Notes under the pieces: generated by a model | What the model was told of the DNA's origin: nothing | Databases searched by the model: none | Seen by the model: the letters and a program-made list of their open reading frames with translations, nothing else | Program-made: the position numbers and the translations under genes | Shown here: piece after piece, positions 1 through 64,000 of the stretch | Layout of the letters: every line of letters begins with the position of its first letter | Position numbering within the stretch: position 1 is the first letter of the stretch | DNA from: Acidobacteriota bacterium | Lineage (GTDB): Bacteria > Actinomycetota > Acidimicrobiia > Acidimicrobiales > Ilumatobacteraceae | Direction: 5' to 3' | DNA: 64,000 nucleotides | Assembly (NCBI GenBank): GCA_018969685.1 | Contig: JAGWXX010000003.1 | Span: 1-64,000 of the forward strand

Positions 1-1701
1 GCCGCGCGTCTGGCCGATGTACTCCACGATGAAGTCGCCTGGGTAGTGGCTCTCGAACCAGTCGCGGTTCTCGAACGGGTAGTGCACCTGCGCAAAGGGC
101 ATCGAGCCGCTCTCGAACCAGCAGTCGAGCACCTCCGGCACGCGGCGCATCGTCGATCGTCCGGTGGGATCGTCGGGATTGGGCCGCACGAGGTCGTCGA
201 TCGCCGGACGGTGCAGGTCGGCGACCCCGGGCCCGAAGTCGCGCTCGAGTTCCTCGATGCTGCCGTAGACGTCGGTTCGGGGGTGCGCAGGATCGTCGCT
301 CTTCCAGACCGGGATGGGCGCGCCCCAGAACCGGTTGCGGCTGATCGTCCAGTCCCTCGCGTTCGCCAGCCACTTGCCGAAGCTGCCGTCCCGCAGGTGG
401 TCCGGCACCCACTGAATCTGCCGGTTCAACTCCACCATCCGCTGCTTCACCGCCGTCACGTCCACGAACCACGAGCTCACGGCCCGGTAGATCAACGGCG
501 TCCCGGTCCGCCAACAGTGCGGGTAGGAGTGGACGTACGACTCGTGCCGCAGGACCGCCCCGCGCTCCTTGAGCGCCCGCGCGATCAGCGGATTCGCGTC
601 GAAGACGAGCATGCCCTCGTAGTCCGGCACCTCGGAGGTGAACCTGCCGCGCGAGTCGACGGGCACGACGAGGTCGATGCCGTTCTCGGCGCAGGTGCGC
701 TGGTCGTCCTCGCCGAACCCGGGTGCCATGTGCACGACGCCCGTTCCGTCCTCCGTGGTGACGAAGTCGCCCGCCAGGACGCGGAACGCGCCGTCCCGGC
801 CCGCGAACCAGGGAAACAGCGGCTCGTAGCGCAGGCCGACGAGCGCCGAGCCCCGCACCGTTCCCGACTCGACGTAGCCGTCGAGCTCGCGCGCGTAGGC
901 GACGGCGCGCGCGGCCGCGAGCACGACCGTGTCGCCGTCCCGCGTCATGCGGACGTAGTCGACGTCCGGCGCCACGGCGAGCGCCAGGTTGCTGGGCAGC
1001 GTCCACGGCGTCGTCGTCCACGCCAACAGGCGCGATCCGTCCTCGAGCCGGAAGCCGACCGTGAGCGCCGGATCCTGCACCTCGCGGTAGGCGTCGTCCA
1101 TGCGGGTCTCGGTGTTCGACAGCGGGGTCTCGAGCGCCCACGAATACGGCAGGACGCGGAAGCCCTCGTAGATGAGACCCTTGTCCCACAACCGCTTGAA
1201 GGCCCACATGACGCTCTCCATGTAGGTGGCGTCCAGCGTCTTGTAGTCGTTCGCGAAGTCGACCCACCTGGCCTGACGGGTGACGTAGCGTTCCCAGTCG
1301 CTCGTGTACTGCAGGACCGATGACCGGCAGTGCTCGTTGAACCGGTCCACGCCGAAGTCCTCGATCGCCTGCCGGCCCGAGATGCCCAGCTGCCGCTCGG
1401 CCTCCGCCTCGGCGGGCAGGCCGTGGCAGTCCCAGCCGAACCGGCGCTCGACGCGGCGGCCGCGCATCGTCTGGTAGCGCGGGACCGCGTCCTTCACGAA
1501 CCCCGTCAGGAGGTGGCCGTAGTGCGGGAGGCCGTTGGCGAACGGCGGACCGTCATAGAAGACGTATTCGTTCGCTCCGTCCGTCCCTGCCGCACGCTGG
1601 TCGATGGAGGCCCGGAACGTCCCGTCCCGCTCCCAGAACTCGAGTATTCCCCGCTCGATCGCAGGGAAGTCCGGCTGCGGATCGACGTCGGGGTATGCCA
1701 C
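1..1701 (-). CDS. ileS: Isoleucyl-tRNA synthetase, N-terminal part (3' end outside window)
   Basis: Minus-strand translation gives [12 protein letters not shown]...[53 protein letters not shown] (class I aaRS HIGH-type region typical of IleRS). GTG start at 1701 preceded by TACACT 8 nt upstream. Confidence 0.93.
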
Positions 1702-1728
1702 GGCGGGCAAGTGTACGCAGGGGGCTGC

Positions 1729-1977
1729 TCAGCAGCCGAGGATCAACCGCTTCACCACGAGGTTGAGGAAGAGCACCACGACGATCGGCGAGATGTCGAT
1801 CGGTCCGACGCTCGGCAGGATCCTCCTGACGGGCTCCATCACCGGATCGGTCACCGCCGACACCAGCCGCGCGACCTGTCCGACGGCCCCCCGAGGATCG
1901 ACGGGGAACCACGACAGCACCACCCGCACGAAGACGAGCATCACGAACAGGTCGACGAGTCCGCAGAGGACGTCCAC
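1729..1977 (-). CDS. YggT family membrane protein
   Basis: 82 aa; LFVMLVFVRVVLSWFPVDPRGAVGQVARLVSAVTDPVMEPVRRILPSVGPIDISPIVVVLFLN; adjacent to sepF as in many Gram-positives. Confidence 0.9.
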   Translation of the reverse strand: MDVLCGLVDLFVMLVFVRVVLSWFPVDPRGAVGQVARLVSAVTDPVMEPVRRILPSVGPIDISPIVVVLFLNLVVKRLILGC

Positions 1978-1979
1978 GC

Positions 1980-2603
1980 CTACCCGATCCTGACGGTGCG
2001 CGTCGCGCGGGGCCGCAGCATGAACACCCCGGCCGCGACCCTGTCGATCGAGCCCTCGGTCGCGTAGACCAGCCCGCTGGCGAAGTCGATGAGACGTCGC
2101 GCCGTGTCCTCGTCGGCCCGCCCGATGTCCATCTTCACGGCCTTGCCCGACTTCAGCAGGTCGCCGATCTCCTTGGCCTCGTCGTACTGGACCGGGTTGA
2201 CGTTGACCACCTCGCCGGTCGGAGCCGCAGGCCCGCGCCCGCCACCCCGCGCGATCGGCTGGACATGGACGCCGGAGTCGTTGGCGCGGGACGGCCTGAC
2301 GCCCGGAGGAGCGGGTCGCGACGACCCGGGGCGCCCGGACCCACGGCCGACACCCGGCCGGGGACGGCTTCGGGGCTCGTCGTACCCCTCGTCGTAGTCC
2401 TGGTCGTAGTCCTCGTAGTCCGGGTCGTACTCCTGGTCGGCATCGTCGGTGTAGTCCTCCTCATACCGGCGGCCCCGTCCGTACCGGTCGCGCCCTCCGG
2501 CCGGCGGGCGCATGCCGGAACGACCTCCACCCTGTGGATAGTCGTCGTACGGATCCTCTCCCCCGAGGCCCAGGTACTCCATGGCGCGACGCATCAGCGA
2601 CAT
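1980..2603 (-). CDS. sepF: Cell division protein SepF
   Basis: MSLMRRAMEYLGLGGEDPYDDY...; C-terminal NPVQYDEAKEIGDLLKSGKAVKMDIGRADEDTARRLIDFASGLVYATEGSIDRVAAGVFMLRP. Start placed at ATG 2603 rather than the upstream ORF start 2693. Confidence 0.93.
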   Translation of the reverse strand: MSLMRRAMEYLGLGGEDPYDDYPQGGGRSGMRPPAGGRDRYGRGRRYEEDYTDDADQEYDPDYEDYDQDYDEGYDEPRSRPRPGVGRGSGRPGSSRPAPPGVRPSRANDSGVHVQPIARGGGRGPAAPTGEVVNVNPVQYDEAKEIGDLLKSGKAVKMDIGRADEDTARRLIDFASGLVYATEGSIDRVAAGVFMLRPRATRTVRIG

Positions 2604-2613
2604 CCCCGACAGG

Positions 2614-3291
2614 CTACCGGTCGATCGTCCCGTCCGGGACTCGCGGTCCGAACAGCGCCGATCCCACGCGGACCATGGTCGAGCCCTCCGCAACGGCGTC
2701 CTCGAAGTCGTCGCTCATGCCCATGCTGCGCTCCGCGAGGCCGAGGTCGTCCGCGATCCTCGTCAGGGCACGGAATGCCGCGCGTCGCGCAGGCACCGAC
2801 GGCTCCGTCGGGCCGAGGGTCATCGCGCCGGCGACCAGGAGCCCCGTCGCCCGCATCGACGCCACCAGCCGCCCGGCCTCCTCCGGCGCGCACCCTCCCT
2901 TCGTCGGCTCCCCCGTGAGGTTCACCTGCACGAAGACGGTCGCACCGGGCGCCCGCCGGGCGATTTCCGCCGCCACGGAGGCACGGTCGACCGACTGCCA
3001 GACGTCCACGACCCCGGACACGGAGCGCACCTTGTTCGATTGGATCCGCCCGATGAAGTGTACGGGGAGGGACGTCCGAGCCACTGCAGCCTTCGCTGCC
3101 AACTCCTGCGCATAGTTCTCCGCAATTGCGTCGCAACCTGCTGCCGCTGCGAGTTCCCACGCACCGGCCGGATGCGACTTCGTCACCGCGACCAGTGCAA
3201 CACGCCGGTCGGTCAGCTCAGCGATACGGCGGCGGATGTCCGCCGCACGCTCCACGACGCGCGCCACATCGCCGGATTCGGCCGCCGACAC
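2614..3291 (-). CDS. YggS/YlmE family pyridoxal-phosphate-binding protein
   Basis: RRRIAELTDRRVALVAVTKSHPAGAWELAAAAGCDAIAENYAQELAAKAA...VHFIGRIQSNKVRS...SMGMSDDFEDAVAEGSTMVRVGSALFG. Confidence 0.92.
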   Translation of the reverse strand: MSAAESGDVARVVERAADIRRRIAELTDRRVALVAVTKSHPAGAWELAAAAGCDAIAENYAQELAAKAAVARTSLPVHFIGRIQSNKVRSVSGVVDVWQSVDRASVAAEIARRAPGATVFVQVNLTGEPTKGGCAPEEAGRLVASMRATGLLVAGAMTLGPTEPSVPARRAAFRALTRIADDLGLAERSMGMSDDFEDAVAEGSTMVRVGSALFGPRVPDGTIDR

Positions 3292-4374
3292 CTACTTCAG
3301 GAAGTCCGGGATGTCGAGCTTCGTGGCGTCGCCGGTCACGTCATTCCCGAAGAGCTCGCGGATGCGCTGGCCCTTGGTGTCGGTCGCGCCGGCGGAGGGG
3401 CGCTGCACGGGCTTCGTCGGGGAATCGGACCTGTCGAAGCCAGCCGCGACGACGGTGACCCGGATCTCGTCCTCCAGCTCGTCGTCGATCGCCGCACCGA
3501 AGATGATGTTTGCGTCCGGATGGGTAACTGCCCGGACGATCTCGGCAGCGGCGGTCACCTCGAACAGCCCGATGTCCGACGGGCCAGTGATGTTCAATAG
3601 CACGCCGCGGGCGCCGTCGATGCCGTACTCCAGCAGGGGAGAATTCAAGGCCGCGTTGGCCGCAGCGACCGCCCGGTTGTCGCCTGTGCCGACGCCGATG
3701 CCCATTGCCACGGTCCCCGCGTTCTTGAGCACCATCCGAACGTCGGCGAAGTCGGTGTTGATCAGCGCCGGCGTCGTGACGAGCGTCGAGATGCCCGACA
3801 CGCCCTGCAGGAGGATTTCGTCGGCCTTCTTGAATGCCTCGAGGAGGCTCGTCTTGTCGGTTGCGATAGAGAGCAGACGTTCATTCGGCACGACGATCAG
3901 CGTGTCCACCTTCTCCCGCAGCTTCGGGATGCCCGCCTCGGCCTGCAACATCCGGCGTCGACCCTCGAAGACGAACGGCTTGGTGACGATCCCCACCGTC
4001 AGCGCACCCGCCGAGCGCGCGATGTCGGCGATGACCGGCGCGGCACCGGTCCCGGTGCCGCCTCCCTCACCCGCCGTAATGAACACCATGTCAGACCCTG
4101 CGATCAACTCCTCGAGCTCCTCACGGCTCGCCTCCGCCGCGAGCCGACCCACCTCAGGGTCGCTGCCGGCGCCGAGTCCGCGTGTGATCTCCCGGCCGAT
4201 GTCGATCTTGAAGTCGGCATCGCTCATCAGCAGCGCCTGCGCGTCGGTGTTCACCGCCACGAATTCGACGCCCTTCAGGCCGGCATCGATCATTCGGTTG
4301 ACGGCGTTGACCCCTGCGCCACCGACGCCGATGACCTTAATGACAGCCAGGAAATTCTGTGGACCGGTGGTCAT
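3292..4374 (-). CDS. ftsZ: Cell division protein FtsZ
   Basis: [35 protein letters not shown]...[22 protein letters not shown]-terminal LDIPDFLK. Confidence 0.98.
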
Positions 4375-4466
4375 GCAGGACGACCCCGGTCGTGGCTGGG
4401 CTCTCGGAACGCGGGCGACACCGTGTCCCTAGCCTTACACATTCCGGGCCCGGAGGTGGGCACCCT

Positions 4467-6758
4467 CTAGCGAGTCTGCACCACGGGGTCGCCGCTCGAC
4501 AGATCCACCGTCTGCAGGTCGTTCGGGTCCTGCCGACGGAGCAGCACCACCAGATTCACCAGCTTGTTGCGCATGTCGACCGGCTCGCCGAACGACACGA
4601 CGGTGCCCGTCGCCAATGTGATCGTGACCTGTCCGGTCTCGGTGACCCCGAAGGAGGCCACCAGGGGCTCGAGCTCCGGCGGCAGGGACCGCGACAGCTG
4701 CGCCGTCGCCCGAAATGGCAGGTCCGCGGTCGCACCCGGCGCCAGATTGGGGCCGGTTCCCCCGATGCGGGCATAGTCGGTCGGTGTCCCCTGCACCACG
4801 GCAAGCACGTGGCCCGAAACGTCGATCACCCGGGCGGATCCGTCCACCCCGGCGAACCACGCCACCGGCACCCGTTCCTCCAACTCGATCACAATACGGT
4901 CGGGGAAGTACCTCGAGATGCGCGCCCGCGCGACCCATGGATCCTCCTCCAGCTGGCGCCGAGCCTCGGCGGTGTCAGCGGTGAGCACGGACACGCCCAA
5001 CAGCGAGTCGACGACGCCCGCCACGCGCCCGGCATCCACGTAGCGATCCCCCTCGATCTCGACGTAGCGAACCCCGACCACCGGAGAAGCCAGCACGACC
5101 AGCGCGCCGGCAATGAGCGTCACCACCACGAGCGTGCCATAGAAGATCCGACGGCGGCGGCGCATGAGGAGCTCGCGGGAGGTGAGCACCGGCCGGTTGC
5201 GGCGAACCGACGCTCGGAGTCTCGCCAGCAACCCGGGCCGCACCGCGCCGGCTGAGTACCCACCCTCCCCCGCGGATGCCTCCCCTTCCAGCGACCCGTC
5301 GGTGATCACCACGACATGTTCCGACGACGGCGCGACGTGGGCGGTTCCCGCTCGTCGGTCGGCCATTGACCCGGCATCAAGTTCGCCGAAGCCGCCGAAC
5401 ACCACGTCGTCGACGATGACTACGCGCGACCGGCCGGACTTCTCCTTCGCCACGACGGGCGGGACCGCCGGGGGTTCCTCGTCGAGGATCTCGTCGTGTT
5501 CGCCCCGGTCCTCGGACGGCAGGACATTCGTCGATGGACCGACAGCGTGCTCGCCATCGGGATCCACGTCCCCGTCGCCGTCCCCGCCGACGAATGCAGC
5601 GAGCAGATCGGCGCGGGCCTCGTGGCCGAGCCGCTCCGGCTCGACGTGCGCGCCACCCGGCGCCACATCGGGTGCGACGAACGGCAGGGACGGATCCGCG
5701 GCCGTGCCGTCGGGCACGACCCCGTCGAAGACGTGCTCGAGCCTGACGGTCGCGACGCCGTGGTCGGTGACGTCGGCGAGCAGTTCATCCACGGCGCCGT
5801 CGGCTCCCTGGTCGAAGCCGAGCAGGCGGATCTCGCTGCGCATCCGGTACCCGTGGGCGTCCTCCACCCGCCGGCGGACCTCCGCCATCAGCGCCACCAC
5901 GTCGGCACTGCGCCCGCCCTCGTCGGCCTGGATGAAGTTCGCGTGCTTCGTGGACACCTCCGCGGAGCCGATCCGCAGACCGCGCAGTCCGAGGCCGTCG
6001 ATGAGCGCTCCCGCGGACACGCGCCCCGGCTCCGGATTGACGAACACCGAGCCGGCGTTGTGCCCACCCGGCTGGTTGTCGCGCCGCCACCGGACGATCT
6101 CGTCGATGGTCGCCTGTCCGTCCGAGGCGTCCGCGGCCCACTCGAGACTGACCGTGGCGGACAGCACCACGTGGTCGTCGCCCAGTGCCGATCCGCGGAA
6201 CCGGAGGCCGAGGGCCTCCGCCGCGACGGGGCGGTCCAGTCCACGGCGGAGATGGAAGAGGTGCACGCGCTCCAGCGACGCAGCCATGTCGGAGCCGTGG
6301 CCCCCCGCGTTCATCCGCACCGCCCCACCGACCGAGCCGGGGACGCCCACTGCCCACTCAAACCCCGAGAGGCCCGCCGCCACCGACCTGCGCGCCGCGA
6401 CCGGCAGCGCCACCGAGCCGCCGAAGGTCGCCAGCGCAGGTCCACCTCCGCCCCCGGAACGGGACGGCACGTCGATCTCGTCGCAGGCGCCCCCGAGGAC
6501 GACCACGAGGCCGGCGAAGCCCGCGTCCGACACCAGCAGGTTGCTGCCCTTTCCCACGACCACCGCAGGGACGTCCAGGCCATCGAGCGCCGCGGAGATG
6601 CGACGGAGGTCGGCGACCGATCCCGCACGGACGAGCAGCGCCGCGCTGCCGCCGACCCGGTATGTCGTCATCGGCCCCAGCGGGACGTCGCGCGCCGCAA
6701 CCGGTCCCAGACGCTCTGCGAGGACGGCGAGGCCGTCCGCGACGTCCCCGCCGCTCAC
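4467..6758 (-). CDS. Fused MurB (UDP-N-acetylenolpyruvoylglucosamine reductase) - FtsQ (POTRA-domain divisome protein)
   Basis: One stop-free frame: PMTTYRVGGSAALLV...GVPGSVGGAVRMNAGGHG...EIRLLGF (MurB), acidic linker of roughly 190 aa, then [46 protein letters not shown]...DPWVARARISRYFPDRIVIELEERVPVAWF (FtsQ TM + POTRA). GTG start at 6758 overlaps the murC stop (GTGA). Confidence 0.9.
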   Translation of the reverse strand: MSGGDVADGLAVLAERLGPVAARDVPLGPMTTYRVGGSAALLVRAGSVADLRRISAALDGLDVPAVVVGKGSNLLVSDAGFAGLVVVLGGACDEIDVPSRSGGGGGPALATFGGSVALPVAARRSVAAGLSGFEWAVGVPGSVGGAVRMNAGGHGSDMAASLERVHLFHLRRGLDRPVAAEALGLRFRGSALGDDHVVLSATVSLEWAADASDGQATIDEIVRWRRDNQPGGHNAGSVFVNPEPGRVSAGALIDGLGLRGLRIGSAEVSTKHANFIQADEGGRSADVVALMAEVRRRVEDAHGYRMRSEIRLLGFDQGADGAVDELLADVTDHGVATVRLEHVFDGVVPDGTAADPSLPFVAPDVAPGGAHVEPERLGHEARADLLAAFVGGDGDGDVDPDGEHAVGPSTNVLPSEDRGEHDEILDEEPPAVPPVVAKEKSGRSRVVIVDDVVFGGFGELDAGSMADRRAGTAHVAPSSEHVVVITDGSLEGEASAGEGGYSAGAVRPGLLARLRASVRRNRPVLTSRELLMRRRRRIFYGTLVVVTLIAGALVVLASPVVGVRYVEIEGDRYVDAGRVAGVVDSLLGVSVLTADTAEARRQLEEDPWVARARISRYFPDRIVIELEERVPVAWFAGVDGSARVIDVSGHVLAVVQGTPTDYARIGGTGPNLAPGATADLPFRATAQLSRSLPPELEPLVASFGVTETGQVTITLATGTVVSFGEPVDMRNKLVNLVVLLRRQDPNDLQTVDLSSGDPVVQTR

Positions 6759-9244
6759 GCGCCCGCCGAGCCGAACAGCGACAGGAGTTCGCCGGGAAGG
6801 TGCTCGATGTCGCCGCACCCCATCGAGACGCACACGTCGCCGGGCCGCAGCAGCGCGGCGACGCCCGTCGCGAGGTCCGCCCGCGACGGGATGTACGCAA
6901 CCTGCGCCGACGGGTGCCGCTCCCGGATCGCGCTCGCCACGAGCTCCCCCGTCACCCCGGGGATCCGTTCGGTGCCGGAGGCGTAGATGTCCGTCACCAC
7001 GACGACGTCGGCCGCGACGAACGCGTCGGCATATGCGGGCGACATGGAGCTCATCCGGTTGTAGCGGTTCGGTTGGAACACCGCGACGATCCTCGACCAA
7101 CGGCCGTCGCCGTTCCGGCACGCCGACAGGACGGCGTCGATCTCGCGGGGAAGGTGGGCATAGTCGTCGACAAAGGTAATTCCGGCGGCAGAGCCTCGGA
7201 CGTCGAACCGCCGGCCGACGCCGGCGAACCGCTCGAGCGAGGCCGCGGCTCCGCCCGCGTCGGCGCCGAGCGCCGAGGCCATGGCGATCGCGGCCGAAGC
7301 GTTCAGGACGTTGTGGGCGCCGCGGACCGGAATCGCGGCGCGGAGCACCGTGCCGTCCGGCCCGCGCAGCGAGAACGACATCCCATCGGACAGCGGACGC
7401 ACGTCGCCGACCAGCCAGTCCGAGGCGGCGGTGGTGCCGTAGGTCGATGCCGTCCGCACGCGCCTCGCGATCGCGGCGCACGCGTCGTCGTCGGCGCACG
7501 CCACGACGGGACCGCGCACCCCGTCTGCGAAGCGTTCGAACGCATCCACGATCGCCCCGAACGAGCCGTACCGGTCGACGTGGTCCACGTCGACGTTCGT
7601 CACGATTGCCGCGGCCAGCGGCAGACGGAGGTGCGTGCCGTCGCTCTCGTCGGCCTCGATCACGAAGTGCCGACCCGATCCCCAACGGGCGCTCGCGCCG
7701 AGGCCCCGCGGGTCTCCCCCGACCAGCCATCCCGGTTCGAGCCCCGCGTCGCGCAGGATCGTGGCGAGCATCGCCGTCGTCGTGGTCTTGCCGTGGGTGC
7801 CGGCGACGCCCACCGAGTCGCGCAGCGCGCACACCGAGGCGAGGAACGACGCCCTGATCAGCGGAGACGCCCCCGCACGGCGGGCGGCGACCAGCTCCGG
7901 ATGGAGCGCGGAGATCGCACTCGAGTAGGCGACGACGTCCGACGACTGCACGTGCGATGCGTCGTTGCCCACGAGCAGCGGGACGCCGTCGATGCCGCCC
8001 TCGACGGTGCGCACGTCGCAGCCGGAGGTCCGGTGCCCCATCCCCGCCGACACTGCCGCGAGCGCGCCCATGCCCGGTCCTGCGACACCGAGCACGTGCA
8101 CCGTGCGCGGTCGCGCCAGGTCGGTGGGCGACGCGCCGTGCACCGCCGACTCGAGCACCTCCACGAACCGGGGCCGGCGGTGGAGCGCGCCCGCGGCGCG
8201 GGCACCGAGTGCCAGCGCCGTCCGTGCGCCGGGATCGGCGAGCAGCCGCCCGACCTGTCCGACGACGGAGTGCACGGACTCGTCGTCGACCACGACGGCC
8301 GCGCCGGCATCCCCGAGCGTCCGGGCGTTCACCACCTGGTGGTCTCCCGCAGCCCCGCGCCAGGGCACCTGCACCGACGCGACGCCGATCGCCGACACCT
8401 CGGCGATCGTGCTCGCACCGGACCGGCACACCACGAGGTCGCTCGCTGCATAGACGTCCGCCATGGACTCGGTGCTCGGCATCCTCCGGTAGAGGAGCCG
8501 TCCATCCTCGCCGTGCGCCGTCTCGGGCGCGGAGATCGTCGCGGCATAGCGGTCGCCGCAGAGGTGCAGGACCGTCGCCCCGCAGCCGATCAACCGGACC
8601 GCAACCTCGTTTAGCAGCGCCGAGCCGAGGGACCCGCCCACCACCGACACCACCGTGCCGTCGGCGGGAAGGCCGAGCCCGGCGCGGGCGGGTGCGCGCC
8701 GCGACGCGGCGTCCAGCGCGCGCACCTCGCGCCGCACCGGGGCACCGGTGGGAACCGCATTGGGGAGCCCGCTCGGCAGGTACGCCACGGCCGACGCCGC
8801 GGCGGTCCGTGCCTGCACCCTCGTGGCGAGACCCGGGGTCCTGTCGTACGAGCAGGTCACGACGGGGATGCCGAGCCGCGTCGCGGCACGGCACGCCGGG
8901 ACGCTCGCGTAGCCGCCCACCGACACGACCACTGCGGGGCGCAGCCGCCGAAGGAGGCGCCGCGCCTCCGACGTGGCGCGGAGCACGGTGAACGGCAGCC
9001 GGACGTTGCGCAGCAGCGCGCCGGGTCGCAGGCTCCGGCGCAGGCCACCCACGCGCAGCAGCGTGCAGCCGAACCCCTCGGCCGGCACCATCGCCGCCTC
9101 GACGCCCGCCGCCGAGCCGACGTAGTGCAGCTGCGACGCGTCGTATCCGGCGTCGACCAGCAGCTCGAGCAGGGCCAGCGCGGGGACCACGTGGCCGCGC
9201 GTTCCGCCGCCCGTCACCACGGCGAACGTCGCGGGACCAGCCAT
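6755..9244 (-). CDS. Fused MurG (lipid II GlcNAc transferase) - MurC (UDP-MurNAc-L-alanine ligase)
   Basis: One stop-free frame from ATG 9244: MAGPATFAVVTGGGTRGHVVPALALLELL...GGSLGSALLNEV...VCRSGASTIAEVSAIGVASVQVPW (MurG), then RTVHVLGVAGPGMGALAAV...GVAGTHGKTTTTAML...FVIEADESDGTHLRL...TNVDVDHVDRYGS...VFQPNRYNRM (MurC), stop at 6755. Confidence 0.9.
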   Translation of the reverse strand: MAGPATFAVVTGGGTRGHVVPALALLELLVDAGYDASQLHYVGSAAGVEAAMVPAEGFGCTLLRVGGLRRSLRPGALLRNVRLPFTVLRATSEARRLLRRLRPAVVVSVGGYASVPACRAATRLGIPVVTCSYDRTPGLATRVQARTAAASAVAYLPSGLPNAVPTGAPVRREVRALDAASRRAPARAGLGLPADGTVVSVVGGSLGSALLNEVAVRLIGCGATVLHLCGDRYAATISAPETAHGEDGRLLYRRMPSTESMADVYAASDLVVCRSGASTIAEVSAIGVASVQVPWRGAAGDHQVVNARTLGDAGAAVVVDDESVHSVVGQVGRLLADPGARTALALGARAAGALHRRPRFVEVLESAVHGASPTDLARPRTVHVLGVAGPGMGALAAVSAGMGHRTSGCDVRTVEGGIDGVPLLVGNDASHVQSSDVVAYSSAISALHPELVAARRAGASPLIRASFLASVCALRDSVGVAGTHGKTTTTAMLATILRDAGLEPGWLVGGDPRGLGASARWGSGRHFVIEADESDGTHLRLPLAAAIVTNVDVDHVDRYGSFGAIVDAFERFADGVRGPVVACADDDACAAIARRVRTASTYGTTAASDWLVGDVRPLSDGMSFSLRGPDGTVLRAAIPVRGAHNVLNASAAIAMASALGADAGGAAASLERFAGVGRRFDVRGSAAGITFVDDYAHLPREIDAVLSACRNGDGRWSRIVAVFQPNRYNRMSSMSPAYADAFVAADVVVVTDIYASGTERIPGVTGELVASAIRERHPSAQVAYIPSRADLATGVAALLRPGDVCVSMGCGDIEHLPGELLSLFGSAGA

Positions 9245-9279
9245 GTGCGCCGCAAATCTACGCCACGGCCGAAGGACCG

Positions 9280-10449
9280 TCAGGGCTTCGGATGCCGGGC
9301 CACGTTGAGGAGCAGGCCCGATGCGGTCATCACCGCGAACAACGAGGAGCCGCCGTAAGAGATGAACGGCAGGGTCAGCCCCGTCACCGGCAGCGCCCCG
9401 ACCACGCCGCCGATGTTGATCGCCGCCTGGATGCAGAGCCACGCCGTGATGCCGCCCGCCAGCAGGGAGCCTTGCACGTCGGCCGCCCGAAGCGACGCGC
9501 GGAGTCCGGCGCCGAGCAGCACGAGGAATCCCCCGAGGACGATCGTCGACCCGATCAGGCCGAACTCCTCCGCCACGACGGCGAAGATGAAGTCGGAGTG
9601 CGCCAGGGGGACGTACCCCCACTTGCTCGTCCCCTCCCCTGCACCGGTCCCGAGGATGCCGCCGTTCGAGATGGAGAGGATGGACTGCCACACCTGGTAG
9701 CCCTGATCGGCACGGCTCTCCTCGAGGTTGAGGAACGCGAAGAAGCGTCCCTGCAGCCGCTCGCTCGTGGCGACCACGGCCGCGGCGCCGGCGAGCGACG
9801 CACCGACGAGGCCGGCGACGAGGCGCACCGGCACGCCGGCCATGAACATCATGGCCACGACGATGCAGGTGAAGACGATGGCCGCCCCCACGTCGCGCTG
9901 CGCGAGGCACGCACATGCCGCCAAGCCCCACACGACCGCGGCCGGCCGGAAGACCCGCTTGGGGTCGTGCGCCTCGGACTGCCGCCGCCCCAGCAGGCTC
10001 GCAAGGTGGACGACGACGCCGACCTTCAGCGCCTCCGACGGCTGGAAGCCGACCCCCGACACCTCCACCCATGCACGCGCGCCGTTCACCGTGACGCCGA
10101 CGCCCGGCACGAACGGCAGCGCCATCATCCCGAGCGTCAGGCCGAGGAACCACAGCGACACGGCGCCCCACACGCGGTAGGGCATCCGGTAGGTCGCAAG
10201 GCCCGCCAGCAGCCCGAACGCCGCCCACAGGAGCTGCCTGCGGAACATGTTCCACGGCGAGCCGCCGTTGTTGATGGCCACGATCGACGAGGCCGACAGC
10301 ACCATCACGAGGCCGACCAGCACCAGGGCGGCCACCACGGCGAGCGCCGCCATGAACGCGCCCGTCGGGGGCAGGAGCGGCGCCAGCTCACCGTTCCGCG
10401 AGATCGCCGCGCGCCGCCGCTCGGCGAGCGTCTGCCGCCGCGCGCTCAC
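9280..10449 (-). CDS. ftsW: FtsW (SEDS peptidoglycan polymerase, divisome)
   Basis: MVLSASSIVAINNGGSPWNMFRRQLLWA...GFQPSEALKVGVVVHLASLL...QRDVGAAIVF...EEFGLIGS...LPVTGLTLPFISYGGSSL; GTG start overlaps murD stop. Confidence 0.95.
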   Translation of the reverse strand: MSARRQTLAERRRAAISRNGELAPLLPPTGAFMAALAVVAALVLVGLVMVLSASSIVAINNGGSPWNMFRRQLLWAAFGLLAGLATYRMPYRVWGAVSLWFLGLTLGMMALPFVPGVGVTVNGARAWVEVSGVGFQPSEALKVGVVVHLASLLGRRQSEAHDPKRVFRPAAVVWGLAACACLAQRDVGAAIVFTCIVVAMMFMAGVPVRLVAGLVGASLAGAAAVVATSERLQGRFFAFLNLEESRADQGYQVWQSILSISNGGILGTGAGEGTSKWGYVPLAHSDFIFAVVAEEFGLIGSTIVLGGFLVLLGAGLRASLRAADVQGSLLAGGITAWLCIQAAINIGGVVGALPVTGLTLPFISYGGSSLFAVMTASGLLLNVARHPKP

Positions 10450-11756
10450 CGTGCGGCGTCCCGGCCCGCGCGGTCGCGAACGAGCCGCGCGAAGTGGTCC
10501 CCCCGTTCGCCGTAGTTGGCGTACCAGTCGAGGCTCGTGCAGCCCGGGGAGAGGAGGACCGTGTCGCCGGGAGACGCAAGGTCGCCGGCGAGGGCGACCG
10601 CTTCGTCCATCGAGGATGCGCGCACCACAGGGCACCGGCCCGCGAACGCCGCCGCCACCTCGTCGGCGCTCGTGCCGATCGCGACGACCGACACCACCGA
10701 GTCGTGGACCATTCCCGACAGATCGAGGTCCTTGTTGCGTCCGCCGGCGATGAGCACGATGCGGGGGAACGCCGCAAGCGCGACCGAGGCGGCGTGCGGG
10801 CTCGTCGCCTTCGAGTCGTCGTACCACCCGACGCCCCGCAGTTCGGCGACGAACTCGATGCGGTGCGCCGCGTGCCGGAACGAGGCGAGGGCCGCGGCGG
10901 CGTGCTCCGCACGGGCGAGCCCGGACTCGATCGCGACCGCGCACGCGGCGAGCGCGTTCGCCACGTCGTGCGGCATCGAGCGCGACATCGCCGATGCCTC
11001 GACGATGCCGCCCGACGGCCCGACGAGCCGGCCGTCGCGCACCCGGTAGTCGCCCTCGTCGGCCCCGAAGGTCACCGCACGGCCCGCCGACGAGCGCGCC
11101 GCACCGACGATCGCACGATCCGCGACCGGCGCGACGGCGACGTCACCGGTGCGGAGGGCCGCCCACAGGCGGGCCTTGCTCGCGCGGTAGTCGGCGAGGT
11201 CGCCGTGCCAGTCGAGGTGGTCGGGTGCGAGGTTCAGCCACGCCGACGCATCGGGCCGGAAGTCCCGGGTGAAGGCGAGGCGAAAGCTCGAGCACTCCAC
11301 CACCAGCACCTCTGCGTCGTCGGGCGCGGACACCAGCGGCACCTCGGTGTTCCCCACCGCCGCGCAGCGGCGCCCCGCAGCCGACACGATCGCCGCCGCC
11401 ATGAGCGTCGTCGTGGTCTTGCCGTCGGTGCCAGTGATCGCGAGCATGGGTCGGCGCCCCCCGGCGCGCTCGGCCTCCCACCGGTAGGCGAGTTCGATCT
11501 CCGACGCGACTTCGATCCCCGTCGCGAGCGCGCGCGCCACCACCGGGTTGCGGGGCGGCACGCCGGGCGCGGGGACCAGGAGGTCGCACGACTCCACCGC
11601 CCGCTCCATCTCGGCCGACGTGAGCAGATCGGCCCCCAGCTCGTCGGCGAGTGCGCGGTGCGCGGACGACGGCGCGTCGTCGGCGAGCAGCAGCCGGGTC
11701 CCGCGGCGCGCGAGCGACCGTGCGACCGCCGTTCCGGCGACGCCGAGCCCGAGCAC
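10446..11756 (-). CDS. murD: UDP-N-acetylmuramoylalanine-D-glutamate ligase MurD
   Basis: AITGTDGKTTTTLMAAAIVSAAGRRCAAVGNTEVPLV...VECSSFRL...LNLAPDHLDWHG...WYDDSKATSPHAASVAL. Start at GTG 11756 or CTG 11768 (uncertain). Confidence 0.95.
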   Translation of the reverse strand: MLGLGVAGTAVARSLARRGTRLLLADDAPSSAHRALADELGADLLTSAEMERAVESCDLLVPAPGVPPRNPVVARALATGIEVASEIELAYRWEAERAGGRRPMLAITGTDGKTTTTLMAAAIVSAAGRRCAAVGNTEVPLVSAPDDAEVLVVECSSFRLAFTRDFRPDASAWLNLAPDHLDWHGDLADYRASKARLWAALRTGDVAVAPVADRAIVGAARSSAGRAVTFGADEGDYRVRDGRLVGPSGGIVEASAMSRSMPHDVANALAACAVAIESGLARAEHAAAALASFRHAAHRIEFVAELRGVGWYDDSKATSPHAASVALAAFPRIVLIAGGRNKDLDLSGMVHDSVVSVVAIGTSADEVAAAFAGRCPVVRASSMDEAVALAGDLASPGDTVLLSPGCTSLDWYANYGERGDHFARLVRDRAGRDAAR

Positions 11757-11764
11757 CGCGGCCG

Positions 11765-12811
11765 TCAGAAGCGGATCTCCCTGGTGAAGTCCGCGATGAA
11801 GATCGCCACCGCCGTGGCGACGCAGATGCCCGACACGATCCAGAAGCGGATGATGACCGTGGTCTCGGGCCAGCCGGACAGCTCGAAGTGGTGGTGGATC
11901 GGCGACATCTTGAGCAGCCGCTTCGTGCGCCCGGAGGCCTTGAAGACGCCCATCTGCACGGCGACCGAGCCGGCCTCGAAGACGTTGATCGCGCAGATCA
12001 GCGGCAGCAGCAGGTGCGTGTTCGTCGTCACCGCGAGCATGCCGAGGGCGGCGCCGAGCCCCAGCGCGCCGACGTCGCCCATGATGATCCGCGCCGGAGC
12101 GGCGTTCCACCAGAGAAACCCGCCGCATGCGCCGGCCATGGCCGCGGCGAGCACCGCAAGGTCGAGCGGGTTTACGATGCCGTAGATCCGCGGGTTCCTG
12201 AACGCCCAGTACGCGATGATCGTGAACGCGAGGAATCCGAAGAGCGCAGAGCCGGCGGCGAGGCCGTCGAGCCCGTCGGTCACGTTGACGGCGTTGCTCG
12301 TGCTCCACACCATCAGCGACGTCCACAGCACGAACAGCCACGACGGGAGGTCCCAGCCGGGACTCGCCGCCCTCGTGAACGACAGGGTCTCCGCGACGCC
12401 CGTCGTCGACGCGAGGAGGGCGAGGAGCGCAACCGTGATGCCGAAGGTGATCCAGCCCTTCTTCTTCCAGAAGATCCCGCGGTTGTGCTGCCGGCGCACC
12501 TTCAGGAAGTCGTCGAGGAACCCGATCGCCGCCAGCACGAGGACCGTGAGCCAGATCACCATCGCCTGATCGGAGAACGGCAGGCCGTCGCGCACGTGTG
12601 CGACCACCCAGCCCAGGAAGCCGGCACCGAGGATGGCGATGCCCCCCATGGTCGGCGTCCCCTGCTTCGCGAGGTGGTGCACCGGCCCGTGGTCCTCTGC
12701 CCCGAGGATCGGCTGGCCCTTCCCGATCTGCTGGAACAGCCACATCATCGCCCGCGTCCCCGCGAGCGACGCCACCATGCCGATCGCGCCGCCGATCAGG
12801 ACCGCGATCAT
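11765..12811 (-). CDS. mraY: Phospho-MurNAc-pentapeptide transferase MraY
   Basis: GTPTMGGIAILGAGFLGWVVAH...NVTDGLDGLAAGSALFGFLAF...WWNAAPARIIMGDVGALGLGAALG...SPIHHHFELSGWPETTVIIRFWI. Confidence 0.97.
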   Translation of the reverse strand: MIAVLIGGAIGMVASLAGTRAMMWLFQQIGKGQPILGAEDHGPVHHLAKQGTPTMGGIAILGAGFLGWVVAHVRDGLPFSDQAMVIWLTVLVLAAIGFLDDFLKVRRQHNRGIFWKKKGWITFGITVALLALLASTTGVAETLSFTRAASPGWDLPSWLFVLWTSLMVWSTSNAVNVTDGLDGLAAGSALFGFLAFTIIAYWAFRNPRIYGIVNPLDLAVLAAAMAGACGGFLWWNAAPARIIMGDVGALGLGAALGMLAVTTNTHLLLPLICAINVFEAGSVAVQMGVFKASGRTKRLLKMSPIHHHFELSGWPETTVIIRFWIVSGICVATAVAIFIADFTREIRF

Positions 12812-14235
12812 GCGCCGCCCCCCGCGAGCTCACGCACGACCGACGCGTCGTCGAATGGCACGGTGCGGCCGCCACCGTCCTGCACCGCCTCGTGTCCCTT
12901 GCCCGCGACGACGACGACGTCGTCCTTCCCGGACGCGGCGAGCGCCGCGCGAATCGCCTCGCGACGGTCGAGCTCGACCGCGACGCTGGCACGCGACCCC
13001 TCGCCCACGCCCGACAGGATCTCCCGCGCGATCGCGGCGGGGTCCTCGCTGCGCGGGTTGTCGCTCGTCACCACCACCGAGTCGGCCAGTCGCGCGGCGA
13101 CCGCCCCCATCGCCGGACGCTTCGCCCGGTCGCGATCCCCGCCGCAGCCGAAGACCACGACGAGCGAACCCGATCCGCCCATGGCGTCGCGCACCGACTC
13201 GAGCAGCCGCTGCAGCGCCTCCGCATCGTGCGCGTAGTCGACGATCGCGGTCGCGCCGTGCGTCTCCACGACCTCGTAGCGCCCGCGGACGCCGCCGAAC
13301 CCCGCGAGCCCCGCGGCAACCGCTCCCTCGTCCGCGCCGACGGCCGACGCCGCCGAAGCCGCGCACAGCGAATTCATCACGTTGTACCCGCCGCCGATGC
13401 CGACCTCGATGCGGCGGCCGCGCCACGCGTAGGAGTGGCTCCGCAGGCCGACGCGCACGTCGGCCGCATCCGACCGGTGGACCGCCGTGCACGGAATCGC
13501 CGCCGTCGCGAGGATCTCGCGGCCGCGCGGATCGTCCGCGTTCACCACGCCGTGGTCGGAGAGCCCGCGCGAGAACAGGGACGCCTTCGCCGCGAAGTAG
13601 GCGTCCTCGGTGCCGTGGAAGTCGAGGTGGTCGCGGCCGAGGTTGGTGAACACCGACGCCGCGAACCGCATGCCCGCGACGCGCCCCACCGCCAGCGCGT
13701 GGGACGACACCTCCATCGCCACCGCCGTGCACCCCGCATCGCGCATCGCCGCGAGCCTCCGCTGCAGGTCGCAGGACTCCGGCGTCGTGCGGGCCCCGGT
13801 CAACGTCCCGATCGTGCCCGTCCTGCGCCCGTCCGCCTCGAGGATCGCCGCCACCATGCCGGTCGTGGTGGTCTTGCCGTTGGTCCCCGTCACGCCCACC
13901 ACCGTCATCCGCTCGCTCGGACGACCGTGCACCTCGGCGGCGATCGCCCCCATCGCGCGGCGCGCGTCCCGGACGATCACCTGCGCGACCGGCACGTCGA
14001 GCTCCCGTTCGACGAGGAGCGCGCGCGCACCGCGGGCGACGGCCCGTCCTGCCAGATCGTGGCCGTCATGACGAGCGCCGACGATACAGCAATAGACCCA
14101 GCCCGCACCGACTGCCTCGGTGTCGTTGGTGACCTCGACGACCGTGGACCCGGGATCCCCCACCACGCGGGCTCCGTCGAGGCCTCCCATGGACGATGCG
14201 GCGGCGACGAGTTCGCCGAGCCGGCGCGGGATCAT
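12808..14235 (-). CDS. murE: UDP-MurNAc-tripeptide synthetase MurE (meso-DAP type motif)
   Basis: GVTGTNGKTTTTGMVAAILEADGRRTGTIGTLTGARTTPESCDLQRRLA...TNLGRDHLDFHGTEDAYFAAKASLF...TSDNPRSEDP (DNPR motif associated with meso-DAP). Stop overlaps mraY start. Confidence 0.95.
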   Translation of the reverse strand: MIPRRLGELVAAASSMGGLDGARVVGDPGSTVVEVTNDTEAVGAGWVYCCIVGARHDGHDLAGRAVARGARALLVERELDVPVAQVIVRDARRAMGAIAAEVHGRPSERMTVVGVTGTNGKTTTTGMVAAILEADGRRTGTIGTLTGARTTPESCDLQRRLAAMRDAGCTAVAMEVSSHALAVGRVAGMRFAASVFTNLGRDHLDFHGTEDAYFAAKASLFSRGLSDHGVVNADDPRGREILATAAIPCTAVHRSDAADVRVGLRSHSYAWRGRRIEVGIGGGYNVMNSLCAASAASAVGADEGAVAAGLAGFGGVRGRYEVVETHGATAIVDYAHDAEALQRLLESVRDAMGGSGSLVVVFGCGGDRDRAKRPAMGAVAARLADSVVVTSDNPRSEDPAAIAREILSGVGEGSRASVAVELDRREAIRAALAASGKDDVVVVAGKGHEAVQDGGGRTVPFDDASVVRELAGGGA

Positions 14236-16166
14236 CCGCGCGGACCGAGCTCTGCGGGCCGTTCCTTCGCGCACCCCGTGTCGCCGTCGACCGGCCGCAC
14301 GCCCAGCTCGGAGACGAGGAGCTGCGCGATCGAGGCGAACACCGGCGCAGCGGCGGTCCCTCCGAAACGGTCCTGCGACGCGGGATCGGGCTCGTCGATC
14401 GACACGAGCACCGTGAACTCCGGCGCTGCCGCGGGCAGGAACCCGACGAACGACGCGAAGTAGGCGCGCGTCCCGTCGTCCTTCACGTAGGTGCCGTTGT
14501 CCTGGCGCTTGTACCCCGTGCCGGTCTTGCCCGCGACCGTCAGGCCCGGCACCTTCGCCAGCGATCCCGTGCCGAAGCACACCACGTCGGAGAGCATCGA
14601 CCTCATCGTCGCAGCAACCTCGGGCTTCAGCACGTCACGCGGTGCCGGCGCGGCGAGCGGCACCGCAGTGCCGTCGGCGCCGACCGTGCCCGTGACGATG
14701 CGCGGCGCCACGTACGTTCCCCCGTTCGCGACCACGTTCACGCCCGCGACCAGCTGCAGCGCGGTGGCCGCGTATCCGTACCCGTAGGCGTTGGTGAACC
14801 GCTCGGTCCCGCGCCACTGGTCGGGCGGCGAGAGCAGTCCGCGGGACTCGCCCGGAAACCCGAGCGCCGTGCGCTCGCCGAACCCGAAAGCCCGGAGGTA
14901 GGCGTGGCGCACGCCGTCGGCTAGCAGCTGCGACGCCATCACGGTGCCGAGGTTCGACGAGTCCACGAGGATGCGCCGGACCGTCATCGGCTCGGTGCCG
15001 TGCGGATAGGCGTCCGTGAGGACGGTCTCCCACTCGGTGCCCTCGTCGAACACCTGCGAGCCGGGCACCGTGAACGCGCTCTCCGGCGCGACCACACCCT
15101 CGTTGAGCGCCGTGGAGATGCTGAAGACCTTGGCCACCGACCCCGGTTCGTGCGCCTCGACGGCGGCGAAGTTGCCCGAGTCCGCCGAGTAGGTCCCGTC
15201 CGCGTTGCGACGGACCGTCGAGAGCGCGTAGATCTCGCCGGTCGCGACCTCCATCACGATCGCCGTCCCGCTGAGCGCGCCGATCCGGGCGACCTGTTGC
15301 GCGAGGACCGCGTCGACCTGCACCTGGATGTTCCGGTCGATCGTCGTCAACAGGTCGCGCCCGGGTTCGGCGAACGTGGTGTCGGTCCCCGCGGACGCGA
15401 TCGCCCTGCCGTCGGCGTTCACCTCCCGCACGACGCGCCCGTCGGTGCCGCGCAGTTCGGCGTCGTACTGCAGCTCGAGCCCCGCCGTCCCGGCCCCGTC
15501 CGGATCGGTCCGCCCGATCAGCGGTCGGAGCGACCCGATCGTCAATTCGCGGCGCTGCTCGGGGTACGACGCGACGCCGGGGAGGCCGAGCGCCACCACG
15601 GCGGCGGCCATCGCCTCGTCGACCTGCCGGGCGACGTAGGCGAAGCTCGACCCCTCCCGCTCCATCCGCGCGAGGAGCTCGGCTTCGCGCTCGGGAGCGA
15701 GTCCGAGAATGCCCGCCAGCGCGCGGGCCGTGCCCACCGGGTCGGTCACCTCGCGCGGATCGACGAAGATCGTCGATGCCGGAACGGGCAGCGCGAGCTC
15801 CAGCCCCGTTCGATCGAGGATCGACCCGCGCTCCGCGCGGATGGTCGTCGTCCGGGTGCGCTGCTCGGCACCGGCATCGCGGTAGACCTGCGAACCCGTC
15901 GTCTGCAGCCACGCGACGCGCAGCAGCAGGCCGACGAGGACGGCGCCGACCGCCGCGTGCGCGACGACGGTCCTCGACCGCAACGGCCCGCCGCGCAGAT
16001 CGACGGTCATGCGGCGCGCGAGCCGCCGTGCACGCCCGCCCCGTGGCGCCGCGACCCCTGCGACAACCCGCTCGACCGACGTCGGCGGGAGATCGGCGGG
16101 ACGGACGAACGTGCGCGTGCCGGGACGGGCGGCGACGCCGTCAGCCGACCGAGCAGCGGTGCGCAC
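14232..16166 (-). CDS. ftsI: Penicillin-binding protein FtsI/PBP3 (divisome transpeptidase)
   Basis: TM near N-terminus; RAERGSILDRTGLELALPVPASTIFVDP; SxxK (GSVAKVF), SxN (DSSNLGT), KTG (AGKTGTGYK). Confidence 0.94.
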   Translation of the reverse strand: MRTAARSADGVAARPGTRTFVRPADLPPTSVERVVAGVAAPRGGRARRLARRMTVDLRGGPLRSRTVVAHAAVGAVLVGLLLRVAWLQTTGSQVYRDAGAEQRTRTTTIRAERGSILDRTGLELALPVPASTIFVDPREVTDPVGTARALAGILGLAPEREAELLARMEREGSSFAYVARQVDEAMAAAVVALGLPGVASYPEQRRELTIGSLRPLIGRTDPDGAGTAGLELQYDAELRGTDGRVVREVNADGRAIASAGTDTTFAEPGRDLLTTIDRNIQVQVDAVLAQQVARIGALSGTAIVMEVATGEIYALSTVRRNADGTYSADSGNFAAVEAHEPGSVAKVFSISTALNEGVVAPESAFTVPGSQVFDEGTEWETVLTDAYPHGTEPMTVRRILVDSSNLGTVMASQLLADGVRHAYLRAFGFGERTALGFPGESRGLLSPPDQWRGTERFTNAYGYGYAATALQLVAGVNVVANGGTYVAPRIVTGTVGADGTAVPLAAPAPRDVLKPEVAATMRSMLSDVVCFGTGSLAKVPGLTVAGKTGTGYKRQDNGTYVKDDGTRAYFASFVGFLPAAAPEFTVLVSIDEPDPASQDRFGGTAAAPVFASIAQLLVSELGVRPVDGDTGCAKERPAELGPRG

Positions 16167-16168
16167 GA

Positions 16169-16588
16169 TCAGCCCCCGATCGCGTCGTCCGGCTGCAGGG
16201 AATCCTCGGGTCGGGGCAGCGCCACGTCGTCGTCCATGGACCCCGACGCCACCGCCACGGCCACGGCCACGTCCTGCGGCACCGCGACGAACCGTCCGGT
16301 CCGGCCGGGCACCATGCCTTCGCCGGCTGCGCGCTCCCGCAGCACGTCGGGCGCGATCAGCGCCGCGCGGGACTGGCGGAGTTCGTCGTGGTACGCGCGT
16401 GCGGCGCGGAGCTCTGCGGTCACCTTGTCGATCTCGAGCTGCTGCGCGGCAATGGTCGCGTGGAACGCCACGACGAGGGTGACGATGACGAACAGCCCCG
16501 CCACGAAGAGCGCCGCCGCGCCGACGGCACCCCGGCTCACCGGCTCGACGACCGTGAGGTGCCGCTGCGGGGAGATGACCAGTGCCAT
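16169..16588 (-). CDS. FtsL-like septum formation protein (bitopic, coiled coil)
   Basis: 139 aa; single TM (AALFVAGLFVIVTLVVAFHATIAA) then coiled-coil QQLEIDKVTAELRAARAYHDELRQSRA; located between rsmH and ftsI. Confidence 0.72.
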   Translation of the reverse strand: MALVISPQRHLTVVEPVSRGAVGAAALFVAGLFVIVTLVVAFHATIAAQQLEIDKVTAELRAARAYHDELRQSRAALIAPDVLRERAAGEGMVPGRTGRFVAVPQDVAVAVAVASGSMDDDVALPRPEDSLQPDDAIGG

Positions 16589-16589
16589 C

Positions 16590-17528
16590 TCAGCGACCGA
16601 CCTTCTCGACGACCCGCAGCTTCGCGGCGGACGCGCGGGGGTTGCGCTCCAGTTCGGCCTGCGAGGGCCGCCTCGGAGCGCGAACCCGCCGCACCCGCCT
16701 CCGCACCGTGTCGGGGTGCACGAAGGGAGACGCGTCGGGGGGCGACGCACGCTCCGCATCGGCGAAGGCGCCGGCGACGATCCGGTCCTCACCCGAGTGG
16801 TACGAGAGCACCGCGATCCGCCCTCCCGGACTCGTCGCGTCGATGGCCTGGCGGAGCGCGGCGGGCAGCGCGTCGAGCTCGCCGTTGACCTCGATCCGGA
16901 TCGCCTGGAACGCCCGCTTCGCCGGATGCCCACCGGTCCGCCGCGCAGGGGCCGGAATCGCCGCGACGACCACCTCCGCGAGGTGCGCGGTGTCGCGGAC
17001 CGGCCGCGCCGACACGATCGCCCGCGCGATCCGCCGTGCGTGGCGCTCGTCGGCATGGTCGCGCAGCAGCGACGCGAGGCGCTGCTCGTCGTAGCCGTTG
17101 ACCACGTGGTCGGCGGTCAGCTCCTGCGTGCGGTCCATGCGCATGTCCAGCGGTCCCGCAGACCGGTAGGTGAAGCCGCGCTCGGCGCGGTCCAATTGCG
17201 GCGAGGAGACGCCGAGGTCGAACAGCGCGCCGGAGATCTCCGTGAGACCGTGGCGGGCGAGGAACTCGGGGATCCGGTCGAAACGCCCGTGCTCCACGGC
17301 GAGGCGGCCGCCGAACCGCTCGACCAGCGGCGCGGTCGCCTCGTGGGACGCGTCGTCACGGTCGATGCCGAGGACCCGGAGGTCGGCGCGCCGCTCGAGG
17401 AGCGCGCCCGCGTGCCCACCGCCGCCCAGCGTGGCGTCGACGACGGTGCCCGCGGGCACGGCGTCGAACGCCTCGAGGACCTCGTCGAGCATGACGGGCT
17501 CGTGGATGAAGCCGGGTGCAGCGTGCAT
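16590..17528 (-). CDS. rsmH: 16S rRNA (cytosine1402-N4)-methyltransferase RsmH/MraW
   Basis: HEPVMLDEVLEAFDAVPAGTVVDATLGGGGHAGALLE...FDLGVSSPQLDRAERGFTYRSAGPLDMRMD...KRAFQAIRIEVNGEL...VLSYHSGEDRIV. Confidence 0.96.
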   Translation of the reverse strand: MHAAPGFIHEPVMLDEVLEAFDAVPAGTVVDATLGGGGHAGALLERRADLRVLGIDRDDASHEATAPLVERFGGRLAVEHGRFDRIPEFLARHGLTEISGALFDLGVSSPQLDRAERGFTYRSAGPLDMRMDRTQELTADHVVNGYDEQRLASLLRDHADERHARRIARAIVSARPVRDTAHLAEVVVAAIPAPARRTGGHPAKRAFQAIRIEVNGELDALPAALRQAIDATSPGGRIAVLSYHSGEDRIVAGAFADAERASPPDASPFVHPDTVRRRVRRVRAPRRPSQAELERNPRASAAKLRVVEKVGR

Positions 17529-17548
17529 GTCGTGCGCCGAGGTGCGGC

Positions 17549-17667
17549 CCGTCCTCCTGCAGTTCCCCGAACGGCCGATGTCGTCGGGATGTCTCCCCGG
17601 ATCGACGGAGTGCCAGCGGGCGGAGGGTTGCTGGCGCCCTGCCGATCGGGAAACTGCAGGAGGACGG
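17549..17667 (-). repeat. 22-bp inverted repeat enclosing a 75-nt loop with nested hairpins, between mraZ stop and rsmH start
   Basis: Left arm CCGTCCTCCTGCAGTTCCCCGA (17549-17570) vs reverse complement of right arm (17646-17667) CCGTCCTCCTGCAGTTTCCCGA, 21/22 identical; the mismatch becomes a U-G pair in minus-strand RNA. Confidence 0.85.
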
Positions 17668-17668
17668 A

Positions 17669-18106
17669 CTACGCGGTTGCGTCGGGGCGCTCCACCCCCT
17701 CTCCAGCGATCTCCCGCAGCGCCTGCGCGCTGATCGACCCGTGTCGGCCCGGTTCCCAGATCTCCACGCGGTCGAACGATCCGGTGACGACGACCCTGGA
17801 GTTCAGCGAGAGGCCGGCGTAGGCGCGCAGCACCTCGTCGACGAGGATCCGACCCTGGGCGTCGACGACGACCTCGAAGGTGTTGCTCGCGAGCGCCCGC
17901 TGCTGGTTGCGGTCCATCTCGCCGCGCCGGACCTTCTCGACGGCGTCGCGGGCGACCTCCTCGAACGAGTCGGCGGTGAGGATGTCGACGCACTTGTCTC
18001 GACCGACGGACAGGTAGCAGCGCGGCTCCAGGCGGGGGCGGAACGGCGCAGGCAACGCGACGCGACCCTTCGGGTCGAGTTGCCGCTCGTGCACACCGAC
18101 GAACAC
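17669..18106 (-). CDS. mraZ: Transcriptional regulator MraZ
   Basis: VFVGVHERQLDPKGRVALPAPFRPRLEPRCYLSVGRDKCVDILTADSFEEVARDAVEKVRRGEMDRNQQRALASNTFEVVVDAQGRILVDEVLRAYAGL (two SpoVT/AbrB-like DPKGR/DAQGRI repeats). GTG start at 18106 preferred over the 185-aa ORF start. Confidence 0.92.
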   Translation of the reverse strand: MFVGVHERQLDPKGRVALPAPFRPRLEPRCYLSVGRDKCVDILTADSFEEVARDAVEKVRRGEMDRNQQRALASNTFEVVVDAQGRILVDEVLRAYAGLSLNSRVVVTGSFDRVEIWEPGRHGSISAQALREIAGEGVERPDATA

Positions 18107-18180
18107 CCGGACCTCCGCGCCATGACTCCGGAGCCCCGTGGACTCCGTCGTGGGACCGCCCCACCGCGCCGAGAGAGTAC

Positions 18181-18230
18181 CCCCACTTTCCCCCACTTCC
18201 AAGCACATTTCCCCACCACACCCCACCCCA
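18181..18230 (-). promoter_or_regulatory. Putative MraZ operator: phased TGGGG boxes
   Basis: CCCCA (=TGGGG on the coding strand) at 18181, 18191, 18211, 18221 on a strict 10-bp phase, with a degenerate box (AAGCA) at 18201; an extra CCCCA at 18226. About 75 bp upstream of the mraZ start. Confidence 0.8.
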
Positions 18231-18301
18231 TGGGCATAATTCGGCCTGGGTATGGCCCCACAGGGGCGGAATTGCGCGTCACCAGGAGGGGGAGGCTCGG
18301 C

Positions 18302-18955
18302 TCAGAGGGAGCGCAGGGCGCCCAGAAAGGCGTCGAGGATCTCCCCCGCCGCCCGATCCACGCACCGCACGCGCCCCTCCAGCGACCCCGCCGGGGGGGC
18401 CGCGAGGATCGCCGCATGGTCGGGAGGCGACCACCGCCGGAACACGGTGCACTGGAACCGGGCGGTGCCACCCGCGCGGCGCTGGGAGATGCCCACGACC
18501 TTGGCCCCTGCCGCATCCACGACCTCGCCCGGTCCGACGGCCGCAAAGCAGACCTGCCGCCCCCACTCGTCCGACTCCAGCCGGCCGCGGTGCACCGAGG
18601 GCCCGTCGACGCCGAGCGCGGCCACGGCCCGGCACCACGCCTCGCCGATCCACCAGGACGACGACGAGACGTCGTCGGTCCACCACGGATCGCCGCGCCC
18701 GATGACGACGTCGATCCACGCGTGCTCGCCGGGGCGCAGCAGGACGAGGCCTCCGCCGCTCCGCCGCCGCACGACGTCGAGCCCCTGCCGCGCGCACTCG
18801 TCGGCATCGAGCAGCGACGGATCCTGCCGCGAACCCAGCACCGCGGCCGCCGCCGGGACGTCCACGCTCCACACCGTCCGGCCGGCCGGCAACTCGCGCC
18901 CGTGGAAGTCCCCGGCCGGTGCGACGACGCGCTCCAGCGGCCAGTCCGCGTTCAG
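18302..18955 (-). CDS. Lipoate/biotin-protein ligase family protein
   Basis: GDFHGRELPAGRTVWSVDVPAAAAVLGSRQ...LDVVRRRSGGGLVLLRPGEHAWIDVVIGRGDPWW (RRxSGGG motif). Start uncertain; CTG at 18955 overlaps the upstream stop, alternatively a downstream GTG. Confidence 0.75.
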   Translation of the reverse strand: MNADWPLERVVAPAGDFHGRELPAGRTVWSVDVPAAAAVLGSRQDPSLLDADECARQGLDVVRRRSGGGLVLLRPGEHAWIDVVIGRGDPWWTDDVSSSSWWIGEAWCRAVAALGVDGPSVHRGRLESDEWGRQVCFAAVGPGEVVDAAGAKVVGISQRRAGGTARFQCTVFRRWSPPDHAAILAAPPAGSLEGRVRCVDRAAGEILDAFLGALRSL

Positions 18956-19449
18956 GACGCCGCCGCGAGGTACTGCTTCCACGCGTCGGGCACGCGTCCC
19001 ACCGACACGGCGACCCACGCCGCCTCGCGCGGGGCGAGCGGCACCGATGCCAGGCGCATCCCCGCCTCCTCCGGCGTCCGGTCCCGCTTGCGCAGGTTGC
19101 ACGGGCGGCACGCCGCCGCGACGTTCTCCCACACGTGCTGTCCGCCGCGGGACCGCGGCACGACGTGGTCGATGGAGTCCGCGATGCCGCCGCAGTACTG
19201 GCACCGGCTCCCGTCGCGCAGGAAGACGGCCCTGCGGGACAGCGCGGTCCGCCGGTGGAACGGCACCCTGACCACGTACCGCAGCCGGATCACCAGCGGA
19301 CCCGGCATCGCGAGCCGCTCGGAGCGCACCGCGCTGCCGTCGTGCTCCACGATCTCCGCCTTGTCCTGCAGCACGAGGCACACCGCCCTCCGCGCAGGCA
19401 CCACGCTCAGCGGCTCGTACGTGGCGTTGAGCACGAGCGCGCTGCGCAC
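18952..19449 (-). CDS. HNH endonuclease family protein
   Basis: VRSALVLNATYEPLSVVPARRAVCLVLQDKAEIVE...RDGSRCQYCGGIADSIDHVVPRSRGGQHVWENVAAACRPCNLRKRDRTPEEAG. Confidence 0.9.
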   Translation of the reverse strand: MRSALVLNATYEPLSVVPARRAVCLVLQDKAEIVEHDGSAVRSERLAMPGPLVIRLRYVVRVPFHRRTALSRRAVFLRDGSRCQYCGGIADSIDHVVPRSRGGQHVWENVAAACRPCNLRKRDRTPEEAGMRLASVPLAPREAAWVAVSVGRVPDAWKQYLAAAS

Positions 19450-19454
19450 GACGG

Positions 19455-19730
19455 TCAGCCCGCTCGTCGCTGGCGGCGCGCCGCCGCGCGCCAGTCGCGG
19501 CACCACGCCAGGTAGTCGACGACGTCGCCCGGCTCGGGCTCGTGTCCGGTGGATCCGTACTGGGTCGACAGGCGGAACTCGAGGTACCGGCGGTCGGGCA
19601 GCGGCAGGAACGGCGGACGCCGCCACCATCCGTTGGGCGCGAGGCGCAGTACCTGGCGCACCGCGGTGCCCCACAGCCCGGGACGACGGGCGACGGCAGC
19701 GGCCGCCGCGAGTGCCGTCCGCGCGGTCAC
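19455..19730 (-). CDS. Conserved hypothetical protein (91 aa)
   Basis: RQVLRLAPNGWWRRPPFLPLPDRRYLEFRLSTQYGSTGHEPEPGDVVDYLAWCRDWR; GTG start overlaps the upstream stop (GTGA). Confidence 0.65.
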   Translation of the reverse strand: MTARTALAAAAAVARRPGLWGTAVRQVLRLAPNGWWRRPPFLPLPDRRYLEFRLSTQYGSTGHEPEPGDVVDYLAWCRDWRAAARRQRRAG

Positions 19731-20947
19731 GCCGGCCGGGGCTCCTTCGGGAGGCCGAGCACCATCTCGCCGATGATGTTGCGCTGGATCTCGGACGAGC
19801 CCGCGTAGATCGTGCCTGCGCGCGAATTGAGGAACGTCATCGACCAGCTCATCGAGCTGTTCGGCGATCCCGCGTCGTCGGTCTGAAACGCGCTCGACGG
19901 CTTGCGGCCGACGGGAACCAGCGCGTCGAGCCCCAGCAGGTCGACGCCGAGCTCCGTCGCGAGACGGTGGTACTCGCTCCAATAGACCTTGAAGATCGCG
20001 CCCTCGGGCCCCGGATGGTGCCCCGAGAGGAACCGGGTCAAGGTGCGCATGCCGAGGAAGCGCATGACCTGCACCTTCGAGTGCGCCCATGCGAGGCGCT
20101 GGCGGACGCGCGGGTCGTCCGTCATGCCGCGCTCGCGGGCGAGCGAGACCAGCCGGTCGAGCTCGGCCTGGAAGCGGATGGGCGCCGTCGCGGCCGCCTC
20201 GCCGCGCTCAAAGCCCAGCAGCCCCATCGCGACTGCCCAGCCGTTGTTCACGCCGCCGACGACGTTCTCCTTCGGGACGACGACGTCGGTGTAGAAGACC
20301 TCGTTGAACTCGCTCTCCCCCGACATCATCTTGATCGGACGGACCTCGACGCCCGGCTGCCGCATGTCGACGAGCAGGAACGAGATGCCCTTGTGCTTGG
20401 GGGCGGTCGCGTCGGTGCGCGCGAGCGTGAAGATGTGGTCGGCGAGGTGGCCCGCCGACGTCCAGATCTTCTGGCCGTTGAGGATCCACTGGTCGCCGTC
20501 GAGCTCGGCCCGCAGGCCGAGGTTGCCGAGGTCGCTGCCCGCATTCGGCTCGCTGTAGCCCTGGCACCAGCGGTCGTCACCCGAGATGATGCGCGGGAGA
20601 AAGTGGCGCTTCTGCTCCTCCGTGCCGAAGAGCAGCAGGGTGTTGCCCAGCATCTGGATCCCGAACACGTCGTTGGCGCCGCCGGTCGGCACGCCCGCCT
20701 TGGCGAACTCCTCGGCCACGATGACCTGCTCGAGGGCCGTCAACCCGCCGCCGCCGTACTCGACGGGCCAGCCGGGGGCGAGGTAGCCGGACGCCGCGAG
20801 CCGCGACCGCCACTCGTCGACGAAGCGCTCGAGCTCGTCGCCCTCCAGCGCGCCGGTGCCCCGCCAGTCCGCGGGCAGGTTCTCGGCGAGGAACGCACGA
20901 ACCTTCTCGCGGTACGCCGCTGCTTCGGGGCTGTAGGTCGGGTTCAT
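19727..20947 (-). CDS. Acyl-CoA dehydrogenase family protein
   Basis: LGNTLLLFGTEEQKRHFLPRIISGDDRWCQGYSEPNAGSDLGNLGLRAELDGDQWILNGQKIWTSAGHLADH...GTIYAGSSEIQRNIIGEMVLGLP. Confidence 0.95.
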   Translation of the reverse strand: MNPTYSPEAAAYREKVRAFLAENLPADWRGTGALEGDELERFVDEWRSRLAASGYLAPGWPVEYGGGGLTALEQVIVAEEFAKAGVPTGGANDVFGIQMLGNTLLLFGTEEQKRHFLPRIISGDDRWCQGYSEPNAGSDLGNLGLRAELDGDQWILNGQKIWTSAGHLADHIFTLARTDATAPKHKGISFLLVDMRQPGVEVRPIKMMSGESEFNEVFYTDVVVPKENVVGGVNNGWAVAMGLLGFERGEAAATAPIRFQAELDRLVSLARERGMTDDPRVRQRLAWAHSKVQVMRFLGMRTLTRFLSGHHPGPEGAIFKVYWSEYHRLATELGVDLLGLDALVPVGRKPSSAFQTDDAGSPNSSMSWSMTFLNSRAGTIYAGSSEIQRNIIGEMVLGLPKEPRPA

Positions 20948-20951
20948 CGCG

Positions 20952-21809
20952 TCAGACGCTAGTCGCCGACCGGGCGACCGCCGCCGCGCCGACGAGCGGG
21001 GCGCGGTCGCCGAGCCCGACCGGCGACACGCGGAATCCACGCAGGAACTCGAGGCCGGCGCAGCGATCGGCCTCCTCCTGCGCGGCGGCGAAGAAGTCGT
21101 CGCCGTAGCCGAGCGCCACCGATCCACCGACCACCGCGGTGCGCAGGTCGAGCAGCGCGCCGACCGTCACGAGGCCCCGGCCGACGAGCGCGCCCACGTC
21201 GCGACGGAGCTCCGCCGGCGCCTCCGCGGGGTGGCGCCCCGTCGCATCCCGGATCGCGGTACCCGACGCGTGCGCCTCCAGGCACCCGTTCGCGCCGCAC
21301 GCGCAGCGGCGTCCGCCGGGGACGACGATCACGTGGCCGACGTGCCCGGCGTTGCCGAGCCGGCCGGTGACGAGCGAGCCGCCGCTGACGATGCCTCCGC
21401 CGACCCCCGTGGACACGACCGCTCCCACCGCGTCGCGGCAGCCGGCGACGGCCCCGCACCACGTCTCGCCGAGGATCAGCGCCTGCGCATCGTTGGCGAC
21501 GGACGTGTGCAGACCGGTGGCCTCGGCGAGCGCGCGTCGCAGAGGGAAGCCCCGCCACTCGGGGATGTGGAGCGGGGACACGCGTTCGCCGCCCGGCTCC
21601 ATCGGGCCGCCGCAGCCGACGCCGCACGATGCGAGCCCGACCGGAGACCCCTGCACCTGCTCCTCCACGAGCCCGGCGAGCGCCGCCCAGACGCCGGTCG
21701 GGGGCGTCGGCACCTGGCCGCGGGTGAGGAGCTCGCCGTCATGGGCGACGACGCCCGCTGCGAGCTTGGTGCCGCCGATGTCGACGGCGAGATACCCGGC
21801 TGCCGCCAC
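20952..21809 (-). CDS. ROK family protein (glucokinase-like)
   Basis: LAVDIGGTKLAAGVV...GCGGPM...GVGGGIVSGGSLVTGRLGNAGHVGHVIVVPGGRRCACGANGCLEAHAS. Confidence 0.92.
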   Translation of the reverse strand: MAAAGYLAVDIGGTKLAAGVVAHDGELLTRGQVPTPPTGVWAALAGLVEEQVQGSPVGLASCGVGCGGPMEPGGERVSPLHIPEWRGFPLRRALAEATGLHTSVANDAQALILGETWCGAVAGCRDAVGAVVSTGVGGGIVSGGSLVTGRLGNAGHVGHVIVVPGGRRCACGANGCLEAHASGTAIRDATGRHPAEAPAELRRDVGALVGRGLVTVGALLDLRTAVVGGSVALGYGDDFFAAAQEEADRCAGLEFLRGFRVSPVGLGDRAPLVGAAAVARSATSV

Positions 21810-21824
21810 GCGGACGATCCGTGG

Positions 21825-22169
21825 CTAGTCGTTGCCGCGACGTTGCGCGCCGAAGGGCGTGCCGCGCAGCGCGCTGACGACGTCCTTGATGCCCGCCTTG
21901 CTGATCGCCCGCAATTGCCGCTCGATGACGAGCACGAAGGCCAGCATCACGAGGAAGCCGGCGAACGCGAGGAGGAAGTGCATCGCGAGCAGGAGCACCG
22001 TTGCGGCCAGCGACGCCACCGCGCCGAGCACCGACCAGGCGACGACGCGCCTGGAGTGCCGGTAGAGACCTGCCGGCGAGACCTTGGTCGCGAACTGCTC
22101 GTCGTGCTGCAGCTGCTCCTCGATCTGGCGCAGGATCCGTTGCTCGTCGTCCGACAGGGGCATCGCCAC
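21825..22169 (-). CDS. DUF3040-type membrane protein
   Basis: MPLSDDEQRILRQIEEQLQHDEQFATKVS followed by two TM segments. Confidence 0.85.
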   Translation of the reverse strand: MAMPLSDDEQRILRQIEEQLQHDEQFATKVSPAGLYRHSRRVVAWSVLGAVASLAATVLLLAMHFLLAFAGFLVMLAFVLVIERQLRAISKAGIKDVVSALRGTPFGAQRRGND

Positions 22170-22221
22170 CTCCGGCCGCAGTCTCGCACGGCGGGGGCAC
22201 CCCGCTCAACGCACGCGCCGA

Positions 22222-23475
22222 TCAGCGGTGCGGACCCCACGGCGACGCACCCGGCGGCGGCCGGTCGACCACCGCGCTCCCCGGGCCGATGGCGCCCGCC
22301 CCGAAGCGTGCCCGGATGCCGTCGAGGGCCCTCGTCGCCGCCAGCCAATCCGACTCGATCCCCGACACGGTCGCCTGGTCCGCGTCGAAGAGGCTGGCGA
22401 GGGGCTCGTCGCCGTCGAACGACCGGAGGCTCACGCCGGCGAGCCGCACCCCGCGGTGCGGCTCGGCATCGGCCAGCAATTCGTCGACCACCGCCATCAC
22501 GGCGGGCACGGTCGTGACTGCATGGTCGAGCGTCCGCGAGCGCGTGATGGCGTCCATGTCGCCGTACCGGATCTTCAGCACCACCGTCCGCGGTGCCAGT
22601 CCCTTCGTGCGGCAGCGGTGCGTCGCCGCATCGACCAGTCGGACGAGGTGCGCGCGGAGCGCCGCGGCGTCGGTGACGTCCCGCGCAAACGTCTCCTCGT
22701 TGCCCACCGACTTCGCCTCGCCGTCCGGCACCACCGGGCGGTCGTCCCTGCCGTCGGCCAGCGCGACCAGGTGGTGCGCCGCCGTCCTTCCGAGCGCAGC
22801 AGCGAGTGCGTCCGCTCCTGCCGCGGCGAGGTCGTCCACGGTGCGGATCCCGATCCGGTGGAGGCGCGCCAGGGTCGCGGGGCCCACGCCCCAGAGGGCC
22901 TCGACTTCGTGCGAGCGCACGAATGCCCGCTCCTCGCCGGGCTCCACCACCACGACCCCCGCACCGGGCAGCACCCCTGTAGCGGTTCCGCGCGGCTTGG
23001 CCCGCACCGAGGCGAGCTTCGCGACGAATTTGCAGCTTGCGACCCCCACGCTGCACGCGAGGCCGGTCGCTCCCGCGACCTCGCGGCGCACCGCGGCCGC
23101 GACGGCCGGCCCGTCGCCGTGGAGCCGTCTGGCACCGGTGACGTCGAGGAACGCCTCGTCCAACGACAGCCCCTCGACGAGCGGCGTGAAGCGATGGAAC
23201 ACCTCGAACACCTCGCGGGACACGGCTGCGTACGCCGCCAGATCGCCGGGGAGAAACACCGCCGCCGGACAGAGCCGGCGCGCGGCGCGGGACGGCATCG
23301 CCGAATGGATCCCGTACCGGCGCGCCTCGTACGACGCGGCCGCGACGACGCCCCGGTCCCCCGTCCCACCGACGACGACCGGCAGTCCCGCCAGCTCGGG
23401 TCTGCGCCGCAGCTCGACCGCCACGAAGAACATGTCCATGTCCACGTGGAGGATCGTCCGATGCGTGCCGTCCAC
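22222..23475 (-). CDS. dinB: DNA polymerase IV (Y-family)
   Basis: ILHVDMDMFFVAVELRRRPELAGLPVVVGG...GVVAAASYEARRYGIHSAMPSRAARRLCP...VEGLSLDEAFLDVTGA; start GTG 23475 or ATG 23508. Confidence 0.95.
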   Translation of the reverse strand: MDGTHRTILHVDMDMFFVAVELRRRPELAGLPVVVGGTGDRGVVAAASYEARRYGIHSAMPSRAARRLCPAAVFLPGDLAAYAAVSREVFEVFHRFTPLVEGLSLDEAFLDVTGARRLHGDGPAVAAAVRREVAGATGLACSVGVASCKFVAKLASVRAKPRGTATGVLPGAGVVVVEPGEERAFVRSHEVEALWGVGPATLARLHRIGIRTVDDLAAAGADALAAALGRTAAHHLVALADGRDDRPVVPDGEAKSVGNEETFARDVTDAAALRAHLVRLVDAATHRCRTKGLAPRTVVLKIRYGDMDAITRSRTLDHAVTTVPAVMAVVDELLADAEPHRGVRLAGVSLRSFDGDEPLASLFDADQATVSGIESDWLAATRALDGIRARFGAGAIGPGSAVVDRPPPGASPWGPHR

Positions 23476-23502
23476 AGGAGCTCCCCGTCGCCGAACCGCG
23501 TC

Positions 23503-23509
23503 TACCATA
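23503..23509. promoter_or_regulatory. Overlapping divergent -10 elements, dinB (-) / 23515 gene (+)
   Basis: TCTACCATAC: plus TACCAT (23503-23508), minus TATGGT (23509-23504). Confidence 0.45.
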
Positions 23510-23514
23510 CGGCC

Positions 23515-23784
23515 GTGGACGGATCGGGCGAGCGACCGTTGTCCGCCCTGCCGTCGAGGCCCGCGCGGGGGCTCGCCGTCGCAGCCATCGTGCTCGGTGG
23601 CGCGGCTGGCGGCGCCATCGGCCGTGCGCTCGTCGACCTGCAGTGCACCGGTGACTGCACCGTGCCCGCCGGGATCGGCATGCTCGTCGGCGCCGTCAGC
23701 GTCGCCTCCGGGATGGCCGTCGTCGCCGTGCTCGTCCTCCGTGCGATCGGCGAGTGGAGGCAGCTGGGCGATGACCGCGCCTGA
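23515..23784 (+). CDS. Small hypothetical membrane protein
   Basis: 89 aa with two hydrophobic helices (LAVAAIVLGGAAGGAIG, GIGMLVGAVSVASGMAVVAVLVLRAI); GTG start 6 nt after TACCAT. Confidence 0.55.
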   Translation: MDGSGERPLSALPSRPARGLAVAAIVLGGAAGGAIGRALVDLQCTGDCTVPAGIGMLVGAVSVASGMAVVAVLVLRAIGEWRQLGDDRA

Positions 23785-24577
23785 CGCGGGGGCCCGCGCG
23801 CTCCTCGCGGTCGCCGAGCGGCTCGCACGCGAGGCCGGTGCCGTCGCAGCGGACGGACGGCGCGGGGGCCTGCTTGACGTCCGCACCAAGACGACCGCGA
23901 CCGACATGGTCACCGAGTACGACCGGGCGTGCGAGCGCATCGTCGTCGACGGCATCCGCTCCGCGCGCCCGGACGACGCCATCGTCGGCGAGGAGGGCGC
24001 CCGCCACGCGGGAACGTCGCCCTACACGTGGTGCATCGATCCCATCGACGGCACGACCAACTTCCTCTACGACCTCCCGATGTGGGCCGTGTCGATCGGC
24101 GTCGCCGATGACGACGGTCCGCTCGCCGGCGTGGTCCACGTGCCGGCACGCGGGGAGACCTTCACCGCGGTTCGGGGCGGCGGAGCGGAGCTCAACGGCG
24201 ATCCGATCCGCTGCAACACCGGTGCCGTCCTCGAACGCGCGCTCGTCGCGACGGGATTCAGCTACGACGCCCCGTCACGGGTCCGCCAGGCGCTTCGCGT
24301 GTCGCGGATGATCGACAGGATCCGCGACGTCCGCAGGTTCGGAGCCGCGTCCATCGACCTCTGCTGGGTCGCATGCGGCCGGCTCGACGCGTACTTCGAG
24401 GAGAACCTGCACCCGTGGGACGTCGCCGCAGCCGACCTCATCGTCCGCGAAGCCGGCGGCCGGACGGGCGACTTCGCCGGAGGGCCGCTGCGACCCGCGC
24501 AGGTGCTCGCCGCCCCGCCCGCCATCTTCGACGGCCTGGCGGCACTCATCCGCGACGCCGACTCCGGCCACAATTGA
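23771..24577 (+). CDS. Inositol monophosphatase family protein
   Basis: DMVTEYDRACERIVVDGIRSARPDDAIVGEEGA...YTWCIDPIDGTTNFLYDLPMWAVSIGV...HPWDVAAADLIVREAGGR. Confidence 0.93.
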   Translation: MTAPDAGARALLAVAERLAREAGAVAADGRRGGLLDVRTKTTATDMVTEYDRACERIVVDGIRSARPDDAIVGEEGARHAGTSPYTWCIDPIDGTTNFLYDLPMWAVSIGVADDDGPLAGVVHVPARGETFTAVRGGGAELNGDPIRCNTGAVLERALVATGFSYDAPSRVRQALRVSRMIDRIRDVRRFGAASIDLCWVACGRLDAYFEENLHPWDVAAADLIVREAGGRTGDFAGGPLRPAQVLAAPPAIFDGLAALIRDADSGHN

Positions 24578-24581
24578 CCGC

Positions 24582-25262
24582 ATGGCAATCCGCATCCTGA
24601 CCGTCGAGGACGACGAACGGATCCGCACGTCCGTCCGGCTCGCCCTCGAGGACGAAGGATGGGAGGTCGATGAGGCGCCGACCGGCGAGGAAGCGCTCGC
24701 CGCGTTCCGGCGCGCGCCCGCCGACGTCGTGCTCGTCGACATCATGCTCCCGGGCATGAGCGGATTCGACCTCTGCCGCAACCTGCGGCGGTTCAGCGAC
24801 GTGCCGATCGTCGTCGTCACCGCACGGTCGGACACCCACGACGTCGTCGCCGGACTCGAGGCCGGCGCGGACGACTACCTCACGAAGCCGTTCGCCCCGA
24901 AGGAACTGTCGGCCCGCATCCGCGCACTGTTGCGGCGCGCGAGGCCGTCCGCCGGAGGGCACTCCCTGCTGGTGTTCGGCGACCTCGAGATCGTGCCCGA
25001 CGAGGGGCGCGTCACGCTCGCGGGCCGGGAGCTCTCCCTCACGAAGACCGAGTTCCGGCTGCTGTGCGAGCTCGCCCAGGATCCGGGCGGGGTGTTCAGC
25101 CGCGAGGTGCTCCTCGACCGCGTGTGGGGCTACGGCTACTTCGGCGACGGCAGGCTCGTCGACGTGCACGTCCGTCGGCTCCGCACGAAGGTCGAGGTCG
25201 ACCCGGCGCACCCGCGCCACATCGTGACGGTCCGCGGACTCGGCTACCGGCTGCAGCCGTGA
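24582..25262 (+). CDS. OmpR/PhoB-family response regulator
   Basis: ILTVEDDERIRTSVRLALEDEGWEVDEAPTGEEAL...VLVDIMLPGMSGFDLCRNLR...GADDYLTKPFAPKELSARIRALLRR...HVRRLRTKVEVDPAHPRHIVTVRGLGYRLQP. Confidence 0.96.
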   Translation: MAIRILTVEDDERIRTSVRLALEDEGWEVDEAPTGEEALAAFRRAPADVVLVDIMLPGMSGFDLCRNLRRFSDVPIVVVTARSDTHDVVAGLEAGADDYLTKPFAPKELSARIRALLRRARPSAGGHSLLVFGDLEIVPDEGRVTLAGRELSLTKTEFRLLCELAQDPGGVFSREVLLDRVWGYGYFGDGRLVDVHVRRLRTKVEVDPAHPRHIVTVRGLGYRLQP

Positions 25263-26755
25263 CGTCGCTCGATCCGGTCCGCGGCGCATCGCGGCGGCGC
25301 ATCGGCACGATCGCCCGCGCCGTCCGCCGCGTGGCGGCTCGCGTCGACCCACGGCGGGTCGGCGTGCGCAACAGGATCCTCGTCACCTTCCTCGGCGGCT
25401 CGTTCGTGCTCGGACTCGTCGCGACCCTCACCACCTACGGCGTCACCCGCACGCGGCTCGTGGAGCAGCAGGAGGAGGTCGCAGTGGAGCGGGCGGTGCT
25501 CGCGGCGCGGCGCGCGGGCGCCGAGCTCGCCGTCTCGCCGTCCGACCTGGCTGGCGCCGTCGCGCGCGCGGGCGGGGCGCCGCGCGTCGTGGTGGCGCCG
25601 TGGTCGACGGCCTCGTCCAGTGGGCTCGTGGGCACGGACGACGTGCCCGCGGCACTGCTGGAGCGGGTGCACGTCGGGCGGGTCGCCGCATCCATGGTCG
25701 CCCCGTTCGGGGAGGGGCAGGCCGTGGTGGTCGGCGTCCCCCTCGCAACGTCGGGGGCGTCGTACTTCGAGTTCAGCAGCCTCGACGGCGTGAACTCCTC
25801 CCTCGACAGCCTCCGCACCTCGCTCGCCTTCTCGCTCGCCATCACCGCCGCCGTCGGCGCCATCCTCGCAATGTCGGCCTCGCGCGGCGCCGTCCGGCCG
25901 CTGTCGAACGCCGCGCAGGCCGCGCGCGCCATCGCCGATGGCCGCCTGGACACCCGCCTCGAGGCCACCGACGATCCCGACCTCCGCGCGCTGACCAGCG
26001 CGTTCAACGACATGGCGCGCTCGCTGCAGGACCGCGTCGACCGCGACGTCCGGTTCGCATCGAACGTGAGCCACGAGCTCCGCTCGCCGTTGATGACCCT
26101 CGCGGCGTCGGTCGAGGTCATGCAGTCGCGCCGCGACGAATTGCCCGAGCGCTCGCGGGCGGCGCTCGACCTGCTGGCCGGCGACGTCGACCGCTTCCGG
26201 CGCCTCGTCGAGGACCTGCTCGAGATCTCGCGCTACGACGCCGGCGCCGTCCGCCTCCTCCGCGAGCCGCTCCTGCTCACCGAGTTCGTGCGGCAGGCGG
26301 TGGCCGCGAGCTCGCTGCCCGCCACACCGGTCGCCGAGTCGGGCGACGTCGCGTCGATGGTGGTCCACGGCGACCGCCGCCGCCTCGCGCGCGTGGTGGC
26401 GAACCTCATCGACAACGCCCGTGTGCACGGCGGCGGCCGACCGGCCGTGACGGTGCAGCCCGCGGACGGCGAGCCGCCGACTCACGCGCAGATCGTCGTG
26501 ACCGACGAGGGCGACGGGTTGATCGAGGGCGAGGCCGCCGGCATCTTCGAGCGCTTCTCCCGCGGCGGCACCGCGGGACGGCGCGCGAAGCAGGACGGCG
26601 CCGGGCTCGGCCTCGCCCTCGCGCTCGAGCACGTCGCACTGCACGGCGGCCGCATCTGGGCGGCGAACCGGACCGACGGGATCCGGGGCGCCCGCTTCGT
26701 CGTGGAACTGCCGATCGAGGTCCGCAGCGCGGCGTACCATGGCGACGAGCGATGA
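25259..26755 (+). CDS. HAMP-domain sensor histidine kinase
   Basis: RFASNVSHELRSPLMTLAASVEVMQSRRDELPE (H-box), VANLIDNARVHG (N-box), GAGLGLALALEHVALHGG (G2); two TM helices; GTG start overlaps the RR stop. Confidence 0.95.
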   Translation: MTSLDPVRGASRRRIGTIARAVRRVAARVDPRRVGVRNRILVTFLGGSFVLGLVATLTTYGVTRTRLVEQQEEVAVERAVLAARRAGAELAVSPSDLAGAVARAGGAPRVVVAPWSTASSSGLVGTDDVPAALLERVHVGRVAASMVAPFGEGQAVVVGVPLATSGASYFEFSSLDGVNSSLDSLRTSLAFSLAITAAVGAILAMSASRGAVRPLSNAAQAARAIADGRLDTRLEATDDPDLRALTSAFNDMARSLQDRVDRDVRFASNVSHELRSPLMTLAASVEVMQSRRDELPERSRAALDLLAGDVDRFRRLVEDLLEISRYDAGAVRLLREPLLLTEFVRQAVAASSLPATPVAESGDVASMVVHGDRRRLARVVANLIDNARVHGGGRPAVTVQPADGEPPTHAQIVVTDEGDGLIEGEAAGIFERFSRGGTAGRRAKQDGAGLGLALALEHVALHGGRIWAANRTDGIRGARFVVELPIEVRSAAYHGDER

Positions 26756-26889
26756 CCCGACTGCACGGCACCCTGCTCGCCCTGGTGTTCGTCTCGGCCG
26801 TTGCGTCCCTCGCCGGCTGCGGAATCCCGAACGACCGCGAGCCCACCGACCTCGAGCCCGCCGGAACGACGACGACGGTGCAGCCGTGA
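26752..26889 (+). CDS. Very small lipoprotein (45 aa)
   Basis: MTRLHGTLLALVFVSAVASLAGCGIPNDREPTDLEPAGTTTTVQP: signal peptide + lipobox LAGC; translationally coupled to HK (ATGA) and glpK (GTGA). Confidence 0.7.
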   Translation: MTRLHGTLLALVFVSAVASLAGCGIPNDREPTDLEPAGTTTTVQP

Positions 26890-28373
26890 CCGCCGTCGTC
26901 GCCATCGACGCCGGTACCACCGGCGTCCGTTCACGGGCGGTCTTCGCCGACGGTCGCCCCTCCGTGTCGAGCTATCGCGAGTTCACCCAGCACTTTCCGC
27001 GGCCCGGGCTCGTCGAGCACGACGCGGCGGAGATCTGGGCGGCGGTGCTCGCGACGCTGCAGGACGTCGTCGCCCGGCTCGACGGTCCTCCGGCCGCGAT
27101 CGGCATCACCAACCAACGGGAGACCGTCGTGGCGTGGGACCGCGCGACCGGTGCGCCGTTCGGACGGGCGATCGTGTGGCAGGACCGGCGCACTGCGGAC
27201 CGCTGCGACGAGCTGCGCGCCAGCCTGCCGCTGGTGCGCGAGCGGACCGGTCTCGTCCTCGACCCGTACTTCTCCGCGAGCAAGATCGAGTGGATGTTCC
27301 GCGAGGGCGGACTCGTGCGGTCCCCGTCGCTCGCGATCGGCACGGTCGATTCGTGGCTCGCATGGAACCTGACCGGAGGACGGTCGTTCGTCACCGACCC
27401 GAGCAACGCGTCGAGGACGATGCTCTACGACATCGTCCGGCACGAGTGGAGCGAGGAACTCTGCGCGCTGTTCTCGGTCCCCCGCGGTGCGCTCCCGGAG
27501 GTGCGTCCCTCCAGCGGACGGATCGGCACGACCGCCGGACTGCCGGGAGTCGGGGCGGGCATCCCGGTCTCGGGCATCGCGGGCGACCAGCAGGCGGCCC
27601 TCTTCGGGCAGGCGTGCTTCGCTGCGGGCAGCACCAAGAACACCTACGGCACCGGCAGCTTCGTGCTGATGAACGTGGGGACCACCTGCCCCGGCCCCGT
27701 CGACGGCATGCTCACCACGGTCGCATGGGACCTCGGCGACGGCGCACCGACCTATGCGCTCGAGGGGGCCGTGTTCGTGACGGGTGCGGCGATCCAGTGG
27801 CTGCGGGACGGCCTCGGCATCATCTCCCGAGCGTCGGATGTCGGCCCGCTCGCTGCGAGCGTGCCGGACTCGGGCGGCGTCGTGGTCGTGCCGGCCTTCA
27901 CCGGGCTCGGGAGCCCGTGGTGGGACCCCCGGGCCCGCGGCACGATCCTCGGCATCACGCGCGGCACGACGCGGGCGCACCTCGCCCGGGCCGTGGTCGA
28001 CTCGATCGCCCTGCAGGTCGGCGACGTCGTCGGGGCGATGGAGACCGCATCCGGCACGTCCGTGCGCGACCTGCGCGTCGACGGCGGCGCCGCAGCCATG
28101 GACCTCCTCCTGCAGCTGCAGGCCAACCACCTCGGCGTCGACGTCCTGCGCCCCGCGGAGCTCGAGACCACGGCCATGGGAGCCGCCTTCCTCGCGGGGC
28201 TCGCGGAGGGAGTCTGGCCGTCGCTCGACGGCGTCGCATCTGCGTGGCGACTCGAGCGCCGCTTCCCACCCGCCCCGACCGGCGCGGAGGGTGCGGAGCG
28301 CACCCGCTGGCGTGCAGCGGTCGCGCGCAGCCGGGACTGGGCGGCGGACGGCGGTCCGGCGCCGGGCGCCTAG
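26886..28373 (+). CDS. glpK: Glycerol kinase (FGGY family)
   Basis: VAIDAGTTGVRSRAVF...GITNQRETVVAWDRATGAPFGRAIVWQDRRTADRCDEL...GTGSFVLMNVG...LRVDGGAAAMDLLLQLQANHLGVDVLRP. Confidence 0.93.
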   Translation: MTAVVAIDAGTTGVRSRAVFADGRPSVSSYREFTQHFPRPGLVEHDAAEIWAAVLATLQDVVARLDGPPAAIGITNQRETVVAWDRATGAPFGRAIVWQDRRTADRCDELRASLPLVRERTGLVLDPYFSASKIEWMFREGGLVRSPSLAIGTVDSWLAWNLTGGRSFVTDPSNASRTMLYDIVRHEWSEELCALFSVPRGALPEVRPSSGRIGTTAGLPGVGAGIPVSGIAGDQQAALFGQACFAAGSTKNTYGTGSFVLMNVGTTCPGPVDGMLTTVAWDLGDGAPTYALEGAVFVTGAAIQWLRDGLGIISRASDVGPLAASVPDSGGVVVVPAFTGLGSPWWDPRARGTILGITRGTTRAHLARAVVDSIALQVGDVVGAMETASGTSVRDLRVDGGAAAMDLLLQLQANHLGVDVLRPAELETTAMGAAFLAGLAEGVWPSLDGVASAWRLERRFPPAPTGAEGAERTRWRAAVARSRDWAADGGPAPGA

Positions 28374-29653
28374 CCCGCCACGTCGCCGGCGACGAGCGAG
28401 GCCTGGGCCATCACGCTCGCCATCGGTCCGGCCCCGGGGAGCGACGGCAGTCCCGACGCGTCCGCCACCCACAGCCGCTCCGCCCCGTCGACCGCACCGC
28501 GGGCGTCGACCGCGCCGGACGCGGTGCACGCGAGGTGCCAGTGGCCGCGGATCCTGCGGCGGATCCACTCGCGTCGCTGCGACGAGGATGCGGCGCGGAG
28601 CCCGTCGACCGACGTACTCCATCCGTCGCAGGGTGCGTCGACGAGTGCGCCGTCGGCGATCCCCGAGCGGACGGCCGCGAGCGCGAGCCTCACGCCTGCA
28701 TCGAGCACCTCGAGGTGGCGGTCGTCCACCGCGACGGACGGTCGTCCATCCGCGCGCACCGATCCGAGCGGACCGCGGACCGCCGCCGCGACGAGCAGCG
28801 CCCCCGCACTGCCGTCCTCCGAGGTCCACGACGACACGAGCAGGTCGCCGGGCGCGCGAACCGACAGGCGCGCCGACGCGGCGCAGTGCACGGCTGCGGC
28901 GACGGGTCGCGACGGCCTGACGTCGATCGCCACGGCAGGATGGTCGTGCGGTGCGCCGCGCACCGCGAGTCCGCTCGCCGCGAGCAGCGCCGGGGAGGCC
29001 GCCGCTCCCGCGCACAGCACGACGGCACCTGCACGGACGTCCGTGCCGTCCCGCAGCACCACGCCCGTCGCGCGCCCGTCCACCAGCGCGATCCGCGCCA
29101 CCGGCGAAGCCGTGCGCAGGTTCGCGCCCGCCGCCATGCCCCGCCACGACGTCGTGCGCGCCGATCGGCTCCAGGCATGGCCCGCAGCGCCCCAGCCCTC
29201 CGGCCCTCCGGCGCGCCACCACGCATCGTCCCTGCGCACACCGAGCGTCGCCAGTTGCGCGGCGAGGATCCGGTCGACGGCCCCCCACTCCTCGTCCACC
29301 GCCGCGTCGGCCGGAACGCCGAGCGAGTCGAACCGGTCGCGGACGCCGTCCCAGCCTCCATCCCACCCGAGGTAGTCGTCGGCGGCGCCGAGCGACAGCA
29401 GCAGGCCGTTGATGCGGGAACCACCGCCCGGTCCGCGGCCGACCGGATAGCGGCCCGCCGATGGCGCACCGTCGACGGGGAGGGTGGCCCCCGCCGCAGG
29501 GTCGGGCCATGTGGACTGCGGAACGGGATCGTCCGCGCCGGACTCGAGCACGAGCACCGACGCACCGCACCGCACGAGCCGCGACGCCACCACCGACCCC
29601 GCGACCCCGGCCCCGACCACCACCACGTCGGCGGCGCGGGACTCCGCGGTCAC
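28370..29653 (-). CDS. GMC-family FAD-dependent oxidoreductase
   Basis: DVVVVGAGVAGSVVASRLVRCGASVLVLESG...GRGPGGGSRINGLLLSLGAADDYLGW...ERLWVADASGLPSLPGAGPMASVMAQASLVA. Confidence 0.87.
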   Translation of the reverse strand: MTAESRAADVVVVGAGVAGSVVASRLVRCGASVLVLESGADDPVPQSTWPDPAAGATLPVDGAPSAGRYPVGRGPGGGSRINGLLLSLGAADDYLGWDGGWDGVRDRFDSLGVPADAAVDEEWGAVDRILAAQLATLGVRRDDAWWRAGGPEGWGAAGHAWSRSARTTSWRGMAAGANLRTASPVARIALVDGRATGVVLRDGTDVRAGAVVLCAGAAASPALLAASGLAVRGAPHDHPAVAIDVRPSRPVAAAVHCAASARLSVRAPGDLLVSSWTSEDGSAGALLVAAAVRGPLGSVRADGRPSVAVDDRHLEVLDAGVRLALAAVRSGIADGALVDAPCDGWSTSVDGLRAASSSQRREWIRRRIRGHWHLACTASGAVDARGAVDGAERLWVADASGLPSLPGAGPMASVMAQASLVAGDVAG

Positions 29654-30309
29654 GCGCGGGCGGACGACGTCGGCAGGCCGTGCAGGTGGGCGTGGTCGTT
29701 GTAGCGCAGCAGCGCCCAGTGCCCCGGACGGACCTCGACGACGTCGGTCACCGAGCAATTGCGCGTCCACACGTCGAAGCCACCCGTCGCCCGGGCACCG
29801 AGGCAGCGCCGCAGCACTGCGTCGATCACCCCGCCGTGGCAGGCGACGAGCACCGTCCGGCCCGCGTGCTCGGCGATGACCTGGTCGAGCGCGCCGTGGA
29901 CCCGGCGGTGGAACGCCGAGATCGTCTCGCCCCCGGGGAAGAACTCGGCATCCGGGTCGCCGGCGAAGTCGGGGCGGCCGTGACGGCGGATGAATTCGTC
30001 GTAGGTGAGGCCGTCGCACTGCGGACCGGGATCGTGCTCGCCGAACTCGGGGACCACCGTGACGTCGGGCGAGCCCAGTGCGGGGGCGATGATCTCCGCC
30101 GTCTGCAGCGCCCGGGGATAGGCGCTCGACACGAGCACGTCCACCGACGGATCGGCCTCGCCGACGAGGCGGTCGTGCAGGCGGAGCGCCTGGCGACGGC
30201 CGAGATCGGTCAGCCCCGTGCACGACCGGGGGCCGCCCACGACGCGGTTCACGGTCACCACCGACTCGCCGTGGCGAACCAGCAGCACCCGCGTGCCCTG
30301 CGGCGTCAC
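29650..30309 (-). CDS. Histidine phosphatase superfamily protein
   Basis: VLLVRHGESVVTVNRVVGGPRSCTGLTDLGRRQALRL...VSSAYPRALQTAEIIAPAL...EFGEHDPG...VLVACHGGVIDAVLR. Confidence 0.92.
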   Translation of the reverse strand: MTPQGTRVLLVRHGESVVTVNRVVGGPRSCTGLTDLGRRQALRLHDRLVGEADPSVDVLVSSAYPRALQTAEIIAPALGSPDVTVVPEFGEHDPGPQCDGLTYDEFIRRHGRPDFAGDPDAEFFPGGETISAFHRRVHGALDQVIAEHAGRTVLVACHGGVIDAVLRRCLGARATGGFDVWTRNCSVTDVVEVRPGHWALLRYNDHAHLHGLPTSSARA

Positions 30310-31742
30310 GCCAGCTTCTCCACGAACGCCTCCAGCTGCCGGAGGTTGCGGCACTCGAACACGCCGTCGGTGTGTGCGCCGTACTCGCCGACGACGGAGT
30401 CGCCGGTGTTCCAGTAGCTGCGCGGCTCGGGGTTCAGCCAGTACACGTGCCTGCAGCGCTTGCGGATCTCCTTCACGACCCACGACTGCGTGGCGTGGTA
30501 GTTGTTCCGCGCGTCGCCCAGCAGCAGCACCGTCGTCTTGGCGTTGATGTCGCGCCCGTGGCGCTCCCAGAACACCTCGAAGGCGTGGCCGTAGTCGCTG
30601 TGGCCGTCCACCCACACCACGTCGGCCTCGGTGTTCACGCGGTGGATGGCCTCCGCCACGTCCTCGGTCGACTTGAAGTAGTCGGTCACCTCGTCGATCC
30701 CGTCGATGAACACGAACGACCGGACCTTGGAGAACTGGCCCTGGATCGCGTACACCAGCATGAGCGTGAAGCGGGCGAACGCGGCCACGCTGCCCGAGAT
30801 GTCGGCGACGACCATCAGCTCGGGCTTCGCCGGGCGGGGGAACTTGAACTTGGGGTCGGCGGGCACGCCCCCGTAGCTCAGCGAATGGCGCACCGTGTTC
30901 CTGAAGTCGAGCGGGCCGCGCCGGCCGTGCCGGCGCTTGCGCGCGAGCCGTGCGGCGAGCTTGCGGGTGAGCGGACCGAGCGCCTTCTTCAGGTTCTGCA
31001 TCTCGTCGCGGCTGGCGTGCATGAATTCGACGTCCTCGGGCAGCGGCTTGCGGAGGGTCTTCGCCATCGCCTCCGGACCCCGGTCGGCGACGAGCCGCCG
31101 GCGGATCTCCGCCTCGACCTCCTGCTTGAACTCCTCGATCCGGCCCTGGAACTCGTCGCGCTCGAGCCGCTCCTCGAGCGGCGTCAATCCCTCGTCCGCC
31201 CCGTCGCGGCTGGCCTGCATCAGCTTGTCCATCATCGCGTCGAGGTCGAGGTTGCGCAGCGTCCGATAGAGGTAGTACGTGCCGCCGACGGGCCGGCCCG
31301 GCTCCATGCCGGCGAAGCGCTGCACCGCCTGGCGCGCGAGCGCCCGCATCATCGCCTGGTCGCCGTTCATCAGCGCCTGCATCAGCATCTGCGCGATCTC
31401 CTCGGGCGTGAGGCCGTCCAGCCCGCCGCCGGCGCCGCTGCCGTCCCCGGGACGTCCGGGCTGCGGTGCGGGCGCGTCGCCCCGTCCGTCGCTCCCGTCG
31501 CCCACGATCGCGTACTCCGGGCCGCGCAGGGAGAAGTAGACCTCGAAGATCGTCTCGAAGGCCCGCCAGTGGTTGTGGCTCTTCACGAGCGTCGCGGCGA
31601 GCGCGTACTTGAAGGCCTCGCGGTCCTCCAGCGGGATCTCCTTCACCGCCGTCATCGCATCGAGGTTCTCCGTCAGGCTGACGGGGATCCCCGCGTTGCG
31701 GAGCTCGACGATGAACCCCGACATCAGGTCGAGCACGTTCAT
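30306..31742 (-). CDS. VWA-domain (CoxE-like) protein
   Basis: MNVLDLMSGFIVELRNAGIPVSLTENLDAMTAV...ELMVVADISGSVAAFARFTLMLVYAIQGQFSKVRSFVFIDGIDEVT (MIDAS-like DxSGS). Confidence 0.88.
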   Translation of the reverse strand: MNVLDLMSGFIVELRNAGIPVSLTENLDAMTAVKEIPLEDREAFKYALAATLVKSHNHWRAFETIFEVYFSLRGPEYAIVGDGSDGRGDAPAPQPGRPGDGSGAGGGLDGLTPEEIAQMLMQALMNGDQAMMRALARQAVQRFAGMEPGRPVGGTYYLYRTLRNLDLDAMMDKLMQASRDGADEGLTPLEERLERDEFQGRIEEFKQEVEAEIRRRLVADRGPEAMAKTLRKPLPEDVEFMHASRDEMQNLKKALGPLTRKLAARLARKRRHGRRGPLDFRNTVRHSLSYGGVPADPKFKFPRPAKPELMVVADISGSVAAFARFTLMLVYAIQGQFSKVRSFVFIDGIDEVTDYFKSTEDVAEAIHRVNTEADVVWVDGHSDYGHAFEVFWERHGRDINAKTTVLLLGDARNNYHATQSWVVKEIRKRCRHVYWLNPEPRSYWNTGDSVVGEYGAHTDGVFECRNLRQLEAFVEKLA

Positions 31743-31749
31743 CCGCGCA

Positions 31750-32616
31750 TCACCGCTCGGCCGACAGCTCCTTGGCCGCCTTCGCGATGTCGGTCTGGTA
31801 CTTCAGCAGGATGTGCAGGGTCTCCTTGGCGTCCTTCGCGTCGATCTCGTCGATGCCGAGGAGCACGAGGGTGCGCGCCCAGTCGAGCGTCTCGCTCACC
31901 GACGGCGCCTTCTTGAGGTCGAGCTGGCGGATGCTGCGCACGATGCGGGCCACCTGGTCCGCGAGGCTCTGGGAGATGTCCGGGACCTTGGTCAGGACGA
32001 TCTGCTTCTCGCGCTCGAGGTCGGGATAGTCGACGTGGAGGAAGAGGCACCGCCGCTTCAGCGCCTCGGACAGCTCCCGCGTGTTGTTCGACGTGAGGAA
32101 GACCATGGGCACCTGCTTGGCGCGGATGGTGCCGAGCTCGGGGATCGACACCTGGTACTCGGACAGCACCTCCAGCAGGAGCGCCTCGGTCTCGATCTCG
32201 ACGCGGTCGACCTCGTCGATCAGGAGCACCACCGGATCCTCGCTGCTGATCGCCTCGAGCAGCGGGCGGGTCAGCAGGAACTCCTCGCTGAAGATGTCGT
32301 CGTGCACCTGCGTCCACGAGTCGCTCGACTTGTCGGCCTGGATGCGCAGCAGCTGCTTCTTGTAGTTCCACTCGTAGAGCGCCTTCGACTCGTCGAGGCC
32401 CTCGTAGCACTGCAGGCGGATCAGGCGCGCACCCGACAGCTCCGCGACGCTCTTCGCCAGCTGCGTCTTGCCCGTGCCGGCCGGGCCCTCGACGAGCACC
32501 GGCTTGCCCAGCCGCCTCGCGAGATAGACGACGCCTGCGATGCCCTCGTCGGCGAGGTAGTCGACGGATTGAAGGCCCTCGCGGACCGACTGGACGGAGG
32601 AAAAGGGGTCTGGCAC
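31750..32616 (-). CDS. MoxR-family AAA+ ATPase
   Basis: LGKPVLVEGPAGTGKTQLAKSVAELSGARLIRLQCYEGLDESKALYEWNYKKQLL...PVVLLIDEVDRVEIETEALLLEVLSEYQVSIPELG; GTG start 32616 with TAGGGT 7 nt upstream. Confidence 0.93.
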   Translation of the reverse strand: MPDPFSSVQSVREGLQSVDYLADEGIAGVVYLARRLGKPVLVEGPAGTGKTQLAKSVAELSGARLIRLQCYEGLDESKALYEWNYKKQLLRIQADKSSDSWTQVHDDIFSEEFLLTRPLLEAISSEDPVVLLIDEVDRVEIETEALLLEVLSEYQVSIPELGTIRAKQVPMVFLTSNNTRELSEALKRRCLFLHVDYPDLEREKQIVLTKVPDISQSLADQVARIVRSIRQLDLKKAPSVSETLDWARTLVLLGIDEIDAKDAKETLHILLKYQTDIAKAAKELSAER

Positions 32617-32678
32617 CCGTGGAACCCTAGTTGCCGGGGGCGGCTGCGCTCCGCCCGGAACCTACGATCGACCGCAGC

Positions 32679-34268
32679 ATGCCGGATCTCCGCCGCTCGA
32701 ACCTCGTCGTCGCGGCGGGAACCGCGGCCTCCCGGCTGACCGGCCTCGCGCGCATGGTCGCCTTCGGCGCCGTCGTCGGCCAGACCGCCCTCGCCGACGC
32801 GTTCGAGGCGGCGAACAACGCGCCCAACGCGATCTATGAGCTCGTGATCGGCGGCGTGCTCTCCGCGGCGCTCGTGCCGCTCTTCGTCAGGGCCGCAGCG
32901 TCGCGGTCGGACGAGCGGGACGTCGACGCGGTCGCGACGGTCGCGCTCGTGGCCGCGGCGGCGCTGACCGCCGTCGCCGTCGCCGCCGCACCGTGGATCT
33001 TCCGGGTCTTCACCCTGAGTCCCGCACCGGGCACGGACGTCGCGGCATTCCGTGCCGCCGGCACCTCGCTCGCACGGATCTTCCTCGTGCAGATCCTCTT
33101 CTACGCGGTCATCGCGGTCGGCAGCGCGGTGCTCAACGCCCGGGGCCGCTACTTTGCGGCCGCGTGGTCGCCTGCGCTCGCCAATCTCGTGACGATCGGG
33201 CTCGTGCTCCTGCTCCCCCTCACCGTTCAGGGCGCCCGGCCCGGGATCGGGGACGTCGCGTCCGGCGGCGCTGCGCGGTGGCTCCTCGGGCTGTCGACCA
33301 CGCTCGGAATCGGCGCGTCGGCGGCGGTCATGCTCGTGGCGGTCGCACGGAGCGGCGCGCCGTTCCGGCCCCGCCTCGACCCCCGGCACCCGCGGGTCCG
33401 CGAGCTCGTCCGGATGTCGGGATGGACCCTCGGCTACGTGGCGGCCAACCAGGCTGCGCTCGTCGCCGTGAAGAACCTCGCGTCGCCGGGCAGCGGCCTC
33501 GTCGATGCCTACGCCAAGGCCTACGCGCTCGTCCAGCTCCCGCACGGCCTCGCGGCAGTCACGATCGCCACCACGTTCGTGCCGCTGCTCGCACGGCACG
33601 CGGCGGAGCGCGACGACCGCGCGTTCGCCGGACGGTTGTCGGCTGGGCTCCGCTACACCGTCCTGCTGACGCTCCCTGCCTCGGTCGCGCTCGTCACCCT
33701 CGCCCGTCCCGCCGTCGACGTCCTCCTCGGATACGGCAACTTCGACGGCGACGCGGTCGCGAACACCGCCCGCGCGCTCACCGGGCTCGCGGCAGGTCTC
33801 GCGGGCTTCTCGGTGTACCTCTTCGCCCTCCGCGGCTTCTACGCGCGCGGCGACGCACGGACGCCGTGCCTCGTCAACCTCTGCGAGAACGCCGTCAACG
33901 TCGCCCTCGCGGTGCTGCTCGCGGGTCGCCTCGACGTGCTCGGGCTCGGACTCGCATTCTCCGGCGCGTACCTGACGGGGGCCGTCGTCGCGCTCGCGAT
34001 CCTCTCCCGCCGGACACCGGGATGGTCGGTGCGCGAACTCGGCGTCCCGTCGCTGCGCTGGGTCGCCGCCGCGGGTGCGATGGGTGCGACCATCGTCGCC
34101 GTGACGGGCGGCTCGCCGCACGGCGCAGCCACGCTGCACGCCGCACTGGCCCTCGCTGCAGGGTCGCTGGCGTTCGTCGCCGTGGCGGCCGTGCTCGGCG
34201 ACCCCGACGTGCGGTCGGCGCTGGGATCCGCCTACCGGGCCGCGAGGATCACGAGGTCGTCGCGGTGA
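32679..34268 (+). CDS. murJ: Lipid II flippase MurJ (MviN)
   Basis: NLVVAAGTAASRLTGLARMVAFGAVVGQTALADAFEAANNAPNAIYELVIGGVLSAALVPLFV; multiple TM helices. Confidence 0.94.
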   Translation: MPDLRRSNLVVAAGTAASRLTGLARMVAFGAVVGQTALADAFEAANNAPNAIYELVIGGVLSAALVPLFVRAAASRSDERDVDAVATVALVAAAALTAVAVAAAPWIFRVFTLSPAPGTDVAAFRAAGTSLARIFLVQILFYAVIAVGSAVLNARGRYFAAAWSPALANLVTIGLVLLLPLTVQGARPGIGDVASGGAARWLLGLSTTLGIGASAAVMLVAVARSGAPFRPRLDPRHPRVRELVRMSGWTLGYVAANQAALVAVKNLASPGSGLVDAYAKAYALVQLPHGLAAVTIATTFVPLLARHAAERDDRAFAGRLSAGLRYTVLLTLPASVALVTLARPAVDVLLGYGNFDGDAVANTARALTGLAAGLAGFSVYLFALRGFYARGDARTPCLVNLCENAVNVALAVLLAGRLDVLGLGLAFSGAYLTGAVVALAILSRRTPGWSVRELGVPSLRWVAAAGAMGATIVAVTGGSPHGAATLHAALALAAGSLAFVAVAAVLGDPDVRSALGSAYRAARITRSSR

Positions 34269-35326
34269 ATCAGCTCGCTCGGCACGTCCTCGGGTAGCGA
34301 CTCGCTCGTCCGTCCCGCCGCTGCCGCGGCCCTCGTCGCGTCGACGGTCGTCATGCCGCGGGCGAACGTCTCGCCGTCGGATCCGGCGACCTCGACGGTG
34401 TCGCCGGCGGCGAAGTCGCCCCGCACCTCGAGCACGCCCGCGTGCAGCAGCGACGAGTGCCGCGACGTCAGCGCGTCGCGGGCTCCGACGTCGACGACGA
34501 CGGTGCCCGTCGCCTGCGCCGCGAACGCGATCCAGAGCTTGCGGGCGGACAGGTTCCGGTCGTGCGGGAGGAACTGCGTGCCCGTGCCCGAGGATCCTCG
34601 GATCGCGCCGTCGAGCACGCCGGGCCTCGACGCCGAGGCGATCACGGTGCGCACCCCCGACCACGACGCGATCCGCGCGGCGGCGAGCTTCGACGCCATC
34701 CCGCCGCTCCCCACCTGCGTACCCGACGACGTCGCCCGGACGCTCAGCAACGGATCGTCGGCGGCGACCACTCCGACGAGGCGCGCCGAGGGATCGCGCG
34801 ACGGATCCGCCGTGTAGAGCCCATCCGTGTCGGTCAACAGCACGAGGACGTCGGCGCGCACGAGGTGGGCGACGAGCGCGGCGATCCGGTCGTTGTCGCC
34901 GAAGCGGATCTCGTCGCTCGCGATGGCGTCGTTCTCGTTGATCACGGGGACGCACCCGAGCTCCAGCAGCCTGACCAGCGTGGCGCGCGCGTGGAGGTAC
35001 TGGGAGCGGTCGATGAAGTCGTGCGGCACGAGCAGCACCTGCCCGCCGACGAGACCGTGGCGGGCGAAGTGGCCGTTGTAGCGGGACATCAGCACGCTCT
35101 GGCCCACGGCCGACAGCGCCTGCAGGGTGAGCGTGTCCGCGGGCCGCTCCTCGAGCCCGAGCGCACCGACGCCACCCGCCACCGCCCCCGACGAGACGAC
35201 GATCACCTCGTGACCCTCCGACCGTGCCGCAGCCACCTGGTCGCACAGGTCGCCGATCGCGGCGTCGCGGATCTGTCCGGAACGCTCCGTCACCGAGGAC
35301 GTGCCGATCTTCACCACGATGCGCAC
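34232..35326 (-). CDS. proB: Glutamate 5-kinase ProB with PUA domain
   Basis: VVKIGTSSVTERSG...VIVVSSGAVAGGVGALGL...ALSAVGQSVLM...VINENDAIASDEIRFGDNDRIAALVAHLVRADVLVLLTDTDGLYTADPSRDP...GSGGMASKLAAARIA. Confidence 0.96.
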   Translation of the reverse strand: MRIVVKIGTSSVTERSGQIRDAAIGDLCDQVAAARSEGHEVIVVSSGAVAGGVGALGLEERPADTLTLQALSAVGQSVLMSRYNGHFARHGLVGGQVLLVPHDFIDRSQYLHARATLVRLLELGCVPVINENDAIASDEIRFGDNDRIAALVAHLVRADVLVLLTDTDGLYTADPSRDPSARLVGVVAADDPLLSVRATSSGTQVGSGGMASKLAAARIASWSGVRTVIASASRPGVLDGAIRGSSGTGTQFLPHDRNLSARKLWIAFAAQATGTVVVDVGARDALTSRHSSLLHAGVLEVRGDFAAGDTVEVAGSDGETFARGMTTVDATRAAAAAGRTSESLPEDVPSELIHRDDLVILAAR

Positions 35327-35331
35327 GGCGG

Positions 35332-36582
35332 TCAGGCCTCCGGCCGGTAGTCGAACTCGAACTCGCCGATGCGCACGACGGCGCCGTCCGTCGCGCCGGC
35401 CCGTGCGAGGAGCCGCAGCACGCCGGCGGTCCGCAGCCGTTCCTCGATGTAGACGAGCGCGTCCGGCGTGGTGACGTCGCTGAGCGCGACGGCGCGCTCG
35501 ACCTCGCGCCCCGACAACCGGAACTCGTTCTCGCCGGTGCGCTCCACCGTGGCACCCTGCGGATCCGGCCTGATGACGACCTCGCCCTGCTCCCGGGGCA
35601 GCACCGACCGTGCCGCTGCGACCAGCGTCGCCAGCCGGCCGAGCACCTCGCGCACCCCGGCGCCCGTCACGGCGGACATCGCGCTCCCCTGCCACCCGGA
35701 CACCGTGGCGGAATCGGCGGCATCGAGCTTCGTGCCGACCACGAGCCGCGGACGCTCGAGCAGCTCGGGCCTGAACCTGCCGAGCTCGTCGACGAGCACT
35801 GCGAGCTGGTCGCTCGGCGGCTGGCCGTCCATCGGCGCGAGGTCGACGAGGATGCAGAGCACGCGGGCGCGCTCGATGTGCCGCAGGAACCGGTGCCCCA
35901 GCCCCTTGCCCTCGCTCGCGCCCTCGATGATGCCGGGGATGTCCGCCATCACGAACTCTGCGTCGTCCCCGAGGCGCACCACGCCGAGGTGCGGCTCGAG
36001 CGTGGTGAAGGGATAATTGGCGACCTTCGGCTTCGCCGCGGAGACGGCGGAGATGAACGTGCTCTTGCCCGCGTTCGGGAACCCCACGAGCGCGACGTCG
36101 GCCATCAGCTTCAGCTCGAGAGCGAGCCACGACTCCTCGCCGTGCTCCCCCTGCTCGGCGAACCGCGGCGCGCGCCGGCGGTTCGACAGGAAGCGCGCGT
36201 TGCCGCGCCCACCGCGGCCGCCGCGGGCCGCACGGAACCGGGACCCGTGCGCGGAGAGATCGGCGAGCACCTCGCCCGTGTACATCTCGCGCACCACCGT
36301 TCCCTCGGGGACGCGCACCACGAGGTCGCCCCCGCGCCGGCCGTGCTGGTCCTTGCCCATCCCGTTGGCGCCGTCCGAGGCCCGGCGGTGGGGGTGGTCC
36401 CGGAAGGCGAGCAGCGACGCGACGTTGTGGTCGGCCTCCAGCCAGACGTCGCCGCCGTCGCCGCCGTCGCCGCCGTTCGGCCCGCCGAACGCCACGGGCC
36501 CCTCCCGGCGGAAGCTCACGCAGCCGAAGCCGCCGTCGCCGCCGCGGACGTTGAGCTGCGCTTCGTCGACGAATGCGCTCAT
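35332..36582 (-). CDS. obg: GTPase Obg/CgtA
   Basis: FVDEAQLNVRGGDGGFGCVSFRREGPVAFGGPNGGDGGDGGDVWLEADHNVASLLAF...VGFPNAGKSTFISAVSAAKPKVANYPFTTLEPHLG. Confidence 0.98.
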   Translation of the reverse strand: MSAFVDEAQLNVRGGDGGFGCVSFRREGPVAFGGPNGGDGGDGGDVWLEADHNVASLLAFRDHPHRRASDGANGMGKDQHGRRGGDLVVRVPEGTVVREMYTGEVLADLSAHGSRFRAARGGRGGRGNARFLSNRRRAPRFAEQGEHGEESWLALELKLMADVALVGFPNAGKSTFISAVSAAKPKVANYPFTTLEPHLGVVRLGDDAEFVMADIPGIIEGASEGKGLGHRFLRHIERARVLCILVDLAPMDGQPPSDQLAVLVDELGRFRPELLERPRLVVGTKLDAADSATVSGWQGSAMSAVTGAGVREVLGRLATLVAAARSVLPREQGEVVIRPDPQGATVERTGENEFRLSGREVERAVALSDVTTPDALVYIEERLRTAGVLRLLARAGATDGAVVRIGEFEFDYRPEA

Positions 36583-36616
36583 GGGGCTTGCAAGGCTAAC
36601 TGCGCCACCCGTGTCC

Positions 36617-36622
36617 TAGCGT
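36617..36622 (+). promoter_or_regulatory. -10 element of predicted leaderless dgt mRNA
   Basis: TAGCGT ends 6 nt before the GTG start at 36629. Confidence 0.5.
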
Positions 36623-36628
36623 TGGCTC

Positions 36629-37744
36629 GTGGAACCCGACCGTCACGTCTCATGGGCCTCGACGATGCACGGCCACGCCGATGGTGCCATCCGGCTGGCG
36701 CACCGCGACTCGTGGGCGGGCCCCGGCGCGGCTTCCGCCGCGTCCCGCGAGGAGCGCGAGGCCGCCGAGGACGCGGCGCTCTCGCCGCTCGCCACGCGCT
36801 CGGTCGGTGCCGGGTCCCGCGCACAGGAGGAAGAGCCCGATCCCTTCCGCCTGTGCTTCGAGCGCGACCGGGACCGCATCCTCCATTCGCCGGCGTTCCG
36901 GAGGCTCGCGGGCAAGACGCAGGTCTTCGTCTTCCCCGACGACCACCAGCGCACCCGGCTCACCCACGCGCTCGAGGTCGCCCAGGTCGCGGGTTCCGTC
37001 GCTCGCGTGCTCGGGTTGAACGTCGCACTGACCGAGGCCATCGCGCTCGGCCACGACTGCGGACACGGCCCGGGGGGACACGCCAGCGAGGACGCGCTCA
37101 GCCCGTTCGTCGACGGCGGCTACGACCACGCGACCTGGGGCGCCGACGTCACGCTCGAGCCGCTGAACCTGTGCGCCGAGACGCTCGACGGCATCCGCAA
37201 CCATTCGTGGTCGAGGCCCGCACCCGCGACGCCCGAGGGCGAGGTCGTCTCGTGGGCCGACCGGATCGCCTACGTGTGCCACGACTTCGAGGACGCAGTC
37301 GCCGCCGGAATCGTCCGACCGGACGAACTGCCGCCCGAGGTCCGTGTGCACTGTGGCACGACGCGGGCGAGCCAGCTACGGGCGTTCATCACGGCGATGA
37401 TCGACGCGAGCGCATCGACCGGCCGCATCGGCATGACGACGCGGGTCGCGGACGCACTCGCCGGGTTCCGCCAGTTCAACTACGAGCGCGTCTACATGCG
37501 CGACTCGTCGGTCGCGCAGGCGAACTCGGTGATCGACCTGCTGCGCGCACTGGTCGAGGCCTATGCCGCGCAGCCCAGTCTGCTGCCCCCCGGTCGGGAC
37601 GGGCAGGAGCCCGGATCGGCAGGCGCGTTCCGGAGGGCCGTGGCATACGTCGGCGGCATGACGGACCGGTTTGCCTGCCGGCAGGGCGAGGCGCTCCTGG
37701 GCTGGACGCGCGAACGGCTGCCGCGCGGAATCGACGTCTGGTAG
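36629..37744 (+). CDS. dgt: HD-domain deoxyguanosinetriphosphate triphosphohydrolase-like protein
   Basis: DPFRLCFERDRDRILHSPAFRRLAGKTQVFVFPDDHQRTRLTHALEVAQVAGSVARVLGLNVALTEAIALGHDCGHGPGGH; GTG start. Confidence 0.92.
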   Translation: MEPDRHVSWASTMHGHADGAIRLAHRDSWAGPGAASAASREEREAAEDAALSPLATRSVGAGSRAQEEEPDPFRLCFERDRDRILHSPAFRRLAGKTQVFVFPDDHQRTRLTHALEVAQVAGSVARVLGLNVALTEAIALGHDCGHGPGGHASEDALSPFVDGGYDHATWGADVTLEPLNLCAETLDGIRNHSWSRPAPATPEGEVVSWADRIAYVCHDFEDAVAAGIVRPDELPPEVRVHCGTTRASQLRAFITAMIDASASTGRIGMTTRVADALAGFRQFNYERVYMRDSSVAQANSVIDLLRALVEAYAAQPSLLPPGRDGQEPGSAGAFRRAVAYVGGMTDRFACRQGEALLGWTRERLPRGIDVW

Positions 37745-37754
37745 CGGCGGGCGA

Positions 37755-38012
37755 TCAGCCCGCGAGCGGCAGCACGTCGACGACCTTGCGCCCGCGGCGC
37801 TGGCCGAACTTGACGCTGCCCTCGGCGAGGGCGAACAAGGTGTCGTCCTTGCCCTTGCCGACGTTCAACCCCGGGTGCACCTTCGTGCCGCGCTGACGGA
37901 CGAGGATCGTGCCCGCCGTGATCATGGTGCCGTCGAACACCTTCACGCCGAGGCGCTGTGCATTGGAGTCCCGGCCGTTCTTGGTGGAGCCGCCGCCCTT
38001 GGTCTTCGACAT
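37755..38012 (-). CDS. rpmA: 50S ribosomal protein L27
   Basis: [62 protein letters not shown]. Confidence 0.98.
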
Positions 38013-38017
38013 GGTCC

Positions 38018-38329
38018 CTAGCCTTTCGCGATCGCGGTGATCTCGACGAGCGAGTAGTGCTGACGGTGGCCGTACCGGCGGCGCTGGTTGGTGCGCCGCT
38101 TGTAGGTGAACCCGTCGATCTTCGGCCCGGCGACCGTGCCGACGACCCTGCCCGTGACCGACGCCTTGGCCAACTCGGCGGGGGTGGAGAGCACCGTGTC
38201 GCCGTCGACGACGAGGACGGGCTGCAGGGTCACGGTGGACCCGGTCTCGGCTTCGAGCAGCTCGACCTGGACCTGCTGGCCCGTCGACACCCGCTCCTGC
38301 TTGCCGCCTGATGCGATTACTGCGTACAT
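38018..38329 (-). CDS. rplU: 50S ribosomal protein L21
   Basis: [33 protein letters not shown]...[26 protein letters not shown]. Confidence 0.98.
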
Positions 38330-38372
38330 AACGTCTCCCGACTCTACTGCCCAGCCCTCGGCCGACCCAACC

Positions 38373-40145
38373 TCAATCGAGCATCGCGAGATCGAGGGTC
38401 ATCCCGCGGCCCTCGCACGCGCCGCACTGGTCCGCAAAGGCGGTCAGGAGGCCCTCCCCGATCCGCTTCCGCGTCATTTCCACCAGCCCGAGGTCGGAGA
38501 TCTCATAGACGTGGGTGCGGGTCTTGTCGCGCGCCAGCGCGTCCCGGAAGGCATCGATCACCCGGCGGCGGTTCTCCCGCACCTCCATGTCGATGAAGTC
38601 GATCACGATGATGCCGCCGATGTCGCGCAGCCGGAGCTGCCGGGCGATCTCCTCGGCCGCCTCGAGGTTGTTGTGGAAGACCGTCTCCTCGAGGTTCGAG
38701 CGCCCGACGTTCTTGCCGGTGTTGACGTCGATCACGGTCAGGGCCTCGGTGTGCTCGATGATGAGCGAGCCGCCGGACGGCAGCCATACCTTCCGGTCCA
38801 GGGCCTTGCGCACCTGTTCGTGGACCCGGTGCTGCTCGAAGAGCGACAGCCCCTCGGCCTCCGCGTCGTAGAACTCGATCCGGTCGGCGAACTCCGGGTT
38901 GAACGCCGTGACGTAGGACTTCACCTCGTCGTGGAGCGCACGGTCGTCGATGACGATCCCGCGGTACTCGTTGGAGAATTCCTCGCGGATGACCCTCACC
39001 GCCAGCGGGGGCTCCCGGTACAGGAGGGTCGGGGTGTTGGCCTTGGCGGCTGCCTCGCGGATGACCTCCCACTGCTCGAGGAGCCTCGTGAGGTCGGTGG
39101 TCAGCTCGTGCTCCGTGGCGTTCTCCGCCGCCGTGCGCACGATGATGCCGTGCTGCTCCGGCTTAATCCGGTCGAGGATGGAGCGGAGCCGCCGGCGCTC
39201 GCCGTCCGGCAGGCGCTTGCTGATGCCGTAGGTCCGGGAGTCCGGGATGAGGACGACGAAGCGACCCGGCAGGGACACCTCCTGCGTCAGCCGTCCGCCC
39301 TTGGCGCCGATCGGGTTCTTCGTCACCTGGCAGAGGATGAGCTGTCGGGCGCGGAGCACCTGCTCGATGCGCGGGTTGGGGCCCTGCTCCACCACGTCCT
39401 CGCGGTCGAACTGCACGTCGCCCCGGTACAGCACCGCGTTCTTCGCCGTGCCGATGTCGACGAACGCCGCCTCCATCCCCGGCAGCACGTTCTGCACGCG
39501 CCCGAGGTAGATGTTGCCGTGGATCTGCAGTTCGTCGTCCGCCGGCCGCGAGACGTAGTGCTCGATCAGGCTGCGCCCCTCCAGCACCGCCACCTGCGTG
39601 ACGTCCTCGCGAACCTGCACGCACATGAGGTAGCGGCCCACCGCCTTGCCGTGGCGCTCCTTGCCGCGGCGGCGCTCCATGAGGTCGGCCTCGGTTCGCT
39701 CCGGCTGCGCCGACTTGGCGCCGCGACGGGATCGGCCGCCACGGCCGCCACGGCGCGAGCCGCCCTCGCCCCTGCCACCGTCGCCCTTGCTGGCCGACTT
39801 GCCGCCCGCCGGAGCCTGACGGGGGGTCGGCGCCGAGCCGGGACGCGTGTCGCCGATCTTCGGCGCCGGTCGCGTGTCGCCGATCTTCGGGGCTGGACGC
39901 GTGTCGCCGATCTTCGGACGGGGAGCCCCCTCCTGGCCATCGACCGGTCGCGGCATGCCTTCGCCCGGCGGATCCGGGAGCTCCATCTGCTGTGACGATG
40001 TGGGCGACGCCGCACCGCCGCCCGACCGGGAGGAACTCCGGTTCCGGCCGCCCCGCTTCCCGCGCCGACGCTTGCGCACCGGCTGGCCACCCTGGGTCCC
40101 GCCCGACGCGGAGCCGCCTTCGGCTCCGACCTGCTCTTCGCTCAT
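38373..40145 (-). CDS. rng: Ribonuclease E/G family protein
   Basis: GNIYLGRVQNVLPGMEAAFVDIGTAKNAVLYRGDV...LLYREPPLAVRVIREEF...DIGGIIVIDFIDM...GLVEMTRKRIGEGL...DQCGACEGRG; low-complexity basic N-terminus. Confidence 0.95.
   Translation of the reverse strand: MSEEQVGAEGGSASGGTQGGQPVRKRRRGKRGGRNRSSSRSGGGAASPTSSQQMELPDPPGEGMPRPVDGQEGAPRPKIGDTRPAPKIGDTRPAPKIGDTRPGSAPTPRQAPAGGKSASKGDGGRGEGGSRRGGRGGRSRRGAKSAQPERTEADLMERRRGKERHGKAVGRYLMCVQVREDVTQVAVLEGRSLIEHYVSRPADDELQIHGNIYLGRVQNVLPGMEAAFVDIGTAKNAVLYRGDVQFDREDVVEQGPNPRIEQVLRARQLILCQVTKNPIGAKGGRLTQEVSLPGRFVVLIPDSRTYGISKRLPDGERRRLRSILDRIKPEQHGIIVRTAAENATEHELTTDLTRLLEQWEVIREAAAKANTPTLLYREPPLAVRVIREEFSNEYRGIVIDDRALHDEVKSYVTAFNPEFADRIEFYDAEAEGLSLFEQHRVHEQVRKALDRKVWLPSGGSLIIEHTEALTVIDVNTGKNVGRSNLEETVFHNNLEAAEEIARQLRLRDIGGIIVIDFIDMEVRENRRRVIDAFRDALARDKTRTHVYEISDLGLVEMTRKRIGEGLLTAFADQCGACEGRGMTLDLAMLD
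39844..39924. repeat. Three tandem 27-bp repeats inside the RNase E/G N-terminal region
   Basis: Units at 39844, 39871, 39898 share CGCGTGTCGCCGATCTTCGG; encode PAPKIGDTR-type 9-aa repeats. Confidence 0.9.
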
Positions 40146-40277
40146 GTTCCGCTCGTTTCCGTCTGCGGCCCCGGCCCCGTGGCCGGCGTGCCGCCGGGCG
40201 CCCTTTGCGCTCTCGCGCCCGGTCGCCGCTCGTCGATGTCGTGCCGGGGACGCACCCCCGACGTGCCCCCCACCCTA
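40146..40277 (-). promoter_or_regulatory. Promoter-like TAGGGT and structured leader of the RNase E/G gene
   Basis: TAGGGT (40277-40272, minus) followed by about 120 nt containing an 8-bp stem CCGGGCGC/GCGCCCGG (40194-40201 / 40215-40222) and a second stem CCGGCC/GGCCGG before ATG 40145. Confidence 0.45.
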
Positions 40278-40303
40278 CCCCTGCGACAGCCTCGACCGGC
40301 GGT

Positions 40304-41491
40304 TCAGAGACGGCGGCGCATGGCGATGCTCTGGACCAGCCCCATCAGGATCGCGCTCCCGAGGAGGTGCGATCCCCCATAGGAGATGAACGGCAAGGGA
40401 ATGCCGCTCACCGGCGTGACGCCGAGGGCCATGCCGATGTTCTGGAACGTCTGCCACAGCATCATGCAGAAGATCGCCGTGCCGAGGAGCTGGCTGAAGC
40501 GGTCCCCCGCAGCCCGCGCGATCACCCAGATCCGCCACAGCAGCACCCCGAAGAGCGACAGCACCACGAGTCCGCCGATCATGCCGAATTGCTCGCCGAT
40601 CGCGGAGAACGGGAAGTCCGTGAACTGCACGGGGATGTACTTGCCGTTGGTCAGCGGCCCCTGCAGATACCCCTGGCCGTCGAATCCGCCGGTCGACACC
40701 GCCCGCTTGGCGAAGCGCACCTGGAGCACGACCTTCTGCAGGTCGGGGTCGAACGAGTTCTGGTTGAGCCACGCATCGAACCGGCGGAGCTGGTAGGCGA
40801 GCCGGGGAATTGCGGCGATCGACACAGCGATCGACCCCGCCGTCATCGCCGCAATCAACAGGAGGTACCGGCGCCGGGCGTTCGCGGCGTACATGAGGCC
40901 GGTGAACCCGGCGATCACCACCGATGCCGACCCGAGGTCGGGCTGGATGAGGAGGAACATCACCGGCAGGATCACCGCGATCAGCGACATGACGAAGTGG
41001 TGCCAGTCGACCTCGTCCTTCGACGCATCCGCGACGTACGCGGCCACGAGGAGGATCACGACGGGCTTGGCGAACTCCGCCGGTTGCAGGGACACGGGCC
41101 CGAAGTCGATGGCCAGGCGGGCGCCCCCGGTCACGGCACCGAACACTGGCACGAGGACGAGCCCGAGCATGATGCCGCCGTAGGCCAGCGCGGCCTGTGC
41201 GCGCAGCCATTCGTGGCCCAGCCACATCATCGCCGACATCGCACCCGCCGCGACGATGAGGAAGATGACCTGCCGCTGCGTGTACACGAAGGGGTCGAAG
41301 CCCTGGTCGATGAGGCGAAGGTGCGTCGCCGAGTACACGGTGAACACGCCGATCACCGCGAGTGACGCGATCGCCGCAATCAGGATCCAGTCGATGTTGC
41401 GGATCGGATCGGAGTAGGCCTTGTTCCACTCCCGCGCGAACCCCTTGATCGACAGGCCGCCGGCGTCCGGCTGGCGCCCCGCCACTGCCAT
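40304..41491 (-). CDS. rodA: RodA (SEDS peptidoglycan polymerase, elongasome)
   Basis: FTVYSATHLRLIDQGFDPFVYTQRQVIFL...LQPAEFAKPVVILLVAAYVAD...QPDLGSASVV...EQFGMIGGLVVLS...TPVSGIPLPFISYGGSHLLGS; ATG overlaps mrdA stop. Confidence 0.96.
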   Translation of the reverse strand: MAVAGRQPDAGGLSIKGFAREWNKAYSDPIRNIDWILIAAIASLAVIGVFTVYSATHLRLIDQGFDPFVYTQRQVIFLIVAAGAMSAMMWLGHEWLRAQAALAYGGIMLGLVLVPVFGAVTGGARLAIDFGPVSLQPAEFAKPVVILLVAAYVADASKDEVDWHHFVMSLIAVILPVMFLLIQPDLGSASVVIAGFTGLMYAANARRRYLLLIAAMTAGSIAVSIAAIPRLAYQLRRFDAWLNQNSFDPDLQKVVLQVRFAKRAVSTGGFDGQGYLQGPLTNGKYIPVQFTDFPFSAIGEQFGMIGGLVVLSLFGVLLWRIWVIARAAGDRFSQLLGTAIFCMMLWQTFQNIGMALGVTPVSGIPLPFISYGGSHLLGSAILMGLVQSIAMRRRL

Positions 41492-43866
41492 CAGTCGCGG
41501 CCCTCCGACCGGGTTCCGGCGAGGCACAGCGGGTTGCGCATCGTCAGCGGCGGCGCGGGCGTGGTGCTCGCCAGGTTCAGCGGCTCGGCGACCGTGACGG
41601 GATCGAGCCGGTACTCGCCGGCGAGCGCGAGGAAGATGCACTTGGCGACCGGAGCGGCCGCCTGCGAGCCGTAGCCGGACTTCTCGAGGTAGGCGAAGAC
41701 GGTGAATGGCTGATCGGGATCGAGGCTGAACGCCCCGAAGACCGACGAGTCGTTCCACGGGAGGTTCCCGAACCCCTGGGCCGTGCCCGTCTTCCCCGCG
41801 ATCGGCAGCGTCTCGTACGGGTACGACCGGAACAACTGCTCCCCGGTCGCCTTGTGGTAGTAGTCATAGTCGACGCCCGGACCCTTGATCACCCGCTGGA
41901 GCCCGCGCACGATGGGATCGCGCACCTTCGGCTCCATGTTCACGAGGTTCGCCGGCGGCAGGTCCGTGAAGCGGAGCGCCTCCCCTTGCAGCAGGTCGAA
42001 CCGCGGCTCGAGCCGGATGCGGTCGTCCTCATTGACGACGACCGGCCCCACGGCGATGCACCCCGGCAGCTCCCGCATGGGCGAGGTCGTGGTGGTGGTA
42101 CCAGTGCCGCCGTCCGGCGCAACGGTGGCGCCGCCGAGGCCGTCGCCCTCGTCGGGGCACCTCGTATCGGCGTTCGTGAGGTCCGCATATCCCGGCTCCG
42201 CATCCGGGGTGCGCTGCAACACGGCCGCAGCGACGCTGGGCATGAGCACGCGACCGCCGTTGCCGAAGGCGCCGTAGGCGACGGCCATCTGCAGCGGCGT
42301 CGCGGAGAGCAGCCCCTGGCCGATCGCGAAGAGAATCTGGTCGCCGACGTAGTACGCGCGCCCGGCGTCCTCCGCGATGACGCCGAGGTCGGCCAGGCGC
42401 CGCTTCAGGGCCTTGTTGGGGATGGTGCCCGCGTACTCGTTGGGGAGGTCGATGAACGTCGGCGAGCCGAGCCCGAAGGCCCGCACCTCCTGCTCGAGGA
42501 TCGGCTGGTAGCCGCGCTCGGTCAGGATCTGCTCGCCGATCTTGTAGAAGAACGTGTCGCTCGACACCGCCAGCGCCGACTCCACGTTCACCGTGCCGTA
42601 CCTGCACGGCGTCGCCGTTGCGGGGCACAGCGAGTTCCGGAACACGCACTTCACGCCCTCGCGGCACCGGTAGTTGGGGATGCTCTCGAGCTTGTAGGTG
42701 CCGCGGTCGAGGAACTCGTACTCGGCGCCTCCCGGCAACTGGCCGGTGTTCAGCGCCGCGTACGCCACCAACGGCTTGAACGACGATCCGAGGTTGTAGC
42801 GGCCGGATACGGCACGGTTGACCAGCACCGAGAGGTCGGGGTCGTCGGTCGGGGGGAAGATCTCCGCGAACTTCTTGCTGCTGATTCCCGAGGTGAACCA
42901 ACGGAGGTCGAACCGCGGATAGGAGGCCATCGCCACCACCTGACCGGTCTCGTGGTTGAGCACGACGACGGATCCCGCAGGGGCCTTGAACAGCACCGGA
43001 TCGGGGTTCGCCGGGTCGGGCGTCCCGTCGGGCAGCCGCTGGATGCCGCCCTCGACGCGGCGGCGCAGCATCAGCTGCGTCTCGAGCGCCTGTTCGGCGA
43101 ACAACTGGATGTCGAGGTCGATCGACAGGTGGATGTCGTTGCCGGGCTGCGCGTCGACTCCGGCCAGCTTGTCCTCCCGCACGACGCGGCCCTGCGCGTT
43201 CACCCGGAACACGCGCACGCCGGGCTTTCCCCGCAACTCGGTCTGGTAGAACTGCTCGACGCCGTAGCTGCCGACGCGCTCGTTGGGCTCGTACTGGAGC
43301 GCCCGGTAGTAGGCGAGGTTCTCCTTGAGGATCGCGCCGAGGTAGCCCACCACGTGCGACGCGAGGGCTCCGTACGGGTACACCCTCCGCCAGCTCTCCT
43401 GCACCACGATCCCGGGATAGTCCTCCCAGCGCTCCTCGAGGAAGAGCGCGAGTTCCTCCGAGACGCCCTCCTTCAGCGGGAGGAACTCGAGCGGTCCGTA
43501 CCGCTCGTCGTCGAGCCGGGCCTCCAGCTGGTCCATCGTCATCTGCAGCGGCCCCGACAGCCGCCGGAACAGCTCGGTTCGGCCGTCCTCGTCGCGGAGG
43601 TAGTTGCGGTCGATCGACACGACGAGCACCCGCTTGTTGTCGGCGAGGATCCGTCCCTTCGCGTCGAAGATCCTGCCCCGCTCCGGCATCACGCGGATGC
43701 TGCGCGTCTGCACCTGCTGCACGATCGCCAGGTTGTCGTCGGCCTGCACCGCCTGCAGGTACCACATGCGGCTGGCGAGGCCGGTGAACATCACCGTGGC
43801 GACCACGCCGAGCGCGATCATCGGGTCGATCTTCTTGCGGCGCTTCCGCGCGGAACCGTCAGGCAT
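41491..43866 (-). CDS. mrdA: Penicillin-binding protein 2 (MrdA)
   Basis: PERGRIFDAKGRILADNKRVLVVSIDRNYL...SSFKPLVAYAAL (SxxK), AVSSDTFFYKIGEQ (SxD), AGKTGTAQGFG (KTG); directly followed by rodA. Confidence 0.96.
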   Translation of the reverse strand: MPDGSARKRRKKIDPMIALGVVATVMFTGLASRMWYLQAVQADDNLAIVQQVQTRSIRVMPERGRIFDAKGRILADNKRVLVVSIDRNYLRDEDGRTELFRRLSGPLQMTMDQLEARLDDERYGPLEFLPLKEGVSEELALFLEERWEDYPGIVVQESWRRVYPYGALASHVVGYLGAILKENLAYYRALQYEPNERVGSYGVEQFYQTELRGKPGVRVFRVNAQGRVVREDKLAGVDAQPGNDIHLSIDLDIQLFAEQALETQLMLRRRVEGGIQRLPDGTPDPANPDPVLFKAPAGSVVVLNHETGQVVAMASYPRFDLRWFTSGISSKKFAEIFPPTDDPDLSVLVNRAVSGRYNLGSSFKPLVAYAALNTGQLPGGAEYEFLDRGTYKLESIPNYRCREGVKCVFRNSLCPATATPCRYGTVNVESALAVSSDTFFYKIGEQILTERGYQPILEQEVRAFGLGSPTFIDLPNEYAGTIPNKALKRRLADLGVIAEDAGRAYYVGDQILFAIGQGLLSATPLQMAVAYGAFGNGGRVLMPSVAAAVLQRTPDAEPGYADLTNADTRCPDEGDGLGGATVAPDGGTGTTTTTSPMRELPGCIAVGPVVVNEDDRIRLEPRFDLLQGEALRFTDLPPANLVNMEPKVRDPIVRGLQRVIKGPGVDYDYYHKATGEQLFRSYPYETLPIAGKTGTAQGFGNLPWNDSSVFGAFSLDPDQPFTVFAYLEKSGYGSQAAAPVAKCIFLALAGEYRLDPVTVAEPLNLASTTPAPPLTMRNPLCLAGTRSEGRD

Positions 43867-43869
43867 CGC

Positions 43870-44391
43870 TCAGCCCGGCAGTCTTGCGTCCCGGAGCGTC
43901 CAGCGCACGGCGGGGATCATCGGGATCGAGAGCAGCAGGTTCACGGCGGCGGCGACGGCCGCCAGGCCGACCACCGCCCCTCCGATGCCGGACGGCGCGC
44001 CGACGAGGATCATCGCCACCGGAAGCGCGAGGACCCCGCCCGCCGTCGCCACGGCCGCGGCGAGCGAGATCGACCACCAGGTCGGGTCGCGGACGAGGAA
44101 CGGCAGCAGGCCGCCCCCCGCGCCGACGAGGGCCGCCACCGCCGCGGTGAGCCCGAACGGCGTGGTCAGCGCCGTGTCGTAGAGGAATCCCACGACGAAG
44201 CCCGCGATGGCACCGACCTCCGACCCGTGGATGGCGCCGGCCAGTGCGGCGTAGAGGAACGCGAACTGCACCACCGTGCCGAACGGCCGCACGTCGCCGA
44301 ACAACGTGGTCTGCAGGGCCCCGACGACCAGCGCGACGAGCACGAGGCGCGTCCACCGGTTGGTCAACAGCGCGAGCAACCGGTCGATCAT
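43870..44391 (-). CDS. mreD: Rod shape-determining protein MreD
   Basis: Multi-TM 173-aa protein; ALQTTLFGDVRPFGTVVQFAFLYAALAGAIHGSEVGAIAGFVVGFLYDTALTTPFGLTA; lies between mreC and mrdA. Confidence 0.88.
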   Translation of the reverse strand: MIDRLLALLTNRWTRLVLVALVVGALQTTLFGDVRPFGTVVQFAFLYAALAGAIHGSEVGAIAGFVVGFLYDTALTTPFGLTAAVAALVGAGGGLLPFLVRDPTWWSISLAAAVATAGGVLALPVAMILVGAPSGIGGAVVGLAAVAAAVNLLLSIPMIPAVRWTLRDARLPG

Positions 44392-45461
44392 GGCGCCGAG
44401 ACCGTCGTCGCGGGCGCGGCCGCACCGCGCTCCGTGATCGGCTGGTAGAGCAGGATCCGGACGAACGAGAGGTTCTTCAGGTCGGCCGTGATCTGGATGA
44501 CGTAGCGATTCCCGGCCACGCCGGCCCGCCCGACGGGATTCAGCACCGTCCCGATGACGATGTCCGGCGGCGCGAGGCTCTGCGACCCCCCTGCCGTGAC
44601 GATGGGCGATCCGACCTTCACCTCGCCGAATCGCTTGGTGTTCTCGATGAACCGCACCTCGGGGAGGTTCTCGAACCCCATCCCCTCGAAGATGCCCGTC
44701 TCTCGCACCGAGTCGGCGGTGCCGGCCGGCACCGTCAGGGACGGCACGTCGACGATGACCTGCGGAACCGTCGACGCCGCCACCTGCTCGCCCGGCGTGA
44801 AGCCGGGGATGGCCGTCGTCGCGACGGGCCGGGGCACCGTGGTCGTGGTGGCGCCGGGATCGGGAAGTTCGGGTCCGATCGCGACGAAGTCCTCCGGATC
44901 GGGGGGATCGACGATCTTCACCGACACCGCGTAGTTGGGGTCGCTGATCAGCATCACCACGGCGCGCTCGCGCTCGACGCGCGTGATTCGCCCGACGAGG
45001 CCCGCGGCGTTGAGCACCGGCATGCCGACGCGGATGCCGCTGTCCGAACCCTGGTTGATCTCGACGGTCGCCGAGAGGTTGGACGGCGCCTCACCGATGA
45101 CCTGCGCCGACACGGAATTGATCCCGGCGAGCGTGGGGAGTCCGTTCAGTGCGAGGAGCTCCTGGGAGAGGCGCACGGACGCCGCTGCGGCGATCGCCGC
45201 GCCCTCCTGCTGCGCCACCTTCTCGCGCAGGATCTGGTTCTCCTCGAGCAGGGCGTCGTACTCGCCGACCGCCCGCCACACGTCGCCGATCGGCCGCGTC
45301 ACCACCCGCATCACCCGCTCGACGGGACTGAAGAGCCCCGAGACGATGCCGCGCGCCGCGGCCGCACCTGCACCCCCGCCCAGGTCGAGCGTGATCACGA
45401 ACACCGTTGCCAGCGCCAGCAGCACCACTGCCCGGCGCCGCCGTTGCGACAGGACCGCCAT
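44388..45461 (-). CDS. mreC: Rod shape-determining protein MreC
   Basis: LFSPVERVMRVVTRPIGDVWRAVGEYDALLEENQILREKVAQQ...SATVEINQGSDSGIRVGMPVLNAAGLVGRITRVERERAVVMLISDPNYAVSVKI...VGSPIVTAGG. Confidence 0.93.
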   Translation of the reverse strand: MAVLSQRRRRAVVLLALATVFVITLDLGGGAGAAAARGIVSGLFSPVERVMRVVTRPIGDVWRAVGEYDALLEENQILREKVAQQEGAAIAAAASVRLSQELLALNGLPTLAGINSVSAQVIGEAPSNLSATVEINQGSDSGIRVGMPVLNAAGLVGRITRVERERAVVMLISDPNYAVSVKIVDPPDPEDFVAIGPELPDPGATTTTVPRPVATTAIPGFTPGEQVAASTVPQVIVDVPSLTVPAGTADSVRETGIFEGMGFENLPEVRFIENTKRFGEVKVGSPIVTAGGSQSLAPPDIVIGTVLNPVGRAGVAGNRYVIQITADLKNLSFVRILLYQPITERGAAAPATTVSAP

Positions 45462-45467
45462 CTGCAG

Positions 45468-46499
45468 CTATTCCGCGATGTCCCGGCTCGACATGTTCCG
45501 CAGGGCCTCGAGGTTGTCGAGCGCCATTCCGCAGCCGAGCACCACCGAATGCAGCGGTTCCTCGGCGGTGAACGCCTCGATGCCCGTGTCGTTGGTGATC
45601 CGCTCCGCCAGACCCACGAGCAGCGCGGTGCCGCCGGAGAGGACGAGCCCGTTGTTGATGACGTCGGCGGCGAGCTCGGCAGGGGTGCGCTCGAGCGTGG
45701 TGCGGATCGCGTCGATCATGGTCGCGACGGGATCCTCGAGCATCGCGCGCACCTCCTCCGTCGTCACCACCTGCGTGCGGGGCAGGCCGGTCACGGCGTC
45801 ACGGCCGCCGACCTCGGCCGAGAACTCCTCCGCGAGCGGCCATGCCGACCCGATCTGGATCTTCACCTCCTCGGCCGTGTTCACGCCGATGTCGAGGGCG
45901 TACGCCTTTCGGAACCCGGCGACGATCGCCTTGTCCATCTCGTCCCCGGCAGTCCGGACGGAGTTCACGGTGACGATCCCGCCCATCGAGATCACCGCAA
46001 CCTCCGTCGTGCCGCCGCCGATCTCGACGATGAGGTTGGCGCTCGGCTCCCCGACCGGGAGCCCGCACCCGATGGCCGCCGCCATCGGCTTCTCGATCAG
46101 GTAGACGGGCCGGCGGGCGCCCGCGAACTCGGCGGCGTCCTGCACGGCGCGCTTCTCGACGCCCGTGACCACGCTCGGAACCGCGATCACCATGCGCGGC
46201 TTGCTCCACCGGCTGTTCGTCACGTGCCGGATGAACTCGCGGAGCATCTGCTCGCACACGTCGAAGTCGACGATGATCCCGCTCTCCAACGGGCGCACCA
46301 ACCGCAGGTTGGCGGGGACGCGTCCCCACATCCGCTTCGCGTCCTGTCCGACGGCGACGATCTGGCCCGTCGACTTGTCCACTGCGGCGGTCGACGGCTC
46401 GTCGAGGACGATGCCCTCGCCCTTGACGAAGATGAGGGTGTTCGACGCCCCGAGGTCGATGGCGATGTCGCGACCGAGGGAGAGCGTCGTCCGAGCCAT
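45468..46499 (-). CDS. mreB: Rod shape-determining actin homologue MreB
   Basis: RDIAIDLGASNTLIFVKGEGIVLDEPSTAAVDKSTGQIVAVGQDAKRMWGRVPANLRLVRPLESGIIVDFDVCEQMLREFI...VEIGGGTTEVAVIS. Confidence 0.98.
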   Translation of the reverse strand: MARTTLSLGRDIAIDLGASNTLIFVKGEGIVLDEPSTAAVDKSTGQIVAVGQDAKRMWGRVPANLRLVRPLESGIIVDFDVCEQMLREFIRHVTNSRWSKPRMVIAVPSVVTGVEKRAVQDAAEFAGARRPVYLIEKPMAAAIGCGLPVGEPSANLIVEIGGGTTEVAVISMGGIVTVNSVRTAGDEMDKAIVAGFRKAYALDIGVNTAEEVKIQIGSAWPLAEEFSAEVGGRDAVTGLPRTQVVTTEEVRAMLEDPVATMIDAIRTTLERTPAELAADVINNGLVLSGGTALLVGLAERITNDTGIEAFTAEEPLHSVVLGCGMALDNLEALRNMSSRDIAE

Positions 46500-46587
46500 G
46501 GAGTTGGTGTGCCTGCCCGTGCTCCCGGCCGTCCCGGGGCGGATCCGGCGTCCCCCAAGGGTACCGAGACGGGCCGAGGCCCGAGGT

Positions 46588-46995
46588 TCAGCGGGGGAAG
46601 AAGATTGCGATCTCGCGGGCGGCCGACTCGGCCGAATCGCTGCCGTGGACGAGGTTCTCGGTCATTTCCAGTCCGAGGTCGCCCCGGATGGTCCCCGGCG
46701 CGGCCTTGACGGGATTCGTCGCGCCCATCATGGACCGTACGACCTCCCACGCGTCGGTCGGTCCCTCCACCACCATCGCGACGACGGGCCCGCGCGACAT
46801 GAAGGCGACGAGGTCGGGGTAGAAGGGCTTCGAGACGTGCTCCTCGTAGTGCCGCGCCAGCACGCCGGCATCGAGGGTGCGCAGCTCCATGCGCGCGATC
46901 CGCAGGCCCTTCGCCTCGAAGCGGGAGACGATGGCGCCGACGAGGCCGCGCTCCACGGCATCGGGCTTCAGGAGGACGAGGGTCTGGTTGCTCAT
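46588..46995 (-). CDS. ndk: Nucleoside diphosphate kinase
   Basis: [37 protein letters not shown]...[66 protein letters not shown]. Confidence 0.98.
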
Positions 46996-46998
46996 CGT

Positions 46999-48291
46999 TC
47001 AGAGGATACGGCGCAGGTAGGTCCGCGCCGCGCCCGCCACGTAGAGCGAGCCGGCGACGAGCACCGCGTCGTCCTGTCCCGCCCCTTCGAGCGCCGCGTC
47101 GCAGGCCCGCGGCACGTCGTGCGTCGTGCGCACCCCCTCGCACCCGATCGCCCGCGCGACGTCGGCGAGCTCGTCGCCCGACACCGCCCGCGGCGACGGC
47201 GCGGTGGTGCAGATCACCGAGTCGAAGTCGTCGGCCCGGAGCGCGCCGAGCATCTCGGCGGGGTCGCGTCCGCGGAGGGCACCGACGACCAGCGTCCGGC
47301 GCCCCGAAGGGGAGAAGTCGCCGAAGAACACCTCGGCGCAGACGTCCCCTCCCGCGGGATTGTGCGCACCGTCGATGACGACGAGGGGATGCCGGCCGAG
47401 CACCTCGAACCTCCCCGGCATCTCCACGCGGGACATCCCCTCGGCGAGCACCCCGTCGTCGACCGGCGCGTCGAAGAACTCCTCCACCGCCGCGATGGCG
47501 ATCGATGCGTTGTCGCCCTGGTGCCGTCCGTGCAGCGGGACGGCCACGTCGGCGTGCCGGGCGCGCGGCGTCCGCACCTCGAGCAGCCGTCCGCCGACGG
47601 CGAGGGCGTTGTCCTCGCACGAAAAATCGGCGCCCCGCAGCACGAGCGACGCGTGCGCGGACTGCGACCAGATCGCCGACAACTCGGGATTCTCGTCGCC
47701 GACCACCAGCACCGAACCCTGCTTGGAGATGCCCACCTTCTCGGTCGCGATGTGCGCGAGGGTGGGCCCCGCGAACTCGGTGTGGTCGAGCGCGATGTTC
47801 GTGACGACGGCGACCTTCGCGTCGACGACGTTGGTCGCATCCCAGCGGCCGAGCATCCCGACCTCGATGACGCCGACGTCGACCGCGACGTCGGCGAAGT
47901 GCCGGAAGGCCGCCGCCGTGACGGCCTCGAAGTACGTCGGGCGGACGCCAGCAACGGCCTCGATCCCCGCCACCGCCGCGATCGCCGCGGCGAACTCGTC
48001 GTCCGCGATCGGCTCGCCGTCGATGCAGATCCGCTCGTTCAGCGCCTCGAGGTGCGGGCTCGTGTAGGTGCCCACCTTCAGCCCGTGTGCCACGAGCAGC
48101 CTCGTGACCATCTGCGTCGTCGATCCCTTGCCGTTGGTCCCCGTCAGGTGCACCACGGGATAGGAGCGCTGGGGGTCCCCCATCGCGTCCATCATCCGCT
48201 CGATGCTGCGCAGCGACGGCGACTCGACGCGCCCCGTCTTTTCGTAGCTGGCGTGGTCGTCGAGGTACCGGAGGGCGTCGGCAATGTCCAT
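46999..48291 (-). CDS. folC: Folylpolyglutamate synthase / dihydrofolate synthase
   Basis: YPVVHLTGTNGKGSTTQMVTRLLVAHGLKVGTYTSPHLEALNERICIDGEPI...EVGMLGRWDATNVVDAKVAVVTNIALDHTEF...VIDGAHNPAGGDVCAEV. Confidence 0.95.
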   Translation of the reverse strand: MDIADALRYLDDHASYEKTGRVESPSLRSIERMMDAMGDPQRSYPVVHLTGTNGKGSTTQMVTRLLVAHGLKVGTYTSPHLEALNERICIDGEPIADDEFAAAIAAVAGIEAVAGVRPTYFEAVTAAAFRHFADVAVDVGVIEVGMLGRWDATNVVDAKVAVVTNIALDHTEFAGPTLAHIATEKVGISKQGSVLVVGDENPELSAIWSQSAHASLVLRGADFSCEDNALAVGGRLLEVRTPRARHADVAVPLHGRHQGDNASIAIAAVEEFFDAPVDDGVLAEGMSRVEMPGRFEVLGRHPLVVIDGAHNPAGGDVCAEVFFGDFSPSGRRTLVVGALRGRDPAEMLGALRADDFDSVICTTAPSPRAVSGDELADVARAIGCEGVRTTHDVPRACDAALEGAGQDDAVLVAGSLYVAGAARTYLRRIL

Positions 48292-48305
48292 CGGTCCCCG
48301 CAGGG

Positions 48306-49571
48306 TCAGGACGCGGCGCGACGCGGCCGAGTGGTGCGCGGCGCGCGGGACTCGGTCCGTGCGGTCACGGCTCCGTCGGCCAGTTCGAGCACGACCTTGC
48401 CGACGTCGCCGCGTCCCGGCACGTCGTACATCGTGCCGAGCAGGAGCTCCTCGAGGATCGCGCGCAGGCCCCGCGCCCCGGTTCCCCGGGCGATTGCGAG
48501 GTCGGCGACCGCGCCGAGCGCCTCGTCGGTCGCCTCGAACGCCACGTCCTCGAACTCGAAGAACTTGCCGTACTGACGGACGAGTGCGTTCCGCGGTTCG
48601 GTGAGGATCTGCACCAGCTCGGCTCGGGACAGGTTGTGCACGGCGCCGACCATCGGCAGGCGCCCGATGAACTCGGGGATCATGCCGAACTTCACGAGGT
48701 CCTCTGGCATCACCTGCGCGAAGAGCTCGCCCGGGTCCTTGTCCAGCTTGGAGACGACGTTCGCATGGAAGCCGACCCCCTTCCGGCCGATCCGCGACTC
48801 GATGATCTGTTCCAGTCCGGAGAACGCACCCCCGACGATGAACAGCACGTTCGTCGTGTCGACCTGGATGAACTCCTGGTGCGGGTGCTTCCGGCCCCCC
48901 TGCGGCGGCACCGACGCCACGGTGCCCTCGAGGATCTTCAGCAGCGCCTGCTGCACGCCCTCACCCGACACGTCGCGGGTGATGGAGGGGTTCTCGCTCT
49001 TGCGCGCCACCTTGTCGATCTCGTCGATGTAGACGATCCCCTGTTCGGCCCGTTTGACGTCGAACTCGGCGGCCTGCAGCAGCTTGAGCAGGATGTTCTC
49101 GACGTCCTCCCCGACATAGCCCGCCTCGGTCAGCGCGGTCGCGTCCGCCACCGCGAAGGGCACCTTCAGCATCCGGGCAAGGGTCTGGGCGAGGTGGGTC
49201 TTGCCGCACCCGGTGGGACCGAGCAGGAGCACGTTGCTCTTCTGCAGCTCGACGTCGTCCCGTTTCCCCGCCCCGCGGCTGCGAATCCGGCGGTAGTGGT
49301 TGAACACGGCGACCGACAGCACGGTCTTGGCCTGGTCCTGCCCGATCACGTACTCGTCGAGGAACGAGCGGATCTCCCTCGGCGTGGGGAGGTGGTCCGG
49401 TCCCTGGCCCGCGGACTGCTCGAACTCCTCGTCGATGATCTCGTTGCAGAGCTCGATGCACTCGTCGCAGATGTAGACGCCGGGTCCGGCGATCAGCTTG
49501 CGAACCTGCTTCTGCGACTTGGAGCAGAAGGAGCACTTGACCAGCTCAGCCGTGTCCCCGAACTTCGCCAC
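48306..49571 (-). CDS. clpX: ATP-dependent Clp protease ATP-binding subunit ClpX
   Basis: [35 protein letters not shown] (zinc finger), [56 protein letters not shown]. Confidence 0.98.
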
Positions 49572-49602
49572 GCCCCAAAACTAGGCGATGGGAACCCGCA
49601 AT

Positions 49603-50229
49603 TCAGCGGATCGGGCCGGTGCGGTCGACGGCGCTGCGCGTCGTGATGATCTCGTCGATCACCCCGTACTCCTTGGCGGCATCGGCCTCCATCACGAAGT
49701 CACGGTCGGTGTCCTCGTGGATCCGCGCGATCGACTGGCCGGTGTGCACGGCGAGGATCTGCTCGAGCAGCTCGCGCATCCGCAGGATTTCGCGGGCCGC
49801 GATCTCGAGGTCGGTCACCTGCGAGTAGCCGACCTGCCCGTACGGCTGGTGCAGCAGGACGCGCGAGTGCGGCAGCGCGAGCCGCTTGCCCTTCGTCCCC
49901 GCGGCCAGCAGCACCGCCGCGGCGGAGGCGGCCTGCCCCAGGCAGATCGTGGCGATGTCGTTCTTGATGAATTGCATCGTGTCGTAGATCGCGAAGAGGG
50001 CGGTGATGTCGCCACCGGGGCTGTTGATGTAGATGTTGATGTCCCGGTCGGGGTTCTCGCTCTCGAGGTGGATCAACTGGGCGCACACCAGGTTCGCGAT
50101 CGTGTCGTCGATCGGCGTGCCGAGGAAGATGATGTTCTCCTTCAGCAGCCGCGAGTAGAGATCGTAGGCGCGCTCGCCGCGGCTCGTCTGCTCCGTGACG
50201 GTGGGGACGTAGTAGTTCCTCGGGTTCAC
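49603..50229 (-). CDS. clpP: ATP-dependent Clp protease proteolytic subunit
   Basis: [108 protein letters not shown]. Confidence 0.98.
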
Positions 50230-51560
50230 GCCTCGTCCTTTCCTGTGTCCTCGGCCAGCAGCAGCGACGCGTCGATCGGCGAGCCGTCCGGAGCGGCCAG
50301 CGCGGCGTGCTCGATGAGCCAGTCCAGCGCCTTCGACTTGCGGATCTGCGCGCGCAGGTCCTCGATCGCGTCGTTTTGGTCGTAGAGCCTGCGGACCTTG
50401 TCGGCCTTCTGGTTGACGCGCATCGCAATCCGCGCGATCTCCGCCTCCACGTCGTCGTCGTCCGCCTCGATGCCCTCCTGCCGCGCGACCGCGCGCAGCG
50501 CAAGGTCCACCCGCACGGCCTTGCGCGACTCGGTGCGCACCGCCTCGAGGAACCCCTCCGGCGGCTGCCCCGTCGCGGACAGCCAGTGCTCGAGCGACAT
50601 ACCCTGCGCCGCGAACCGCTCGATGAGCGAGCGCACGCGGGAGCGGAAGTCGCCCTCCACCATCGCCTCGGGAAGGTCGATCGCCACCAACGCGGCGACC
50701 GACGTCGACACGTTGTCGACGAGCACCGAACGGGCCTGGTTGAGCTTGTACTCCTCCAGCCGCGCCCGCACCGAGCCGCGCCACTCGGCGACCGTCGCGC
50801 AGTCCGCGACGTGGCCGTCCACCCACTCGTCGGTCAGGTCGGCGAGATCCATCTGCTGGACCTTCTTCACCACGGCGACCAGATCGGCGACGTCCTCGGT
50901 GCCGTTCGGCGCCTCGGAATACTCGATTCGCGAGCCCGCGGTGGCTCCAGCCAGGTGGCCGTCGAAGCCGGGGGACACCCACCCCTTGCCGAGTTCGTAC
51001 ACCCAGTCGGCGGTGTTGAGGCCCGGAACCGGCGTCCCGTCGCGCGTGCCGGTCAGGTCGATGGTGAGCACGTCGCCCGTCGCGGCGGGACGGTCCACGT
51101 CGACGAGGGTGCCGTGGCGGCGCCGCTCGGTCGCCATGACCTCGTCGATCTCGGCGTCGTCGACGGAGAGCGCCGGCATCTCCACGCGCAGACCCTTGTG
51201 GCCGGCGATGTCGATCTCCGGCCGGACCTCGCACGTCGCGTCGAACACGACGGGTCCGGACTCCTCGCCCGACGTGACCGCGATGTCCGGCGTGGCGATC
51301 AAGTCGACGTTGTGCTCGCGAACCGCCTCGGCCAGGTACTCGGGCAGCGAGTCCTGGATGGCGCGGGAACGGGCGATCCCCGTGCCGATGTGCGCCTCGA
51401 TCACCTTTCGCGGCGCCTTCCCCTGGCGGAAGCCCGGGAGGTTGATCTCCTTCGCGAGCCGCGTGAACGCCTGGTCGATGCTGCGGTCGAATTCGACCTC
51501 GTCCACCTCGACGGTCAACCTGACCTTGTTGCCCTCGAGCGCCGCGATCGCCGTCCTCAC
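50226..51560 (-). CDS. tig: Trigger factor
   Basis: [47 protein letters not shown]...; PPIase-like region [19 protein letters not shown]; upstream of clpP/clpX. Confidence 0.95.
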
Positions 51561-51569
51561 AGTGCGCCG

Positions 51570-51579
51570 AGTGTACCCT
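51570..51579. promoter_or_regulatory. Overlapping divergent -10 elements for tig (-) and the 51588 gene (+)
   Basis: AGTGTACCCT: minus-strand TACACT (51575-51570), 9 nt before tig GTG 51560; plus-strand TACCCT (51574-51579), 8 nt before GTG 51588. Confidence 0.55.
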
Positions 51580-51587
51580 TTGCCCCC

Positions 51588-51872
51588 GTGAGCACCTCGT
51601 GGAACCCGCACTCGCTCGCCAAGCCGCACGAGGGACAGATCGCACTGGTGACGGGCGACGAGGTGGAGGCGTCCGTCGAACTCGAGGGCGTCGCGGCCGG
51701 GATGCGCGGCACCGTGATCCTCGCGAACGGCTTCAATTGGCTCCGCTACCGCGTTCGGTTCTCCAACGGCGCCGAGCTCGGTGACCTCGACCACCGCACG
51801 CTGCGGCCGGTCGGCCGTGCAGCCCGGCGCATCGCGCGCGAGCAGCGCAAGTCGGCGCGCGCTGCGCGCTGA
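51588..51872 (+). CDS. Small basic hypothetical protein (94 aa)
   Basis: [77 protein letters not shown] start 8 nt from TACCCT. Confidence 0.6.
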
Positions 51873-51906
51873 CGGTTCGCGCCGTCGCCCGTAGCCTCTG
51901 CGGTTC

Positions 51907-51979
51907 CGGGGAGTGGCGCAGGTGGTAGCGCGCCTGGTTTGGGACCAGGAGGCCGGGGGTTCAAGTCCCCCCTCCCCGA
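51907..51979 (+). tRNA. tRNA-Pro (anticodon TGG)
   Basis: Complete cloverleaf: acceptor CGGGGAG/CTCCCCG, D stem GCGC/GCGC, anticodon arm CCTGG-TTTGGGA-CCAGG, T arm GGGGG-TTCAAGT-CCCCC; no encoded CCA. Confidence 0.96.
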
Positions 51980-51993
51980 CTCGGCGCGCCGCG

Positions 51994-53097
51994 TCAGGCG
52001 ATCGGCACGGTGTCGCGTCGGACCGTCATCGCCGACAGCACCTCGGGATCGGGCTCTCGGCCGATGCCGGCGCCTGATGGCACCGCGAGGTGGCCGTCCT
52101 CCAGCACGAACGGCGCCGTCACGTCGCGGAGGAAGTAGCGGTCCGACGCGGACGTGTCGCCGGGCAGGGTGAATCCGGGGAGCGCGGCCAGCGCGAGGTT
52201 CGCCGCCCGCCCGATGCCGGTCTCGAGCATTCCGCCGCACCACACCGGCACGCCGCGCTCCAGGCACAGGTCGTGGATCGCGCGCGCCGCGAGGTAGCCG
52301 CCGACGCGCCCGGGCTTGATGTTCACCACGCTGCACGCGCCCAGCTCGATCGCACCGCGCGCCGACTCGAGCGAGGTGATCGATTCATCGAGGCAGACCG
52401 GGGTCGCGATCCGCCGCGCGAGCGCCGCGTGGCCCGCGAGGTCGTCCTCCGGCAGCGGCTGCTCGATGAGGAGCAGGCCGAGATCGTCCAGCTGCGCGAG
52501 GTGGGCCGCGTCGTCGATCCGGTACGCCGCGTTGGCGTCGACCTGCAGCAGCAGCGCGTCGCCGAACTCGCGGCGCACCGCGCGGACCTGCCCGATGTCG
52601 GAGCCCGGCTCGATCTTCAGCTTGATCCGCAGGTACCCGGCGCGCAGGTATCCCTCGACCGTGCGGAGCAGCTCGGGAACGGAGTCGTGGATGCCGACGG
52701 ACACGCCGGACGGCACCCGGTCGCGCACCGCGCCGAGGTGGCCGGCGAGCGAGACGCCGCGCGCACGGAGCTGGTGGTCGAGCAGGGCCGCCTCGACGAC
52801 CGCCTTCGCCATCGGGTGCCCGCGCACCGGCGACACCGACGCGACGAATTCCTCCGCCGTCGTGTCCGGACCCACCTCCGGCAGCAGGAACCGACGGATG
52901 ACGTCCTCGCAGCCGTCGACGTACTCCGACGAGTACACGGGTGCGGCCATCGCGACGCACTCGCCCCACCCCTCGGCGTCGTCGCCAATGAGCCGCAGGT
53001 AGAGCAGGCTCCGCGCCGTCTCGGTGCCGAACGACGTGCGGAAGGGCGCCACGAGGTCGATCCGCGCGCGCACGATCTCGGCGGCACGGAGCGTCAC
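51994..53097 (-). CDS. Enolase-superfamily o-succinylbenzoate synthase / N-succinylamino acid racemase family
   Basis: RIKLKIEPGSDIGQVRAVRREFGDALLLQVDANAAYRIDDAAHLAQLDDLGLLLIEQPLPEDDLAGHAALARRIATPVCLDESITSLESARGAIELGACSVVNIKPGRVGGYLAARAIHDLCLERGVPVWCGGMLETGIGRAANLALAALPGFTLPGDTSASDRYF. Confidence 0.93.
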   Translation of the reverse strand: MTLRAAEIVRARIDLVAPFRTSFGTETARSLLYLRLIGDDAEGWGECVAMAAPVYSSEYVDGCEDVIRRFLLPEVGPDTTAEEFVASVSPVRGHPMAKAVVEAALLDHQLRARGVSLAGHLGAVRDRVPSGVSVGIHDSVPELLRTVEGYLRAGYLRIKLKIEPGSDIGQVRAVRREFGDALLLQVDANAAYRIDDAAHLAQLDDLGLLLIEQPLPEDDLAGHAALARRIATPVCLDESITSLESARGAIELGACSVVNIKPGRVGGYLAARAIHDLCLERGVPVWCGGMLETGIGRAANLALAALPGFTLPGDTSASDRYFLRDVTAPFVLEDGHLAVPSGAGIGREPDPEVLSAMTVRRDTVPIA

Positions 53098-53810
53098 GGG
53101 GCACCCACGACGTAGTCGCCGCGATCGGTCAACCCGCGCACGATCCGTCCCCCACCGAGCGTGGCGCCGAACGCCTCCCGGTGCCGCGCGCGCCATTCGG
53201 CGACGGCGCCGGGGTCGCCCGCGCGCAGCGCGCCGACGTCGTCGGGGGTGGGAATCGTCAGGTCGCCGGCGCGCACCTCCACGCGCCGTCCGACGGGCGG
53301 CTCGCCACGGCCGGCGACCGCCCACCGGACGACGAGCCGGTCGCTTGACCCGTCGGAATTGATGTCGTCCACGAGACGACCGTAGAAGTCGGGGTGGTAC
53401 CCGTCCACCTCGCACCCCAGGCTCGCGAGGTTGAACGACGCGTTGCGGCGGACCAGCGGATCGAACGTCCACGTGATCGCCTCGAATCCCTCTGCCGCCG
53501 CCCAGCGCCACTGGTGCCGCTTGAGCGCCGTACCGAGGCCGCAGCCCGCCACCGACGGGAGCACCGCCGTCACGTGGGAGTGCAGGATCGCGCCGCGACC
53601 CGCGATGGCGAAGCTCGCGCCGACCGGCTCGTCCCCCGACCATGCGACTGCGCCGTATCCACCGACGTGGATCGCTGCGACGACCAGTGGAACCGGCACC
53701 AAACCGGCTCCCCCCCAGACCGCGTCGCACACCCGTGCCAGCGCCTCGGCGCCGGCCGCATCCCGGACCAGCCGCACCTCGGCGGGTCGCGTCGTGCCGC
53801 GCGCCATCAC
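53094..53810 (-). CDS. GNAT-like acyltransferase, overlapping the menC/NSAR-family gene
   Basis: GDEPVGASFAIAGRGAILHSHVTAVLPSVAGCGLGTALKRHQWRWAAAEGFEAITWTFDPLVRRNASFNLASLGCEVDGYHPDFYG. Confidence 0.75.
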   Translation of the reverse strand: MMARGTTRPAEVRLVRDAAGAEALARVCDAVWGGAGLVPVPLVVAAIHVGGYGAVAWSGDEPVGASFAIAGRGAILHSHVTAVLPSVAGCGLGTALKRHQWRWAAAEGFEAITWTFDPLVRRNASFNLASLGCEVDGYHPDFYGRLVDDINSDGSSDRLVVRWAVAGRGEPPVGRRVEVRAGDLTIPTPDDVGALRAGDPGAVAEWRARHREAFGATLGGGRIVRGLTDRGDYVVGAP

Positions 53811-53818
53811 CGGAGCCG

Positions 53819-53828
53819 ACTCTACCGA
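53819..53828. promoter_or_regulatory. Overlapping divergent -10 elements, GNAT gene (-) / upp (+)
   Basis: ACTCTACCGA: minus TAGAGT (53824-53819), 8 nt before the start at 53810; plus TACCGA (53823-53828). Confidence 0.4.
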
Positions 53829-53845
53829 TCCGACACAATGTGCCC

Positions 53846-54481
53846 ATGCCCGTCACCGTCACCGTGGTCGACCATCCCGTCGCGGCGGAGGCCCTCACCA
53901 ACCTCCGCGACGAGCGCTCGTCCAACCAGTTGTTCCGCGCCGAGATGCGGCGGCTCTCGCTGATCGTCATCGCGGAGGCCGCGCGCACGGTGCCCGTCCG
54001 CCCCGTGCGCGTGCGCACCCCGCTGGCCGAGACCGACGGCGCGGTGATCGCGTCGCGGCCGGTGCTCGTGCCGATCCTGCGCGCGGGGCTCGGCATGCTG
54101 CCCGCGGCGATGGAGCTGCTGCCCGACGCCGACATCGCCGTCGTCGGCGTCCAGCGCGACGAGGCGACGCACGCGCCGAGCGAATACGTCGCGAAGCTCC
54201 CCACCCGGCTCGACGGCAGGCACTGCATCGTGCTCGACCCGATGCTCGCGACCGGCGGGTCGCTCGCGCACGGCTGCCGCATCCTCGCCGACCGGGGGGC
54301 GCCGCAGCCGCTCACCATCGCGTGCGTGCTCGCCGCGCCCGAGGGCATCGCGCACCTCGACGCATCCGAGATGTCGCTGCACATCGTCACCGCATCGGTC
54401 GACGAGCGGCTCAACGAGCAGGCGTTCATCGTGCCGGGTCTCGGCGACGCCGGCGACCGCCAATTCGGCCCCCCGCACTGA
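53846..54481 (+). CDS. upp: Uracil phosphoribosyltransferase
   Basis: VTVVDHPVAAEALTNLRDERSSNQLFRAEMRRLSLIVIAEAAR...VPILRAGLGMLPAAMELLPDADIAVVGVQRDEAT...HCIVLDPMLATGGSLAHG. Confidence 0.96.
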   Translation: MPVTVTVVDHPVAAEALTNLRDERSSNQLFRAEMRRLSLIVIAEAARTVPVRPVRVRTPLAETDGAVIASRPVLVPILRAGLGMLPAAMELLPDADIAVVGVQRDEATHAPSEYVAKLPTRLDGRHCIVLDPMLATGGSLAHGCRILADRGAPQPLTIACVLAAPEGIAHLDASEMSLHIVTASVDERLNEQAFIVPGLGDAGDRQFGPPH

Positions 54482-54489
54482 CCTCCTGA

Positions 54490-55524
54490 TCAGCCGAGGA
54501 GCGCGGCGGTCACCCCGTCCAGCAGTCCGAGGTCGATGGTCCTCGTCCGCCCCCGCGTGACGGACATCGGCTCGGACCCGATGTCCGCGCCCCTCACCGA
54601 CACCATCCGTCCGGCGCCACCGCCCTCGGCGAGATCGGCTGCTGCGAGCCCCAGGCGGGTCGCCAGCACGCGGTCGTGCGCCGTCGGCGTCCCTCCGCGT
54701 TGCACGTGACCCAGCAGCGTCACCCTCGCCTCGTAGCCCGTCCGCGCGCTCAGTTCCGCGGCGACGGCTGCGGCGAGGCCGCGGTACACGCGGTGTCCGT
54801 GGCGGTCGACGGGCCGGTCCGGGACGGACATCGTGCCCTCGACGGGAGTCGCACCCTCCGCGACCACGACGACCGAGGCGTAGCGGCCGCGTGCGTGCCG
54901 GCGTGCGACGAGCTCGGCGACGCGCGCGATGTCGAACGCCACCTCCGGCACGAGGATGGCGGTGGCCGATCCGGCGATCCCCGCGTGCAGCGCGATCCAC
55001 CCCGCGTCGCGACCCATCACCTCGATCACCATGATGCGGTCGTGGCTCTCCGCGGTGGTGTGCAGCCGGTCGATGGCGTCGGTCGCGATCTGGAGCGCGG
55101 TGTCGAACCCGAAGCACTCGTCGGTGCCCTCGATGTCGTTGTCGATCGTCTTCGGTACGCCGACGACCGGCAGACCGTGGTCGTCCGCGAGCATCGAGGC
55201 GACGGTGAGCGAGCCGTTTCCCCCCACGACGACCAGGGCGTCGAGCCCCTGGGAGTCGAGCGCCTGCCGGACGAGCACCGGCCCGTCCGGATGGTCGAAC
55301 GGGGAGCCCCTGCGCGTGCCGAGGATCGTGCCGCCGCGCGGCAGGATGCCGCGGACGTCCTCCGCCTCGAGGGCGATCGCCCGCCCCTCGATCACGCCGT
55401 CCCATGCGTCGAGGAAGCCCGTCACCGGCGTGCCGTGCCGCTCAGACACCCGTCGCACCAGCGCCCGGATCACCCCGTTCGTCCCGGGACAGTCGCCGCC
55501 GCCCGTCAGGATTCCGAGCCTCAT
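54490..55524 (-). CDS. pfkA: 6-phosphofructokinase family protein
   Basis: MRLGILTGGGDCPGTNGVIRALVRRV...GGTILGTRRGSPF...VVVGGNGSLTVASMLADDHGLPVVGVPKTIDNDIEGTDECFGFDTALQIATDAIDRLHTTAESHDRIMVIEVMGRDAGWIALHAGIA. Confidence 0.95.
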   Translation of the reverse strand: MRLGILTGGGDCPGTNGVIRALVRRVSERHGTPVTGFLDAWDGVIEGRAIALEAEDVRGILPRGGTILGTRRGSPFDHPDGPVLVRQALDSQGLDALVVVGGNGSLTVASMLADDHGLPVVGVPKTIDNDIEGTDECFGFDTALQIATDAIDRLHTTAESHDRIMVIEVMGRDAGWIALHAGIAGSATAILVPEVAFDIARVAELVARRHARGRYASVVVVAEGATPVEGTMSVPDRPVDRHGHRVYRGLAAAVAAELSARTGYEARVTLLGHVQRGGTPTAHDRVLATRLGLAAADLAEGGGAGRMVSVRGADIGSEPMSVTRGRTRTIDLGLLDGVTAALLG

Positions 55525-55665
55525 GGCGTCAGGGTACGGAACCGCCCCGGCCCCGGCCCGCCCGACGGGTGTCCCGACCCTCGGGTGGGTCGTCCGCCCG
55601 TCGCACCGTGCGACTCCTGCTCGCTAGGGTTGTCCCCGCTAGTCCACACCAACAAAGGGGGAAGC

Positions 55666-57324
55666 ATGTCAGACATTGAGCAGGAGAAGCTCAACGTCGC
55701 GTCGGGTCCGCAGGGCCTCTCGCGCCGTCGCTTCATTCAGGGCGTCGCTGCCACGGGCATCGGCGCCGGCCTCGTCGGCCTCGCCGCGTGCGGCGGGGAC
55801 TCCGACGGCGCAGCGACCGACGAAGCCACCGACACCACGGCGGCGCCGGTCGGCGGACCGCTGAAGATCGCGATCGGCAAGGTGGCCAACCCGCCGACGC
55901 CGTTCACGACCAACGACCAGGGCAGCCTCCAGATCCTGGGCTGCGTCGGCGAGTACCTCGCATGGGAGAACGACAAGGGCGAGGTCGAGCCGCGCGTCGC
56001 GGAGAGCTGGGAGTCCACCGACGGTGGCACCACCTGGACCTACAAGATCCGCCAGGGCATCACGTTCCACGACGGCTCGCCGCTCACCGCGGACGACGTC
56101 GTGTGGTCGATCGTCAGCCACCTCGATGAGGCGAACGCCTCGACGCAGGCCGGCACGTTCGCGGGCGTCCTCACGGCCGCCGGCGTGACGAAGGTCGACG
56201 ACTCCACCGTGCAGTTCGTCTGCGACGCCCCGACGGGCGCGCTGCCGAACCTGCTCAGCTCCACCACCTACGGCCTCGTGATGATGAAGAACGGGGACAA
56301 GGGCGGCGACGGCTGGCAGGCCACGATGAACTCGTGCGGCCCCTGGGTCCTCGAGTCCTACACCGAGGGCACCGGCGCGACGTTCACGAAGAACGCGAAC
56401 TACTGGGACACGAACCGCCAGCCGGCGTTCGACACCCTCGAGCTCATCCAGTTCGACTCGGCTGACGCGGCGATCGCACAGCTGGCGACGGGCGAGCTCG
56501 ACATCGTGTCGTTCGTCTCGGCCTCGTCGGTCGCCTCGGTCGACACCAGCGTCGCGGACATCGTCCGCGTGCCGTCGTCGGGCACCCTGATGGTTCACAT
56601 GCGCAACGACTTCGGTCCGTTCCAGGACAAGCGGATCCGCAAGGCCGCCGCGCTCACCCTGGCCCGCGCCGACTACCTGTCGGGCGTGCTGGCAGGCGAG
56701 GGCTCGCTCGGCAACGACAGCCCGACCAGCGCCTACCAGACGCTGATCGACGCGTCCGTCCCGCAGCGCGAGAAGGACCTCGAGCAGGCCAAGGCGCTGA
56801 TGGAGGAGGCCGGTGCGGCAGACGGGTTCGAGGTGGACCTGTCGAGCTACAGCCGTGACGACATCAACCTGCTGGCTCCGTACCTGCAGTCCGCCCTCGC
56901 CGAGATCGGGATCACCGTCACGATCAAGCAGGCTGACTCGTACTACAGCCCGCCGTGGTCGGCACAGGAGTCGAAGCAGGTCGAGAACAACATCTGGCTC
57001 GAGTCGAACTTCGGCATCACCGACTTCGGTCACCGTGGCTCGCCGGACGTGGTCCTCACCCGCGTCTTCGCGTCCACCGGCGACTGGAACGCGGCCCAGT
57101 ACAAGAGCGACGACATGGACGCGGCCATCACCACGTTCAAGACGGCGACCACGCCGGAGGCTCGCAAGGCCGCGGCCAAGACCGTCCAGGAGATCGCCCT
57201 GGAGGACTCGCCGTACATCATCATCTACTTCCAGACGGCCATCGGCATCGTCAGGAAGGGGCTGACCGGCTTCTACTCGAACGGCATGGCGCAGTTCGAG
57301 TCCGCAGCCGTCCGTCCGGCCTGA
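55666..57324 (+). CDS. Peptide/oligopeptide ABC transporter substrate-binding protein, Tat-type lipoprotein signal
   Basis: SRRRFIQGVAATGIGAGLVGLAACGG (twin-arginine + lipobox); family 5 SBP features RVAESWESTDGGTTWTYKIRQGITFHDGSPLTADDVVWSI; SD-like AAAGGGGGAAGC. Confidence 0.93.
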   Translation: MSDIEQEKLNVASGPQGLSRRRFIQGVAATGIGAGLVGLAACGGDSDGAATDEATDTTAAPVGGPLKIAIGKVANPPTPFTTNDQGSLQILGCVGEYLAWENDKGEVEPRVAESWESTDGGTTWTYKIRQGITFHDGSPLTADDVVWSIVSHLDEANASTQAGTFAGVLTAAGVTKVDDSTVQFVCDAPTGALPNLLSSTTYGLVMMKNGDKGGDGWQATMNSCGPWVLESYTEGTGATFTKNANYWDTNRQPAFDTLELIQFDSADAAIAQLATGELDIVSFVSASSVASVDTSVADIVRVPSSGTLMVHMRNDFGPFQDKRIRKAAALTLARADYLSGVLAGEGSLGNDSPTSAYQTLIDASVPQREKDLEQAKALMEEAGAADGFEVDLSSYSRDDINLLAPYLQSALAEIGITVTIKQADSYYSPPWSAQESKQVENNIWLESNFGITDFGHRGSPDVVLTRVFASTGDWNAAQYKSDDMDAAITTFKTATTPEARKAAAKTVQEIALEDSPYIIIYFQTAIGIVRKGLTGFYSNGMAQFESAAVRPA

Positions 57325-57345
57325 TCCAGCGACAGTCACGGTCCG

Positions 57346-57379
57346 AAGGGGCCGGCGCACTTCGGTGCGCCGGCCCTTT
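57346..57379 (+). terminator. GC-rich hairpin with TTCG tetraloop between SBP and permease genes
   Basis: AAGGGGCCGGCGCAC-TTCG-GTGCGCCGGCCCTTTC; no U-tract beyond CTTTCGCCGTTT. Confidence 0.75.
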
Positions 57380-57439
57380 CGCCGTTTCCGGGGCCGTCCC
57401 TGACGGAAGGTCCGGTCCGTCCTTCTAGGATCGCCTTCC

Positions 57440-58393
57440 GTGGGGGCGTACATCCTGAGGCGCGTGGGGCTCGCGCTCGTCACCGTGTTCCTCGTGACCA
57501 CGGCGATCTTCTTCATGACCCACATCCTCCCCGGCAACGCCGCCGAGCGGATCCTCGGCAACCTCGCCGAACGGGAGAACGTGCTCCTGCTCGAGAAGCA
57601 GCTCGGCCTCGACAAGCCGGTGCTCGTTCAATACACGTCGTGGCTCGGCGACGCCGTGCGCGGGGACTTCGGCGAGTCGATCCAGCACCGCGTGCCCGTC
57701 GAGAAGCTCCTGGTTCCGTCGGTCGGCTACTCGCTGCGCCTCGCCCTCGTCGCCTTCCTGCTGACGATCCCGATCAGCATCATCGGCGGCATCGTCGCGG
57801 GCGTCTTCCGCGGACGGTGGATCGACCGGGCGATCACGGTCGGCGGCCTCTCCGCAGCGGTGGTGCCCGAGTTCGTGTGGGCGGTGCTGCTCGTGCTCGT
57901 GCTCGGAGTGAACCTCCATTGGCTGCCGACCAACGCGTTCCCCGGCACCGATGCATCGGTCCCCGAGATCGTCCACCACCTCCTGCTGCCGTCGGTCGCC
58001 CTGATCCTCGTGCTCTTCGGCTACATCTCCCGCATCGCACGTGCCGGCGTGGTCGAGGCGATCGAGTCGGACTACGTCCGCACCGCGTTCCTGAAGGGCC
58101 TGTCGCGCCCGGCGGCCATCCGGCGCCACGTGCTGCGCAACGCCCTGCTGCCCACCATCGCCGTGACCGCGTCAATGGTGCCGTACCTCGTCGGCGGCCT
58201 CGTGGCCGTGGAGATCATCTTCAACTACCCGGGCTTCGGGGGCCTCCTGCTGAAGGCCGTGCAGTACCGCGACTACCCGATGCTCCAGTCGGCGGTGCTC
58301 ATCATCTCCGTCGTCATCGTCGGGGTGCAGCTGGTCGCCGACATCCTCTTCGCCGTGCTGAACCCCCGCATCCGCCAGAAGGTCTCGCAGTGA
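57440..58393 (+). CDS. ABC transporter permease (DppB-like)
   Basis: YILRRVGLALVTVFLVTTAIFFMTHILPGNAAE...LGLDKPVLVQYTSWLGDAVRGDFGES...RIARAGVVEAIESDYVRTAFLKGLSRPAAIRRHVLRNALLPTI; TAGGAT 8 nt upstream of GTG. Confidence 0.94.
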   Translation: MGAYILRRVGLALVTVFLVTTAIFFMTHILPGNAAERILGNLAERENVLLLEKQLGLDKPVLVQYTSWLGDAVRGDFGESIQHRVPVEKLLVPSVGYSLRLALVAFLLTIPISIIGGIVAGVFRGRWIDRAITVGGLSAAVVPEFVWAVLLVLVLGVNLHWLPTNAFPGTDASVPEIVHHLLLPSVALILVLFGYISRIARAGVVEAIESDYVRTAFLKGLSRPAAIRRHVLRNALLPTIAVTASMVPYLVGGLVAVEIIFNYPGFGGLLLKAVQYRDYPMLQSAVLIISVVIVGVQLVADILFAVLNPRIRQKVSQ

Positions 58394-59268
58394 GCGCCGA
58401 GCGCGACCTCCGGGCCGTCGCCCGCGCCGAGCGCGACCGCATCCGCAGCGAGCGGCTCCGCCAGCTCCGCCGCAACCCCGCCTTCGTCGTGGGCGCCGTA
58501 ATCCTCGGCATCTGGGTGGTCTGCGCGCTCATCGGCGAGTTCGTCGTGCCGCACGAACCGGCCCTCGTCGACATTCTCTCCACCAACAAGGGACCGTCGT
58601 CGGAGCACTGGTTCGGCACCGACGTCGTCGGCCGCGACGTCTTTTCCCGTGTCATCGTCGGGGCGCGACCCGTGCTGGTCATGGCCTTCCTCGCCACCGT
58701 CATCGGCACGGTGCTCGGCACAGTCATCGGCCTCGTCGCCGGCTACTTCAAGGGCTGGGCCGACGTGATCATCATGCGCATCCTCGATGCGATCAGCGCG
58801 CTGCCCGTGCTGGTCATCGCGCTCCTCGCGCTCGCCGCGGTGGGCGGCTCCTCGCAGCCCGTCACGATCCTGATCATCGGCTTCGTCTTCACCCCGATCA
58901 TCGCGCGCACCGTGCGGGCGGCGGTGCTGCCCGAGGCGGAGCTGGACTACGTGGCCGCCGCGCGCCTGCGCACCGAGCGCGCGCCGCACATCCTCGCCGT
59001 CGAGATCCTCCCGAACGTCCTGCCGCCGATCATCGTCGAGTTCACGGTGCGCCTCGGCTACGCCGTCTTTGCGATCGCCACCCTCGGCTTCCTCGGCGTC
59101 GGCGTGCAGCTGGGATCGCCCAACTGGGGCTCGCAGGTCGCGGAGAATTACGGGCGCATCTTCGCCGACAACTGGTGGTCCACCACCTTCCCCGCCGGCG
59201 CGATCGCCACGCTCGCGATCGCGATCAACCTCGTCGCCGACGGCATCGTGGAGTCGTTCGAGCAGTGA
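58390..59268 (+). CDS. ABC transporter permease (DppC-like)
   Basis: GPSSEHWFGTDVVGRDVFSRVIVGARPVLVMAFLATVIGTVLGTVIGLVAGYFKGWADVIIMRILDAISALPVLVIALLALA; GTG overlaps upstream stop. Confidence 0.95.
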   Translation: MSAERDLRAVARAERDRIRSERLRQLRRNPAFVVGAVILGIWVVCALIGEFVVPHEPALVDILSTNKGPSSEHWFGTDVVGRDVFSRVIVGARPVLVMAFLATVIGTVLGTVIGLVAGYFKGWADVIIMRILDAISALPVLVIALLALAAVGGSSQPVTILIIGFVFTPIIARTVRAAVLPEAELDYVAAARLRTERAPHILAVEILPNVLPPIIVEFTVRLGYAVFAIATLGFLGVGVQLGSPNWGSQVAENYGRIFADNWWSTTFPAGAIATLAIAINLVADGIVESFEQ

Positions 59269-61298
59269 GCGCCCCGACCCTCGAGCTCCGCGACCTCTCC
59301 GTCGCCTACCGGGTCCGCGGCATCGACCGCCAGGTGCTCCGCGGCGTCTCGCTGGCGATCCAGCCCGGCGAGGCCTACGGGCTCGTCGGGGAGTCGGGCT
59401 GCGGGAAGTCCACCGCGGCGTATGCGGCGATGCGCTACCTGCCGCGAAACGGCGCGATCACCGGGGGCTCGATCCTCTTCGAGGGCCGCGACATCAGCGC
59501 CGTTCCGGAGGCCGAGATCCGCGAGCTGCGGCGCGCGGCGATCTCGATGGTGTACCAGAACCCCATTGCAGCCCTGAACCCGACGATCCGTGTCGGCGAG
59601 CAGGTCGCGGAGTCCTTCGCACTGCTCGGGAACGGCCGCAGCGAGAGCCGGCGGCTCGCCGTCGAGGCCCTCAGGCGGGTGCAGATCGCCGACCCCTCGA
59701 AGGTGATGGACCGCTATCCGCACCAGCTGTCCGGCGGCATGGCGCAGCGCGTCGTCATCGCGATGGCGCTCGCCTCGTCGCCGCGACTCCTGGTGCTGGA
59801 CGAGCCGACGACCGGCCTCGACGCGACGGTCGAGGCAGAGGTGCTCGACCTGCTCAGGTCGCTGATCGCCGAGTCGAACACGTCGATCCTGTTCATCAGC
59901 CACAACCTCGGCGTGATCCGGGCGATGTGCAACCGGGTGGGCGTCCTGTACGCGGGCGCACTGGTCGAGGAGGGCGCGACGGCGACGATCATCCAGCGCC
60001 CCAGCCACCCGTACACGGTCGGACTCATGCGCTGCATCCCGCGCGGCGGACTCGACAAGTACGACTCGCACCTCGACACCATCCCGGGGACGCCACCCCC
60101 GCTCGGCACCCCGCTTCCCGGGTGCGTCTTCGTCAACCGCTGCGCGATCGCCCGCGAGTCGTGCGCCACCGCCCCGACGCCGGTCACGGACCTCGGGAAC
60201 GGCCACACCACCCGCTGCCCGTACCACGCCGAGGCCGCATCGATGCCGCGCGTGGTCGCCAGCGAGCCAGTCACGGCCAGCGACGAGCACCGCGCCGAGC
60301 GCGGCCGCGACCTGGTCACGGTCGCGCACCTGTCGAAGACCTTCGCCCAGGGCGACGGCGACGTCCGCGTGCTCTCCGACGTCACCCTGTCGCTGCGGCA
60401 CGGCGAGACGCTGGGGCTCGTCGGCGAGTCCGGCTCGGGCAAGACCACGCTCGCCAAGACCCTCCTCGGCATCCACCCTCCGGACGACGGCAGCATCCTC
60501 GCCATCGACGGCAAGGCGCTCGGGAGCACGATCGACGACCGGACCGCGCACGAGGTGGCGTCGATCCAGATCGTCTTCCAGAACCCCGACTCGGCCCTCA
60601 ACCGCCGCCACTCGGTGACGCGGATCGTGGCACGGGCCGTGCAGAAGCTCGCCGGCGCGACCCCGCAGGCATCGGAAGAGCGCGCCCAGTCGCTGCTCGA
60701 CTCCATGAGCGTCGACCCGGTGCTGCACAGCGCGCGGCCCGGCCAGCTCTCGGGCGGGCTCAAGCAGCGCGTCGCGATCGCCCGTGCGTTCGCGGGCAGT
60801 CCGCGCGTCGTGGTGTGCGACGAGCCGACCAGCGCCCTCGACGTCAGCGTGCAGGCCAACATCCTCAACCTGCTCGCCGACCTGCAGGCACGCGAGAACG
60901 TCAGCTACATCTTCATCTCGCACGACCTCGGCGTCGTGCGGTACCTCTCCGACCGCATCGCGGTGATGTACCTCGGCCGGATCATGGAGATCGGGCCCGC
61001 CCAGGACGTCTTCGACGGCCCCCACCACCCCTACACCGAGGCGCTCGTCTCGAGCATCCCCGACGTCGACGGCGAGACCCGGGTGCGCGTGCGGCTCGGC
61101 GGAGAGGTGCCGAGCCCGGCCGCACCGCCGACGGGCTGCGTCCTCCACCCCCGCTGCCCGCGCCGCATCGGCAGCGGCGTCGAGGATCTGTGCACGTCGA
61201 CCGAGCCGCCGCTGCGGGAGATCGGGCCGGGCCACGCGATCCGCTGCCATCTCGACGTGGGGCAACTGGGCTCCGCCAGCCGCGCCGCCACTGCCTGA
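59265..61298 (+). CDS. ABC transporter ATP-binding protein with two fused nucleotide-binding domains (DppD-DppF type)
   Basis: Two Walker A (GLVGESGCGKST; GLVGESGSGKTT) and two signature motifs (LSGGMAQR; LSGGLKQR), each with an oligopeptide-type Cys-containing C-terminal extension. Confidence 0.95.
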   Translation: MSAPTLELRDLSVAYRVRGIDRQVLRGVSLAIQPGEAYGLVGESGCGKSTAAYAAMRYLPRNGAITGGSILFEGRDISAVPEAEIRELRRAAISMVYQNPIAALNPTIRVGEQVAESFALLGNGRSESRRLAVEALRRVQIADPSKVMDRYPHQLSGGMAQRVVIAMALASSPRLLVLDEPTTGLDATVEAEVLDLLRSLIAESNTSILFISHNLGVIRAMCNRVGVLYAGALVEEGATATIIQRPSHPYTVGLMRCIPRGGLDKYDSHLDTIPGTPPPLGTPLPGCVFVNRCAIARESCATAPTPVTDLGNGHTTRCPYHAEAASMPRVVASEPVTASDEHRAERGRDLVTVAHLSKTFAQGDGDVRVLSDVTLSLRHGETLGLVGESGSGKTTLAKTLLGIHPPDDGSILAIDGKALGSTIDDRTAHEVASIQIVFQNPDSALNRRHSVTRIVARAVQKLAGATPQASEERAQSLLDSMSVDPVLHSARPGQLSGGLKQRVAIARAFAGSPRVVVCDEPTSALDVSVQANILNLLADLQARENVSYIFISHDLGVVRYLSDRIAVMYLGRIMEIGPAQDVFDGPHHPYTEALVSSIPDVDGETRVRVRLGGEVPSPAAPPTGCVLHPRCPRRIGSGVEDLCTSTEPPLREIGPGHAIRCHLDVGQLGSASRAATA

Positions 61299-61427
61299 CC
61301 GGCCGGTTACTTCCGCACCAAGGCCCATTCCCGGCGTCACGCCGCTCTTGCCGCTCCGTGCACCCGCCCATAGGCTGACCCTCGTCGCGGAAGCCACTGG
61401 GGCGTCCGGACAGGGGGAATTCCACCA

Positions 61428-63161
61428 ATGACACAGCAGACAACGCGTCGACGCCTGCGCGCCTTGGGCGTGGGCATCGGCCTGGCAGTGGCGATGACCG
61501 CCATGGCCAGCCCGACGACGAGCGCAGCCAAGGTCAGCGCCCCGACACAGGGCGGTGACATCACGGTCGGCATCTTCAACCAGTTGCTTTCGACCTGCTA
61601 CTCGCCCAACGCCGCCAACTCGGCGCTCGGTGTGATGCGCACCGTCTATGAGGGCCTCGTCGAGCAGCGCGCGGACGGCAAGATCGTGCCGTACCTCGCC
61701 GAATCGATCACCCCGAGTGCCGACTACAAGACCTGGACCATCGGACTCCGTTCGGGAATCACCTTCCACGACGGCACCCCGATGAACGTGCAGGCCGTCG
61801 TCACCAACCTGCAGGCGATCCGCGGCCTCACCGCAGCGGCCCTCGGGCGGCACACCCTCGGCTCGGGCGTTCCGCTCGTCGCCAACATCAAGGACGTCCG
61901 TCCGGCCTCGGCCACGGCGGTGACCATCGAGCTGTGGAACGGCCAGAAGGACTTCGACGAGTGGCTGTACGCCTCGGGTCGATTCTTCATGCGCTCGCTC
62001 TCGACCATGGGCAACGCACAGCTCTGTGCGACCAGTGGCAAGGGCACCGGACCGTTCATGTTCCAGTCGGTGTCCCCGACCGAGGTGAAGGTCGTCCGCA
62101 ACCCGAACTACTGGCGCAAGGACAAGAACGGCGTGCAGCTGCCGTACCTGAACAGCATCACGTTCAAGTACGTCAACCAGGCTGCCCAGCGCGTGAACGG
62201 CCTCAAGTCGGGCACCCTCGACGCGGCGGGCTTCACGTCGGCCGGCGAGATCAAGCAGATCGTCAACGTCCAGGCGAACCCGAACGTCTCGACGATCTCC
62301 AGCCCGGATGACTACTACGCCATGAACATGTTCAACACCGCGATCGCGCCGTTCAACAACAAGAACGCCCGCCTCGCAGTGGCGTACGCGTTCGACCTCG
62401 ACACCTTCTACAACCAGCGCAACTGCTTCAAGGGCAAGTGCGTCGGGACCAAGCCGTCGTCGATGGTCGGCAAGCGCAACATCATGTTCAACGAGGCCGG
62501 GTTCATCACCTACGACCTCGCCAAGGCGAAGAAGTTCGTCGCGGCGTACAAGGCCGAGACCGGCCAGGACCTCGCGTTCTCGCTGCCGACGGACACCAGC
62601 GCCGACTCGCAGGCGAGCTCGAAGGCCTTTGCGCAGATCCTGAAGAAGGCCGGCATCACCGTCACCATCGCGACGGAGGACACGGCGACCATCACGGCGA
62701 AGGCGTTCCCGACCCCGGGCACCGGCCTGAACCCGTACCAGATGTACCCGACGACCCTCTTCGAGGGCACCGGCGCGTACTTCGTGCTGCCGTTCATCCA
62801 GTCGAACTCCTTCCGCGCCCCCGGCATCAACATCGCCGCTGTCGTGGGAGCGGCCAACGCGCCGACCTTCCTCGCCTTCGGCGCCCTGATCAACCCGGGT
62901 CGCTTCAGCGACCCGGCGCAGGACACCCTGGTGTGGACGGCGCAGTTCGACACGACCGGCACGCGGGTGAAGAACCTGAAGGCCGTCACCAAGTTCATGC
63001 AGGAGAACGCGAACGTCCTCCCGGTGCCGACCATCCAGTACACCTACGGCTTCAACAAGAAGCTCGCGGGCTACGACAAGTTCATCCTCGCGTCGGGCGG
63101 TCAGGGCCGCGCGATGACGAACGCCGGACCGAACTGGACGGGCGTCTACATCCAGAACTAA
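61428..63161 (+). CDS. Second family-5-type ABC substrate-binding protein
   Basis: Signal peptide; IVPYLAESITPSADYKTWTIGLRSGITFHDGTPMNVQAVVTNLQAI...; SD-like AGGGGGAA. Confidence 0.92.
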   Translation: MTQQTTRRRLRALGVGIGLAVAMTAMASPTTSAAKVSAPTQGGDITVGIFNQLLSTCYSPNAANSALGVMRTVYEGLVEQRADGKIVPYLAESITPSADYKTWTIGLRSGITFHDGTPMNVQAVVTNLQAIRGLTAAALGRHTLGSGVPLVANIKDVRPASATAVTIELWNGQKDFDEWLYASGRFFMRSLSTMGNAQLCATSGKGTGPFMFQSVSPTEVKVVRNPNYWRKDKNGVQLPYLNSITFKYVNQAAQRVNGLKSGTLDAAGFTSAGEIKQIVNVQANPNVSTISSPDDYYAMNMFNTAIAPFNNKNARLAVAYAFDLDTFYNQRNCFKGKCVGTKPSSMVGKRNIMFNEAGFITYDLAKAKKFVAAYKAETGQDLAFSLPTDTSADSQASSKAFAQILKKAGITVTIATEDTATITAKAFPTPGTGLNPYQMYPTTLFEGTGAYFVLPFIQSNSFRAPGINIAAVVGAANAPTFLAFGALINPGRFSDPAQDTLVWTAQFDTTGTRVKNLKAVTKFMQENANVLPVPTIQYTYGFNKKLAGYDKFILASGGQGRAMTNAGPNWTGVYIQN

Positions 63162-63191
63162 GCGCGACGATTCCTTCGTCACGCTGACGAC

Positions 63192-63232
63192 GGGGCCCGG
63201 GTGGATTGTCCACCCGGGCCCCGTTTCGTTTA
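63192..63232 (+). terminator. Rho-independent terminator downstream of second SBP
   Basis: Perfect 14-bp stem GGGGCCCGGGTGGA-TTG-TCCACCCGGGCCCC followed by GTTTCGTTTA. Confidence 0.92.
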
Positions 63233-63292
63233 TGCTGACGTCATTGCGCGCAGGCGCACCGGGGCAGCAGTCGTGAATCGGGGGCAGTGGGG

Positions 63293-64000
63293 ATGCTGAG
63301 GTTGACGGTCGTGTCCGCACTTCGCCGGCTGCTGCAGGCCGGGCTCGTCGTGATCGGGGCGACCTTCCTGCTCTCACTCCTTCTCCGGCTGCTTCCCGTT
63401 GGTCTCGAGGACCTCTACGTCGTCGGCGAGAACGAGGCCTCCCGGAAGGCCTTCGCGCACGAGTTGCGCCTCGATCGCGACCCGTTCACCTACTACGTCC
63501 TGTGGCTCTGGGACTTCGTCCGCGGCGACCTCGGCTGGTACGTCCAGGGCGGTGGGCTCTCCGAGCCGGTGTCGGGCCGGCTCTCCCGCGCACTGCCTGT
63601 CTCCCTCCAGCTCGTCTTCTATGCGCAGGCGGTCTCGCTGGTCGTCGCCGTCCCGCTCGGTATCTTCACCGCACTGCGCGCCGGCCGGAGGAGCGACCGC
63701 GCGCTGAGCTACGGCCTCTTCACCGCGTCGTCGATCCCCAACTTCGTCTTCGGGCTTCTGATGGCCTCGTTCTTCGGCGTGACCCTCGCGTGGTTCCCCC
63801 CGCTGGGCTACGTCGCACCGACGGAGAACCTCGGCGAGCACATCCGGTCGATGGTGCTCCCGGTGGCGGCATTGTCGTTCCCCCTCATCGCCACCTACAC
63901 GCGCCTGCTGCGCACCGACGTCATCGCCACGCTGCGCGAGGACTACGTCACCATGGCGGTCTCGAAGGGCCTCAGCACGCGGCGGATCCTGTTCTCCCAC
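63293..64000 (+). CDS. ABC transporter permease (DppB-like), runs off window
   Basis: MLRLTVVSALRRLLQAGLVVIGATFLLSLLLRLLPVG...ASRKAFAHELRLDRDPFTYYVLWLWDFVRGDLGWY...TYTRLLRTDVIATLREDYVTMAVSKGLSTRRILFSH; open to window end. Confidence 0.9.
   Translation, partial: MLRLTVVSALRRLLQAGLVVIGATFLLSLLLRLLPVGLEDLYVVGENEASRKAFAHELRLDRDPFTYYVLWLWDFVRGDLGWYVQGGGLSEPVSGRLSRALPVSLQLVFYAQAVSLVVAVPLGIFTALRAGRRSDRALSYGLFTASSIPNFVFGLLMASFFGVTLAWFPPLGYVAPTENLGEHIRSMVLPVAALSFPLIATYTRLLRTDVIATLREDYVTMAVSKGLSTRRILFSH

Follow-up and report, generated by a model that had tools for sequence, protein, structure and literature searches.

The nearest described analogue of the element reported here is the mraW RNA motif (Rfam RF01746), which lies in the 5′ region of mraW, that is, rsmH, in Actinomycetales (Weinberg et al. 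2010, PMC2864571). Transcriptome studies of corynebacteria report this motif as transcribed, with mapped 5′ ends that fall within it or downstream (PMC3890552, PMC5784534). For instance, in Corynebacterium glutamicum the motif occupies 2,267,021-2,266,916 and the 5′ end of mraW is located at 2,266,932 (PMC3890552). Another dcw cluster controlled through RNA at its head is that of the proteobacterium Rhodobacter sphaeroides, where UpsM, the dcw 5′ leader, lies upstream of the cluster (PMC5089854).

Architecture of the mraZ-rsmH Leader

The element is located at 17549..17667 on the minus strand of the window (the whole stretch of 64,000 nucleotides that was analyzed) and forms the 119-nt mraZ-rsmH leader, arranged as a closing stem (P1) and two hairpins (P2 and P3) around a three-way junction. 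The downstream gene is rsmH (mraW; 16590..17528, minus strand), encoding the 16S rRNA m4C1402 methyltransferase, with a match to TIGR00006 of 290 bits against a cut-off of 154. The upstream open reading frame is mraZ (17669..18226, minus strand; stop codon 17669-17671), and its product is a good match to the MraZ models, yet under their full curated cut-offs; its true start is probably near residue 40 of the open reading frame. GTGGGG-type repeats, which we take to resemble MraZ binding boxes, are found directly upstream of mraZ at 18179-18229 on the minus strand. A search for a sigma-70 promoter in the mraZ-rsmH spacer of the window found none.

The original prediction of an inverted-repeat element with nested hairpins, filling the spacer and having a 22-bp outer stem, was confirmed in its geometry. 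A single base separates the element from the mraZ stop codon, and on the other side it stops 20 nt short of the rsmH ATG (17528). In detail, the 5′ arm of P1 in the RNA (CCGUCCUCCUGCAGUUUCCCGAUCGGC, 17641..17667, minus strand) and its 3′ arm (GCCGUUCGGGGAACUGCAGGAGGACGG, 17549..17575, minus strand) were recovered by inverted-repeat search and by folding, and the stem they form covaries. The arms measure 27 nt each and are 93% complementary, the outer 22 bp containing a single difference, which pairs as a U-G wobble when the minus strand is read as RNA. Both inner hairpins were reproduced by the fold as foreseen. P2 (17608..17639, minus strand), whose position is conserved, has the upper stem GCCAGC/GCUGGC and carries a loop with closing residues, CUCCGCCCGC (17616..17625, minus strand), conserved in the alignment. 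P3 (17580..17606, minus strand), seen in both fold and alignments, is formed by GUCG-auc-CGGGG-agaca-UCCCG-a-CGAC. The minus-strand RNA of the 119-nt element folds at -78.8 kcal/mol compared with -47.3 +/- 3.8 kcal/mol for dinucleotide shuffles (z = -8.3), none of 200 shuffles being equally stable.

Relation to the mraW RNA

The element shares with the mraW RNA its place 5′ of rsmH, both occupying the mraZ-rsmH spacer (for the mraW RNA this was checked in loci L023 and L027), as well as a long closing stem and a short hairpin whose pyrimidine-rich loop is conserved. The loops compared are ACUUCCCC in the mraW RNA and ACUCCGCCC in the acidimicrobial element, with an intermediate, ACUUCGCCC, in locus L112. 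On the other hand, the mraW RNA is a single hairpin with the loop CACUUCCCC, whereas the element has the P2 loop described above and, in its long form, two hairpins. Many acidimicrobial members also have a start codon in the 3′ arm, unlike the mraW loci looked at.

A member of RF01746 has to exceed the gathering score of the Rfam covariance model, which is 50 bits. At positions 17300-17900 of the window the RF01746 model found nothing up to E 1; 15 member loci were likewise blank with the limit raised to E 5, and genome G000 gave 0 hits, while C. glutamicum was matched by the same search. In the reverse test, a covariance model of the element (R1) reached 16.6 bits at most at mraW sites (E 0.16). 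Membership of the mraW RNA family is thus unsupported, and we treat RF01746 as an analogue sharing a common position, with no claim of homology. No Rfam 15 family matched the element in the window and the 15 member loci, nor did any ribosomal protein leader score above threshold. The main texts of the genome-scale RNA discovery surveys consulted make no mention of mraW, rsmH or Acidimicrobiia; an earlier unlabelled report is possible.

Conservation and Distribution

A blastn search at E 0.001 matched the element in 27 of 100 relatives. In all 19 relatives with a match and a fetched locus it stands upstream of rsmH, and mraZ is on its other side wherever the contig extends that far. The more distant loci of the class that were inspected likewise have it in the mraZ-rsmH spacer. 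In the sequence alignment of 19 distinct elements, CTCCGCCCGCT and CGGGGAGA(C/A)ATCCCG are invariant or nearly so. The P2 loop is invariant in these elements (19/19). Class-wide, 81 of the 94 distinct members have it without any change, and 92 have it when it is relaxed to CUCC[GA][CU]CC. Single-sequence folds of eight members gave the three-way junction or close variants, with z between -5.3 and -9.6.

The model R1 scored 103.8 bits in the window itself (17549-17665, E 4.4e-20), whose sequence is part of the model. Matches were obtained in 185 of the 297 genomes searched for the order and in 134 of the 198 for the class, and in a sample of the phylum the 22 genomes matched (out of 397) were all within Acidimicrobiia; these rates are lower bounds, because few candidates were scored per genome. 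An exact core pattern, searched in 85k species genomes, occurs in at least 119 stretches. Among the 119 matches listed, 111 share the strand of rsmH and precede it by no more than 400 bp, seven fall at the end of a sequence that also holds mraZ, and one is unrelated; the record titles mostly read Acidimicrobiia, Acidimicrobiales, Ilumatobacteraceae or only Actinomycetota. The element belongs to a structured RNA that occurs across the class Acidimicrobiia ahead of rsmH.

Two forms are distinguished. The long form of close relatives contains P2 and P3, the latter in its class-wide conserved form. The short form, found in a group of distant relatives, is about 90 nt long and lacks P3, with P1 and the P2 loop kept. 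Within the family of the window genome, the element is absent from loci L257-L261 and L263, where mraZ adjoins rsmH. The element is therefore dispensable, since several family members have lost it.

In 40 mraZ-rsmH spacers from other actinobacterial groups, searched by R1 with filters off, no match was convincing: all were to generic hairpins, and many of these matched on either strand. An Rfam search of 20 of these spacers gave nothing above threshold. The long hairpins at L310 633-696 and L026 621-674, from other actinobacteria, to which R1 aligned in both orientations, are outside the usual place and generic. Separately, the spacers of eight loci from other actinobacterial groups (L283-L288, L299 and L309) contain a small ORF, about 45 aa long, that includes a single hydrophobic stretch, for instance MRGNDGRPAGDGVMRELSESLLLLALTASSVGGLLGMVAIATHALGR in L284. 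Two records titled Bifidobacterium breve (L146 and L181) have the acidimicrobial element upstream of rsmH, and their titles are probably wrong.

Covariation of the Stems

RNAalifold, run on 19 elements with no imposed structure, recovered all three helices (P1, P2 and P3), and 12 base pairs showed changes in both partners. Covariation was further assessed by a home-made, R-scape-like test, that is, an APC-corrected G-test with a null obtained by redistributing substitutions along a FastTree tree. In the 94 distinct members aligned to the model, 13 pairs were significant out of 6670 tests, and all 13 belong to the structure. Since the structure had guided this alignment, 77 long forms were also aligned with MAFFT, blind to structure, and tested in the same way; seven pairs were significant, all on one register of P1. 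Significant covariation of P2 and P3 appears only in the structure-fitted alignment; since the blind-alignment pairs are all in P1, the two inner hairpins rest on the fitted alignment, folding and conservation. The original prediction had been staked on the stem being conserved or covarying in relatives, and both are clearly present. The evidence for the structure and the location of this RNA family is strong.

The rsmH Start Codon and Translational Control

In many species the counterpart of the P1 3′ arm contains the rsmH start codon. An AUG or GUG is found at one fixed position of the 3′ arm, about 6 bases past a G-tract, in 56 of the 94 distinct members. It is the start of rsmH in 36 of the 56 (e.g., MSEIHEPVM in L022 and MSQGFAHTPVM in L019) and opens a short ORF in the other 20, eight of which terminate at, or right next to, an rsmH start in frame, mostly through ATGA or GTGA overlaps. 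This fixed placement is an indication that the initiation site of rsmH, or of a coupled small ORF, is buried by the closing stem. No start codon stands in the 3′ arm of the window species or of others in its genus, and the ATG follows about 20-50 nt past the stem (20 in the window species), so that translational control by burial of the start is an extrapolation for them.

Upstream of the 5′ arm, TTGACA occurs at 16 of the 94 loci compared with 0.9 expected by shuffling, at a distance of 16-28 nt and, in two loci, 39-62 nt (the loci include L069, L074, L077, L080, L082, L087, L113, L121, L124 and L128-L131). It is often followed by a small hairpin beside P1 and is -35-like, but without a -10 box at the usual spacing.

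The best reading of these data, which we consider probable, is that the element is a structured leader, common to the class, which controls rsmH translation by burying the initiation region; the evidence for translational control is moderate. Counting against it are the arm lacking a start codon in the window genus, the loss of the element in several family members and the restriction of significant P2 and P3 covariation to the fitted alignment. P1 would sequester the initiation region, namely a Shine-Dalgarno-like G-tract and, in many species, also the start codon within its 3′ arm. The P2 loop would be the likely contact (sensor) of an effector that either stabilizes or opens P1. In the window species a ribosome finishing mraZ might also open P1, since the mraZ stop adjoins the 5′ arm.

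Autogenous control by RsmH is the first guess for the effector, because the RNA is found with rsmH only; RsmH may thus bind the leader and repress its own translation, with which the rsmH-only linkage among the listed pattern matches is consistent. Autogenous structured leader RNAs are known from ribosomal protein operons. The element resembles them in being structured, in preceding just one gene, the product of which has rRNA as its target, and in having the initiation site inside the structure; it differs in that RsmH is a candidate binder only.

RsmH modifies C1402 of the 16S rRNA, and the loop sequence ACUCCGCCCGC has its best 16S match at ACACCGCCCGU (9/11) in four 16S genes, with 4.5% of shuffled queries doing equally well near the site, which makes the resemblance no more than a lead. 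It is conceivable, at a low probability, that the leader is an autogenous operator mimicking the decoding-centre strand at C1402, to which free RsmH would bind on its own mRNA when the 30S substrate is exhausted. If true, an rRNA methyltransferase would be under substrate-mimicry control at the head of a cell-division operon.

Alternative Explanations

A metabolite-sensing RNA of the riboswitch type is unlikely but deserves consideration. The element has a conserved, aptamer-like core, with covarying helices holding near-invariant loop residues, and, similarly to translational riboswitches, its initiation region is buried, the start codon lying within the stem in many members. However, metabolite sensors usually precede other genes of a pathway too, whereas the listed pattern matches are with rsmH only; P3 is missing from the short forms, and the ligand is hypothetical.

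We regard as rather improbable that the element is a processing site, at which a double-strand-specific nuclease would cut P1 and part mraZ from the rsmH operon transcript. The stem is long and near-perfect, and the corynebacterial 5′ ends inside or downstream of the mraW motif keep such a role in play: the 5′ end for mraW was mapped inside the analogous motif in C. glutamicum (PMC3890552), and in C. diphtheriae the motif is upstream of the mapped start (PMC5784534). Cleavage alone, on the contrary, needs neither an invariant 10-nt loop nor a start codon fixed in the arm.

The original prediction had proposed a cis-regulatory or attenuator RNA. The first part stands for a cis-acting RNA of the rsmH strand, in view of the orthologous position, the covariation, the excess of G-U over A-C described below and the invariant loop. 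The second part, a transcription attenuator of the dcw operon acting as intrinsic terminator or antiterminator, is very doubtful: a strong stem does head the operon, but the terminator search of the window found none, and a run of five T within 60 nt downstream occurs in 0 of 94 members. An intrinsic terminator, that is, a G+C-rich stem with a U tract, was thus rejected. Rho-dependent attenuation is conceivable.

A palindrome acting at the DNA level, bound by a protein, or a mere DNA repeat could be suspected from an inverted repeat beside the gene of a DNA-binding regulator (mraZ), but this is scarcely credible. The stems contain 393 G-U cells against 101 A-C cells (about 4:1), an excess that points to selection on the rsmH-sense RNA and not on a DNA palindrome, and the sense scores of R1 are far above the antisense ones (e.g., 133.7 vs 44.5 bits in L008).

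The MITE-like insertion offered as the original alternative has terminal inverted repeats of 22-27 bp in its favor, but can be dismissed, as the element is a single copy in its genome, keeps an orthologous place constant across the class and has flanks without a visible target-site duplication. The DNA search for dispersed copies in the assembly returned only this locus and its own two arms, R1 gave one match, and phage and plasmid collections gave none; with an assembly about 92% complete, a second copy is possible but unlikely.

Significance

Structured leader RNA controlling rsmH translation, the reading preferred here, places the element among RNAs that probably set how much RsmH enzyme is made, as judged from sequence. 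The family is new to Rfam 15 and to the literature searched; it is class-wide and therefore old, strongly structured and tied to one gene, which stands first in the division and cell-wall operon and encodes the 16S methyltransferase. Mutants of P1, the P2 loop and the start codon in the arm can be defined, which makes the placement of rsmH in the dcw cluster a testable question. Together with the mraW RNA of Actinomycetales, the element suggests that rsmH is widely controlled at the RNA level among actinobacteria.
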